Positions 1 to 44,515 of a stretch of DNA of 44,515 nt are shown here, one piece after another. The position numbers and the translations under genes are program-made. Each line of letters opens with the position of its first letter. Within the stretch, counting starts at the first letter, position 1. This DNA is from Acidipila sp. (lineage in GTDB: Bacteria > Acidobacteriota > Terriglobia > Acidiferrales > UBA7541). Where the stretch lies: contig JAAFGT010000009.1 of the NCBI GenBank assembly GCA_010365215.1, positions 92,449 to 136,963 on the forward strand. The letters are read 5' to 3'. A model generated the notes under the pieces. The model saw nothing but the letters and a program-made list of their open reading frames with translations, was not told the DNA's origin and did no database searches.

Positions 1-23
1 AAAGACATTCTTCAGAAGAAGCG

Positions 24-776
24 TTAGTCGCGCACAAGCTTCCGGCGGACGAACCCGGCAAGGGTGATGAGACCGCTGCCCAACAGAACCAGAGAACTTG
101 GTTCCGGTGTCGGCGCAGGTGGCCCCTGAGTGATACCGAGCACCTCACTGAAAGGGGTCTGATCCACAATGATCCCATGTTGATTGTTGTCAATCAGGTA
201 GGCGAAGAAGAGCGTTCCTGCCGCAAAGCCCTTCGAAGGCTTCGTGCCATTGAAGAACGAACTAAAACCAACGCTGATAGGGCCACCATTCTTCGTAAAA
301 TTATAAGCGCCCAAGGAGATCGTGGAGACCTTGTAACCCACTGAACTCGTGAAGCTGGGCAGTACGGCCTGCGTAATCGACGTGAAGGCCTGCAGATTCG
401 CTGGATTCCCACCGGGCGTGCCAAGCGTAGGGAACAGGAACTTTGAAGGGGATGTGAAACTCGTCACAGCGCCCGAAGCAACGCCGTTGGCCTTGAAGGT
501 CAGCGTCGAATTCCCCGGAGCCAAGACTACTAGAAACATTGTGCCCGAGGCTGGGAATTTTATAATATTCTTTCCTTTTCCGCTGGATGTGATTAACCCC
601 GAAGTCCCCATATTTGTAATAGTGAAAGTCGGGTTGAACGACTTGGTGCCCTGGCTGCCAGCGAGGGCAAAGCAAGTCGAGAGGCAATTGATGTGGACAT
701 TGTCGGCCATGGCGGGCATCCCCACAGCCAGCACAAGTGCGGCAACCGCTAAGGTGATTCGAGTCTGGGCTCTCAT
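24..776 (-). CDS. PEP-CTERM sorted exported protein of unknown function
   Basis: A 250-residue protein with an N-terminal signal peptide (about residues 1-24, hydrophobic core ending in PAMA before DNVHI). Its C-terminal sorting tail has PEPSS at about 225-229, one hydrophobic span and a basic end (VRRKLVRD). This tripartite tail is the PEP-CTERM signal; exosortase is known to process such proteins at the membrane before surface release. No exosortase gene is in the window. The body is rich in Ser, Thr, Gly and Phe and matches no fold I recognise. The ATG at 776 follows a weak AGGAGA about 12 nt upstream. The gene is separate from the upstream ETF genes: 256 nt of non-coding DNA with its own candidate promoter lies between. 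Sorting class is clear; function is unknown. Confidence 0.85.
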   Translation of the reverse strand: MRAQTRITLAVAALVLAVGMPAMADNVHINCLSTCFALAGSQGTKSFNPTFTITNMGTSGLITSSGKGKNIIKFPASGTMFLVVLAPGNSTLTFKANGVASGAVTSFTSPSKFLFPTLGTPGGNPANLQAFTSITQAVLPSFTSSVGYKVSTISLGAYNFTKNGGPISVGFSSFFNGTKPSKGFAAGTLFFAYLIDNNQHGIIVDQTPFSEVLGITQGPPAPTPEPSSLVLLGSGLITLAGFVRRKLVRD

Positions 777-877
777 CCTCGGACGTTCTCCTGGTCAACA
801 CAAAGCTTAGTTTCAGAGTTTCAGTGTCAACCGATGCAATCTAGTGGCCTAGTGCGTGGAATTCGCCGCGAAAACGT

Positions 878-906
878 ACTATCCCATCTGCAAGCGTTTC
901 TGTCAC
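878..906 (-). promoter_or_regulatory. Candidate sigma-70 promoter for the PEP-CTERM gene
   Basis: On the minus strand GTGACA (901-906) and GATAGT (878-883) are separated by 17 nt, giving a predicted start near 871 and a leader of about 95 nt. Matches are 5/6 and 4/6 to consensus. A second, weaker TTGACA lies at 825-830 with a poor -10. Prediction only. Confidence 0.4.
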
Positions 907-1032
907 TTACACGTGCTTCACTTTAGGAAGACTCCAAGACTCTGCCTTCACCGGCGCCGCCGCTGCAACCGTTTTCAGCTTTAACCACTTAATCTTCCAG
1001 AACCAGTCTAGTACTACGCGTACCAGAACCCT

Positions 1033-2691
1033 CTACATCCCTTCGTAGTTTGGTCCGCCGCCGCCTTCCGGGGGAACCCAGTCGACAATCTGGTAAGGGT
1101 CCATGATGTCGCAGGTCTTGCAATGCACGCAGTTCGCGAAATTGATCTTCAACTTGCGCTCGCCGCGCTCCTCGGTCATCTCATACACCGCCGCGGGACA
1201 GTAATACTGGCAAGGATTTCCAAATTCGCGCACACAACGATCCACGCAGATGTTCATGTCCAGGACGTGCAGATGGCAGGGTTGGTCATCGTCGTGGCGC
1301 GTCCCTGAGTGATAGACATCGGTCAGCCGGTCAAATGTAAGTTTGCCGTCGCCCTTAAACCGTTCCGCCGGCGGCTTCCGGCCATTGAGCTGCCGCAAGG
1401 CCAGGTGACCGGCATGTACCCGTATGGGATCCACCAGCCCCCGCCCCCCGCTAACCTGCTGCAAGCCGGCATTGAAGAGTCCCGCGAGCATACCGTGTTG
1501 GAATCCCTGGTGAAAATTTCGCACCGACCAGAGCTGCTTCTTGATAAAGCTCTGTTCCACCTTGCGAGGAAACGCCGCGAGCGTGCCCGCCGCAGCGTCG
1601 CCCTTCACCAGAGCTTCAAGAATTGTTTCCGCGGCGAGCATTCCACTCTTGATCGCCATGTGGATGCCCTTCAGTTTCTGCGAATCGAGGAAGCTGGCCG
1701 AATCGCCGATGATCAATCCGCCGTCGAAAAAAGTGCGCGGCATGGCGTACCAGCCGCCCGCGGGAATGGCTTTCGCGCCATAGCGCACCAGCTTGCCGCC
1801 CTCCAGCATCTTTCTCACAAATGGATGAGTTTTGAATTTCTGGAAAGCTTCGTGGGGATCGAACAGGGAATCGTGATATTCCAAGCCCACGACCAAGCCC
1901 AGCGAGACGCGATTGTTCTGCATCCCGTAAATCCATCCTCCGCCATACATCTCGAAGGGCACCGGCCAGCCCAGGGTGTGCGCCACAAATCCGGGTTGCA
2001 CACGGCCTGGCTGCACCTCCCACAATTCTTTTACTCCGATGGAATAGACTTGTGGATTCAGATTATCGAGCTTAAGCCGCGAAACCAGCTGCTTGGTAAG
2101 CGAGCCGCGCGCGCCCTCGGCCAGCACGGTAATTTTCGCCCGCAATTCGTAGCCCGCTGTGAAGTTGTCCTTGGGCTGGCCGTTCTTGTCCATGCCCTTG
2201 TCATCCGTAATGACTCCGGCGATGCCTGGACCTTCAAAAATCAGGCTGGCCCCCGCAAATTGAGTGAAAAGATTTACTCCGGACGCTTCCACCAGCCCGC
2301 CCAGCCATTTGGTGAGCTTGCTCAGCGACACAACATAGTTGCCTCTGTTCTTGAACGGCGGAGGAGTAATCGGAAATCGCCAAGCGCTTTTTTCCGTAAA
2401 GAAGAACGCCGCATCATCGGTGACCGGCGTATCGAGAGGCGCGGTCTTCTCGAAATCGGGCACTAAGTCGGCCAGGCCGCGCGGGTCCATGATCGCGCCG
2501 GAAAGCTGGTGCGCGCCGACCTCACGCCCCTTCTCGAGGACGTAAATATTTTCAGCCGAGAGCTCGGGCTTCGCTCCGGAGGCGTTGTGCGTCTTGATGA
2601 GATTGGCGAGATGAAGCGCGCAGGCCAGGCCGGCAGGGCCGGCACCGACGATCAAAACATCGGCTTCCAGTTGTTCGCGCGCGACTGTCAC
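1033..2691 (-). CDS. Electron transfer flavoprotein:ubiquinone oxidoreductase (ETF-QO)
   Basis: This 552-residue protein is a full-length ETF-QO, the membrane-associated flavoprotein and iron-sulfur enzyme that passes electrons from reduced ETF to quinone. An FAD-binding GAGPAG motif is at about residues 16-21. The C-terminal 70 residues carry the ferredoxin-like part, with a Cys-rich CVDRCVREFGNPCQYYC region and a CVHCKTC cluster typical for the single 4Fe-4S centre. The start is GTG at 2691; no good ribosome-binding site is visible, but the Rossmann strand begins ten residues later, so the start cannot lie much further in. It follows etfA by 107 nt on the same strand, and that gap contains a REP-like palindrome. 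Together the three genes make a complete electron-transfer branch. The family call is firm. Confidence 0.95.
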   Translation of the reverse strand: MTVAREQLEADVLIVGAGPAGLACALHLANLIKTHNASGAKPELSAENIYVLEKGREVGAHQLSGAIMDPRGLADLVPDFEKTAPLDTPVTDDAAFFFTEKSAWRFPITPPPFKNRGNYVVSLSKLTKWLGGLVEASGVNLFTQFAGASLIFEGPGIAGVITDDKGMDKNGQPKDNFTAGYELRAKITVLAEGARGSLTKQLVSRLKLDNLNPQVYSIGVKELWEVQPGRVQPGFVAHTLGWPVPFEMYGGGWIYGMQNNRVSLGLVVGLEYHDSLFDPHEAFQKFKTHPFVRKMLEGGKLVRYGAKAIPAGGWYAMPRTFFDGGLIIGDSASFLDSQKLKGIHMAIKSGMLAAETILEALVKGDAAAGTLAAFPRKVEQSFIKKQLWSVRNFHQGFQHGMLAGLFNAGLQQVSGGRGLVDPIRVHAGHLALRQLNGRKPPAERFKGDGKLTFDRLTDVYHSGTRHDDDQPCHLHVLDMNICVDRCVREFGNPCQYYCPAAVYEMTEERGERKLKINFANCVHCKTCDIMDPYQIVDWVPPEGGGGPNYEGM

Positions 2692-2709
2692 GCGGCTATT
2701 GTATCAGGT

Positions 2710-2735
2710 AGAGCAGGCACTCCTGCCTGTGCGCT
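2710..2735. repeat. REP-like palindrome between etfA and the ETF-QO gene
   Basis: CAGGCA (2714-2719) and TGCCTG (2724-2729) form a perfect 6-bp stem around loop CTCC. Eleven bases (2717-2727, GGCACTCCTGC) recur in reverse complement at 17629-17639, in another intergenic gap. Position and form suggest a dispersed repetitive extragenic palindrome. Confidence 0.45.
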
Positions 2736-2798
2736 TGGCGGAGTATGAACTTTCTGGGGGGATTCCAGGACTCGGCAAATAGTCCGTAGCTGCGCCAC

Positions 2799-3788
2799 TC
2801 AAGACGCCTTGGTCTTTTCCAATTCCTCGGTGAGCGCCGGGATAATCTCGAAAATGTCGCCAACAATTCCGTAGTCGGCGACCTCGAAGATGGGAGCGTT
2901 GGCGTCTTTGTTGATCGCCACGATGGTGCGCGACCCTTTCATTCCCACCACATGCTGAATCGCGCCGCTTATGCCCAGCGCCAAATATAGTTTTGGCGCA
3001 ACCGTCTGGCCCGAGCTGCCGATCTGGCGGTCCATAGGCAGCCAGCCCTCATCGCAAATGGGCCGCGACGCGGCCAACTCGCCACCAAGAAGCGCAGCCA
3101 GCTTTTGCGCCTGCGGAATATTTGCCGGTTCCTTGATGCCGCGCCCGATCGCTACGATGATCGGCGCCTGGGTCAGGTCCACGGCCTGCTTGGCCTCGCG
3201 GAAGAGCTCGAGCGGCTTGGTGCGGATCTGCTCGGGCTTCAGTTCCACGTTGACGTTTCGAACGGGCGCTTTCCCCGCAGCGTGCGGCTTGAGCAGATCG
3301 GCGCGAAAAGCGCCTGTCTGGAAGCTGGCAAACCACGGCGGCTCGCCCTGAAAAGTAACGTCCACGGCCGTCTTTCCCTGAAACATCTGGCGCACGAACA
3401 CGAAACGGCCGCCTTCGTGGCGGCAGCCCACGCAGTCGGCAATCATTCCTTTGCCGAGCGAGGCCGCGAGCTTGGGAGCAAAATCGCGGACCTGGTAAGT
3501 ATGCGGCAGCAACACCAACTCCGGTTTCTCGTGCGCGATGACTTGCGCGGACGCGAGTGAATAGCCGTCCGGCGTGTATTTCTCGAGCAGATCGTGCTCG
3601 ATTTGCAGAACCTCTTCCACCTGGAAGCCTGACAGCTCGCCGGCCAGCGCCGCAACACCCTTGCCCACTACCGCTGCGACCAGCGTAGCTCCAGCATCCG
3701 CTGCCATCTGCTGCGCCGCCGAAAGAGTTTCAAAACTCGCCCGGTTCCAATTCCCTTCCCGTTGTTCCGTGATTACCAGAATCTTCAT
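2799..3788 (-). CDS. etfA: Electron transfer flavoprotein, alpha subunit
   Basis: A 329-residue ETF alpha subunit, which binds FAD in the ETF heterodimer. The N-terminal half is the alpha/beta domain shared with ETF beta. The C-terminal half holds the FAD-binding domain, visible as the block running from SRPICDEGW through QIGSSGQTVAP and LGISGAIQH to AINKDANAPIFEVADYGIVG. These are family-diagnostic. The ATG at 3788 has GGAAGA close upstream. It lies 32 nt downstream of etfB and 107 nt upstream of the ETF-QO gene, so the three are likely one transcript. The length is normal for the family. No acyl-CoA dehydrogenase is nearby, so the electron donor cannot be told from context. Confidence 0.96.
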   Translation of the reverse strand: MKILVITEQREGNWNRASFETLSAAQQMAADAGATLVAAVVGKGVAALAGELSGFQVEEVLQIEHDLLEKYTPDGYSLASAQVIAHEKPELVLLPHTYQVRDFAPKLAASLGKGMIADCVGCRHEGGRFVFVRQMFQGKTAVDVTFQGEPPWFASFQTGAFRADLLKPHAAGKAPVRNVNVELKPEQIRTKPLELFREAKQAVDLTQAPIIVAIGRGIKEPANIPQAQKLAALLGGELAASRPICDEGWLPMDRQIGSSGQTVAPKLYLALGISGAIQHVVGMKGSRTIVAINKDANAPIFEVADYGIVGDIFEIIPALTEELEKTKAS

Positions 3789-3820
3789 CTGTTCTTCCCT
3801 CGCCCGCGCGTCGCGCTGCT

Positions 3821-4594
3821 TTACAGCACCCGGGCTTCGCGGCGAAGTTTCTCCACCAGCTTGGCGGCAACTTCTTTAGGCGACCCGGTGAGCATCTCCG
3901 TCTTTTTGCTCTTGTGCGGCACGTAGATGCGCTCGATGTGCTGCGTGGCCGGCTCATCTACGCCCAATTCAGCGCGCACGACCGAAACAATTTCTTTTTT
4001 CTTGGCGGCCATGATGCCTTTGAGCGTGGCGTAGCGCGGCTTGTTAATACCCGATTGAATCGACAGCAGCGCCGGCAGCGGCAGCTCGACCCACTGGAAC
4101 CAGCCGGCTTCCAGTTCGCGTTTGAGCTTCATGCGGCCGTCGGCGACATCAATTTGCATGATGATCGTGGCGTGCGGCAGCCCCAGCAGTTCCGCCAGCA
4201 GCACACCGGTCTGCCCAAAACCCTGGTCATCACTCTGCAGTCCGGTGAGAATAAGATCCACACCCGGCTCGCGGCGGATCGCCGCGGCTATCGAGCGCGC
4301 GGCGCCCAGCGGATCCAGCGTATAAAAGCGCTCGTCGGCTACGTGGATGCCGCGGTCCGCGCCCTTCGCCAGCGCTTCCTTAATGGCCTGCTTCGAACGC
4401 TCGGGCCCCATGGAAACAGCGATCACCTCGCCTCCATGCTTTTCCTTGAGCCGCAACGCCTCTTCAAGCGCGTAGGCGTCCGGCTCATTCATCTCAAAGC
4501 CGATATCCGTCTCTTTGATCCACGCGCCGCCTTCGGCCATGGCCAGCGGGGCGTCCTTCGCGGGCACCTGCTTGATGCAGACGACAATTTTCAA
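3821..4594 (-). CDS. etfB: Electron transfer flavoprotein, beta subunit
   Basis: A 257-residue ETF beta subunit, partner of EtfA, carrying electrons from flavin dehydrogenases such as acyl-CoA dehydrogenases. Diagnostic stretches are the N-terminal KIVVCIKQVPAKDAP, the DLILTGLQSDDQGFGQTG block near residues 113-130 and the VELPLPALLSIQSGINKPRY segment around residue 180. The start is TTG at 4594, chosen because it precedes KIVVCIKQV directly and has a strong AGGAGGGG site a few nucleotides upstream; no ATG fits. It is first in the ETF operon, 157 nt after the end of fabF. Paired direct repeats lie in that gap. Confidence 0.96.
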   Translation of the reverse strand: MKIVVCIKQVPAKDAPLAMAEGGAWIKETDIGFEMNEPDAYALEEALRLKEKHGGEVIAVSMGPERSKQAIKEALAKGADRGIHVADERFYTLDPLGAARSIAAAIRREPGVDLILTGLQSDDQGFGQTGVLLAELLGLPHATIIMQIDVADGRMKLKRELEAGWFQWVELPLPALLSIQSGINKPRYATLKGIMAAKKKEIVSVVRAELGVDEPATQHIERIYVPHKSKKTEMLTGSPKEVAAKLVEKLRREARVL

Positions 4595-4654
4595 CTGCCC
4601 CTCCTAACCACGCGCCCACTGCCTAATGGATGTATCCATCTCGCATTGCCGCGA

Positions 4655-4679
4655 ACAATTCCCGAAGAGACAATTCCCG
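4655..4679. repeat. Paired 10-bp direct repeats upstream of etfB
   Basis: ACAATTCCCG occurs at 4655-4664 and again at 4670-4679, 15 bp apart start to start, about 60-85 bp upstream of the etfB start. Perfect copies at this spacing upstream of an operon resemble a regulator site, but no known binding motif is recognised. Confidence 0.4.
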
Positions 4680-4751
4680 CAGAGCCCGTTGAGATGGTGG
4701 CATTGCTCAGCATTGCAGATGACCGACGAATCGGCCGGCGCGCGGAAACTC

Positions 4752-5996
4752 TTAATTTTCTTCCCAGCGTTTGAAGAGCAGCGACGCGTTGGTGCCGCCG
4801 AACCCGAACGAATTGGATAGCGCGTAGCGCACTTCAGTTTTGCGCGCGTGCAGGGGCACGTAATCCAGATCGCATTCCGGCGCAGGATTTTCGAGATTAA
4901 TCGTCGGCGGCAGGATCTGGTCGCCGATGGCCAGAACACAGATGCCGGCTTCCAGCCCGCCGGCGCCGCCGAGCAGGTGCCCGGTCATCGACTTGGTGGA
5001 GCTTACCGGCACTTTGTGCGCACGCTCTCCGAATACGCGTTTTACCGCGGTGGTTTCAATCGCGTCCCCGATGGGCGTCGACGTTCCGTGAGCATTCACG
5101 TAGTCCACCACGTCAGGAGAAACTTTGGCATCCTTCAGGGTCAGCAGCATGACGCGATACGCACCGTCGCCGCGTTCGGCCGGCTGGGTGATGTGATAGG
5201 CATCGCCGCTCATCCCGTAACCCACTACCTCGGCAAGAATTTTCGCGTCGCGCTTGCGCGCATGCTCCAGCGATTCCAGCACAAGAATCCCGGCGCCTTC
5301 GCCGATCACAAATCCATCGCGCTCGGCGTCGAACGGCCGGCTGGCTCGGTGCGGCTCGTGGTTACGCGTGGAAAGGGCGCGCATGGCCGCGAATCCACCC
5401 ACGCACATCGGGGTGATGGAGGCTTCCGCGCCGCCGCAGATCATTACGTCGGCGTCATCACGCTGGATGATCTTGAAGGCGTCGCCGATGGCATGGGCCG
5501 ATGCCGAGCAGGCCGTGGCCGTCGCGGAATTGGGTCCGCGCGCTCCGTAACGGATGGAGATGTGCCCGGCCGCCAGATTGACGATGGTCGCAGGAATAAA
5601 AAAAGGAGAGATTTTTCCTGGGCCACCGGCAAGGAACTTCGAATGTTCCCGCTCGATCACGTCGAACCCGCCGATTCCCGAAGCGACGTACGCGCCGCTG
5701 CGGTCGGCATCTTCTGGAGTGATCTTCAGCCCCGACATGCGCACGGCAAAATCCGCCGCGGCCAGCGCCACCTGGATGAAACGGCCCATCTTTTTCAGTT
5801 CTTTTTTTTCTACCCAGTTGAGAGGATCGAAGTTGTGAATTTCCCCGGCGATTTGAGCGTCAAATTTCGAGGCGTCGAAATGAGTGATGGTGCCGATGCC
5901 GCTGACCCCGGCCAGCAGGTTTTTCCAAACCGGTTCGGTTCCGATCCCGCAACCACAGACGAGACCCACCCCGGTCACGACAACTCGTCGGCTCAA
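4752..5996 (-). CDS. fabF: Beta-ketoacyl-ACP synthase II
   Basis: A 414-residue KAS II, condensing malonyl-ACP with acyl-ACP during fatty-acid elongation in the cytoplasm. The thiolase-fold catalytic residues are visible: Cys163 in TACSASAHAIGD, His303 in NAHGTSTPIGD, and Lys335 and His340 in STKSMTGHLLGGAG. The start is TTG at 5996, giving the canonical SRRVVVTGVG N-terminus; a GGAG site lies about 13 nt upstream, and a later start would cut into the first strand. It follows acpP by 39 nt, the usual acpP-fabF order, so both probably share the promoter upstream of acpP. The spacer contains a GC-rich hairpin. Length and motifs are normal. Confidence 0.97.
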   Translation of the reverse strand: MSRRVVVTGVGLVCGCGIGTEPVWKNLLAGVSGIGTITHFDASKFDAQIAGEIHNFDPLNWVEKKELKKMGRFIQVALAAADFAVRMSGLKITPEDADRSGAYVASGIGGFDVIEREHSKFLAGGPGKISPFFIPATIVNLAAGHISIRYGARGPNSATATACSASAHAIGDAFKIIQRDDADVMICGGAEASITPMCVGGFAAMRALSTRNHEPHRASRPFDAERDGFVIGEGAGILVLESLEHARKRDAKILAEVVGYGMSGDAYHITQPAERGDGAYRVMLLTLKDAKVSPDVVDYVNAHGTSTPIGDAIETTAVKRVFGERAHKVPVSSTKSMTGHLLGGAGGLEAGICVLAIGDQILPPTINLENPAPECDLDYVPLHARKTEVRYALSNSFGFGGTNASLLFKRWEEN

Positions 5997-6013
5997 GGCT
6001 GATTGGCTCCACT

Positions 6014-6030
6014 TCGGGCCCGGGGCCCGG
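6014..6030. other. GC-rich hairpin in the acpP-fabF spacer
   Basis: CGGGCC, loop CGG, GGCCCG forms a 6-bp all-GC stem in the 39-nt gap between acpP and fabF. No T-run follows on either strand, so it is unlikely to be a full terminator. It could protect the acpP message or reduce fabF readthrough, which would fit the high demand for ACP; that is inference. Confidence 0.35.
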
Positions 6031-6035
6031 CGAGG

Positions 6036-6281
6036 TTACTTCTTGGCTTGAGAATGTTTCTCGATGTACTCGATGGCGTCTTTAACCGAGGTGATTTTTT
6101 CGGCGTCCTCATCCGGAATGTCGATTCCGAAGGACTCTTCGAAGGCCATTACCAGCTCGACTTGGTCCAGGGAGTCCGCGCCCAGATCGTCGACGAACGA
6201 TGCAGTGGACGTGACTTCTTCCTCGGAGACACCCAGCTGTTCCACAATAATCTGTTTGACGCGTTCTTCGACGCTTGCCAT
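6036..6281 (-). CDS. acpP: Acyl carrier protein
   Basis: An 81-residue acidic ACP, the carrier of acyl chains in fatty-acid synthesis. Ser37 in the [14 protein letters not shown] motif is the phosphopantetheine attachment site. The reading frame is open for 46 more codons upstream, but the real start is the ATG at 6281, giving [11 protein letters not shown] strong GAGGGGAG site lies just before it, the size becomes that of a normal ACP, and the upstream residues look like translated promoter and leader DNA. It sits immediately before fabF. A near-consensus promoter lies about 80 nt upstream. Confidence 0.97.
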
Positions 6282-6651
6282 TCTGCCTCTCCCCTCATTA
6301 TCTGTCTTCCGGGCTTCCGGATGCGGGCGTCGGGACTTGCCCCCCACAATACGCAGCCTCGGAATTGTAGTCGCTGGCTCGTGCTGGGTCAACAAAACCC
6401 GCACTCTATCCTTGGCCACTTACCGATTTGCCAGCCCCGTATCCAAATGGAGGGAGTGGGCCAAGCGTTGCTTCAACGACTTCGAACGGGAATTCTACGG
6501 CAAGTTGTGGACTTCTACAGTTGCGTTACACGGTCAGGTGACCCGTACCTATTTGACCTGATGCCTATTTCCCGGAAGGTGGCAGGAAGATCGGTAAGAC
6601 CAGGTGCGCCCTCGAATTTTTCGTCCCGGGGTGCCTTCAGCCGAGGCCGGG
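6282..6651. other. 370-nt intergenic region between the Calx-beta gene and acpP
   Basis: No coding sequence is supported here. The left part holds the acpP leader and promoter. In 6420-6651 I see no gene, RNA or convincing terminator; only a weak TCAGGT/ACCTGA inverted repeat near 6532-6559 stands out. Confidence 0.6.
6364..6392 (-). promoter_or_regulatory. Sigma-70 type promoter for acpP-fabF
   Basis: On the minus strand TTGACC (6387-6392) and TACAAT (6364-6369) are spaced by exactly 17 nt, each 5/6 to consensus. The predicted start is near 6357, leaving a leader of about 75 nt before the acpP ATG. This supports acpP-fabF being transcribed independently of fabG. Confidence 0.7.
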
Positions 6652-8214
6652 TTAGAAGATGGCTGACCCTTGGCTGATCCAGGTGGCCGCACCGCTGGGT
6701 GACGAGATCTGCCCGAAGAATTCCTTCCCGGGTGTAAGTGTAAGCAACGGAACAGTCACCGTGTGTTGCAGCTCTCCCGGGCCAAATAGGATGGTCTGCG
6801 TCGTCGCAACGTAGTCCGTGCCTGCCACCGCTGATCCGTCGACCGTCGTAAAGTTGACTGACACGGGGTTTGGGCTTGGCGGATTGAGCGTCACGGTAAA
6901 CACGGCCGATGCGCCCGTAAGATCAATCGTCGCGTTGCTGACGGAAAGTTGGCGAAGAATGGAGCGGATGCGAATCGACCCAAAAAGGGCCGGGGGCGCA
7001 CCCTCGCAGTGCTGCTCGAAGTCCGCCCCGAAGCGCCCGAAGTCGCCGTTCGGTCCGTACGAGGCATCGACGACCGTGAAGCTGCCGGTCAGCGTATTGC
7101 ATCCGCGCCCCGCTCCAGAGACGCTCAAACCCGGAGTGCCGAGGGGCTGGAAAGGGAACCGCGCAGCGTTGTTGTAATTCCCTGTAGTGAGGATGGCGTG
7201 GATGGGGCCCGCAAAATCCAGTTGCCAGAAGTCGAGAGCCCGGAGCACCACGCTCACGCCGTTGTCGAAATTCACTGATGGGCTGAAGGCCCCGTCCGCC
7301 ATCGTAAAGAGGAGTAGCTGCCCTTGACCGATGTAATCGCCGAGCTGGCTGCTCATGGCCAACGCGGTCAAGGGAACATTCGGATCGAGGATAGTGACGT
7401 CGGCCGATCCGTCGCCCAGATGCGCGCTCCCGACCGGGCTAAGCCGCACTCGAAAGGCCTTCTTACCCCGTGGAAGCCGGTCACCCAGGATCTGGATTGT
7501 GACGACTTGCGACGTCGTGCCGGGCTGGAACTGCACTGTTCCAGAAGTGGCAATATAATCGGTCCCTTGCAAGGCTGTAAGATCGGCGGTGCTGTATTGA
7601 ACTTTGACGGGGCTGGTGCTCGGCAACGAAAGAGAAAGCGTAACGTTCGCGTCGCTGGTACCGACGTTGCCCTTGAGAGCGGTGGCATCTCCGACTGACA
7701 CGCGCGGCACGGCGGGGACGCTCGAATTGAATCGCACCGAGCCGAAGAGCGCTGGCGGAGCGCCTTCGCAGTGCTGCTCGAAGTCGATGGCAAGCCTCTG
7801 AACAGAACCATCTTCCGCGAACGCCACGTCCGACACCAGAAAGCGCCCCGTGTCGATATTGCATCCGCGGCCATCGCCGGATACGTCGATCCCCGGCTTG
7901 GGAGGAGCGTGGAAGGCGAAACGCTGCGCGCCTTCATACTCTCCCTTAACGAGTCTTTGGCCAATCGGGGGCCTGAAATCCAAGCTCCAAAACTGGCTGA
8001 AGGTCGGCGTGCGGAATGAGAATTCGACGCCGCCATTGAAAGTCGATTGGGCTGTGAAGATGCCGTCCGCCGGGGTAAAGGTCTGATTCATCCCTTGGCC
8101 GACATAGTCACCCGGCTGGCTATGCAAAGTTAAAAAGGTCTGGGCGGACGCAGCCATGGCGCAGGGCCCTAGAATCAACGCCGCAATGATGAGAGCTGTT
8201 CTAAGTCTCGTCAT
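6652..8214 (-). CDS. Exported protein with two duplicated units, each ending in a Calx-beta-like domain
   Basis: A 520-residue protein with a signal peptide (1-25, ending ASAQ). The rest is a tandem duplication. Unit A (about 27-165) and unit A' (about 284-418) share GDYVGQG/GDYIGQG, SGxGRGCN, a FRFP-like strand and the identical DFEQHCEGAPPALFGS. Each is followed by a Calx-beta-like Ig fold (about 168-278 and 422-520), seen as TALQGTDYIATSGTVQFQPG and AVAGTDYVATTQTILFGPG. Each A unit has one conserved Cys pair (118/149 and 372/403), possibly a disulfide. Calx-beta domains are known in extracellular adhesion and calcium-binding proteins; the role here is not known. The start at 8214 is preferred over an upstream in-frame ATG because GGAGGG lies about 8 nt before it and the signal peptide begins there. 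No sorting tail is present. Confidence 0.8.
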   Translation of the reverse strand: MTRLRTALIIAALILGPCAMAASAQTFLTLHSQPGDYVGQGMNQTFTPADGIFTAQSTFNGGVEFSFRTPTFSQFWSLDFRPPIGQRLVKGEYEGAQRFAFHAPPKPGIDVSGDGRGCNIDTGRFLVSDVAFAEDGSVQRLAIDFEQHCEGAPPALFGSVRFNSSVPAVPRVSVGDATALKGNVGTSDANVTLSLSLPSTSPVKVQYSTADLTALQGTDYIATSGTVQFQPGTTSQVVTIQILGDRLPRGKKAFRVRLSPVGSAHLGDGSADVTILDPNVPLTALAMSSQLGDYIGQGQLLLFTMADGAFSPSVNFDNGVSVVLRALDFWQLDFAGPIHAILTTGNYNNAARFPFQPLGTPGLSVSGAGRGCNTLTGSFTVVDASYGPNGDFGRFGADFEQHCEGAPPALFGSIRIRSILRQLSVSNATIDLTGASAVFTVTLNPPSPNPVSVNFTTVDGSAVAGTDYVATTQTILFGPGELQHTVTVPLLTLTPGKEFFGQISSPSGAATWISQGSAIF

Positions 8215-8395
8215 ATGTCCCTCCACCGTTTCGGGTTCCAGTCCACGCCAAAGTAACTGCACCCGGGTTTGTTCACCACTCTCTGGAAACAGATGGCGCA
8301 AACGAGCAAACTAGGAAAATGAAAAAAATTCAAGAGAGAAAGACTCCAAAAACATTAATAACCGGATTCTCTATACTGACTTCTAAAGTACGAGA

Positions 8396-8424
8396 ATTAT
8401 ACATCCAACTGCGTTAGCCCGCAA
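8396..8424 (-). promoter_or_regulatory. Candidate promoter for the Calx-beta gene
   Basis: A perfect TATAAT (8396-8401, minus strand) lies 17 nt downstream of TTGCGG (8419-8424). The leader would be about 175 nt. The -35 matches only in TTG. It sits at the edge of the decayed transposase, so part of the promoter may derive from mobile DNA. Confidence 0.45.
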
Positions 8425-8452
8425 GACGAGCCGCAATCAGAGCGGGAGTAAG

Positions 8453-8790
8453 CCGCAATGGATTGTCAGGGGCTACGGACCGGACTTTACGGGCACAGTG
8501 ATGAACTGGTGGGCGTTCGGCAACGCAGTGCGGCAGTAAATCATCACGCGGGCAGACCGGGGGGAGAACGCATTCTGGGAATGCTTCGCCGGGAAGATGC
8601 GGGAGGTGTCCTTGAATGAAATCTGGTTCGTGAGCCTGGTGGACGTGCTGGAGAAGATCGAAGCTGACGGAGGGACTACAATCAAGTGCAGCCGCGCAAC
8701 GCGCTGGGCTATCTAACGCTGGCGGTGTTCGCAGCCCGAGGAGTCGAGTTCAGCGGTGTGTTCATCACCGCCAGCAGAGATGAACACAAA
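8453..8790 (+). pseudogene. Decayed C-terminal fragment of an IS3-type transposase (rve integrase core)
   Basis: Translation from 8453 gives PQWIVRGYGPDFTG, then, after an in-frame TAA, ENAFWECFAGKMREVSLNEIWF and, after a one-base deletion near 8670, RDYNQVQPRNALGYLTLAVF. These align in order with the end of IS3-family transposases: the DNGPEFTS strand, the ENAFIESFNGKLRDECLNE helix, and the WRxDYNxxRPHSSLGYLTPAxF tail. The DDE glutamate is replaced (E-S to E-C context kept, neighbours changed), and the premature stop and frameshift make it non-functional. Only about 110 codons remain; the N-terminal part, the helper frame and clear terminal inverted repeats are missing. It is old mobile DNA between the DUF885 and Calx-beta genes. 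Confidence 0.75.
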
Positions 8791-8846
8791 ACCCAGAAAG
8801 CTACATGATGAATGGACGTTTGTTGGGGAGCAGGTCACTGTGAGTA

Positions 8847-10640
8847 TCAAGGTTGCCCCCCGGCAAGCTGAGCCAAGTCATCCTCGAGTCCCAGGTATTC
8901 CCAGCGCTGCAGAGCGATAGGCACATTGCCATTCTTCCACAAGGAATCGTGGAACGCGCGCAGGCTGAACTTATCGCCTTGGGCGATGCGCGCATCCGAG
9001 AGAAAACGCAAAATCTGAATCTTGCCGATCTGATAGGAGATGGCCTGGCCCGGGGCGGTGGCGAAAGAAGCCGCCTCTTGCCCGGCCGTGTGCACGTCCA
9101 TGGGAACCGTGCTGGCGAGATAGGTGGCCGCCTGCTCCAGCGTAAACAGCCCTAGCGCCAGCTTGACGTCCACTTCCACGCGCAGCGCCCGCAGCCGCAT
9201 GAAGTTGTAAATGATTTCGCGCGTTCTAGGGCTGTCGTCAAACAGGCCAGCCTGCAGAAGCATTTCCTCGGCATAAAAACCGATGCCCTCATTGGCTCCC
9301 GAATCGTAGTAGTGACGCCGGATAGGATCTTCGTGGCTCCACGACAGGGCCATTTGGAAGTAGTGTCCCGGCACTCCCTCGTGGACGATGATGGGGCGCG
9401 GATCCTTTGCCGTGGCCATCCAGAAATAGCCAAGTTTCTTCGAAGGAGGATCGATCCAGCGGATGCCGTTCTCCTGCAGGCGCGTTGGCGAAGTAAAATC
9501 GTCCAGTTCGCCAAAATCGGACAGAGCTTGGAGGTAGCCTGGCAAGGCGCGCACGGTGTAGTGCGGCATGGCTGCCGGGACGGTGAGAATTCCTTGGGCC
9601 TCGAGGAACCGCCGGATGGCCGCCTCGGCGCGCTCGGTTCTGTGTATCTGATCTTCGGCGCTGGCCGCCAGCGGAAGTTCCGGCAGCCCCTGATTGCGCT
9701 GCTTCTCAAATTGCTCGAAGGCCACGGCTCGTTCCCATTCCTGCCGGCTCAGTGCCAACAGCTGTTCGGGTGTATAGGGAAGCAGCGCAACCTCGCGCAG
9801 AAAGAACTCATACTGCTTGCGGCCGACCGCGGTTTCGTTGGGCATGGACGGCTCGGTTTGCACGAGCCATGCGCGATAGGACTCCAGAGCCGTGGCGGCG
9901 CGTCCGACGGCTGGTGCGAGTTTTTTTGCAAGCTCGTCTGACGGTTCCGCGGCGCCGCCCGCCAGCAAAGAGCTCAGTTCCCTTTCCACTATCTGCATCT
10001 GCGCGCGAATGTTTGTGAGCGAGTCGATCGCCAACCTGGCGAACGGCCTGGCGGCATGTAGATTGGTTTTTGCGTTCCCCAGAATCGCCGGAATGTTTTC
10101 AATTCGTTCGACGATTGCACGGCTGCGCGCGGCGCCGAATGGCGGAGGCGCCAGTAGAGAATCGTTGAGCGCGCCCAAAGTCTGCTCCACATAGAAGGTT
10201 GGGTCCCGCTCCCAGCGGCGATTGACATCAAGCTCCCAGCGCACGCGCGCCAGCGCCGATCCCATCAAGCGGTAATCCACTTGCCAGGAAGCCAATTCCC
10301 GGGAACTGGCCGATGCAGGAGAGTCGAGGCGTTTCCAGCGACTTTCGAACTGGCTGAGAGCTTCTCTCTGCTTGGCGATAGCGGCTGCGGACCAATCGCG
10401 CAACCCTGCGGGATGGTCGATGCGGGGAATGTCGTCAGAGGTGAACGGCTGATAGCGCGCGCGCCAAGTCCAGAACTCCTCGGCGAATTTCTCGAGGGTA
10501 TTGAATGCGGAAACGCCGGTTGTCGATGCAGCGGGGAGCGCCTGCGTCTCCGGGACCACCGCAACGCAAACCGGCGCCAGCGTCGCGGACAGCGTCAGGA
10601 TAACAACACAAAAAATTCCGAGTATTCCAGTTTTTGGCAT
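8847..10640 (-). CDS. Secreted DUF885 family protein, putative metallohydrolase
   Basis: A 597-residue protein with a signal peptide (about 1-27) followed by a mostly helical DUF885 domain. The family signature is present: HEGVPGH at 420-426 with His420, Glu421 and His426, and Glu451 in ANEGIGFYAEEM, an arrangement that resembles a gluzincin-type metallopeptidase site. Members are therefore often called putative carboxypeptidases, but activity is mostly unproven. The ATG at 10640 opens directly on the signal peptide; the ribosome-binding site is weak. It begins 70 nt after the fabG stop with a 12-bp tandem repeat between them. No terminator is visible, so read-through from the fab operon is possible. 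Its presence between fabG and acpP is unusual. Confidence 0.85.
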   Translation of the reverse strand: MPKTGILGIFCVVILTLSATLAPVCVAVVPETQALPAASTTGVSAFNTLEKFAEEFWTWRARYQPFTSDDIPRIDHPAGLRDWSAAAIAKQREALSQFESRWKRLDSPASASSRELASWQVDYRLMGSALARVRWELDVNRRWERDPTFYVEQTLGALNDSLLAPPPFGAARSRAIVERIENIPAILGNAKTNLHAARPFARLAIDSLTNIRAQMQIVERELSSLLAGGAAEPSDELAKKLAPAVGRAATALESYRAWLVQTEPSMPNETAVGRKQYEFFLREVALLPYTPEQLLALSRQEWERAVAFEQFEKQRNQGLPELPLAASAEDQIHRTERAEAAIRRFLEAQGILTVPAAMPHYTVRALPGYLQALSDFGELDDFTSPTRLQENGIRWIDPPSKKLGYFWMATAKDPRPIIVHEGVPGHYFQMALSWSHEDPIRRHYYDSGANEGIGFYAEEMLLQAGLFDDSPRTREIIYNFMRLRALRVEVDVKLALGLFTLEQAATYLASTVPMDVHTAGQEAASFATAPGQAISYQIGKIQILRFLSDARIAQGDKFSLRAFHDSLWKNGNVPIALQRWEYLGLEDDLAQLAGGQP

Positions 10641-10650
10641 CGCAATATTT

Positions 10651-10722
10651 CCACGCCACGGTCCACGCCACAGTCCACGCCATGTTCTACGCTACGCGCT
10701 GCGCCATGTATTACGCCATGTA
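10651..10722. repeat. 12-bp tandem repeat (six units) at the 3' end of fabG
   Basis: Six 12-bp units run from 10651 to 10722, for example CCACGCCACGGT, CCACGCCACAGT, CCACGCCATGTT and TTACGCCATGTA. The last unit contains the final codons and stop of fabG (Tyr-Met-Ala-stop), so the array seems to have grown from the gene end. Divergence increases away from no single side, and units 4 and 5 are the most changed. Confidence 0.7.
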
Positions 10723-11457
10723 GAGCCCGCCGTTTACATCCAGGACGTGCCCGGTTATGTATCCGGCTTCATCGCTGGCCAGGAACACGATCGCCGCGGC
10801 GATCTCCAGGTCGCTGCCCAGACGTCCCAGCGGCACTCGCGCCAGCAGTTCGTCCTTTACCTTTTGCGGCAGTGGATCCGTCATCGGCGAAACCACGAAA
10901 CCCGGCGCCACTGCATTCACGGTGATATTTCGTGAAGCCACTTCTATGGCGATGGCTTTGGTCAGCCCGATGAGACCCGCCTTGGCAGCCACGTAATTCG
11001 CCTGCCCGGCATTGCCCATCTGCGCGACCACCGACGACACGTTGATAATGCGGCCGGAGCGCTGGCGCAACATCAGCCCAAGCGCCTGCTGAATGGTGAG
11101 GTGCGCGCCGGTGAGATTGGTGCGCAGGACGGCTTCCCAGTCGTCCGGCTTCATGCGCAAGGCCAGGCCATCGCGGGTAATGGCGGCATTATTGACGAGA
11201 ATATCCAGGCGGCCGAATTTTGCCCGCGTGGCTTCGAAGCCCGCCTTGATTTCCTCGGCGCTGGAAACGTCCATGCGCACGGCGAGTGCTTCGCCGCCGG
11301 CCGCCGCAATTTCCGCAACGACTTCTCCAAGTTTCTGTTCGTTTCGCGCGGCAACCACCACGCGCGCGCCTGCCCCCGCCAGGGCCACCGAGATCGCTCG
11401 GCCAATGCCTTGCGAAGCTCCGGTAACGAGCGCGATTTTATCTTTCAGACTGAACAT
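10711..11457 (-). CDS. fabG: 3-oxoacyl-ACP reductase
   Basis: A 248-residue short-chain dehydrogenase that reduces 3-oxoacyl-ACP with NADPH in fatty-acid elongation. The nucleotide motif TGASQGIGRA is at 12-21, NNAA at 89-92, and the catalytic set Ser142, Tyr155 and Lys159 lies in INVSSVVAQMGNAGQANYVAAK. The C-terminus DVNGGLYMA is typical. The ATG at 11457 is preceded by a (CTGAAGA)-rich tract that supplies purines in place of a standard Shine-Dalgarno. It is the last gene of the DUF177-rpmF-plsX-fabD-fabG run, 94 nt after fabD. acpP, its usual next neighbour, lies more than 4 kb further on. Confidence 0.95.
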   Translation of the reverse strand: MFSLKDKIALVTGASQGIGRAISVALAGAGARVVVAARNEQKLGEVVAEIAAAGGEALAVRMDVSSAEEIKAGFEATRAKFGRLDILVNNAAITRDGLALRMKPDDWEAVLRTNLTGAHLTIQQALGLMLRQRSGRIINVSSVVAQMGNAGQANYVAAKAGLIGLTKAIAIEVASRNITVNAVAPGFVVSPMTDPLPQKVKDELLARVPLGRLGSDLEIAAAIVFLASDEAGYITGHVLDVNGGLYMA

Positions 11458-11500
11458 GTTCTTCAGGGCTCTTCAGGCTCTTCTTCAGGCTTTTCAGACA
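11458..11500. repeat. Short imperfect repeats in the fabD-fabG spacer
   Basis: CTTCAGG recurs at 11461-11467, 11471-11477 and 11483-11489, with a fourth partial copy. On the coding strand these read as CCTGAAG units directly before the fabG start. The tract may act as a purine-rich translation enhancer. Confidence 0.5.
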
Positions 11501-11551
11501 AAGACGCAGCGTCAAATCGAAATATTCTTAGGGGCGAACCACTACCCCGTT

Positions 11552-12508
11552 CTATTCGCCCTCGGTGACTCGCGAGTTTCCCAGTTTGTCGAGCGCAGGC
11601 CCCAGACTCGTTTCGTCTTCGACATTCACGCAGAGCACGGAGCGGTCAATTTGACGGAGCAGGCCGCTCAGCACGCGTCCCGGACCGACTTCAGCAAACG
11701 TATCCACGCCCAACTCAACAAGCGTGCGAATGGAATCTTCCCACCGCACCGGCAGAGATACCTGGCGGATCAGCGCCTCGCGGGCATCGTCACCCTTTTC
11801 GATGGCTTCCGCGCCGACATTCGTGACCAGGGGCATGCGCAATTCGGAGAATTTGGTTTTGCGTAAATCTTCGGCCAGCCGTTGCTGTGCCGGAAGCATC
11901 AATTCGCAATGGAACGGGGCGGAAACCTGCAGGATCACGGCGCGCTTTGCGCCAGCCTGGTTGGCCAGCTCCACCGCGCGCTTGACGGCTGCGGCATGAC
12001 CGGAAATAACCGTCTGCTCCGGAGAATTCAGATTGGCCGGGGAAACCACTTCCCCGTCGGCAGCCTTCTCGCAAATCTCTCCGACTTGAGCCGGGGAAAG
12101 TCCGAGAATCGCGGCCATGGCACCCACGCCGGCGGGAACCGCTTCCTGCATATAGCGGCCGCGCTTGCGAACTATGCGCAAGGCATCAGCAAAAGCCAAG
12201 CCACCAGCCGCCACCAGCGCGGAATATTCGCCGAGACTATGACCGGCCACAAAATCCGGTACCACACCACGAGATTCGAGAGTGCGCCAGGCGGCCACCG
12301 AGACGGTCAGAATGGCCGGCTGCGTATTTTCCGTCAGCCGAAGCTCCTCGTCAGTGCCTTCAAAACAGATCCGGGAGAGGGGCAGGCCCAGGACTTTGTC
12401 CGCTTCATCGAATACGGCGCGCGCCGCCGGAATTTTATCCCAAAGATCCCGGCCCATCCCCGGGTACTGGGACGATTGACCAGGAAACAGAAATGCAATT
12501 TTGCCCAT
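11552..12508 (-). CDS. fabD: Malonyl-CoA:ACP transacylase
   Basis: A 318-residue FabD that moves malonyl from CoA to ACP. FPGQSSQYPGMG at 8-19 forms the oxyanion loop, the nucleophile is Ser91 in AGHSLGEYSAL (88-98), and the catalytic His lies in SAPFHCELM near residue 203. The start ATG at 12508 gives the standard MGKIAFLFPGQ; GGAGAA lies about 15 nt upstream. It begins 21 nt after plsX ends, so co-transcription is almost certain. fabH, frequently placed between plsX and fabD, is absent. Length and motifs are normal. Confidence 0.97.
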   Translation of the reverse strand: MGKIAFLFPGQSSQYPGMGRDLWDKIPAARAVFDEADKVLGLPLSRICFEGTDEELRLTENTQPAILTVSVAAWRTLESRGVVPDFVAGHSLGEYSALVAAGGLAFADALRIVRKRGRYMQEAVPAGVGAMAAILGLSPAQVGEICEKAADGEVVSPANLNSPEQTVISGHAAAVKRAVELANQAGAKRAVILQVSAPFHCELMLPAQQRLAEDLRKTKFSELRMPLVTNVGAEAIEKGDDAREALIRQVSLPVRWEDSIRTLVELGVDTFAEVGPGRVLSGLLRQIDRSVLCVNVEDETSLGPALDKLGNSRVTEGE

Positions 12509-12529
12509 GGAATGGCTCGATTCTCCGGG

Positions 12530-13555
12530 TTAGCGGCTGGCCGCGATTCGACGTTCGACGCCGGCGGGGGAAAGCTCGGCTTCAATTTTTTCGTTAAGCC
12601 TGGCTTGAGCCAGCTCCGAGGCCACGCGGATGGCGTTCTTAATGGCGTTCACGTTGGAACGGCCGTGGCCGATGACGGTGATGCCGCGCACGCCCAGCAG
12701 CGGCGCGCCACCATACTCGGAATAATCGAGATTCTTTTTAAACCCCTGGTAAGCGCTGCGGGAAAGTATCGACCCAATCTGCGCGCTGAGAGTGCTGTTC
12801 AAGGCCGTCTTCAGCGTGCGCACCAGATGCTCCACAAGCCCTTCGCTGATCTTCAACGCCACGTTGCCGATGAAGCCGTCGCAAACGATGACGTCGACAA
12901 CGCCGGCAAAGACGTCGCGTCCCTCCACGTTGCCAACGAAATTCAGCGGTTTCTTCTTCAAGCGGTTAAAGACCTCGCGGGTCAGATCGTTGCCTTTGCT
13001 TTCCTCTTCCCCGATGGAAAGCAAAGCTACTTTGGGGCGCCGCGTACCGAACAGCAGGCGGTAATAGATTTCTCCCATCACCGCGAACTGCTCGAGGTGG
13101 AGGGGTTTGGAGTCCACGTTGGCGCCCACGTCGAGCATCACCGAGACCGTGCCTTTCGAGTTAGGAAAGGGAGCGGCCAAAGCCGGCCGGTCGACCGAGG
13201 GCAGCGTGCCAAGAATGAAATGCGCCACGGCCATGATCGCCCCGGTGTTGCCGGCGCTCACGAAGCCGTCGGCAGCGCCGTCGCGCACCAGCTTGGCGGC
13301 CACGTGCGCCGAACTGTTCCGCTTTTTGCGGAAAGCCTGCATGGGGGAATCCTTCATGGTGATGACATCGGCGGCATGCACAATCTCTATCGGCAGATCG
13401 CCATGCGCGTGGCGCGCGAGCTCCTCGCGCAGCACATCCTGCTTGCCCACCAGGATGACGCGCACGCCAAATTCCCGGGCCGCGAGGATGGACCCTTCCA
13501 CCTCGGCTCGCGGGGCGTTGTCTCCTCCCATGGCGTCGAGCGCTATTGTGGTCAT
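12530..13555 (-). CDS. plsX: Phosphate acyltransferase PlsX
   Basis: A 341-residue PlsX, which converts acyl-ACP to acyl-phosphate for phospholipid synthesis. The N-terminus [13 protein letters not shown] is diagnostic, as are SAGNTGA near residue 100, [11 protein letters not shown] and the C-terminal [19 protein letters not shown] region. The start ATG at 13555 precedes that motif directly. It follows rpmF by 44 nt and precedes fabD by 21 nt. rpmF-plsX linkage is conserved across many bacteria and couples ribosome and membrane synthesis genes. Confidence 0.97.
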
Positions 13556-13599
13556 TTAGTTTCTCGGGGGAAATTAAAATCCGGTGCAGTTACGGTGAT

Positions 13600-13779
13600 T
13601 TAAGCCTTTGTGTCGATTACTTCCCGGCCTTTATAGTACCCACATTCCTGACAGACATTATGCGGTAGTTTCTTGTGATGGCATTGCGGACACGTGCCGA
13701 GCGTGGGCGCGGTGAGAAAATGATGGGCGCGGCGGGAATTCTTGCGCATTTTGGAGTGCCGGCGCTTTGGATTTGGCAT
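13600..13779 (-). CDS. rpmF: Ribosomal protein bL32
   Basis: A 59-residue protein starting MPNPKRRHSKMRKNSRRAHH, the canonical basic N-terminus of L32. A zinc-ribbon Cys set follows: Cys30 and Cys33 in CPQC, and Cys43 and Cys46 in CQEC. The tail GYYKGREVIDTKA is also typical. The ATG at 13779 has GAGGAG a few nucleotides upstream. It lies between the DUF177 gene (61 nt) and plsX (44 nt), the order seen in many genomes. It is short enough to be missed by length cut-offs. The four-Cys zinc form suggests that a zinc-free paralogue could exist elsewhere. Confidence 0.97.
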   Translation of the reverse strand: MPNPKRRHSKMRKNSRRAHHFLTAPTLGTCPQCHHKKLPHNVCQECGYYKGREVIDTKA

Positions 13780-13840
13780 ACAAACTCCTCTGGCGTTCTA
13801 GTATGAAACTGAAGATTTTACTTGTTTTACGCTGGAAAGG

Positions 13841-14371
13841 CTATTGCTTCTTGAACCATATCTGCTTGACCCGCGCCAGGGGCGCGAGGCGCGGGTCGGC
13901 GGAGTGGGTCTGACAGTGGCACTCCTCGTGGTTCATGTTGACGCCACAATGAGGGCACAGGCCCCGGCAATCGCTGCGGCAGATGGCCTTCATGGGAATC
14001 GCCAGATTCACCTGCTCGGCGATGATGTCGGCCAGGAAAATGCCGTCGCCATCATAGAAGCCGACCTCGGCCTCCTCGTCGTCCAGCCGGACTATTTCCT
14101 TGCCAACGGTCTTTAGGGGCCGATAGAGCAGATCGAATTCGCGATGAATCTCTTCGGTCACCGGCTCCAGGCAGCGGGCGCAATTCATTTCCAGGCGCGT
14201 GTGGATCTCGCCGTAGATGCGGATCTGCTCCTCGAGCAACTCCGCGGTGGCGCGCAGCTCCAGCGACTCAATCTGCCGGAAATCTTCGGTATGGAAGTCG
14301 ATGGTGCCAGGCGGGTAGTGCTTGTGAATCCGCGCCTTGCGCACCGCCAGCTCTCTAATGTCGAGGAACAT
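13841..14371 (-). CDS. DUF177 / YceD family protein
   Basis: A 176-residue member of the YceD family, whose genes sit next to rpmF in most bacteria and which is linked to ribosomal RNA or large-subunit biogenesis; the precise role is unsettled. Seen here: a CARCLEP motif at about 63-69 and a Cys-rich C-terminal part, with CRSDCRGLCPHCG at about 133-145 and CHC at about 153-155, which could bind a metal. It is the first gene after a consensus promoter, and GAGGG lies about 15 nt before the ATG at 14371. It is co-directional with rpmF, 61 nt away. Confidence 0.9.
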   Translation of the reverse strand: MFLDIRELAVRKARIHKHYPPGTIDFHTEDFRQIESLELRATAELLEEQIRIYGEIHTRLEMNCARCLEPVTEEIHREFDLLYRPLKTVGKEIVRLDDEEAEVGFYDGDGIFLADIIAEQVNLAIPMKAICRSDCRGLCPHCGVNMNHEECHCQTHSADPRLAPLARVKQIWFKKQ

Positions 14372-14414
14372 GTGGGCCAGGCCCTCATTGCTGCGTCAGT
14401 CTTAACGACAATCG

Positions 14415-14442
14415 ATTATACGGCGCTGGTTAAGCCTGTCAA
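14415..14442 (-). promoter_or_regulatory. Full-consensus sigma-70 promoter for the DUF177-rpmF-plsX-fabD-fabG operon
   Basis: On the minus strand TTGACA (14437-14442) and TATAAT (14415-14420) are both perfect and are spaced by 16 nt. The predicted start is near 14408, giving a leader of about 37 nt before the DUF177 ATG. This is the strongest promoter seen in the window and suits ribosomal-protein and lipid-synthesis genes. Confidence 0.85.
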
Positions 14443-14524
14443 GAAACCGGCGATGGCGAGTCACGAATGCGCCACCTTGGGTGCCCGGAAAGACGGTCCG
14501 GCGAAATCGCCATGCTCTGTTACC

Positions 14525-14549
14525 ATTCCCAACGTATTGCGTTGGGAAT
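14525..14549 (+). promoter_or_regulatory. Perfect 10-bp inverted repeat upstream of the PLP enzyme gene
   Basis: ATTCCCAACG (14525-14534) and CGTTGGGAAT (14540-14549) flank the 5-nt loop TATTG. It ends 25 nt before the ATG at 14575. It could be a dimeric operator or a leader hairpin; no T-run follows, so a terminator is unlikely. No known regulator motif is recognised. Confidence 0.5.
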
Positions 14550-14574
14550 TCAACGACGCCGAGGAGCTGCTCCC

Positions 14575-15690
14575 ATGAGACTGGAAACCATTGCGGTTCG
14601 CGCCTGCGCGGAAGTAGATCCAACCACAGGTGCCGTGGCGCCGCCTCTCTATCTTTCCACCACCTTTGAACACGGGCCGGCCAGCCAGGCGATCCACGGG
14701 TTCATGTACATCCGGGAGAAGAATCCCACGCAGTTGCGGCTCGAAGGAGCACTGGCTCAGCTGGAGGGCGGCTTGGGTGCTTTGGTATATTCCTCGGGGA
14801 TGGCCGCCGGGGCGGCCGTATTGCAAACCCTCGAACCCGGCTCGCACGTCATCTTTTCCGATGACCTGTATATCGACTTCCGCAATCTGATCCGGGACTT
14901 CCTGCCCGCCTGGCGAATCGAATCCAGCGTGGTAAATATGCAAGACATTCAGGAACTGAAGGGCGCCATGCGGGCCAATACCAAGGTGGTCTGGGGTGAG
15001 ACGCCCTCGAATCCGTTGATGAAAGTCCTGGACATTGCAGCGATTGCTACGGCCACGCATGACGCGGGCGCGCATCTGGTAATCGACAGCACGTTTGCCA
15101 CGCCGGTGCTGCAACGACCGCTCAGCCTGGGAGCGGACATCGTGTTGCATTCCACGACGAAATATTGCGGCGGGCATAGCGATGTTCAGGGCGGCTGCCT
15201 GGTGGTGAAAAAACGCGAAATCCTCGATAAGCTTTTTCACGTGCGCGAACTTTTGGGGGCCGTGGCGTCACCCTTCAATTCCTGGATGATCCTGCGGGGC
15301 CTGCGCTCGCTGCCGTGCCGCATGGAGCGGCATTCGGCGAATGCTGCAGCAGTTGCCGCGGCGCTCGCGGCGTCGCCGCTGGTGGAGGCGGTCTACTACC
15401 CGGGTTTGGCGTCGCATCCCGGGCACGACATCGCGCGGCGGCAGATGAAGGGCTACGGTGGAATGCTCTCCTTTCTGGTGCGCGGCGGGCGCGAAGAAAC
15501 ACTCCGGGTGGCTTCGCGGGTGAAGATATTTCTAAACGCCACGAGCCTGGGCGGGGTGGAAAGCCTGATGGAGCATCGCGCATCGAGCGAGGGGAAAATG
15601 TCCAAAGCTCCCCAGAATCTGCTGCGCCTGTCGATTGGCCTGGAACATCCGGACGACCTGATTGAAGACCTGATGCAAGCATTGGCTTAA
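14575..15690 (+). CDS. PLP-dependent trans-sulfuration enzyme (cystathionine gamma-synthase/lyase family)
   Basis: A 371-residue fold-type I PLP enzyme of Cys/Met metabolism. The PLP lysine is Lys196 in STTKYCGGHSDVQGG, Asp171 in VIDSTFATP pairs with the pyridine nitrogen, and YSSGMAAGA (72-80) forms the phosphate-binding turn. Motifs cannot tell cystathionine gamma-synthase, gamma- or beta-lyase and methionine gamma-lyase apart. The frame is open 36 codons further upstream, but the ATG at 14575 is chosen: GAGGAG lies 9 nt before it and MRLETIAVRA is the family N-terminus. The gene is divergent from the rpmF operon and ends only 17 nt from the convergent dGTPase gene. It stands alone, with no other sulfur gene nearby. 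Confidence 0.88.
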   Translation: MRLETIAVRACAEVDPTTGAVAPPLYLSTTFEHGPASQAIHGFMYIREKNPTQLRLEGALAQLEGGLGALVYSSGMAAGAAVLQTLEPGSHVIFSDDLYIDFRNLIRDFLPAWRIESSVVNMQDIQELKGAMRANTKVVWGETPSNPLMKVLDIAAIATATHDAGAHLVIDSTFATPVLQRPLSLGADIVLHSTTKYCGGHSDVQGGCLVVKKREILDKLFHVRELLGAVASPFNSWMILRGLRSLPCRMERHSANAAAVAAALAASPLVEAVYYPGLASHPGHDIARRQMKGYGGMLSFLVRGGREETLRVASRVKIFLNATSLGGVESLMEHRASSEGKMSKAPQNLLRLSIGLEHPDDLIEDLMQALA

Positions 15691-15707
15691 TACGTCTTTA
15701 GATTCTT

Positions 15708-16838
15708 CTAGTCTCCGGTGGCGCTGCGCAGAATATCGTGCTGCTGGCGTAGCAGAAAACGATCGGTCATCCCGGCGATGTAGTCGCAGACCACGCGATG
15801 GCGCTGCTCGCGTTCAGCCTGCTCCGAGTAGAATTCGGGCATGGCCTGGGGATGCGCGAAGTAGTAGCGGAATACTTCCTCGAGAGCGGCCACGGATCGG
15901 TCGCGCTCGCGAACCAGCACGGCATGATTATAAAAGCGCGCGTGCAGAAATTTCTTGAGGCTGGCGCTCAGCGCGGCGCCTTCAGGACTCAGGCCGATGA
16001 GCCGCACGGGCGAATTGCGCACGTCTTCCAGGCTTTTAACGCCGCTGGCCTGAATGTTTCGCCGGGAGGCGTCGATCAGGTCGGTGACCAGCGCGTCGAG
16101 AATGCGTTTGAGCGCTTCAAGAAACTTCAGCTTTTCCCTGGCCTCCGGATAGCGACGGTCGATCTCCTGGTAAATCTCCCCGAGCCTCGGCGCCTCCGAG
16201 AGAATAACGGCCAGCGGCAGAAGTCCCGTCTCGCGGCCATCGTCAAGATCGGCGGTGTTATAGGCAATCTCGTCCACTAGATCGATTAATTGCGCTTCGA
16301 GCGGTGGGCGAAGATCAAGCAGGTACTCGGCCAGTTCGAGTGAGTTCGGTGCGGAAAAATCGCGGGAATGCTTGATGATGCCTTCGCGCACCTCAAACGT
16401 GAGATTGAGCCCGGGAAAAGCGAGATAGCGCTGCTCGAACTTCTCGACGATGCGCAGGGCGTGAAGATTGTGCTCGAAAGTCTCGCCAAAGTTGCGCATC
16501 AGTTGGTCGAGTTTGTGTTCTCCGGCGTGGCCAAAAGGCGGATGGCCGATATCGTGCGCCAGCGCCAGGGCTTCGACGAGATCGGAATTCAAATCCAAGG
16601 CGCCGGCTACCGTGCGGGCGATCTGGGCAACTTCGAGGGTGTGGGTCAGGCGGTTGCGGAAGTGATCGGAGAATCGCGTGGTGAAAACCTGGGTCTTGGC
16701 CTCGAGGCGACGGAAGGCCCGGGCATGAATGACGCGATCACGGTCGCGCGCGTAAATGTTGCGGTAGGGGTGAGGGGGCTCGGGGTAGCGGCGGCCGCGA
16801 GAGTGGGCCGCGTCCATCGCGTAGGAAGCGAGCTTCAT
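15708..16838 (-). CDS. dgt: dGTPase-like HD-domain dNTP triphosphohydrolase
   Basis: A 376-residue protein of the dGTPase-like family, which hydrolyses dNTPs to nucleoside and triphosphate. The HD site is visible: His66 in RNRLTHTLEVAQIAR and His95-Asp96 in ALAHDIGHPPFGHAGE; EIAYNTADLDD supplies the later metal Asp. N-terminal RDRDRVIHARAFRRLEAKTQVF is also family-typical. The frame stays open about 105 codons upstream but there overlaps the TPR gene in another frame. The ATG at 16838 is chosen because homologous sequence begins here and it falls 19 nt after the TPR stop, although its ribosome-binding site is weak. It appears to end the signalling operon, which is an unusual place for this enzyme. 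Confidence 0.88.
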   Translation of the reverse strand: MKLASYAMDAAHSRGRRYPEPPHPYRNIYARDRDRVIHARAFRRLEAKTQVFTTRFSDHFRNRLTHTLEVAQIARTVAGALDLNSDLVEALALAHDIGHPPFGHAGEHKLDQLMRNFGETFEHNLHALRIVEKFEQRYLAFPGLNLTFEVREGIIKHSRDFSAPNSLELAEYLLDLRPPLEAQLIDLVDEIAYNTADLDDGRETGLLPLAVILSEAPRLGEIYQEIDRRYPEAREKLKFLEALKRILDALVTDLIDASRRNIQASGVKSLEDVRNSPVRLIGLSPEGAALSASLKKFLHARFYNHAVLVRERDRSVAALEEVFRYYFAHPQAMPEFYSEQAEREQRHRVVCDYIAGMTDRFLLRQQHDILRSATGD

Positions 16839-16857
16839 GCTGGATGAGTCAAATTCG

Positions 16858-17580
16858 CTAGCTCTGCGGGCCGAGATCGGTGAGGCGTTTGTCAGCCTCT
16901 TCGGCCAGCACGGTGTCGGGATGGTCCTTTTTGACCTGCTGGTAGAGCTTGGCGGCTTCCGTCGGACTCGATTTGCGATATTGGTCGGCGAGCAGCATCT
17001 GCGCCAGCGGTTTAGGAACGAGGTCGGTAGGCTTGTCGATGAGCAGCTTGAGCAGGCGCGCGGACTCATCCAGCTTACCGGATTGGGCATTAATTTCCGC
17101 CTGTTCCAGGCGGGCCATTGAGGCGACTTCGGCGTTGCTGCCGCTTTCGACATCTTTGAGTTCTTTCAGGGCTTGGTCGGTCTGGCCGATGCGCGCCGTG
17201 GAAACCGCCGCGTAGTATCGCGCCAACTGCCCTTGCTGGGTCATGGAATATTTCGAGGCCACGTCGCGGAATTTCTTCTGCGCGTCCAGATATTTATTTT
17301 TTTCCTCGAGGTAGGAGATTTCTCCCGGCTCATCGGGTTCGCCGGCGGTACGGATGCGGGCATCGAAAGTCTTGCGCGCGTCTTCGAAGGCGACTCCGGC
17401 GCGCTCCGACTGCCGGTCGCTATAGAACCACCAGCCACCCACCAGAACGGCTACGGCCAGCAGGCCCAGCGCGCCGATCCACATCATGCGCGTGTGCGAA
17501 AGCGCGTACTGCGCCCCGTGCGTCAGCGTCTCCTTGAATTCGTCGTGCTTCAGTTCTTTCCGGCTGATGTGCTGGGACAC
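16858..17580 (-). CDS. Membrane-anchored TPR-like protein (YfgM-like)
   Basis: A 240-residue protein with a short cytoplasmic N-terminus, one transmembrane span (about 33-53) and a helical repeat domain outside the cytoplasm. Repeats are seen in AARYYAAVSTARIGQTDQALKEL-type helices and in the C-terminal LADQYRKSSPTEAAKLYQQV segment. The layout matches the TPR_21/YfgM family, whose Escherichia coli member is an ancillary SecYEG translocon and chaperone subunit; similarity here is by architecture only. The start is GTG at 17580, supported by a strong AGGAGGGG 6 nt upstream. It lies 127 nt after the CHASE2 cyclase and 19 nt before the dGTPase gene. Confidence 0.75.
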   Translation of the reverse strand: MSQHISRKELKHDEFKETLTHGAQYALSHTRMMWIGALGLLAVAVLVGGWWFYSDRQSERAGVAFEDARKTFDARIRTAGEPDEPGEISYLEEKNKYLDAQKKFRDVASKYSMTQQGQLARYYAAVSTARIGQTDQALKELKDVESGSNAEVASMARLEQAEINAQSGKLDESARLLKLLIDKPTDLVPKPLAQMLLADQYRKSSPTEAAKLYQQVKKDHPDTVLAEEADKRLTDLGPQS

Positions 17581-17628
17581 GAGTCCCCTCCTGGGCTGCT
17601 CCTGAAGGATAGAAGCCTATCACGAAAT

Positions 17629-17639
17629 GCAGGAGTGCC
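17629..17639. repeat. Second, degenerate copy of the REP-like core
   Basis: GCAGGAGTGCC is an 11/11 match to the reverse complement of 2717-2727. The outer stem is lost. It lies in the 127-nt gap between the CHASE2 cyclase and the TPR gene. Confidence 0.35.
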
Positions 17640-17707
17640 GGGCGAGCTAACCCAGGGCAGCCGTAGCGATACTGAGGGCAACGCCGGATTACCGGGGAGA
17701 AAATACC

Positions 17708-20104
17708 CTACTTGTGTTTCATGACGTAGACGCCGTCCCATTGGGGGTCGGGTTCCTCGAGCAGGAACTCTTCGCAGCGGAAGAAGAGGACGCGGGAGGG
17801 CACGTCATCGGGCCAGCGTTCGAGAACTTTGGCGAATGTGGTTTGCGCCTGGCGCCAGTCGCGGCGCTTGTAGAAGGAACGCGCGCGGGAATAGAGCTCG
17901 ACGCGCTCCTGTAGTTCGCTGCCCTCCTGGCGGTAGCCCAGCAACTCGAAAATGGTGACGGGCTGTTCTTTCCCCTTCACGCGAATTACGTCCACTTCGC
18001 GAAAAATAAAATCAGGAGAACGCGCCGCGCGGAAGGCAAATTCGGTGAGCAGGATGCGCGTGCCGTATTCCTTGTTGAGGCCTTCCAGGCGCGCGGCCAG
18101 ATTCACCGCATCCCCGATGGCGGTGTAGCCGTAGCGCAGGTTCGAGCCCATGTTGCCGACCGAGGCCATGCCGGTGTTCAGGCCGATACCGATGTCGAGC
18201 AGCGGCAGGCCGTCGCGCTTCCAGATTTTCTGCAGCTCGGTGAGCTTGGCGAGCATGTCGAGAGCGGCGCGAGCGGCTTTATGCGCGTGGCCGGAATCTT
18301 CAAAGGGCGCACCCCAGAAAGCCATGACCGCGTCGCCGATGTATTTATCGAGGGTGCCCTGATTGCGGAAGACGATGCGGGTCATATCGGTGAGATAGCC
18401 GTTGAGCAGGTCGGCGAGCTTCTGCGCGTCGAGTTTTTCGGAGATGCTGGTGAAGCCGCGAATGTCGCTGAACAGGATGGTGATCTCCTGCTTGCGGGGC
18501 TGCACCAGTTCGGGGCTGGTGAGCACGCGGCGGATGACTTCCGGGCTGACGTATTGCTGGAAGGCGCCGCGCACCCTGCGCTTTTCGCGGTCCTCCACCA
18601 GCACGCGGTAGAGAGAGACGAGCATGGTGTTGGAGAGCAGCACCAGAGTGGGCAGGGTGAAATTGAGCCACCAGCCGTGAATAAACGCGAACATTACCGC
18701 GGCGGCGAAAGGCAACTCCAACAGCAGCGCCAGGGGCATCCACTTGGGCTGCGTTACGGCCAGCCACAGCCCGAGCGGCACGCCGAAGAAGAAAATCAGC
18801 AACAGGTCCACGCCGATCTGCGTGACGTCACGCTGCAGAAACCGCTGATTCAAAATGTTATCTATGACATTCGCGTGAATCTCCACGCCGGGATAATTGA
18901 TAGAGCTGAAGGGAGTGCTGCGCAGGTCGCCGATGCCGGTGGCGCTGGCGCCGACCAGAACAATCTTGTCTTTAAAAGTGCCCGGCGGGAAAGTGTGATT
19001 GACCACATCGGCGATGGAGACGTAAGGGAAAGTCCGCACGGGACCGCGAAAATTGATCATCACCCGGCCGATATCGTCGGGCACAACGATAATCGAAGAG
19101 CCAAATTCCAAATTTTCGATGCCGGACGACCCAAAGTTCAGAATCATCTTCTCGTTGGGCAGGCCCAGGTAGTAACGCACGGTCTGCACGTCGATGGAGG
19201 CGTAAATATCCCATTCGGAGCGGTTCTTGGAGCGTCCAAACGGTATGGCCAGGTTGGCGCGGCGCACGATACCGTCCGGATCCGGCCAGACGTTGAAAAA
19301 ACCGGTGGACCCGCGGTCTCCGCCAAGAGCGTCGGTCAGCGGTTCGATGTTGGCCTCGGCGCCGAGGGGCAAAATTTCCTGCTCATCGAATTTCTGAATC
19401 ATGTCGAGAAAGCTTTTCGCGCCCTCCGCGGAGTGTGCCGCCCGCGCTTGGGGGTAGGGAAAGTAAGCCAGGAGACGAGCGTAGCGATCGAGTGTGGCGT
19501 CATCCAGACCTTTCAAATCTGCCTGAGAACTGAAAAAGAAGTTTCCTAATACCACGCTGCCCATGCGCTTAATGGAGTCGGCAAATTGCTGGTCGGCGTT
19601 AAATTCCTTCTCGAGGTCGACGAGAGCGGATTCCAGGCGCGGGTCGATCTTCTGGCCCTGCTTCTGCAGCAGGCGCGCGCGCAGTTCGCGTAACGGCCGC
19701 ACCGAGTCGTCCGTTTTGCTGAAAGTGATGTCGAAACCTGCCACGCGCGCACCATCGTCGTGCAAGGCATCGAGCATTTTGGCAAAATTGGAACGGGAGA
19801 AAGGCCAGCGGCCGAGAACTTCCTGGGCGCGTTGATCGATGTCGACAATTACGATGCGGGGGTCGGGGCGGGGCGCCTGGAAGCGCGGCCGCAAAAGAAA
19901 GCGCGCGTCGAGCGTGGAATATTCCAGGCGTGTAAGCAGATTGGCGGTGGCCGCGTTTCTTTCTCCTACCAACACATAGTAGTAAAGGAAAAAACCCAGA
20001 AGGGTTACGACCAGGCTGATGAGCAGCGACATGCGCTGGCGCCACAGCGTGCCGAGTGCGGAGCCGAACAGGCTTCCGGGTGCGTCTGGTTTGCCGTCGG
20101 CCAT
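17708..20104 (-). CDS. CHASE2-domain class III adenylate/guanylate cyclase
   Basis: A 798-residue receptor cyclase. Order: TM at about 24-45; extracytoplasmic CHASE2 domain at about 55-420, with the conserved KDKIVLVGASATGIGD and PGVEIHANVIDNIL stretches; three TMs at about 428-450, 456-476 and 480-502; cyclase domain at about 535-700; then a short TPR-like tail. Catalytic residues are complete: metal-binding Asp547 (FSDIRGFT) and Asp591, purine-specifying Lys587 and Thr661, and transition-state Asn668 and Arg672. A Lys/Thr pair is the usual bacterial ATP-selecting set, so cAMP is the likely product (inference). The ATG at 20104 has GGAGAGG about 14 nt upstream. It lies 32 nt after the FHA gene. 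The ligand is unknown. Confidence 0.92.
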   Translation of the reverse strand: MADGKPDAPGSLFGSALGTLWRQRMSLLISLVVTLLGFFLYYYVLVGERNAATANLLTRLEYSTLDARFLLRPRFQAPRPDPRIVIVDIDQRAQEVLGRWPFSRSNFAKMLDALHDDGARVAGFDITFSKTDDSVRPLRELRARLLQKQGQKIDPRLESALVDLEKEFNADQQFADSIKRMGSVVLGNFFFSSQADLKGLDDATLDRYARLLAYFPYPQARAAHSAEGAKSFLDMIQKFDEQEILPLGAEANIEPLTDALGGDRGSTGFFNVWPDPDGIVRRANLAIPFGRSKNRSEWDIYASIDVQTVRYYLGLPNEKMILNFGSSGIENLEFGSSIIVVPDDIGRVMINFRGPVRTFPYVSIADVVNHTFPPGTFKDKIVLVGASATGIGDLRSTPFSSINYPGVEIHANVIDNILNQRFLQRDVTQIGVDLLLIFFFGVPLGLWLAVTQPKWMPLALLLELPFAAAVMFAFIHGWWLNFTLPTLVLLSNTMLVSLYRVLVEDREKRRVRGAFQQYVSPEVIRRVLTSPELVQPRKQEITILFSDIRGFTSISEKLDAQKLADLLNGYLTDMTRIVFRNQGTLDKYIGDAVMAFWGAPFEDSGHAHKAARAALDMLAKLTELQKIWKRDGLPLLDIGIGLNTGMASVGNMGSNLRYGYTAIGDAVNLAARLEGLNKEYGTRILLTEFAFRAARSPDFIFREVDVIRVKGKEQPVTIFELLGYRQEGSELQERVELYSRARSFYKRRDWRQAQTTFAKVLERWPDDVPSRVLFFRCEEFLLEEPDPQWDGVYVMKHK

Positions 20105-20136
20105 CGAATGCGGAGCCTCTCCGGGAGCGCCGGGCG

Positions 20137-20862
20137 CTAGTCTTTGTAGACGAAGCTCAGCTTGACGTTGCCCAATTCGATGGTGTCGCCGTCATTGAGG
20201 CGGGCGGCGCCGTGGATGGGCTGACCGTTGACCACGGGAACCTTGTCGGCGGTGCCGATGTAGTAGCCGTCATCGCGCTTATTAATTTGCGCGGCGACTT
20301 TAGGCGCGAACCATCCGCGCAGGCGCACGGTGGCCATCTCGGATTTGCCGATGACGGTAAGCTTGTTGGTGAGCAGATATTCCGACTGGTCGGTCTTGCC
20401 GCTCAAAATGACGAGCGTGGGAATGCGGACGCGAGTAGGAACGGATTGCTGGGTGCCTTCGCCGGCGGCGGCGAGCATGTCGCGGCGCTTTTTGGTGTCG
20501 AGCACCATGGTCTCTTCCATCTTGGGCATGACCGGCTTGGGAGCGCTGGCCGCACCATGGAGAGGCGGGACATCGGCCTCGCCGCGGACCTCGATGGTGT
20601 GCTTGCCTACCAGCACGATGTCGCCAGGCTTGAGGCTGAGGCGCTTGACGCGCTGATTGTTGACGAATGTGCCGTTCATGCTGTTGAGGTCTTCGACGAC
20701 CAGCTTGCCACCCTCATTTACGATTTTGGCGTGGTGGCTGGAGACGGCGAGATTATCCACCTGGATATCGTTGTCCGGGGCGCGGCCGATGGTCAGCGGT
20801 TCGACGCCTACATTCACTTCCTTGAGCACCGCTGCCTCGTATTTCAGGATGAGCTTTGCCAT
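20137..20862 (-). CDS. Double FHA-domain protein
   Basis: A 241-residue cytoplasmic adaptor. FHA1 (about 1-95) keeps the phosphothreonine-binding set: Gly26-Arg27, Ser41/Ser42 with His43/His44, and Asn63-Gly64-Thr65. A Pro/Ala-rich linker follows. FHA2 (about 150-240) has the fold pattern, and its NG is retained in VVNGQPI, but GR is changed to GK and the SxxH loop to FAPK. FHA2 is therefore probably not a classical phosphopeptide binder. The ATG at 20862 has a strong TAGGAGG whose TAG is also the stop of the PP2C gene, 12 nt away. Placement between a phosphatase and a cyclase suggests it reads kinase output and passes it on (inference). Confidence 0.88.
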   Translation of the reverse strand: MAKLILKYEAAVLKEVNVGVEPLTIGRAPDNDIQVDNLAVSSHHAKIVNEGGKLVVEDLNSMNGTFVNNQRVKRLSLKPGDIVLVGKHTIEVRGEADVPPLHGAASAPKPVMPKMEETMVLDTKKRRDMLAAAGEGTQQSVPTRVRIPTLVILSGKTDQSEYLLTNKLTVIGKSEMATVRLRGWFAPKVAAQINKRDDGYYIGTADKVPVVNGQPIHGAARLNDGDTIELGNVKLSFVYKD

Positions 20863-20874
20863 GGACGGATCCTC

Positions 20875-21690
20875 CTAAGAGCCTGAACCGCCGAGCCAGC
20901 GCATGAAGCGAGTCCACGGGCCGTGCGATTCCCTTACGATACGAATAGCCACTGCGGTAACGTTATCCTCGCCGCCGGCATCATTGGCCGCTTCGATCAT
21001 GCGATCGACGGCCTCTTGCGAATTGAGCGAGGTGAGCAGCGCGCTGGCGATGCCCGCGTCGGTGACCATGCGGCTGAGGCCATCGGAACAGAGCAACAGA
21101 GTGTCGCCCTCAATCAGAGTGTGCTCGTCGGCATCCACCTGCACGGTAGCATCGATACCCAGAGCGCGGATCAGCACGCTTTGCATCTCACTTTCGTCGG
21201 CCTGCTGCTGGGTGAGAATGCCGCGGCGAACCTGCTCGGCAACCAGAGAATGATCCTGGGTGAGTTGCTCGAGAGCGCCGCCACGCAGCCGATAGGCGCG
21301 GCTATCGCCCACGTGGGCCAAGCTCATGCGCGAGCCATCGAGCCATACCGCCACGACGGTGGCGCCCATGCCGCGCTGCGCCGGATGCTTCTGCGCGGAT
21401 TCATAAATCATGCGATTGGCCAGTTGAATGGAGCTGGCCAGACGGTTGGTCCTTACCCCCAGATCCGCCACGGCGCCTTCGAGCAGCGGCAGCTTGGGAT
21501 CCAGCAGAGAATCGCGACAGTGCTGGGCGATGGCTTCGACGGCCATGCGGCTGGCGATTTCGCCGTGCGCTTCGCCGCCCATGCCGTCGGAAAGAATGTA
21601 GAGTCCGAGCTCCGGCAAGACTTCGAAGGAGTCTTCGTTATTTTTTCGGACGCGACCCAGGTCGGTGCGCGCCCCAGCGTCAATTCGCAA
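20875..21690 (-). CDS. PP2C-type Ser/Thr protein phosphatase
   Basis: A 271-residue PPM/PP2C phosphatase of the stand-alone bacterial (PstP/Stp1) type. Metal and active-site motifs are present: RTDLGRVRKNNEDS (8-21), SDGMGGEAHGE (34-44), HVGDSRAYRL, LCSDGLSRMV and GGEDNVTAVAI. The start is TTG at 21690, giving MRIDAGARTDLGRV. It is preferred because the family N-terminus begins there, the upstream frame overlaps the kinase gene and reads as a nonsense Arg/Ser-rich stretch, and a GGATAGGAT purine tract precedes it. It is 8 nt after the kinase stop, so translation is probably coupled. The likely job is to reverse the phosphorylation made by the kinase upstream. Confidence 0.88.
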   Translation of the reverse strand: MRIDAGARTDLGRVRKNNEDSFEVLPELGLYILSDGMGGEAHGEIASRMAVEAIAQHCRDSLLDPKLPLLEGAVADLGVRTNRLASSIQLANRMIYESAQKHPAQRGMGATVVAVWLDGSRMSLAHVGDSRAYRLRGGALEQLTQDHSLVAEQVRRGILTQQQADESEMQSVLIRALGIDATVQVDADEHTLIEGDTLLLCSDGLSRMVTDAGIASALLTSLNSQEAVDRMIEAANDAGGEDNVTAVAIRIVRESHGPWTRFMRWLGGSGS

Positions 21691-21698
21691 GCCCGATC

Positions 21699-24272
21699 CT
21701 ATCCGACCACCGGCTCCAGAGCAGCAAGAGCCTTGCGCAGGTCGGCAGCCATCTCTCCCGCTTTCTGATAGCGCTTGGCGGGATCTTTCTCGAGCGCACG
21801 GTCGATCACCGCTTCGATGGATTCGGGAATGGCCGGGTTGACTCCCCGAGCGGAGCGGTGAGGCTCGTTGGTGATCTGGTAGATGAGTGTGGCAACGGAA
21901 TCGCCGTGGAAAGGCTTTTCGCCGGTGAGCAGCTCGAACAGGCATGCGCCCAGCGAAAAAATGTCGGAACGGCCGTCAACTTTTTTACCGGCAAGCTGCT
22001 CGGGCGACATGTAGCTGGGCGTGCCGAGCACGGTGCCGGTGGCCGTCCTGGACTGGTCGGTGATGCGGGCGATGCCGAAATCGGTGACTTTGATGACGCC
22101 GTTTTTGAGCATCATCAAGTTGGCGGGCTTGATGTCGCGATGCACCACGTTATTTTCGTGCGCGTAATCGAGAGCGTCGGCCACTTTGGCGACGGCATTT
22201 ACGACTTCGCGCAGAGGATGGAGGTGGCCTTTGGCGCACCAGGGCTTGAGGTCGGCGCCGTCGAGCAGCTCCATGGCGATGTAGTTGATGTCCTGATCTT
22301 CGCCGGCATCGAAAATGTTTACGATGTTGGGGTGCGTGAGCCGCCCGGCGGATTCCGCTTCGCGGAAGAAACGCTCTTGAAGGGCTTTGCGATCTTCGGG
22401 GCTGAGATCTTCGTCGTCGAAGCGCAGCGTCTTAATGGCCATCTGGCGATTGATCTTGGGATCGCGGCCCAGGAACACCGTGCCCATAGCGCCTTTGCCC
22501 AGCTCGCGGATGACTTCGTAGCGGCCGAGGGTGGGCTTCACGTCCGTGCCGCTGGTCATCATGACGGTGGACTCGACGCTGCGGCCCTTCTTGAGGCCGG
22601 CGGTGCCGCTGATCTGCGTTTCACCCATGGCCCGCAGCTTCTCCATGCGCTCACGGATATCCTTGAAATTTCTGTCTGCGGAGGCGATGTGTTCCAGGAC
22701 CGCGACGGACTTGTTGAACTGGCGTTTGCGCTCGAAGTCCAGTGCCAGGTTGTAGAGCGTATCCTTCATTCCCGCATCCACCGGGACGCGGCGGAATTTC
22801 TCCCAAGCCATGTCCAGCATGCCCTGGCCCTGGAAGGAGAGACCCAGCATTTTCAGAGTCTCCACCGACTCGGTCTCCAGCGTTTCCTTGGCGCGCTCGG
22901 TGCCGAAGTAGCGCTTGGAAACAACGACCACGTAACCCAGGACGAGCAGGAGCGAGGGATACATCATCTCGATCCAGTAGCCCTTGGAACTGAACAGCCA
23001 GAAAGAAGTGGCGCCGAATGCGCCCAGAAGGACGAAGGCGATGGCCGCGCTGATGCCTGCGGGAAGCAGCGGCAATCCGAGAGTCACGAAGAGGGCGAAC
23101 AACAGCATAACGCCCAATTCGAGGTTGCGGGCCCAGGGCGGGCGAGTGATGAACTTGTTGTGCAGAACGTTCTCGACCACATTGGCAAAATACTCGACGG
23201 CGGGGAGAGTGGCGGAGACGGAAGTAGCGCGCTGCTCGCCGAGCCCGGTGGCGGTGAAGCCCACGAGCACGATCTTGCCCTTGAAATTTTCCTTGGTGAC
23301 TTTGTTCGTGACCACGTCGACGAAGCTGAAATGGGGGAAAGTTTTTACGTCGCCGTTGAAGTTCACCAGCATCTGGTAGTGCGAGTCGGTGGGAACCAGG
23401 CGGTTGCCCACCTGGACGCCGTCGCCTTTGGGAAGAATCTCGCCGGGATCGAGGTTGAGATAGACGCGCGCGATCTGCAAAGAAAAAGATGGGTATTCCT
23501 TGCTGTCGTATTCCACGACCAGGGGCTGGCGGCGGATGGCGCCGTCGCGCTCGGGAATCCAGTTGATGTGGCCGATGGCTTTGGCTTCTTTGGCGAAGCG
23601 GTCGATGGGTGGGACGATGCCCTTGGCATCGAGGTCGGTGCCTTTGAGCTTAGACTCCGCGCCGGGCAGCGAATTTTTGAGGATGTCAGCGGAGGGAGGC
23701 TGGTCGGGGCGGCCCAGCGGAGGGCCGGGCAAGCCAAAATTCATAGCCAGCACGGTGTTGCCGGCGAGGGCGATGGAATCGGCCAGGCGCGCGTCGTTGT
23801 CGAGGCGCTTGCCGGTATCGTCAAAAATCTTCTGGAACTGGCCGAAGAAACGCTGCGACTGCGCGCGCTCTTTTATCGCCTCTTTCTCAAACCTCATCCC
23901 CGACTGCGCCTGCTGGAACTGTTTGCGGAGATCGCGCACAGCTTCCAAGCCGGGATTAATCTCCGCATCGGAGTAGAGCAGATCGAGGGCGATCACTTTG
24001 GATTCGGCTTCGGAGAGCTGGTCAACCAGTTGGCCCATGTAAGCGCGCGGCCAGGGCCAGCGGCCTATCTGGGAGATGGAAGCATCGTCCACGGCGACGA
24101 TAACGATTTCGTCGCCGACCTGACGATTGGCGCGAAGCTTGGCGCGCAGGTCGTACAGTTTTAGTTCCAAGGTGTCGATAGGGCCGACACCCATGTACAG
24201 ACCCAGCAGCATAACCAGCGACACGGCAGCCCCGAGAATTACGTCCACCACCGGAAATTTTCGATCAGCCAT
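21699..24272 (-). CDS. CHASE2-domain receptor Ser/Thr protein kinase
   Basis: An 857-residue transmembrane kinase. Order: TM (about 10-29), extracytoplasmic CHASE2 (about 39-385, with GKIVLVGFTATGLGEQR and AVEYFANVVENVL), a cluster of TMs (about 390-465), a TPR-like helical linker (about 475-560), and a Hanks-type kinase domain (583-850). All kinase motifs are intact: glycine loop GKGAMG 592-597, Lys614, His711-Arg712-Asp713, Asn718, DFG 731-733 and TPSYMSPEQ. Most bacterial receptor kinases have the kinase at the N-terminus; here the sensor is N-terminal and the kinase C-terminal. The ATG at 24272 is the only plausible in-frame start, although the best GGAGG is about 35 nt upstream. It is the first gene of the signalling operon. 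Confidence 0.93.
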   Translation of the reverse strand: MADRKFPVVDVILGAAVSLVMLLGLYMGVGPIDTLELKLYDLRAKLRANRQVGDEIVIVAVDDASISQIGRWPWPRAYMGQLVDQLSEAESKVIALDLLYSDAEINPGLEAVRDLRKQFQQAQSGMRFEKEAIKERAQSQRFFGQFQKIFDDTGKRLDNDARLADSIALAGNTVLAMNFGLPGPPLGRPDQPPSADILKNSLPGAESKLKGTDLDAKGIVPPIDRFAKEAKAIGHINWIPERDGAIRRQPLVVEYDSKEYPSFSLQIARVYLNLDPGEILPKGDGVQVGNRLVPTDSHYQMLVNFNGDVKTFPHFSFVDVVTNKVTKENFKGKIVLVGFTATGLGEQRATSVSATLPAVEYFANVVENVLHNKFITRPPWARNLELGVMLLFALFVTLGLPLLPAGISAAIAFVLLGAFGATSFWLFSSKGYWIEMMYPSLLLVLGYVVVVSKRYFGTERAKETLETESVETLKMLGLSFQGQGMLDMAWEKFRRVPVDAGMKDTLYNLALDFERKRQFNKSVAVLEHIASADRNFKDIRERMEKLRAMGETQISGTAGLKKGRSVESTVMMTSGTDVKPTLGRYEVIRELGKGAMGTVFLGRDPKINRQMAIKTLRFDDEDLSPEDRKALQERFFREAESAGRLTHPNIVNIFDAGEDQDINYIAMELLDGADLKPWCAKGHLHPLREVVNAVAKVADALDYAHENNVVHRDIKPANLMMLKNGVIKVTDFGIARITDQSRTATGTVLGTPSYMSPEQLAGKKVDGRSDIFSLGACLFELLTGEKPFHGDSVATLIYQITNEPHRSARGVNPAIPESIEAVIDRALEKDPAKRYQKAGEMAADLRKALAALEPVVG

Positions 24273-24793
24273 CAGTCGGCATCCCCAAGCAGCAAAGTCC
24301 GCCTCCTAGCAGGAACAGACTAGCCCGTCGGCGCAATTAGCGTTATGCAACGTAAGCTGAAACCCCAGTATTGAGCGGTAGGCTAACAGAGCGGGAAGGT
24401 CAATTCAAGGTGAACCGGGGGAAGGAGTTACCTGCGCGTCGACAATCGGACGGAGAGGCAGATTGCCCGACGGCCATAGATCTAATCGATTCTGAGCGCG
24501 TCCGCGCGACCTGCAACCCAAACCCGCGCCGCGGTCAAACTTCTGACTGCGCTGAACCCGCGGAAAAACCGCTGCTTAATTCTCATGGGGCGCCTCGCGG
24601 AAACGGCGATTCCTCGACTGGCACTACACGAGATGTAACGCTTGACGGTTAGGCTTGACATATCTTTACTAAAAGTGCAATTCTCGGCAATCTAATTCGC
24701 AGCTTTTCGCAGCGACGAGCAGAGTCCTTTAAAAGACTTATCTATTCTTATTTTATTTTCCAATCCACCGACTCAGCTGGATGGGGAGTAACT
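24273..24793. other. 521-nt divergent intergenic region between the CHASE2 kinase and a PEP-CTERM gene
   Basis: The right part (24655-24780) is clearly more AT-rich than its surroundings. The region must hold promoters for both flanking genes. A 93-codon open frame at 24371-24652 has no recognisable features, and I do not accept it as a gene. No RNA or terminator was seen. Confidence 0.55.
24655..24683 (+). promoter_or_regulatory. Weak candidate promoter for the PEP-CTERM/membrane protein pair
   Basis: A perfect TTGACA at 24655-24660 is followed after 17 nt by the poor -10 CAATTC (24678-24683), in AT-rich DNA about 110 nt before the start at 24794. Only the -35 is convincing. Confidence 0.3.
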
Positions 24794-26533
24794 ATGAAAA
24801 AATTAGCGAACCTACTTTCAGTCAGAATTCTCCTGGCAGGTTTCCTAGGTGCGGGGTCTTGCGCGGGCGCCTTTGCAAACGGGATCAATTTCGCCTGGAA
24901 TAATGGGACTGGCAACTGGAGCTCGGCCGGTAATTGGTCCCCAAACGGAGTACCGGGTGTAAACGCCGGCTTTGGTGATAGCGCGCTTATCGGAGCGGGA
25001 AACTCCACTGGAGCCGACGTGACTTATGACGTGGGCCAGCAGAACCTGGGAACCCTAACGCTGAATGCTGGCAACTCGCTTACGATCAATCAGGCCGGTT
25101 CGCTCACCCTCGGAGACGGCTCGATTTCCGGAACTCTCACGAACGCTGGAACGTTGTCAGCCAGTGCGACTTTTACCTCGGGAAGCACGATAAATAACAT
25201 AGGGAACCTATTCGCAGGTGGGATGAGCTTTTCCCCGGGAAGTATTTTTAATAATTCAGGCGGTGTGCTTGCGATATCCCTGACGGTTCAGGGACTGTTT
25301 TACAATACTGGCGGAATTACGGCAGTGGGTAACGTGGATATCTCGAACGCTTCTGGGGTTACAAACGACGGCTCACTATCCCTGGGCGGCGCAGGAGGCG
25401 GATCGCTCAATTTGTCGGGGACCGTTGTGACGAACCTGGGATCCATGACCAGTTCCGATAACGGGCCAATATTTATCACAGGAGATCTCAAAAACAGCGG
25501 TTTCATAAGTATGGCAGGCCCTAGTTCGGTCGAATTGGACGTGACTGGATCAATTCACAACGACAGTCAGGGCTATATCGAGATACTATTCGGTTCCGTG
25601 TTGAATGCCGGGGACGTCACCAATGACGGAACAATCGTAACTACTTCAGATCAATCTTTCGCCATAGGAGACTTTCTAAACCGAGGTACCTTCACAGCCA
25701 CGGATGCCTCTGTCACAACCGGTTCAATCATTAATTCCGGCGTTTTCACGGTTGGGTATACCTCGAACCTCTCGGCGGGAGGTGACCTTATCAATTCGGG
25801 AACTTTAGTCTTACAGGACGACAATTGCTGCTCGTCATCGGTGACGGTAGCGGGCGTAACCAGGAATTCCGGCAGCGTGATTCTCGGAAATGGTAATGGT
25901 GTTGTACTTAACGCGAATGGCGGTTATACGCAGACAAACGGTTCCACTGACGTCCAAGGAATCCTCAATACGACGACCTATCAGCACAATGGCGGCATTA
26001 CGACTATTCAATCTGGCGGCCTCATTTCTACGACTAACTTTAATGTCACGGCTGGTTTGGTGCAGGGATTGGGCACAATACGCGGCGCGTTCAGCCTTAT
26101 TGGCGGCACCCTACATCCCGGACTGCTGGGGCTGCCAGGCACGCTAACGATCAATGGGACCTACACGCAGGGGCCGCAGGGGGCGCTGGCCATCGACCTG
26201 GCGGGGACGGGCAACGGACAGTTCGGCGTCCTCTCGGTTAATGGCCCGGTAAACTTAAGCGGCAAGGTTGATTTCGCCGCACTGAACGGATTCAAGCCGA
26301 TGATCGGCGACAAATTTACATTCTTGTTTGGCGGCTCGGTCAGCGGTAATTTCAACAGCATGATGTTTACGAATTGGAGCTGCCCGGCGCACGCAACGTG
26401 CACGGACGTGTTCACAGCGAGCAGCGTTACCCTGCAGATCGCGCAGTCCCCTGAGCCTGCGAGCATGATCCTGTTTGGGAGCGGGCTGGTCGGTCTCGCC
26501 GGATATACCAGAAAACGGCTCGTGCGCCGTTGA
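24794..26533 (+). CDS. PEP-CTERM exported beta-helix-like protein
   Basis: A 579-residue surface protein. A signal peptide (about 1-29, ending AFAN) precedes WNNGTGNWSSAGNWSPNGVPG, a motif often at the front of autotransporter-like passenger domains. The middle (about 70-460) is made of degenerate beta-strand repeats with the pattern G-x-hydrophobic-x-N-x-GTL, as in LINSGTLVL and ILNTTTY, consistent with a right-handed beta-helix. The C-terminus has PEPAS at about 552-556, a hydrophobic span and a basic end (TRKRLVRR), the PEP-CTERM tail. No beta-barrel is present, so release depends on exosortase, not autotransport. The ATG at 24794 has GGGGAG 7 nt upstream. Its stop overlaps the start of the next gene. 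Confidence 0.88.
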   Translation: MKKLANLLSVRILLAGFLGAGSCAGAFANGINFAWNNGTGNWSSAGNWSPNGVPGVNAGFGDSALIGAGNSTGADVTYDVGQQNLGTLTLNAGNSLTINQAGSLTLGDGSISGTLTNAGTLSASATFTSGSTINNIGNLFAGGMSFSPGSIFNNSGGVLAISLTVQGLFYNTGGITAVGNVDISNASGVTNDGSLSLGGAGGGSLNLSGTVVTNLGSMTSSDNGPIFITGDLKNSGFISMAGPSSVELDVTGSIHNDSQGYIEILFGSVLNAGDVTNDGTIVTTSDQSFAIGDFLNRGTFTATDASVTTGSIINSGVFTVGYTSNLSAGGDLINSGTLVLQDDNCCSSSVTVAGVTRNSGSVILGNGNGVVLNANGGYTQTNGSTDVQGILNTTTYQHNGGITTIQSGGLISTTNFNVTAGLVQGLGTIRGAFSLIGGTLHPGLLGLPGTLTINGTYTQGPQGALAIDLAGTGNGQFGVLSVNGPVNLSGKVDFAALNGFKPMIGDKFTFLFGGSVSGNFNSMMFTNWSCPAHATCTDVFTASSVTLQIAQSPEPASMILFGSGLVGLAGYTRKRLVRR

Positions 26534-26958
26534 GCGCGAACTCACCTTCCGGGCAAAGCAGCGAACGCGGAATCGGCGCAGCGGGCGCGGCAACGATTAC
26601 GGCCGTACTGCTGATGATTGTGTTCGCCGGGGTTTTTGCATTTCTCCGGCATAATCACGAATCCGTGAAATTTGACACCCCCTATCAAGCAGTGCTGCTG
26701 ACTAACGGTTCGGTTTACTTCGGCAAGCTGGAAAACTACGGAACGAAGCATCCGCTTCTCCGCGACGTCTACTACGTGCAGACCTCGGTCAACCAGGAAA
26801 CGAAACAGGCGACGAATGTGCTGGTGAAACGGGGGAAGGAACTGCATGCGCCGGACCGTATGTATCTGAACGCCAATCAGATTGTTTTTGTTGAGCCGGT
26901 GGGTGCCGATTCGAAGGTGGCGCAGTTGATTGCGGAGAGCAAGGCCAAGGGGCAGTAA
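26530..26958 (+). CDS. Small membrane-anchored protein, translationally coupled to the PEP-CTERM gene
   Basis: A 142-residue protein of unknown function. The start is TTG at 26530, overlapping the stop of the PEP-CTERM gene in TTGA. That overlap signals coupled translation, and this start keeps the whole transmembrane segment (about 18-39, ITAVLLMIVFAGVFAFL). The remaining part (40-142) would face the periplasm: it begins VKFDTPYQAVLLTNGSVYFGKL and has a repeat-free alpha/beta composition. No family is recognised with certainty. The coupling suggests it acts on or with the upstream surface protein. A later ATG at 26613 would lose half of the membrane span and is less likely. Confidence 0.75.
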   Translation: MSANSPSGQSSERGIGAAGAATITAVLLMIVFAGVFAFLRHNHESVKFDTPYQAVLLTNGSVYFGKLENYGTKHPLLRDVYYVQTSVNQETKQATNVLVKRGKELHAPDRMYLNANQIVFVEPVGADSKVAQLIAESKAKGQ

Positions 26959-27166
26959 GGGCCGATCTCCGCGCCGTCGCTCACATTAGTTGTTATCCTG
27001 CCGTGAGAATTGCGCAGGGCACTTCGCGAAACGATCATATTAACATCTCAAAGACCCGCCTCCTCTAACTCCACCCTGGAATTCACATGTTGATGCACGT
27101 TTGTCGGTAAAAGCGCCGGCAAGATGCACTCGTTACGAGTTCGCGACACCATTCCGCGGAGAACGC

Positions 27167-29725
27167 TTACTCGATACGCAGAGCGTCCATGGGAGAAATG
27201 GAGGCTGCGCGGCTGGCTGGGATGATGGCGGCGAAGAAGGAGCAGATGGCTAGCGCGCCGGCGGCCAGGGTCAGCGCCAGGGGATCCCAGGAAGAGACGC
27301 CGTAGAGCTGAGAGGCGATCAGGTGGCCGGCGCCTATAGCCAGAGGCAGGCCCAGCAGCAGGCCAATTAACACGCGTTGGAATGCGCCGCGAAGGACGAG
27401 TTGAACGACGCGGGCGCGGTTGGCGCCAAGGGCCATACGGATGCCGATTTCGTTGGTTCTGCGGGCAACGCTATAGGCGGTGACGCCATAGAGTCCAACG
27501 GCAGCCAGCAGCAGAGCGACGAGACCAAACAGTCCGGCAAGCGTGGCCACGGCGCGCTCCTGATCGAAGGAAAGCTCCACTTGCTGCTGCATGGTCCTGA
27601 TGCTGGTGATGGTGAGGTCGGGATCGAGATCGGCCAGTATTCGTTTGAGCTGCGGTTCCAAGGCGCCGGGAGAAGCATTGGTTACGAGCATCACTCCGGA
27701 GATGAAGTGCGAGCGCAGCTCAGTGGTCTTCATGGAGTCATCTGTATACACAACACTTTGCGCTAGCGGCACGTAGAACATCGGGCGCGCCGGTCGTTCA
27801 AGGCCCCAGCCTGCGAACTTGGCGTCGCGCACCACACCGATGATGTTGTAAGTGCCGGCGTTGGCAGGCACGTCCAGGCCGAAGTGCTGGCCCAGGGGAT
27901 CTTCGGCGCTTTTGAAAAAGCGTTTGACGAAGGCTTGGTTGACGATGGCCACGGGCGCGGTGTTTTCATTGTCGGCGGCGGTGAAGGCACGTCCGCGTAT
28001 GACGGTTATGCCGAAGTTCTGAAGATAGTTGGAGCTCACACGGTCCCAGGAAGCGCCAGCGTGCTCATTAAGCTGGGAAGCGGGGTGGCCGGATACCATG
28101 ATGAGCTCTCCCCAGTTGTCAGTGAGCGGGTTGTAGAGGGCCAAGCCGGAGCCCTGCACGCCGGGGAGGCGATTCAACTGCTCTTCAAGTTGACGGTAGA
28201 GCGCGTTTAGCTTAGGCACGGTGTAGCCCTTCTGCGGGTTGTGCAGCGCGACGACTATGCGGCCGTCTACCTGATAGCCGAAATCCTGATTTTCGAGTTT
28301 GTCCAGGCTACGCGCGAGCATCACCGATCCAGCCAGCAGAACGATGGAGAGAGTGGCCTGCGCGATAAGCAGAGCTTTTTGGGCGAATGAAGAGTGGTCC
28401 CGAGTGGAGCGGCCGGCGCCGCGCAATGCTTCGGATGGACTCGTACGCGTGGCGAGCCAGGCCGGCACCGCGCCGAAGATTATTCCGGTCAACAGCGACA
28501 ACGCGAAAGCGAAAGCCAGGACCATAAAAGATGGCGCAGCGCTGATGGGAATAAAGTGCGAGCTGTGAAAGGTGAGGGCCAGCAGTAGACGCGCCGCTGC
28601 CACGGCTACAATAAGCCCGGCAACGCCACCGAAAACGGCCAGCAAAACGCTTTCCGAGAGCGCCTCAATTATAATTTGCCGAGGAGTGGCACCGATGGCC
28701 AGCCGAACGGCGGTCTGGCCGCGACGCGCGACGGAACGCGCCAGTTGCAAGTTGGCGACATTGGCACACGCGATGAGTAGAACCAGGCCGCAGACCGAAA
28801 GCAGGATCTGAAGACTGCGCGCGAACTCCTCTTGCAACACAGCGATACCTGCGCCGGCGGGAACTACACTGAGAACCTGTTTGGGAAGCATGCGGATTAC
28901 GTCGGGCATCCAGTTGGCGGGATATCCGGAATCATTCTGCATCCATTGCCGCAGGGAGGCTGTAAGGCGCGGAGCCATGCCGTCGATCGAGGCGCCTGGC
29001 CGCAGGCGGCCGACGAGGCGCAGCCACGCGGCAACCGATTGGTGTAACAAGGTTCCTTCGCCAGCGATCAGGGGTTCCTGTTGCAACGGGATCCAAATTT
29101 CGGGTGGGTCGCTTTCGAGGGTATCCCCGAAAAAGGCCGGGTTAGCAATACCGATTACCGTGAACGGGTGTCCCTCGACGAAGAGGGTGGAACCGACGAC
29201 TGAAGGATCGCCTCCGTAGGCCGTCTGCCAGGCGCGGTGACTCATCACCACTACCGGCGGGGAAGCAGCGCGATCGTCGTTAGGCGTCAAAATTCGTCCT
29301 GAGTCAGCGCGCACGCCAAAAGTTGAGAAATAATTGCCGCTGACATATTCCGAACGTAGCGGCCTGGCGGCGGACTCGACTCCTTCGCGTCGCACACTGA
29401 AGCGATCGCGGCCGGCCTGGAAGGCAGCGAGTTCTTCGAACTCCGGGGATTGCGCTTTGAGGCGCTCGACTAGAGGGAATGAAAACAGGCCCCATTGGTC
29501 CTGGGGACCGCCCTGCACGCAGCAGTTGTCGCCCTCGCCTATGCGGTAGAGACTGGCGGGATCGGCGACCGGGAGCGAACGCAGCATCACGGCATGGATC
29601 AAGGTAAAGATGGCAGTGGTGCCGCCGATGCCCAGAGCGAGAGTCAACACGGCGGTGATGGTAAAGACGGGCGAACGCCGGAACTGGCGCAGCGCGTACC
29701 GGAAATTGCGGTAAAGAGTCTGCAT
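27167..29725 (-). CDS. ADOP-type ABC permease (duplicated MacB/FtsX domains)
   Basis: An 852-residue permease of the acidobacterial duplicated orphan permease family. It has two halves, each an extracytoplasmic MacB-like domain plus an FtsX segment. Half 1 has a TM at about 20-42 (FTITAVLTLALGIGGTTAIF), a large periplasmic part, then LLIACANVANLQLARS and AVRLAIGATPRQII. Half 2 repeats this with LLIAQATLSIVLLAGSVML and ends NEIGIRMALGANRARVV and PMDALRIE. Family members are known to lack a linked ATPase, and none is present here. The substrate is unknown; MacB relatives export peptides and drugs or transmit mechanical force. The ATG at 29725 has TTGAGG 9 nt upstream. It is divergent from the HD-GYP gene. 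Confidence 0.92.
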   Translation of the reverse strand: MQTLYRNFRYALRQFRRSPVFTITAVLTLALGIGGTTAIFTLIHAVMLRSLPVADPASLYRIGEGDNCCVQGGPQDQWGLFSFPLVERLKAQSPEFEELAAFQAGRDRFSVRREGVESAARPLRSEYVSGNYFSTFGVRADSGRILTPNDDRAASPPVVVMSHRAWQTAYGGDPSVVGSTLFVEGHPFTVIGIANPAFFGDTLESDPPEIWIPLQQEPLIAGEGTLLHQSVAAWLRLVGRLRPGASIDGMAPRLTASLRQWMQNDSGYPANWMPDVIRMLPKQVLSVVPAGAGIAVLQEEFARSLQILLSVCGLVLLIACANVANLQLARSVARRGQTAVRLAIGATPRQIIIEALSESVLLAVFGGVAGLIVAVAAARLLLALTFHSSHFIPISAAPSFMVLAFAFALSLLTGIIFGAVPAWLATRTSPSEALRGAGRSTRDHSSFAQKALLIAQATLSIVLLAGSVMLARSLDKLENQDFGYQVDGRIVVALHNPQKGYTVPKLNALYRQLEEQLNRLPGVQGSGLALYNPLTDNWGELIMVSGHPASQLNEHAGASWDRVSSNYLQNFGITVIRGRAFTAADNENTAPVAIVNQAFVKRFFKSAEDPLGQHFGLDVPANAGTYNIIGVVRDAKFAGWGLERPARPMFYVPLAQSVVYTDDSMKTTELRSHFISGVMLVTNASPGALEPQLKRILADLDPDLTITSIRTMQQQVELSFDQERAVATLAGLFGLVALLLAAVGLYGVTAYSVARRTNEIGIRMALGANRARVVQLVLRGAFQRVLIGLLLGLPLAIGAGHLIASQLYGVSSWDPLALTLAAGALAICSFFAAIIPASRAASISPMDALRIE

Positions 29726-29989
29726 CGATGTACCTCAAGCTGAGTTACGCCGGCAAGCGCGCGGAAGTTCCCTCCGCCCGCGCGGATTTGATATTGCCGG
29801 GACCGCAGTTTTAGCGCCGCTGGGTTAGACGGGCGCGGCGCTGAATGGTCACCCGTCGGCTGCGGGGCTGAGAAAATCGGACACGCTCGTTGACACTGGG
29901 CTTCGGGTGCTGGAATTTTTGGGTACGTAGAGATAGCAGTTGTAGCACTTGCACAACAGCATGAAGTACTCGCTGGGCTGCGTTTTCGA

Positions 29990-29995
29990 TATACT
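29990..29995 (+). promoter_or_regulatory. Possible -10 element just upstream of the HD-GYP gene
   Basis: TATACT at 29990-29995 would place a transcript start within a few bases of the ATG at 30007, that is, a nearly leaderless mRNA. No good -35 is found at 16-18 nt. The missing Shine-Dalgarno fits this reading but does not prove it. Confidence 0.3.
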
Positions 29996-30006
29996 CCCAC
30001 CTTGCG

Positions 30007-32073
30007 ATGAAATCCCAGAAAGAACTTTGGTATTACCGGGGCTCCTGCGCAGCCAAGCTGGCTGGGGAGTTAAAGGCCAAACTGGCGCTGCGGGAGCTGA
30101 CCGCGGATGGTTCGGGGGACGCACGTGGGTCACGGCTAGCGGTTGCGGACGGCAAGCTGGTGGTGTGCCTGCTGGATCTTAAGCGGGATGACATTGCGGC
30201 TCTGGTCCGCCTGGCTGCTCACCACCCGAACGTGCGGCTGGTGGGTTTGGGTTCCGGAAGCGAAGCTAACGCGGCTGAGCCTTCGGCGACGGTTGGCGGC
30301 AAATCACGGCGCGGACCGGCGCGGGGATCCGCAACGGGATCGGCGAGGGGTTCCGCGAGAGGCTCCGCGAGGGGCTCCGCACGGGCCTCGGCGCTGTTCG
30401 CGTTGCTGCCGCGGCGAACACCGCCCGAGCAGGTGGAGCGCACCATCGCCGCGGCGTTCGAGAATATCGAGCTGAGCGTGCGCGAGCGCAGCGCGCGGGA
30501 AGACTTGGCGCGCGCCGAGCGCGAAATGGAAGCGCTGAACCGCATCGGCGTGGCGCTTTCCGCGGAGCGCGATATCACGCGGCTGCTGAGCCTGATACTG
30601 AGCAAGATGCGCGAGATCACCGCGGCCGATGCCGGCTCGCTGTACATGGTGGAGAAGGTCAGCGACCGCGAGCAGCGACTGCGCTTCAAGCTGACGCAAA
30701 ACGACAGCCGCCAGTTCCCTTTCGCCGAATACACGTTGCCGATTAACGAGACGTCGATGGCCGGGCATGTGGCGTTGAACGGCGAGGTGATCAACATACC
30801 CGACGCCTATGCGATCGCGCCGGCGCTTCCGTATCACTTCAATCCCAAATACGATCAGGACTCGGGTTACCGCACGCGGTCGATGCTGACGCTGCCCATG
30901 AGGAACACCAAGGGCGAAGTGATCGGCGTACTGCAACTGATCAATTGCAAACACGGCGAGCCCGGCGCGCTGCTGCATTCGCTGGAAGATGTGGAGCGCG
31001 TGGTAACTACTTTCCCAGCGCACGCCGCGCGCATGGCGCTTTCGCTGGCTTCGCAGGCCGCAGTGGCTTACGAGAACAGCAAGCTTTATCAGGACATCGA
31101 AACGCTTTTCGAAGGGTTCGTGAAAGCAGCGGTAACCGCCATCGAGCAGCGCGATCCCACGACTTCAGGACACAGCTTCCGCGTTTCCACGCTTACCGTG
31201 GGTCTGGCGGAGACGGTGGACCGCTGCCCCGCAGGCGCTTACGCGGGCACGCATTTTACCCGCGAGCAGATGAAGGAGATTCGTTACGCCGCGCTGCTGC
31301 ACGATTTTGGCAAAGTTGGCGTGCGCGAAGAGGTGCTGGTCAAGGCCAAGAAACTTTATCCCTGGCAGATGGGGATGCTGAAGCAACGGTTCGATTACAT
31401 CCGCAAGGAGATGGAAGCGCGGCATACGCAGCGGAAGCTGCAGTATTTCCTCGAGCGGAACCGGGAGGAGGCGCTGTCGCTCATTTCTCCTCTCGAAGAA
31501 GAGTACGTGCACCGCCTGGCGGAAGTGGACGACTACTTCCAGACGATTCTGGAATCGAATGAACCGACCGTGCTGCCCGGCGGGAAATTCGACAGGCTGC
31601 TGGAAATTGCGCGGCAGACGTTTTCGGATGCGCACGGCACCGAGCATAACTATCTCGACCCGGAGGAGATCCGTTTCCTGTCCATACCCAAAGGCAGCCT
31701 GGACCCGGCGGAGCGCGTGGAGATCGAGTCGCACGTCATACACACGTTTAATTTTCTGACGCAGATTCCCTGGACCAAAGAGATCAGCAACATTCCCGGG
31801 ATCGCCCGCGGGCACCATGAGAAGCTGGACGGTTCGGGCTACCCTTATCAACTCAAGGCGGAAGATATTCCCGTGCAGACGCGGATGATGACCATTTGCG
31901 ACATCTTCGACGCGCTATCGGCTTCCGACCGGCCGTACAAGCGCGCGGTGCCGTCGGATCGCGCGCTGGACATTCTGGCGTCCGAGGCGAAACGGCAGCA
32001 GCTTGACGGAGAACTTTTCCAGATGTTTGCCGACGCGCGGATTTACGAGCTTACGACCAAGCAGCAGACCTGA
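30007..32073 (+). CDS. GAF and HD-GYP domain phosphodiesterase with a large insertion
   Basis: A 688-residue cytoplasmic protein. Order: small N-terminal alpha/beta region (1-95, possibly a degenerate receiver), a repetitive (GSAR)n linker (103-130), a short coiled coil (about 155-185), GAF (about 185-355), and HD-GYP (about 365-680). HD-GYP enzymes hydrolyse c-di-GMP. Key residues are intact: His432-Asp433 in LLHDFGKVGV, His576, His603-His604 in GHHEKLDGSGYP with GYP 611-613, and Asp632 in CDIFDALSASDRPYK. About 115 residues (450-566) are inserted between the HD helix and the next metal helix, where canonical members have a short loop. The start at 30007 gives MKSQKELWYYRGS; no Shine-Dalgarno is seen, and a TATACT lies only 12 nt upstream. 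Confidence 0.9.
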   Translation: MKSQKELWYYRGSCAAKLAGELKAKLALRELTADGSGDARGSRLAVADGKLVVCLLDLKRDDIAALVRLAAHHPNVRLVGLGSGSEANAAEPSATVGGKSRRGPARGSATGSARGSARGSARGSARASALFALLPRRTPPEQVERTIAAAFENIELSVRERSAREDLARAEREMEALNRIGVALSAERDITRLLSLILSKMREITAADAGSLYMVEKVSDREQRLRFKLTQNDSRQFPFAEYTLPINETSMAGHVALNGEVINIPDAYAIAPALPYHFNPKYDQDSGYRTRSMLTLPMRNTKGEVIGVLQLINCKHGEPGALLHSLEDVERVVTTFPAHAARMALSLASQAAVAYENSKLYQDIETLFEGFVKAAVTAIEQRDPTTSGHSFRVSTLTVGLAETVDRCPAGAYAGTHFTREQMKEIRYAALLHDFGKVGVREEVLVKAKKLYPWQMGMLKQRFDYIRKEMEARHTQRKLQYFLERNREEALSLISPLEEEYVHRLAEVDDYFQTILESNEPTVLPGGKFDRLLEIARQTFSDAHGTEHNYLDPEEIRFLSIPKGSLDPAERVEIESHVIHTFNFLTQIPWTKEISNIPGIARGHHEKLDGSGYPYQLKAEDIPVQTRMMTICDIFDALSASDRPYKRAVPSDRALDILASEAKRQQLDGELFQMFADARIYELTTKQQT
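30313..30396 (+). repeat. 12-bp coding tandem repeat ((GSAR)n linker)
   Basis: Seven 12-bp units from 30313 encode GPAR, GSAT, GSAR (four times) and ASAL. Typical unit: GGCTCCGCGAGG. Because 12 is a multiple of 3, copy-number change would only lengthen or shorten the linker between the N-terminal region and the GAF domain. Confidence 0.8.
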
Positions 32074-32080
32074 ATACTCC

Positions 32081-33142
32081 ATGAAGAATCGCGGTCTAAT
32101 TTTCGCGCTGGTTGTGGCGTTGAGCTTTTTTACAGGCGCAACGGCAGCGGCGCAGAATTCTGCGGGCGCGAGCATCGTGCTGGCAGGCAAGCTGCTCGCC
32201 GGCGGGCGCGCCACGCTGGCTGTGCTCGATGCGGAAGGCCGCCTGGCGCCGGGGGTGGAAGTTGAATTCAGCGGCGGCAGCCGCAAGGCGACCGATGCAA
32301 CGGGCCGGCTGACCTTTCAGGTTCCGGGGGTTCTGGGAATCTTGCGCGTGTCCCTGTCGGGACAGACCGCGAACGCGTCAGCAACGGTATTGGAGCCACC
32401 CAAAGAGAATACGGACGCGCTGCAGATACTTGACGTGCGGCGCCTGGTGACCATCGGCGGGCAATTTTCCATCGCTGGAGTTGGCTTCAGCGGCGCGGCC
32501 GATGAAAACCACGTTCTGGTGGGTGGCGAGCCGGCGATTGTTCTGGCTGCCTCGCCGGTGGAGTTGGTCTGCCTGGCGGCTGCGAAAGTGGCGACGGGTC
32601 CCTCGCAACTGTCGGTGGAAATTGGCGGCCGCAGCGCCGGACCCGCGCCGGTTACGCTGGTGAATCTGAAGATTTCAGCGGAGAAGTCGGAACTAAAAGC
32701 CGGAGAGCAGGGCCGGTTGATCGTGCATATCCTGGGGACAGAAGAGCCCGTGGAGATTGAAGCGCGCAGTCTTTCTCCCGATGTGGTGCAGTTCGTGGCG
32801 GGAGGAGTGGAACGTCAAACCAGCCAGGGCGGCGCGCGGAACGATGCGAGCTTTGAGATGCTGGGCGTGGCGGGAGGCGAATTCGCGGTTGAGGCGCGCA
32901 TCGTGCCCAGCGCCCAGGGTATGGTGGACGTGGAAGCAGCGCGACGACAATTGCTCTCGGCACTGCCACTGGCCCCGGCGGGTTGGGGGCCGCGCCTGGA
33001 AAAATTGATCGAGCAGCTGGATAAGCATCCTCAGGATGGAGTCAAAGTGCGTGACGCGCTGGAAAAAATGCTGGCGCAGCGCCCCGAAGGTGATTTCGGG
33101 CGGCGGCTCGAAGCCGCGTGGAAGATCCTGCTGAACCGTTGA
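32081..33142 (+). CDS. Exported protein with Ig-like/TIG-like domains, unknown function
   Basis: A 353-residue protein with a signal peptide (1-25, KNRGLIFALVVALSFFTGATAAAQ). Next is an Ig-like or carboxypeptidase-regulatory-like strand set (about 30-105, with EVEFSGGSRKATDATGRLTF), then a segment resembling an IPT/TIG domain (about 115-200; ITIGG-like VTIGGQFSIAGVGF), a third beta domain (about 200-285), and a helical C-terminal tail (about 285-353). Domain names are pattern-based and moderate in certainty. The frame is open 26 codons upstream inside the HD-GYP gene, but the ATG at 32081 starts the signal peptide and lies 7 nt after the HD-GYP stop, so the pair is probably co-transcribed. 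The function is unknown. Confidence 0.8.
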   Translation: MKNRGLIFALVVALSFFTGATAAAQNSAGASIVLAGKLLAGGRATLAVLDAEGRLAPGVEVEFSGGSRKATDATGRLTFQVPGVLGILRVSLSGQTANASATVLEPPKENTDALQILDVRRLVTIGGQFSIAGVGFSGAADENHVLVGGEPAIVLAASPVELVCLAAAKVATGPSQLSVEIGGRSAGPAPVTLVNLKISAEKSELKAGEQGRLIVHILGTEEPVEIEARSLSPDVVQFVAGGVERQTSQGGARNDASFEMLGVAGGEFAVEARIVPSAQGMVDVEAARRQLLSALPLAPAGWGPRLEKLIEQLDKHPQDGVKVRDALEKMLAQRPEGDFGRRLEAAWKILLNR

Positions 33143-33218
33143 AGTGCGGTGCGCCGCCTGGCGCCGTGCTAGAATTTACTCACCCGTTTTTCTACACCCT
33201 CGTGCGGAAGGAAAAAGA

Positions 33219-34607
33219 ATGAATTCAATGCTGGTGGTGGGAGTTCTCGCGTTTGCGGCGGGAGCTTTGCTGGCCTGGCTCGCGGCGTCGGCGTCGCTTC
33301 GCGCGGCGGCCGATGAAAAACTGCGCGAAGCGGATTCTTCCCGCGCGGGGGCGGAGAGCGCCGCGGACGAGCTGCGCAAACAGGTCAGCGGTTTGCAGGG
33401 CGCGTTGGACGCGAACCGCAATCAGTTGCAACACGAGCAAGCGGCGTGCACCGCGGCGCAGACCGCGCTCAGCAAAACGCAGGAAAATCTCGAAGAGCAA
33501 AAGAAGCTGATTGAGGAAGCCAAGACGCGGCTGACGGATGCTTTTCAGGCGCTGGCCTCGAAAGCCTTGAGCGACAGTAGCGAGCAGTTCCTGAAATTGG
33601 CCGGAGAAAATTTTCAGGTGCTGCACCAGCGCGCCGCCGGCGACCTGGCGCAGCGGCAGACGGCCATTGCCGGACTGGTGGACCCGCTGAAGACCTCGCT
33701 GGATAAGTTTCAGGAGCAGATCTCGAACGTGGAACTGTCGCACCAGAAGACTTACGGCGAGATGAGCGCGCAGATGATGCACCTCACGGAAAGCAGTGTG
33801 CTGCTGCGGCAGGAGACCGGAAGCCTGGTGACCAGCTTGCGGCAGCCGCAGATCAAGGGCAAGTGGGGCGAGATGACGCTGCGGCGCGCGGCGGAGCTGA
33901 CCGGGATGTCGAAACATTGCGACTTCACGGAGCAGCTATCGCTTGACACCGAAGATGGGCGGCTGCGGCCGGACCTGGTGGTGCATTTGCCCGGCGGACG
34001 CAAGATCGTGGTGGACGCCAAGGTGCCATTGAATGCGTTTCTTACCGCGCTGACCGGGCGCACGGCCGAGGAATATCGCGCCTCGATGAACCAGCATGCC
34101 GCGCTGGTGCGCAGCCACGTAAACGCGCTCTCTTCGAAAAAATACTGGGACCAGTTCACTCCTTCTCCGGATTTTGTCGTGCTTTTTCTGCCCGGGGAAT
34201 CCTTCTTCAGCGCGGCGCTGGAGCAGGACCGCACGCTGATCGAAGACGCCATGAACAAGCGCGTCGTGCTGGCCAGTCCGACGACGTTCCTGGCGCTGCT
34301 GCGCGCGGTGGACTATGGCTGGAACCAGCAGCAGTCGGGGGAAGACGCGCAGAAAATTGCCGAGCTGGGGAAGGACCTGCACGAGCGGTTCGTCAAATTT
34401 CTGAATTACCTGAGCGAAATCGGCAGCAACCTCGACCGCGCCAATAAAGCCTTTAACAAGGCCGTGGCATCGGTGGAATCGCGGCTCATACCGGGCGCGG
34501 CAAAGTTCAAAGTGCTGGCCGCGCCGTCCGGAGAGGACATTCCTTCCGTGGAACAGATCGAAACCATGCCGCGCCAGCTGGCGATGCTCTCCCCAGAAGA
34601 CGAGTAA
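33219..34607 (+). CDS. rmuC: RmuC family protein (DNA recombination)
   Basis: A 462-residue RmuC homologue. An N-terminal membrane anchor (about 4-22) is followed by a long coiled coil (about 22-120) and the conserved RmuC domain, with KGKWGEMTLRRAAELTGM, DGRLRPDLVVHLPGGRKIV, DAKVPLNAF and FLPGESFFSAAL. The family was found in E. coli as limiting inversion at short repeats and is predicted to have a restriction-endonuclease-like core; D-x-DAK elements are visible here. The ATG at 33219 is chosen over an in-frame start 25 codons upstream because GGAAGGAAAAAG precedes it and the membrane anchor begins there. It is 76 nt after the exported protein gene and is followed by a strong hairpin. Confidence 0.92.
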   Translation: MNSMLVVGVLAFAAGALLAWLAASASLRAAADEKLREADSSRAGAESAADELRKQVSGLQGALDANRNQLQHEQAACTAAQTALSKTQENLEEQKKLIEEAKTRLTDAFQALASKALSDSSEQFLKLAGENFQVLHQRAAGDLAQRQTAIAGLVDPLKTSLDKFQEQISNVELSHQKTYGEMSAQMMHLTESSVLLRQETGSLVTSLRQPQIKGKWGEMTLRRAAELTGMSKHCDFTEQLSLDTEDGRLRPDLVVHLPGGRKIVVDAKVPLNAFLTALTGRTAEEYRASMNQHAALVRSHVNALSSKKYWDQFTPSPDFVVLFLPGESFFSAALEQDRTLIEDAMNKRVVLASPTTFLALLRAVDYGWNQQQSGEDAQKIAELGKDLHERFVKFLNYLSEIGSNLDRANKAFNKAVASVESRLIPGAAKFKVLAAPSGEDIPSVEQIETMPRQLAMLSPEDE

Positions 34608-34674
34608 TCGCAGTTCCCTCCCCATTGCCAGCGATGGTCTGCCGGCAGATGAGAAACTAATTCCATTTCATACG

Positions 34675-34704
34675 CCACGGGCTCCGCTTGCGCGGAGCCC
34701 GTGG
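34675..34704. terminator. Bidirectional hairpin between convergent rmuC and TonB-receptor genes
   Basis: A perfect 13-bp stem (34675-34687 with 34692-34704, CCACGGGCTCCGC and its complement) closes on loop TTGC. It lies between two genes that end toward each other. No T-run follows on either strand, so it may be Rho-assisted or act as a processing barrier, not a classic intrinsic terminator. Confidence 0.75.
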
Positions 34705-34739
34705 GCGGGATTGGGCCGAGACCCAAATCGAAATGCAAA

Positions 34740-37700
34740 CTAGAAATTAATCTTCAGTCCGAACTGTATGGTGCGCGGATCGTTAGCCGCCGTGGGCTGG
34801 CCGGCAAAACAGGTGGTGCTGGCGCCGGGATCGCACAACGGGTTTACGTCGCCAACATTGAAGCGATTGAAGAGGTTGAAGGCGTCGGCGATGACTTCCA
34901 GGTTGAGGCGCTCGGTAGCATAAAACTTTCGCGAGACGCGCAAGTCCCAGGAAGCAAATCCTGGCCTGGTGAATGTATTCCGGCCCGAGTTACCGGTGCA
35001 GCCTGCCGGAGGAACGAGGCCGGGGATGAAGGGCGTGGGGCACACGGTGGGAAGGCTGAAAATGGTGCCTTTGATGAATGGCGAAGTAGCCGTGCCCGGG
35101 CCGGCGGTGGAGACGATGGACGGCCGGTCGGTGTTGGAGCCGAAGTCCAGGTTGTAGTCCGTGCCGGTGAGCACGGTATACGGCCGGCCGCTGGAAAATT
35201 CGATCAGCGGCGCGAAGGTCATGTCGGCCACCAGCTTGTGGAGGAAACCGGAATCGCGCCAGTGGTAGGGGCTTTCGAGCACGCCGCTAAAAACGAAACG
35301 GTGGCGCTGGTCGAAGGTGGAGTTGCCGCGCTCCAGGTCGGGACGATTGTTGTTCTGCGGCGCGAGCAGCGTTTGCAGGTCGGTGGAGTCGTCAATGGCA
35401 TGCGACCAGGTATAGCTGGCCAGAAACTGAACGTGCTGCGAGAAGCGCTTTTCGAGATTGAGGGTCAGTCCATGGTAGGCGCTATTTCCGGATGACTCCT
35501 GCTGGAGCACGTCGCTAAAGGGCACGATCAGGCCAGAGGTACCGGTTGGGTAGCCGGCAATCGCCGCGATTCCTACTTCACTGCCGGGGGTGGTGGGCGT
35601 GCCATAGCCGGCGGGGAAAAGTCCCGCGAAGGAAGGATTCGGGCCGCTGGGGCGGAAGAAATTGAAAATTGCAGCGGTGGAGACGAAACCGCCGTTTAAT
35701 GCCGCGATGGGGCAACCGCTTAGGACTCCCAGGGCGTTAGGCGCGATCACGGTGATGCCGCAAGTGGTGGGAGTGGGAGCAACATTCATGGACGGGGCCT
35801 GCACAGTGACGGGACTCGAAAAGACGCGTCCCGCCGCCGCACTATTGGCGAAATTTGCGACCATGGTGGCGGGGTTACTGGTGTTGACGTTGCGCGGGCG
35901 ATTGAGATGCGTGCCGCGGCTAAAGGTGTAGGACGCACTGGCTTTGAAGTCCCTGCCGAGGTTTCGCTCGATGGTCAGATTCGCCTGTTGCGAATAGCCA
36001 AACTGAAAATTGCGCGCCACGGGTAGAGTGAACGGCAAGATGGGCGTGGGGAAACCGGCGGCAATGTAGTTCTCGTTGATGAACACGGAATTCGGATCTT
36101 TGGGATTAAACCGCTGCTGCGAGGCTACGTAGGGAATGGTGAATGGGAATCCCGCGGGCGTGGCGGTATTGAGCACGCCTTGGAAGAGGGAGCCGGCATT
36201 CAGGTTTCCCGGAGTATCGCGCGCGCCGCCGCATACAGAAAAAATCACGCTAGGAAAGACTCCGCAGGCCGAAGGCGCGCCGCCCGCGGCGATAAGCTGC
36301 GAGGAGCGCGCGCCATCCGCGGTGGTGGAATCAAACGCGATGGCCAGCAACGGATGGTCATAATAAATCCCGTAGCCGGCGCGCACTACCGTCTTGCCAT
36401 CTCCCCAGGGATCCCAAGCCACGCCTATTCGCGGCTGGATGCCTTTGTGGAATACGGGGATTCCCTCGAGCACACCGAGCGCTCTTTCCGCGGCGGCGTT
36501 CGTGGCATTGGCGGGAGTGAAGGTGGGAGTAAATTCGATGTCATAGCGCACGCCGTAGTTCACCGTAAATCGCGGACTCATGCGCCAGCTATCCTGCACG
36601 AAAAGCCCTAGGGCTTTATTGTCCAGCGGGCTGTTGGAATTTCCCACGCCCTGAATGAAATTCTGTGGCAGGCCGAGGCCGTAGGCCTGGATTGCCGAGA
36701 ACTGCGGGAGGCCCGAGACGCCGGGCATACCCATACTGGCCAGAATTCCGTTGACCACGTTGTCGGCGCCGATACTTCCAAAGTTAAAGATGCCGCCGAA
36801 GTTGAGCTCGAAGATCTGCGTCTTCTTGGAGCGCAACTGAATCAGGTTGGTGTCGACGCCGGTCTTGAGGGTGTGGTGGCCGAGGACGTAGGTGACGTTG
36901 TCAGTCCACTGGAAGCGGCGCTCGATGCGATCCACGGTGGAAAAGGGCTCGCGTCCGAAGAACGCGAAGCCGGTGATATTCACGGCCACCTGATCGCCGC
37001 CAGGCAGTTGCGAAAAGCCGTAGTGCAGGCCGCGCCGCGCGAACTGGAAGCGAAATTCATTGAGAAGATTGCTGGTAAACGAGGTGGTGTGCTGAGCGAC
37101 AATGGCCAGATCGCGGTACTGATTGAGCGAGGTGCGCGAGCCGGCATTTTGCCCGAAATTCTGGTTCTGCGCGTTCACCTGGATGCCGGTGACCAGCGAG
37201 GGCGAAACGTTTACGCGCAGCAAGCTGCTGTTCTGGGAATTCCAGATGTGGTCGATGCGCGCAGACCACAGGCTGGTGGCTTCTTTAATGGGATAGTTGC
37301 CGATCAAGCTGGAGAGCGGAACGAACGACGCGGGTCGCGGCGCCAGGCCGATCCCGCCCGGACCGCATGGAATGGGCGAGAGAGTCAGCGGCGCGCAGGA
37401 TACCGGCAGCGGGAAATGCGCGCCGGGCATGCCGGAGATCAGACCCGGATCGATCCCGGTACGCGCGAAGAGTGAACTGGACGCCGCTACACCGGTGTAG
37501 ATGGCCTGCACGTTCGCGGGGAAAGCGGCCAGCGCGGCAGCCTGCGTTGCGGTAAGGCCAGTAGTGGGGCTGGAGCCGTCAAAGTTGTTGCCGCCGATGT
37601 CGGTGAAGCCGGTCTCGTGGCGCCGCGTGCCTTCGTAGGAGAGAAAATAGAAAGTTTTATCCGTCTTAATGGGACCGCCTAAGGTGGCGCCGTACTGCGC

Positions 37701-38582
37701 ACGGGTGTAGGCCTGCTTTATGCCCACCTGATTGCCGGTGAGCGGATCGATCCGCACGGAGAAGGGGTTGCGCGCCTGCAGGCTCTTGTGGCGGAGAAAG
37801 CCGAACACGTCGCCGTGCACTTCGTTGGAGCCGCCCTTGGTGACGATGTTAATGACGCCACCGGTGGCGCGGCCGAATTCCGGCATGTAGTTGCTGATGA
37901 TGAGCTGGAACTCCTGCACCGCCTCCTGGGAAACGGTGGAGCGGATGCCGTTCACGGAATTGTCGCCGGCGTCGGCGCCATCGACGGAAACCTGGTTGGA
38001 ACGCGCGCGCTGGCCCCCGAAATTGAGGCCGCTAGTGGGCGCGGCGCCGATGGAGGGGGCGCTATCGCGCGCGGCTTGTGAATTGATGAGCGTGAAATTG
38101 ACGTAGTTGCGGCCATTGATGGGGAGATTTTCGATCTGGCGCGTGTCCACAGTTTCGGAGACGGCAGTGCGCCTGGTCTCAATGAGGTCGGCGGAATCGG
38201 TGACGGTGACCACCTGGGTGCCGCTCTGGATGGTCAGATGGCCGTCGAAGTGAGCAGCTTGGCCGATGGTGAGCACAAGCTCGGGGTTCACCAGTTTTGC
38301 AAAGCCCGGCTTCTCCATGGAGAGCTCGTAGCGGCCTGGCGGCAAGCCGACGAAGGTGTAGCTGCCTTCGTCGTTGGTCTCCACGGTGCGCGAGCCTCTC
38401 GTGGCCAGATTTGTGACGGTGACTTTCGCGCCGACCACCGCAGCGCTCTGCTGGTCCAATGCTTGGCCCGAGAGATCCACGGCATTCGATTGGGCAAGCA
38501 TCGGGGCAAACATCGGGCTCACCGTCAGCAAGACGATCAGCAAAGCGCATAGAAGGACCAGAGTGCCGTTGAGCGAGCGCAT
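34740..38582 (-). CDS. Oar-like TonB-dependent outer-membrane receptor
   Basis: A 1280-residue outer-membrane protein. A signal peptide (about 1-30) precedes a carboxypeptidase-regulatory-like Ig fold (about 34-115: DLSGQALDQQSAAVVGAKVTV, DEGSYTFVGLPPGRYELSM). The plug domain follows (about 125-260, VSETVDTRQIENLPINGRNY, NQVSVDGADAGDN, GRATGGVINIVTKGGSNEVHG), then a long beta-barrel ending RTIQFGLKINF, whose terminal Phe is the BAM signal. Such receptors are abundant in Acidobacteriota and import large substrates with TonB energy; the ligand is unknown. The ATG at 38582 has AAGGAGAT 7 nt upstream. It stands alone between a terminator-like hairpin and its own promoter, with no SusD-type partner nearby. 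Confidence 0.93.
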   Translation of the reverse strand: MRSLNGTLVLLCALLIVLLTVSPMFAPMLAQSNAVDLSGQALDQQSAAVVGAKVTVTNLATRGSRTVETNDEGSYTFVGLPPGRYELSMEKPGFAKLVNPELVLTIGQAAHFDGHLTIQSGTQVVTVTDSADLIETRRTAVSETVDTRQIENLPINGRNYVNFTLINSQAARDSAPSIGAAPTSGLNFGGQRARSNQVSVDGADAGDNSVNGIRSTVSQEAVQEFQLIISNYMPEFGRATGGVINIVTKGGSNEVHGDVFGFLRHKSLQARNPFSVRIDPLTGNQVGIKQAYTRAQYGATLGGPIKTDKTFYFLSYEGTRRHETGFTDIGGNNFDGSSPTTGLTATQAAALAAFPANVQAIYTGVAASSSLFARTGIDPGLISGMPGAHFPLPVSCAPLTLSPIPCGPGGIGLAPRPASFVPLSSLIGNYPIKEATSLWSARIDHIWNSQNSSLLRVNVSPSLVTGIQVNAQNQNFGQNAGSRTSLNQYRDLAIVAQHTTSFTSNLLNEFRFQFARRGLHYGFSQLPGGDQVAVNITGFAFFGREPFSTVDRIERRFQWTDNVTYVLGHHTLKTGVDTNLIQLRSKKTQIFELNFGGIFNFGSIGADNVVNGILASMGMPGVSGLPQFSAIQAYGLGLPQNFIQGVGNSNSPLDNKALGLFVQDSWRMSPRFTVNYGVRYDIEFTPTFTPANATNAAAERALGVLEGIPVFHKGIQPRIGVAWDPWGDGKTVVRAGYGIYYDHPLLAIAFDSTTADGARSSQLIAAGGAPSACGVFPSVIFSVCGGARDTPGNLNAGSLFQGVLNTATPAGFPFTIPYVASQQRFNPKDPNSVFINENYIAAGFPTPILPFTLPVARNFQFGYSQQANLTIERNLGRDFKASASYTFSRGTHLNRPRNVNTSNPATMVANFANSAAAGRVFSSPVTVQAPSMNVAPTPTTCGITVIAPNALGVLSGCPIAALNGGFVSTAAIFNFFRPSGPNPSFAGLFPAGYGTPTTPGSEVGIAAIAGYPTGTSGLIVPFSDVLQQESSGNSAYHGLTLNLEKRFSQHVQFLASYTWSHAIDDSTDLQTLLAPQNNNRPDLERGNSTFDQRHRFVFSGVLESPYHWRDSGFLHKLVADMTFAPLIEFSSGRPYTVLTGTDYNLDFGSNTDRPSIVSTAGPGTATSPFIKGTIFSLPTVCPTPFIPGLVPPAGCTGNSGRNTFTRPGFASWDLRVSRKFYATERLNLEVIADAFNLFNRFNVGDVNPLCDPGASTTCFAGQPTAANDPRTIQFGLKINF

Positions 38583-38738
38583 TAGCAGTATCTCCTTAAG
38601 GTCGATTCGCGGGGAGCTTGAGCGCGTGCAGGATTCCTAGTTTCCCCAAGACAGCAGAAAATGGATGGGATCCCCAGTGCCCAAGCCAAAACAGCAACTC
38701 CCGTAAATTCATCCCCTTACGAAATATTCCCTTAAGCG

Positions 38739-38767
38739 CTTGTACAGTAATGCAATGGTCAGTTCAA
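38739..38767 (-). promoter_or_regulatory. Candidate promoter for the TonB-dependent receptor
   Basis: On the minus strand TTGAAC (38762-38767) and TACAAG (38739-38744) are spaced by 17 nt. The predicted start near 38731 leaves a leader of about 150 nt, long enough for post-transcriptional control. Confidence 0.5.
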
Positions 38768-38869
38768 CTTTATTCTTGGCCGCTTGCTATCGGTAAGGTA
38801 CGTGAGTCAATTCCTAAAGATCGATGGGGTCCAAATTGGGAGGCTTGGAGGGAGTGGGCTTAACCGCGC

Positions 38870-41431
38870 TTAGTCTTTCGAGAGGCCCTTGAGGATACGC
38901 CGAAGTTTTTCGCGGTCTTCGGAAGCCATGTGGACGAACTCAATGCCTGATCCATCCGATTGGATATTCCGAACCACGGCGAGCGAATGAATGGTACGCA
39001 GACCGCTCTTGATCTCCACCGGAAACGAATCGCCGACCTGGAGGCGGCGGGAGGACTGCAGGCTTGCACCGCCCATGCTGATGGTGTTGACGCGGGCGGA
39101 AGCGGGCTGCGGCCCTGCAATTCGCGCTCGCCAAGGGCTCTCGAGGGGGTAGCGCGGATAGCGCCGGGGCCGCGCGAAAGTGACGTTGGAGGAAGGAGCG
39201 GGCTCGCCGTCTTGGGATTGGCGGGCTGTCGGGGCACGCCCTTCGAGCTGGTAGAGGGCCTCTTCGGCGGCGGCGCGAAGTCCGGCGGGCTCGGCATAGC
39301 TAAGGCCGTTGCGCTTGCGCAAAATGGTGCGCAGCAGGAGGGCGGCTTCGACAGCGCGCATGCGGCCCAAGGCTTCAATGGCCTTGATGCGGATGAAGAG
39401 ATCGGTGACGCGTTCGTTTTCGCCCGCGGCAATTTCCAGCAAATACGGAACGCAAGCTGGATCGCCGTCGGCGGCGAGCTGGTCGATAATCATGGGCACT
39501 ACGTGGAGATGAGCCTGCGGCAGTATCTGAAGCAAAACCAGCGCGAGGCCCGGCACGTTATTACGCGCCAGCTCGGAGATGGCCAGGTCTTGAATGCTCC
39601 AGTCCCAAGCAGGTAGTGCCTGGGGAAGGGCTTCCAACAGTTCCTGCGGGCGCGTCGAGCCAAGAAGTTTTACCGCAGCGGTGGAGCGGCCGATGCGCTT
39701 GTCAAAAACGCGCTTTACCAGGGCCTGCACTGCGCTGTCGCCGATGGTGCGCACCAGGCGGACCATGGCAGGCAGGGCATCGAGCGCGGTTCCCGCGGAC
39801 TCGGCCTGTGCCGGGGAAAGCAGCGCGGTGAGGCATTCCAGAAGGCGGTCGGGGTCGCGCGCCAGCAGGCGCACCAGGCTGGCGTCGAGTGGGCGACGTT
39901 CCAGGGCGCCGGCAACCAGCGTATCCCAATGCTCGCCCTCAAACAGGTTGCGCTCGATCAGACGGAGATGGTCGTGATCGGAGCTCTGCGGGCAGCGCGC
40001 GAGGGCCTGCGAGACCTTTTCATATTCCGCATAGCGGCTCTTGCTGAGCGCGGCGAGCGCCAGGCGCTCGACTACGGAGACAAGCAGCGCGGCCACAGCG
40101 GGCTGGCGCTCGGCGATCAGGGCATCCAGAATCGCGCGGCCAAATTCTTCGGGTAACTGCTCGGGCCAGAAGCGAGTGAGCGTATCGCCCAGATCGGAAA
40201 GACCCGCAGCCGTGGCCTGGCGTGCCGCCGCGTCGGGCGAAGCGAGGCAGCGCGAGTAGGCCATCAGGGCGGAGCGCGCATCGCGCATGCCGCTGGTGGT
40301 GTTAGCCTGCTCGAGCAGCGCGCGGAGGATCGGCGTGGGCACAGCCCAGGCCTCCTCAGATCGCAGCGCGTCGTTGAGCTCCTTGGGGGACAGCTCGGAC
40401 CAAAAGATCAGTTCAAATTCCGCCGCTCCACTGTCATGCCCCCAGCTCTGAACCTGCCCCAGCAGGGCATGATGGATGTTTGGAAGGGCGGCTACGGCGC
40501 GGCCAAGCCGAAGCGCGAAATCGCGCACGGCAGAAACAGGGAGCCTTCCAGCGCGAAATTCGGCCACCGTGAAGCTGACTGCCATCTCTTCGGCAAGGCG
40601 GGCGAAGTACACCTCCAGCGTCTCTCCGGAACCTTCTCTCGGCGGGTGCAGGTCCATGATGCGGGCGAGCAGCAGCATGGCGGGGCGTTCGGCCGCGGAC
40701 AAGGCGCGCTCTAACTCACGCGCTGCCTCCCGCGCGGCGTCGGAGGAAGAAGCGCTGCCCGCCGGCAGAATCCTGACCAAGGCATCGAGAAGCTGGAAGG
40801 CTGAGACCAGACCTGCTTCGCCCGGCTCCGCCGAAGATTCTGGGGGCGTCTCCCCCGGCGCGAGTTTTACGCGCTGTTCGAGCATGGCCGCGAGGATTCG
40901 CGGGAGCATGGCGTCGGCGCGCGTTTCAGTGACGGGTTGATTGACGCGAATCGCGGCGATGCGTCGCGCGGCCAGCCATTCCTGCCAAGCCGAGACGGAG
41001 CTTCTCTCGCGGGCCGGATCGGCCGCGGGCGGATTCTCGAAAACTTCAGCGAAACTGAGCAACTCGCCGGCATGTGTTTCACGGTCAAAAACAACGGCGG
41101 TAATCCCGCGGCGGAGCAGGTCCTCGGAAAGCGACTTCATCTCACCGCGCGAATCGCCAAGCGCGCGGCCGCGGAAGAGCACCTGGCCGCGCTCGACGGT
41201 TACGGCGAGGAAACCACCGCCGGCCAGCGCGTCGTGCAGGCTGCGTTGCGCGGCGTCGAGACTCTCTTCAATTTTCGGATGGTCGTGCAGATAGAGCCGC
41301 CGTGAGCGGCCGAGAACGTGGAGGGAAAGCAGAAAGCGGCTGGCTGCCGCTTCGGGTGCAGCCGTCTCGCGCGCGGCGCGGCGACGCACATTTCCCTGAG
41401 GGACGCCCAATCCGGGAGCCCTGACCGTCAT
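38870..41431 (-). CDS. HEAT-repeat-like protein with a C-terminal PilZ domain
   Basis: An 853-residue soluble protein. The N-terminal 200 residues are alpha/beta and mention-worthy only for RFLLSLHVLGRSRRLYLHDHP, a stretch seen in proteins that measure early reading of small domains; no function is clear. Residues about 200-740 are all-helical HEAT/ARM-like repeats (for example AVAALLVSVVERLALAAL and VTDLFIRIKAIEALGRMRAV). The last 100 residues (754-853) are a PilZ domain: RPRRYPRYPL supplies the arginines, and TISMGG stands where the D/NxSxxG motif is expected, with Thr in place of Asp/Asn. PilZ domains bind c-di-GMP, so binding here may be weakened. The ATG at 41431 has AGAGG 9 nt upstream. 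It is co-directional with the FHA-cyclase gene, 238 nt downstream of it. Confidence 0.8.
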   Translation of the reverse strand: MTVRAPGLGVPQGNVRRRAARETAAPEAAASRFLLSLHVLGRSRRLYLHDHPKIEESLDAAQRSLHDALAGGGFLAVTVERGQVLFRGRALGDSRGEMKSLSEDLLRRGITAVVFDRETHAGELLSFAEVFENPPAADPARERSSVSAWQEWLAARRIAAIRVNQPVTETRADAMLPRILAAMLEQRVKLAPGETPPESSAEPGEAGLVSAFQLLDALVRILPAGSASSSDAAREAARELERALSAAERPAMLLLARIMDLHPPREGSGETLEVYFARLAEEMAVSFTVAEFRAGRLPVSAVRDFALRLGRAVAALPNIHHALLGQVQSWGHDSGAAEFELIFWSELSPKELNDALRSEEAWAVPTPILRALLEQANTTSGMRDARSALMAYSRCLASPDAAARQATAAGLSDLGDTLTRFWPEQLPEEFGRAILDALIAERQPAVAALLVSVVERLALAALSKSRYAEYEKVSQALARCPQSSDHDHLRLIERNLFEGEHWDTLVAGALERRPLDASLVRLLARDPDRLLECLTALLSPAQAESAGTALDALPAMVRLVRTIGDSAVQALVKRVFDKRIGRSTAAVKLLGSTRPQELLEALPQALPAWDWSIQDLAISELARNNVPGLALVLLQILPQAHLHVVPMIIDQLAADGDPACVPYLLEIAAGENERVTDLFIRIKAIEALGRMRAVEAALLLRTILRKRNGLSYAEPAGLRAAAEEALYQLEGRAPTARQSQDGEPAPSSNVTFARPRRYPRYPLESPWRARIAGPQPASARVNTISMGGASLQSSRRLQVGDSFPVEIKSGLRTIHSLAVVRNIQSDGSGIEFVHMASEDREKLRRILKGLSKD

Positions 41432-41632
41432 CTCGCGACCTCTTTTTTCCCCAAGGGAAAGTTGCTGCTGCTCCCACGGAGGAACCCAAGCTGCGGGCGA
41501 AGCTTCTTGTATACCTAAGGTAGAGCACGCCCAGTGCCGCCCAGAATGAGGCTACAGGATGGCATTTACAAGAGGTTGGCTGGCCGGGGCGAACGAAGTG
41601 GTTACCGCATGAGGCAACGAAGGGAGGAAAGG

Positions 41633-41642
41633 TTACCGGTAA
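41633..41642. promoter_or_regulatory. Perfect palindrome TTACCGGTAA in the gap before the HEAT-PilZ gene
   Basis: The 10-bp palindrome lies about 200 nt upstream of the HEAT-PilZ start. A half-site GTTACC recurs at 41601-41606. It may be an operator; no regulator family can be named. Confidence 0.3.
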
Positions 41643-41669
41643 GGAAGCCGGGCTTCTGGCAGGCGCTGG

Positions 41670-43382
41670 TTACTTGGTACTTGGGGGCGATGGCGGAGGA
41701 CATTCTTGCCAAATAACTTCGTAGACGGCGATGGGGGCGGACTTGCCTTTGACGCGGATGGGCTCGAGCATACGCACGGGCAGGACGCCGCCGAGCTCTT
41801 CAAACGTGGCCGCGGAGATGAGGATCTGATCGGGCGCGGCGCGGGCAGTGAGGCGCGAGGCTACGTTTACCACGTCTCCGATTGCGGTGTAGTCCATGCG
41901 CCGGGACGCACCGATGTAGCCGACGACGGCTGGGCCCGAATTAATGCCGATGCCCATGCGCAGCGGCCGCTGGAAATCGCGATTGAGCTGCACCAAGGTA
42001 TGCTGCATATCGATGGCGGTGCGCACGGCGTTGATCGCGTCGTGCCCCGTAGAAAATGGCGCACCGAAGAGACACATCAGGCCGTCGCCGAGGAATTTGT
42101 CGAGGGTGCCTTCGCGTTCGAAGATGCGCTCGGTCATAGCGCTGAAGTAGTCGTTCAGGATTTCAACGGTCTGCTCGGAAGTCATGGTCTCGGCCATGGA
42201 CGTGAAATCGCGGATGTCGGAAAAGAGGACGGTGACCTTTTGGGATTCGCCGCGCAGCTCGATGTTGGCGGCCTCGCTGGCGATTTTTTTTGCGATGCCC
42301 GGCGAAAGGAAGCGCTCGAGAGCGTTGCGCTGAATAATCTGCCGGGCGACTTCCTGGCGAGTGGATACGCGATCGATGGAAAGCCCGGCTTGCGCGGCGA
42401 TGACACTGAAGACATTCAGATCTTCCTGCGAAAACATCCCACGCTTCACCAGGTTGTCCACGTAGAGCAACCCGTAGACCTGAGCGCCGCTGCGCAAAGG
42501 CGCGCACATGGCGGACTGCATGCCGGAAAGAGCGATGCTGCGGCTGGAGCCCAGGAGCGAGTCGGAGCGCGCGTCCCGCACCAGTAGCGGCACGCCGCCT
42601 TGCAGCACGCGCTGGATGATGCTTTGCGAAAGAATCATCTGCGTGCCGTGCGTCGCCGGGTTGGAGTCGCGATAGCGAATCACCGCGGGCAAGAATCCAC
42701 CTTTGCCGTCGAGCAACATGGCGTAGCCGCGCTCCACTCCTTCCACCTGCAGGGCCAGATCGAGCACCTGCTTAACGACCTCTTCGATGGAGACCAGTTC
42801 TGCGAGAGCGCGGCTCACCTGGTAGAGCAAGGAAAGAAGCCGGTTCTCGTGTTCCAGGGCCTTCAGGCGCTGCCCGGCGACGGCGGTCGCGTTGGTCATC
42901 TCGCCGAGGTCGGCGGAATCGCCCGGCGCGGGAGCGGGCGAGATCGTCGCGCGCGAAATAGCTCCCGCTGCGGACGGAGGTGGCTGGACGGACTCGGCAA
43001 TCTGCAGAGCGGCAGAAACGTCTTTCATGCTCATGACCATGGTCAAACGCGCGGGCATGCTGGCGGCGTGGGTGAGGAGCAGATGAGATTCCAGCGATTC
43101 GAAACGCACGCTGTAAGAACCGATGCTCAGAAGATCGTTGTTCTTGAGCGACGCTTCGCGGACTACGTGGCCATTCAGCACCACGCCATTGGCGCTGCCA
43201 AGATCGGTGAGCTGCCAGGAACCATTCGGGCCGGGAGATAGAACCGCGTGCTGGCGGGAAACGCTGGTTTCGCGGAGCACCAAATCATTCGTCTCGGCGC
43301 GGCCCACATGGACAGGCCGGTCCGGCGGCAGCTCGAACACCTGCTGCTCCTGTCCGGATTTTTCAATGACCAGGCGAGGCAT
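41670..43382 (-). CDS. FHA-GAF class III adenylate/guanylate cyclase
   Basis: A 570-residue soluble cyclase. FHA (about 5-98) keeps Gly27-Arg28, Ser42 and His45 and Asn65-Gly66. A Pro/Ala-rich linker and a short coiled coil follow, then GAF (about 185-345) and the cyclase domain (about 380-555). The catalytic set is complete: Asp389 and Asp433 for metals, Lys429 and Thr499 for purine choice, Asn506 and Arg510 for the transition state. Lys/Thr predicts ATP as substrate. The FHA can dock a phosphothreonine, and the kinase encoded 6 nt upstream is the obvious source. The ATG at 43382 is the only sensible start. The protein ends in a Pro-rich tail. Confidence 0.92.
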   Translation of the reverse strand: MPRLVIEKSGQEQQVFELPPDRPVHVGRAETNDLVLRETSVSRQHAVLSPGPNGSWQLTDLGSANGVVLNGHVVREASLKNNDLLSIGSYSVRFESLESHLLLTHAASMPARLTMVMSMKDVSAALQIAESVQPPPSAAGAISRATISPAPAPGDSADLGEMTNATAVAGQRLKALEHENRLLSLLYQVSRALAELVSIEEVVKQVLDLALQVEGVERGYAMLLDGKGGFLPAVIRYRDSNPATHGTQMILSQSIIQRVLQGGVPLLVRDARSDSLLGSSRSIALSGMQSAMCAPLRSGAQVYGLLYVDNLVKRGMFSQEDLNVFSVIAAQAGLSIDRVSTRQEVARQIIQRNALERFLSPGIAKKIASEAANIELRGESQKVTVLFSDIRDFTSMAETMTSEQTVEILNDYFSAMTERIFEREGTLDKFLGDGLMCLFGAPFSTGHDAINAVRTAIDMQHTLVQLNRDFQRPLRMGIGINSGPAVVGYIGASRRMDYTAIGDVVNVASRLTARAAPDQILISAATFEELGGVLPVRMLEPIRVKGKSAPIAVYEVIWQECPPPSPPSTK

Positions 43383-43388
43383 TTGGAG

Positions 43389-44510
43389 TTACGGAGCGGG
43401 CGCCGGCGAGGGCGAAGGCGGCGGCGGCGGCGTAGTCAGGGTGGGCGCGCTACGCTGCAACAGGTCGTGGATATGTATCCAGGAGAAATACCCGGCGGTG
43501 CCAAGAACGAGAAATACCACGAGTGCCAACCAGAGCTGTGCCGACTTTTTCCGCTGCGATTGCGCCGGAAAACGCCCGCGCGGCGAAGACATCGGACTCG
43601 CGGTTGCGGCCACGCGGCTCGTAGCGGCAGGCACCCGCTTGGTAGCAGACAACTGGCTGCCGGCAACCTCACGATAGCCGCGCAGCGCCTTGAGTAAATC
43701 GCCGCAAGTCTGGTAGCGGGTGTCGGGGTCCTTCGCCAGAGCTTTTTTGATGACCGCGTTCAGACCGGGATGCAGCGAGGCATCCAGCTCGATGGGCGGG
43801 ATGGGATCTTCGTTGACGATTTTGTAGATGACCGTGGTGACGTTTTTTCCGGGAAACGGTTTTTCGCCAGTGACCAGCTCGTAAAGAATGACGCCGAGCG
43901 AGAAGATGTCGGCGCGGCCGTCGACGGGCCGGCCTTTGACCTGCTCGGGAGACATGTAGCTGGGAGTGCCTATGAGGTGCCCGGTTTCGGTGCTGCCGAG
44001 CTCAAGAATTTTCGCTGTGCCGAAGTCGGTAATTTTCAGGTTGTCGAGCTCACCTACCAGAATGTTGGCAGGCTTTATGTCGCGGTGAACGATGTTGCGC
44101 TGGTGAGCGTAATCGAGCGCGTGGCAAGCCTGCTCCATCACGCGCAACAGACGCGGCACCGGGAACGCCTGCCGGTCTTCTATCATGGCCAACAGGCTGC
44201 GGCCGGGGACAAACTCCATGGTGATATAAAAAAGATCGTCCCCCTGCAGAGCCGAACCGTCAGAACCGGCATCGTAAATGACCACGATGTTGGGATGGCT
44301 GAGCAGCCCGGCGGCACGCGTCTCTGTTTGGAATCGCGCGAGCAGCTCCGGACGCGGGGTGTCTCCGCCCAGATCGTCGATCCGCATAATTTTCACCGCT
44401 ACGGTGCGGCCGATCAGCGGGTCAAGGGCTTTGTATACGACGCCCATTGCGCCGCGGCCGATTTCGCCCTGCAACTCATAGCGTCCGGCTTTGTGTAGAG
44501 GTGTGGTCAT
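43389..44510 (-). CDS. Transmembrane Ser/Thr protein kinase (PknB-like)
   Basis: A 373-residue Hanks-type kinase. The kinase domain covers about 10-280 with glycine loop GRGAMG 18-23, Lys40, His142-Arg143-Asp144, DFG 162-164 and GTPSYMSPEQ 181-190, all intact. A Ser/Ala/Arg-rich juxtamembrane linker follows, then one TM (about 324-343) and a short extracytoplasmic tail ending in Pro-rich PPPPPSPSPAPAP. No sensor domain is present outside, unlike the CHASE2 kinase. The ATG at 44510 opens the canonical GRYELQGEIGRGAMG region, but only 5 nt of upstream DNA is in the window, so the ribosome-binding site cannot be checked. It is followed after 6 nt by the FHA-GAF cyclase gene. Confidence 0.92.
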   Translation of the reverse strand: MTTPLHKAGRYELQGEIGRGAMGVVYKALDPLIGRTVAVKIMRIDDLGGDTPRPELLARFQTETRAAGLLSHPNIVVIYDAGSDGSALQGDDLFYITMEFVPGRSLLAMIEDRQAFPVPRLLRVMEQACHALDYAHQRNIVHRDIKPANILVGELDNLKITDFGTAKILELGSTETGHLIGTPSYMSPEQVKGRPVDGRADIFSLGVILYELVTGEKPFPGKNVTTVIYKIVNEDPIPPIELDASLHPGLNAVIKKALAKDPDTRYQTCGDLLKALRGYREVAGSQLSATKRVPAATSRVAATASPMSSPRGRFPAQSQRKKSAQLWLALVVFLVLGTAGYFSWIHIHDLLQRSAPTLTTPPPPPSPSPAPAP

Positions 44511-44515
44511 GTGGA

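Follow-up and report, generated by a model that had tools for sequence, protein, structure and literature searches.

A recurrent gene pair of a PknB-like kinase and a predicted FHA-GAF-adenylate cyclase in Terriglobia suggests a link from protein phosphorylation to cAMP

Introduction

Bacterial Ser/Thr kinases and cAMP have mostly been treated as separate systems in research, and signalling genes, although common in Acidobacteriota, have been studied in few cases. A locus of an uncultured acidobacterium, lying at one end of the 44,515-nucleotide stretch of DNA analysed here as a whole (the window), raises the question of whether the two systems may be joined directly, with a membrane kinase controlling a cyclase that reads its phosphothreonine. 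A preliminary description of this locus proposed a recurring link of this kind, with c-di-GMP as a possible third input. No earlier description of a kinase-FHA-cyclase operon was found in the open-licence literature.

Results

Open reading frames and Pfam matches bore out the reported row of three genes on the minus strand, comprising a PknB-like Ser/Thr kinase (43389-44510), an FHA-GAF-cyclase (41670-43382) at the reported spacing of 6 nt, and a PilZ protein (38870-41431) after a further 238 nt. The kinase and cyclase genes share one reading frame, with the junction TAA-CTC-CAA-ATG. The kinase ATG lies 3 nt from the contig end; alignment of relatives backs this start, and the kinase promoter is outside the visible sequence. 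No terminator or promoter was found in the 238-nt gap by a consensus scan, which says little for this phylum, and alignment of the gap with two relatives revealed no distinct element at a mean column identity of 72%. The 4.1 Mb genome contains 36 stretches matching Ser/Thr kinases (some genes being split over two rows), ten cNMP-binding stretches and 14 GGDEF domains. It contains only three class III cyclases in total, two of them within the window, and the pairing with a kinase recurs in other families; on these genomic grounds the pairing of kinase and FHA-GAF-cyclase is more than chance.

The kinase (373 aa; Pfam Pkinase E 6e-55) contains the HRD, DFG and VAVK motifs of a Hanks-type Pkinase domain with predicted activity, and its nearest solved structure is PknB. 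Its description as a transmembrane protein was confirmed, with one membrane helix at aa 327-345 (43476-43532; mean hydropathy 1.9 over 19 residues). The activation-loop Thr pair aligns to that of PknB, and Thr174 (43989-43991), equivalent to PknB Thr171, is a candidate FHA docking phosphosite. In the kinase tree, which excludes three long-branch kinases (L114, L122 and L039, whose placement in another tree was unsure), the window kinase domain falls among the operon kinases; support is 85/97 for the group as a whole and 100/98 for its placement with those of G006 and G018, two genomes of one other genus. The window copy lacks the PEGA-containing periplasmic half, which a profile picked up in all 28 remaining orthologues of the alignment and Pfam confirmed in three.

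The second gene encodes a predicted class III adenylate cyclase of 570 aa with an FHA domain at aa 25-88 (43119-43310; Pfam E 4.7e-17), a GAF domain at aa 198-337 (42372-42791; Pfam GAF_2 E 9.5e-14) and a catalytic domain at aa 380-549 (41736-42245; Pfam Guanylate_cyc E 3.7e-28). The FHA domain keeps the GR, SxxH and NG phosphothreonine-reader residues, a motif named in PMC1262709. Its closest PDB relatives are the FHA domains of Rv1747, EmbR and GarA, and the G, R, S and H residues are intact in 50/50 FHA-GAF-cyclases. The catalytic domain retains D389, K429, D433, T499, N506 and R510, and the corresponding D, K, D, T, N and R are likewise intact in all 50. In class III cyclases D389 and D433 correspond to the metal-binding Asp residues, K429 and T499 to the base-reading pair, and N506 and R510 to the transition-state pair. 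PDB matches of the AlphaFold2 model were CyaC, Cya2 and CyaB, and the structure search placed the catalytic domain at 36-39% identity to those of CyaB of Pseudomonas, CyaC of Spirulina and Cya2 of Synechocystis, all of them class IIIb enzymes. By its PDB title Cya2 is a guanylyl cyclase, whereas the Lys/Thr pair of the window protein suggests ATP as substrate. The protein is probably a class IIIb adenylate cyclase making cAMP, judging from these residues. It differs from CyaB, CyaC and Cya2 in having its input through FHA and GAF domains and a kinase in its operon.

Neighbourhoods were drawn from one survey of 20 out of 179 matching genomes, mostly high-scoring full-length matches spread over families, and from another of 45 matching genomes, of which 34 were newly fetched, the rest being covered by earlier neighbourhoods and the own genome by the window. 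The resulting set comprises 50 FHA-GAF-cyclase loci, nine of which lie too near a contig end to be scored for neighbours; four further loci (L206-L209), in which the cyclase gene runs off a contig or is broken over several frames, stand outside it. An orthologous kinase lies upstream of the cyclase gene on the same strand, 5-842 nt away, in 18 Terriglobia loci from three families (f1, f6 and f11), and all 18 kinases fall, together with kinases paired with PilZ genes, into the single group described above. Across these families a kinase was present within 1 kb in 19 of the 21 loci with enough context, the nineteenth being divergently oriented and outside that kinase group. The usual kinase form has the periplasmic PEGA half, and a secreted coiled-coil protein is often encoded between kinase and cyclase. 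Outside Terriglobia a kinase was found within 1 kb in 1/16 determinable loci, and inside Terriglobia 6/25 loci had none, indicating that an adjacent kinase is not required by every such cyclase. These gene neighbourhoods indicate that the co-conserved unit is the kinase with the FHA-GAF-cyclase. The suggested recurrence is supported by gene order and intact residues, and it reaches beyond this organism to three families of Terriglobia.

Co-conservation of all three genes, as the preliminary description implied, was not borne out. Only the window genome, G006 and G018 have both a cyclase and a PilZ gene beside the kinase, and a single co-conserved three-gene operon was rejected in favour of a kinase-cyclase and a kinase-PilZ pair overlapping in three genomes. 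Kinase-PilZ pairs were present in 14/17 loci, 11 of them without a cyclase, and by this distribution the PilZ protein partners the kinase separately, at the family level. A search with five FHA-GAF-cyclase queries of the G001/G013 gap between the secreted-protein and PilZ genes (1.6 and 1.1 kb) found no relic of a decayed cyclase, the best match (E 0.006) being on the wrong strand and to be set against 0.036 in shuffled copies.

At the position of PknB Thr171, Thr is present in 18/18 cyclase-linked kinases versus 2/11 cyclase-less orthologues at fixed spacing, or 4/11 in a gapped alignment that also places a Thr of L130 and L131 in the column. Among nine further kinases of the genome, eight have this Thr too, making it the default at that position. 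The contrast stems from one clade of nine kinases, which includes L130 and L131, and therefore represents one or two events.

The protein described as HEAT-PilZ (853 aa) ends in a PilZ domain at aa 756-848 (38888-39166; Pfam E 5.2e-11), but Pfam gave no HEAT match in the window protein. The AlphaFold2 model (mean pLDDT 80.9) consists of helical repeats followed by a PilZ beta-barrel. Its PDB matches to HEAT/ARM proteins are weak, with TM values reaching about 0.3, and the G018 orthologue has a HEAT_2 match just under the cut-off. The PilZ part of the name stands, and on the modelled structure the N-terminal part is probably a HEAT-like helical-repeat region.

Discussion

The observed domains, intact residues, conserved gene order and shared kinase ancestry form the basis for reading the kinase and the FHA-GAF-cyclase as a dedicated relay, in which a kinase phosphothreonine would dock the FHA domain and tune cAMP synthesis. 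We consider this reading somewhat better than evenly supported, and from that basis we infer that phosphorylation and docking take place, which way the effect runs, which nucleotide is produced and what the output is. The membrane kinase would autophosphorylate its activation loop (in the window copy at Thr174, Thr176 or both), and the cyclase would be brought to it by FHA binding of that phosphothreonine or of another site phosphorylated by the kinase. Through the GAF domain and a helical linker the combined signal may then reach a homodimeric class IIIb adenylate cyclase, whose cAMP would serve some of the cNMP-binding proteins of the genome. Since the periplasmic half of the window kinase is gone, control of this copy would likely be cytoplasmic or constitutive. 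Counted against the relay are this missing sensory half, the cyclase loci with no kinase nearby, the default status of the activation-loop Thr and the chance that the FHA partner is another of the many kinases of the genome.

In mycobacteria PknB-type kinases likewise occur beside FHA effectors, namely GarA, Rv1747 and EmbR, partners of mycobacterial Ser/Thr kinases; here, by contrast, the effector is an adenylate cyclase. The sensor of the mycobacterial PknB-type kinases is PASTA, whereas the usual sensor here is PEGA. Myxococcus Pkn2 also couples a Ser/Thr kinase physically to a class III cyclase-like domain, although as a single-chain fusion with a GC-like Glu at one base-reading site and with no FHA domain named in the accessible text (PMC1262709). 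In Mycobacterium ulcerans the genes of the kinase PknQ and the FHA protein MupFHA lie close together, as here, and the kinase is reported to dock on MupFHA through activation-loop phosphosites; that pair is plasmid-borne and comes without a cyclase (PMC4238996).

Kinase and cyclase might instead simply be co-expressed in answer to the same condition, with the FHA domain reading another kinase or phosphoprotein, for which the 36 kinase matches offer candidates. This is rather unlikely: a near kinase is indeed missing from 15/16 determinable loci outside Terriglobia, but three families all keep this one orthologous kinase upstream and the phosphothreonine-binding residues do not decay. A reverse direction, with the FHA-GAF protein acting chiefly on the kinase by blocking or localising it and cAMP being secondary, has a precedent in the suppression of PknQ autophosphorylation by MupFHA reported in PMC4238996. 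A sister branch also keeps FHA-GAF without a cyclase (six genomes placed in a tree, and more such found). However, no kinase was present in the stretches examined around these cyclase-less proteins, giving no sign of control over a neighbouring kinase, and the catalytic residues are kept throughout the cyclases, making this direction of control very improbable.

Decay or mis-assembly of the window copy, with assembly collapse or recent deletion at proline codons having removed the tail of the kinase along with the secreted-protein gene known from the nearest relatives, would account for a kinase of 373 aa, read as 374 in the alignment, where 28/29 aligned kinases have 619-838 aa, and for a proline-rich kinase/cyclase junction about 1.1 kb from the contig end. 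Against this, the secreted protein, absent from the window locus, has no match in the own genome while the same query matches G001, G006, G013 and G018 strongly; no own-genome kinase match extends past residue 372 of a 767-aa relative; and both remaining genes are open with their residues kept. We regard such a loss as improbable. Direct input of c-di-GMP through the PilZ protein, as envisaged in the preliminary description, could draw on the GGDEF domains of the genome and on an RxxxR motif kept in the window protein and in 14/14 orthologues, and Myxococcus PixB, lacking the second-motif Ser, still binds c-di-GMP in vitro according to PMC8316039. However, the second motif, [D/N]xSxxG, reads TISMGG in the window protein, with Asp/Asn in 0/14 and Ser in 10/14 orthologues, and a gap of 238 nt sets the gene apart, which in most of its loci has no cyclase beside it. 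The missing Asp/Asn in particular makes this input doubtful, and we consider it unlikely.

Returning to the relay, recurrence of the pairing in related families suggests a putative direct phosphorylation-to-cAMP switch. A fuller history, possible but offered only tentatively, is that a PknB-like receptor kinase recruits its dedicated FHA-GAF-cyclase via the activation-loop phosphothreonine and so turns envelope sensing into cAMP. Such a phosphothreonine-gated cyclase would have been assembled once in Terriglobia, the docking Thr drifting after loss of the cyclase and FHA-GAF outliving the cyclase in the sister branch, and the window organism may have shed the receptor half to leave a switch driven from inside the cell. 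The conserved operon offers a small expressible pair for testing phosphorylation-controlled cAMP synthesis and a starting point for functional work on signalling in Acidobacteriota. Natural variants are on hand, comprising kinases with or without the sensor half, FHA-GAF proteins with or without the cyclase, and kinases with or without a cyclase neighbour.

The locus had also been said to mirror a first set in the window (17708-24272, minus strand), which consists of a CHASE2-kinase, a PP2C phosphatase missing from that account, an FHA protein and a CHASE2-cyclase. The likeness holds for layout, and FHA is a separate protein in the first set and fused to the cyclase in the second. Identities of 38-47% and different sensors led to the rejection of a recent duplication of the first set: its kinase shares 47% identity with the G006 orthologue of the second-set kinase, the cyclase domains of the two sets share 38%, and CHASE2 in the first set stands against PEGA/GAF in the second. 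In five relatives the kinase-PilZ pair lies on the same contig as the PP2C and FHA genes of the first set.

Linkage of kinase and FHA-GAF-cyclase genes in Terriglobia

ORF and Pfam analysis confirmed that a kinase (43389-44510), an FHA-GAF-cyclase (FGC; 41670-43382) and a PilZ protein (38870-41431) are encoded in a row on the minus strand, as the preliminary description had it. To survey linkage, annotated neighbourhoods were inspected at 50 loci where a single ORF carries all three domains, FHA, GAF and cyclase. Among 31 Terriglobia loci a kinase gene lay within 1 kb in 19, was absent from six and was undeterminable in six, compared with one, 15 and three, respectively, of the 19 loci from other classes. 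The difference between determinable loci (19/25 versus 1/16) gives a Fisher p of ~1e-5, which is descriptive only because the loci are related by descent. The single kinase outside Terriglobia (L122) is on the opposite strand and one Terriglobia kinase (L038) is divergent. The suggested recurrence of kinase-FHA-cyclase neighbours was thus borne out in Terriglobia by 18 same-strand upstream kinases, orthologous by tree, which form one group with the kinases of kinase-PilZ pairs (85/97). Branches of families f11, f6 and f1 nest inside this group, and within f1 a branch (92/84) separates the cyclase-less kinases from the others. The simplest reading is a single ancestral kinase-FGC pair in Terriglobia that would later have been broken in most f1 genera. 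Genes 3' of the kinase-FGC operon at three f6 loci (L182, L184 and L207) encode a trypsin-like protein, an unknown protein of 650-670 aa and an FHA protein with a zinc ribbon. Also nearby is the gene for an ABC transporter, in which Pfam identified three FHA domains (on L182) and which adjoins a PP2C gene in L207.

The window kinase has a complete catalytic domain (HRD, DFG and VAVK in an alignment of relatives), followed by a proline-rich linker, one membrane helix and a stop. At 373 aa and without PEGA domains it is the sole exception among 29 aligned kinases, the other 28 being 619-838 aa long with PEGA. When the genome was queried with the long kinase of genome G006, 36 matches were obtained, none extending past query residue 372. 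The short kinase is most simply explained by a real deletion, although an assembly collapse could also have produced it. The window ends with contig C25, placing sequence 5' of the kinase outside view. The kinase stop and FGC start are 6 nt apart and share a frame: TAA is followed by two codons and then by the ATG of FGC (43383-43391), such that stop read-through would yield a kinase-FHA-GAF-cyclase chain of ~946 aa. Unlike the window, G006 and G018 have the gene 5' of FGC out of frame.

Properties and distribution of FGC

Pfam identified FHA, GAF and class III cyclase domains in FGC. An AlphaFold2 model (mean pLDDT 79.4) has a catalytic domain matching CyaC, Cya2 and CyaB structures, and by profile search the closest solved FHA domains are those of Rv1747, EmbR and GarA. 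In 50/50 FGC proteins the cyclase residues Asp389 and Asp433 (metal), Lys429, Thr499, Asn506 and Arg510 are invariant, as are Gly27, Arg28, Ser42 and His45 of the FHA domain; FHA Arg43 and Asn65 are present in 49/50. The usual residue rule links such cyclase residues to homodimeric class IIIb enzymes with ATP as substrate. Because these residues are conserved, FGC is predicted to be an enzyme of this kind with a phosphothreonine-competent FHA domain.

Matches to FGC at E 1e-45 or better, including partial ones over GAF and cyclase only, were found in 179/396 genomes sampled phylum-wide, and matches at 1e-60 or better, some to FHA-GAF only, in 45/399 genomes of the class (Terriglobia, Acidobacteriota; placement by taxonomy). 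The architecture is therefore common across the phylum and patchy within the class. Of the class III cyclases in the genome, the third (G000:C63:23969-24472, L005) lies within a 747-aa ORF, and profiles recognised no kinase or FHA in the surrounding 12 kb.

FHA-GAF proteins stopping just before the cyclase were found at L040-L045 and L201-L205 (genomes G003, G015, G026, G031, G014, G025, G554, G653, G664, G582 and G602). In an FHA-GAF tree those of genera g3 and g4, 42-43% identical to FGC (tblastn), are sister to FGC of g1 and g7 (99/98) and fall among proteins of the class that carry the cyclase (98/97), so the simplest reading is that the cyclase was lost. The stretches fetched around their genes yielded no kinase. 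For the six placed in the tree (L040-L045), sister to the cyclase-bearing form, the FHA-GAF reader seems to have outlived its enzyme.

Candidate docking residue

The activation-loop position aligned to PknB Thr171 was located by counting back from Gly-Thr. Thr occupies it in 18/18 FGC-linked kinases versus 2/11 kinase-PilZ orthologues without FGC; a gapped alignment shows Thr in that column in two further kinases of these eleven. Loss of the Thr is confined to a single clade of nine kinases, and most other kinases in the genome carry Thr there. This Thr is a suggestive candidate docking mark, not proof of docking. The best reading is that the kinase would autophosphorylate and the FHA domain recruit the cyclase to it, altering cAMP output. 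Observation extends as far as the conserved gene pair, with the later steps drawn by analogy with PknB/FHA systems. PknQ-MupFHA, as far as described in the available text of PMC4238996, provides the other basis. Each half of the arrangement has a precedent, clustering of FHA genes with kinases and the kinase-cyclase fusion Pkn2 both appearing in the available text of PMC1262709.

PilZ protein and neighbouring genes

Modelling and structure comparison indicated helical repeats in the third protein and a PilZ barrel at its C-terminus. A same-strand kinase lies upstream within 2.8 kb in 14/17 orthologue loci; upstream sequence is limited to 0.2 kb at L128 and 1.2 kb at L136, and at L139 no kinase was found in 4.1 kb. 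The expectation that all three genes form one co-conserved set failed, FGC being absent from 11/14 kinase-PilZ loci. RxxxR is present in 14/14 orthologues, and the second motif has Asp/Asn in 0/14 and Ser in 10/14. The PilZ domain may still bind c-di-GMP, because Myxococcus PixB lacks the second-motif Ser yet binds c-di-GMP in vitro, according to the available text of PMC8316039. GGDEF domains gave 14 matches in the genome. Downstream of the PilZ gene, 34740-38582 encodes a large TonB/Oar-like outer-membrane protein, a counterpart of which was found near the PilZ gene in L037.

Between kinase and FGC, G006, G018 and several f6 loci encode a secreted-looking protein of 220-255 aa that has a coiled-coil region and weakly resembles FlgT_C. 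Examples of such a protein are at L182:10147-10812, L037:10248-10937 and L126:12768-13412; a search of the window genome gave no match. The secreted-protein and PilZ genes are separated by 1.1-1.6 kb (L126:11148-12767, L127:3180-4265), parts of which are conserved between the two genomes (73-83% identity); an FGC relic was sought in this stretch and none was found.

The first set (17708-24272, minus strand) includes PP2C and FHA genes that in five genomes share a contig with the kinase-PilZ pair, downstream and in the same orientation, inside fetched stretches in G023, G004, G016 and G034 and on two stretches of one contig in G001. The two sets are therefore parts of one conserved signalling neighbourhood and not a coincidence of this window.
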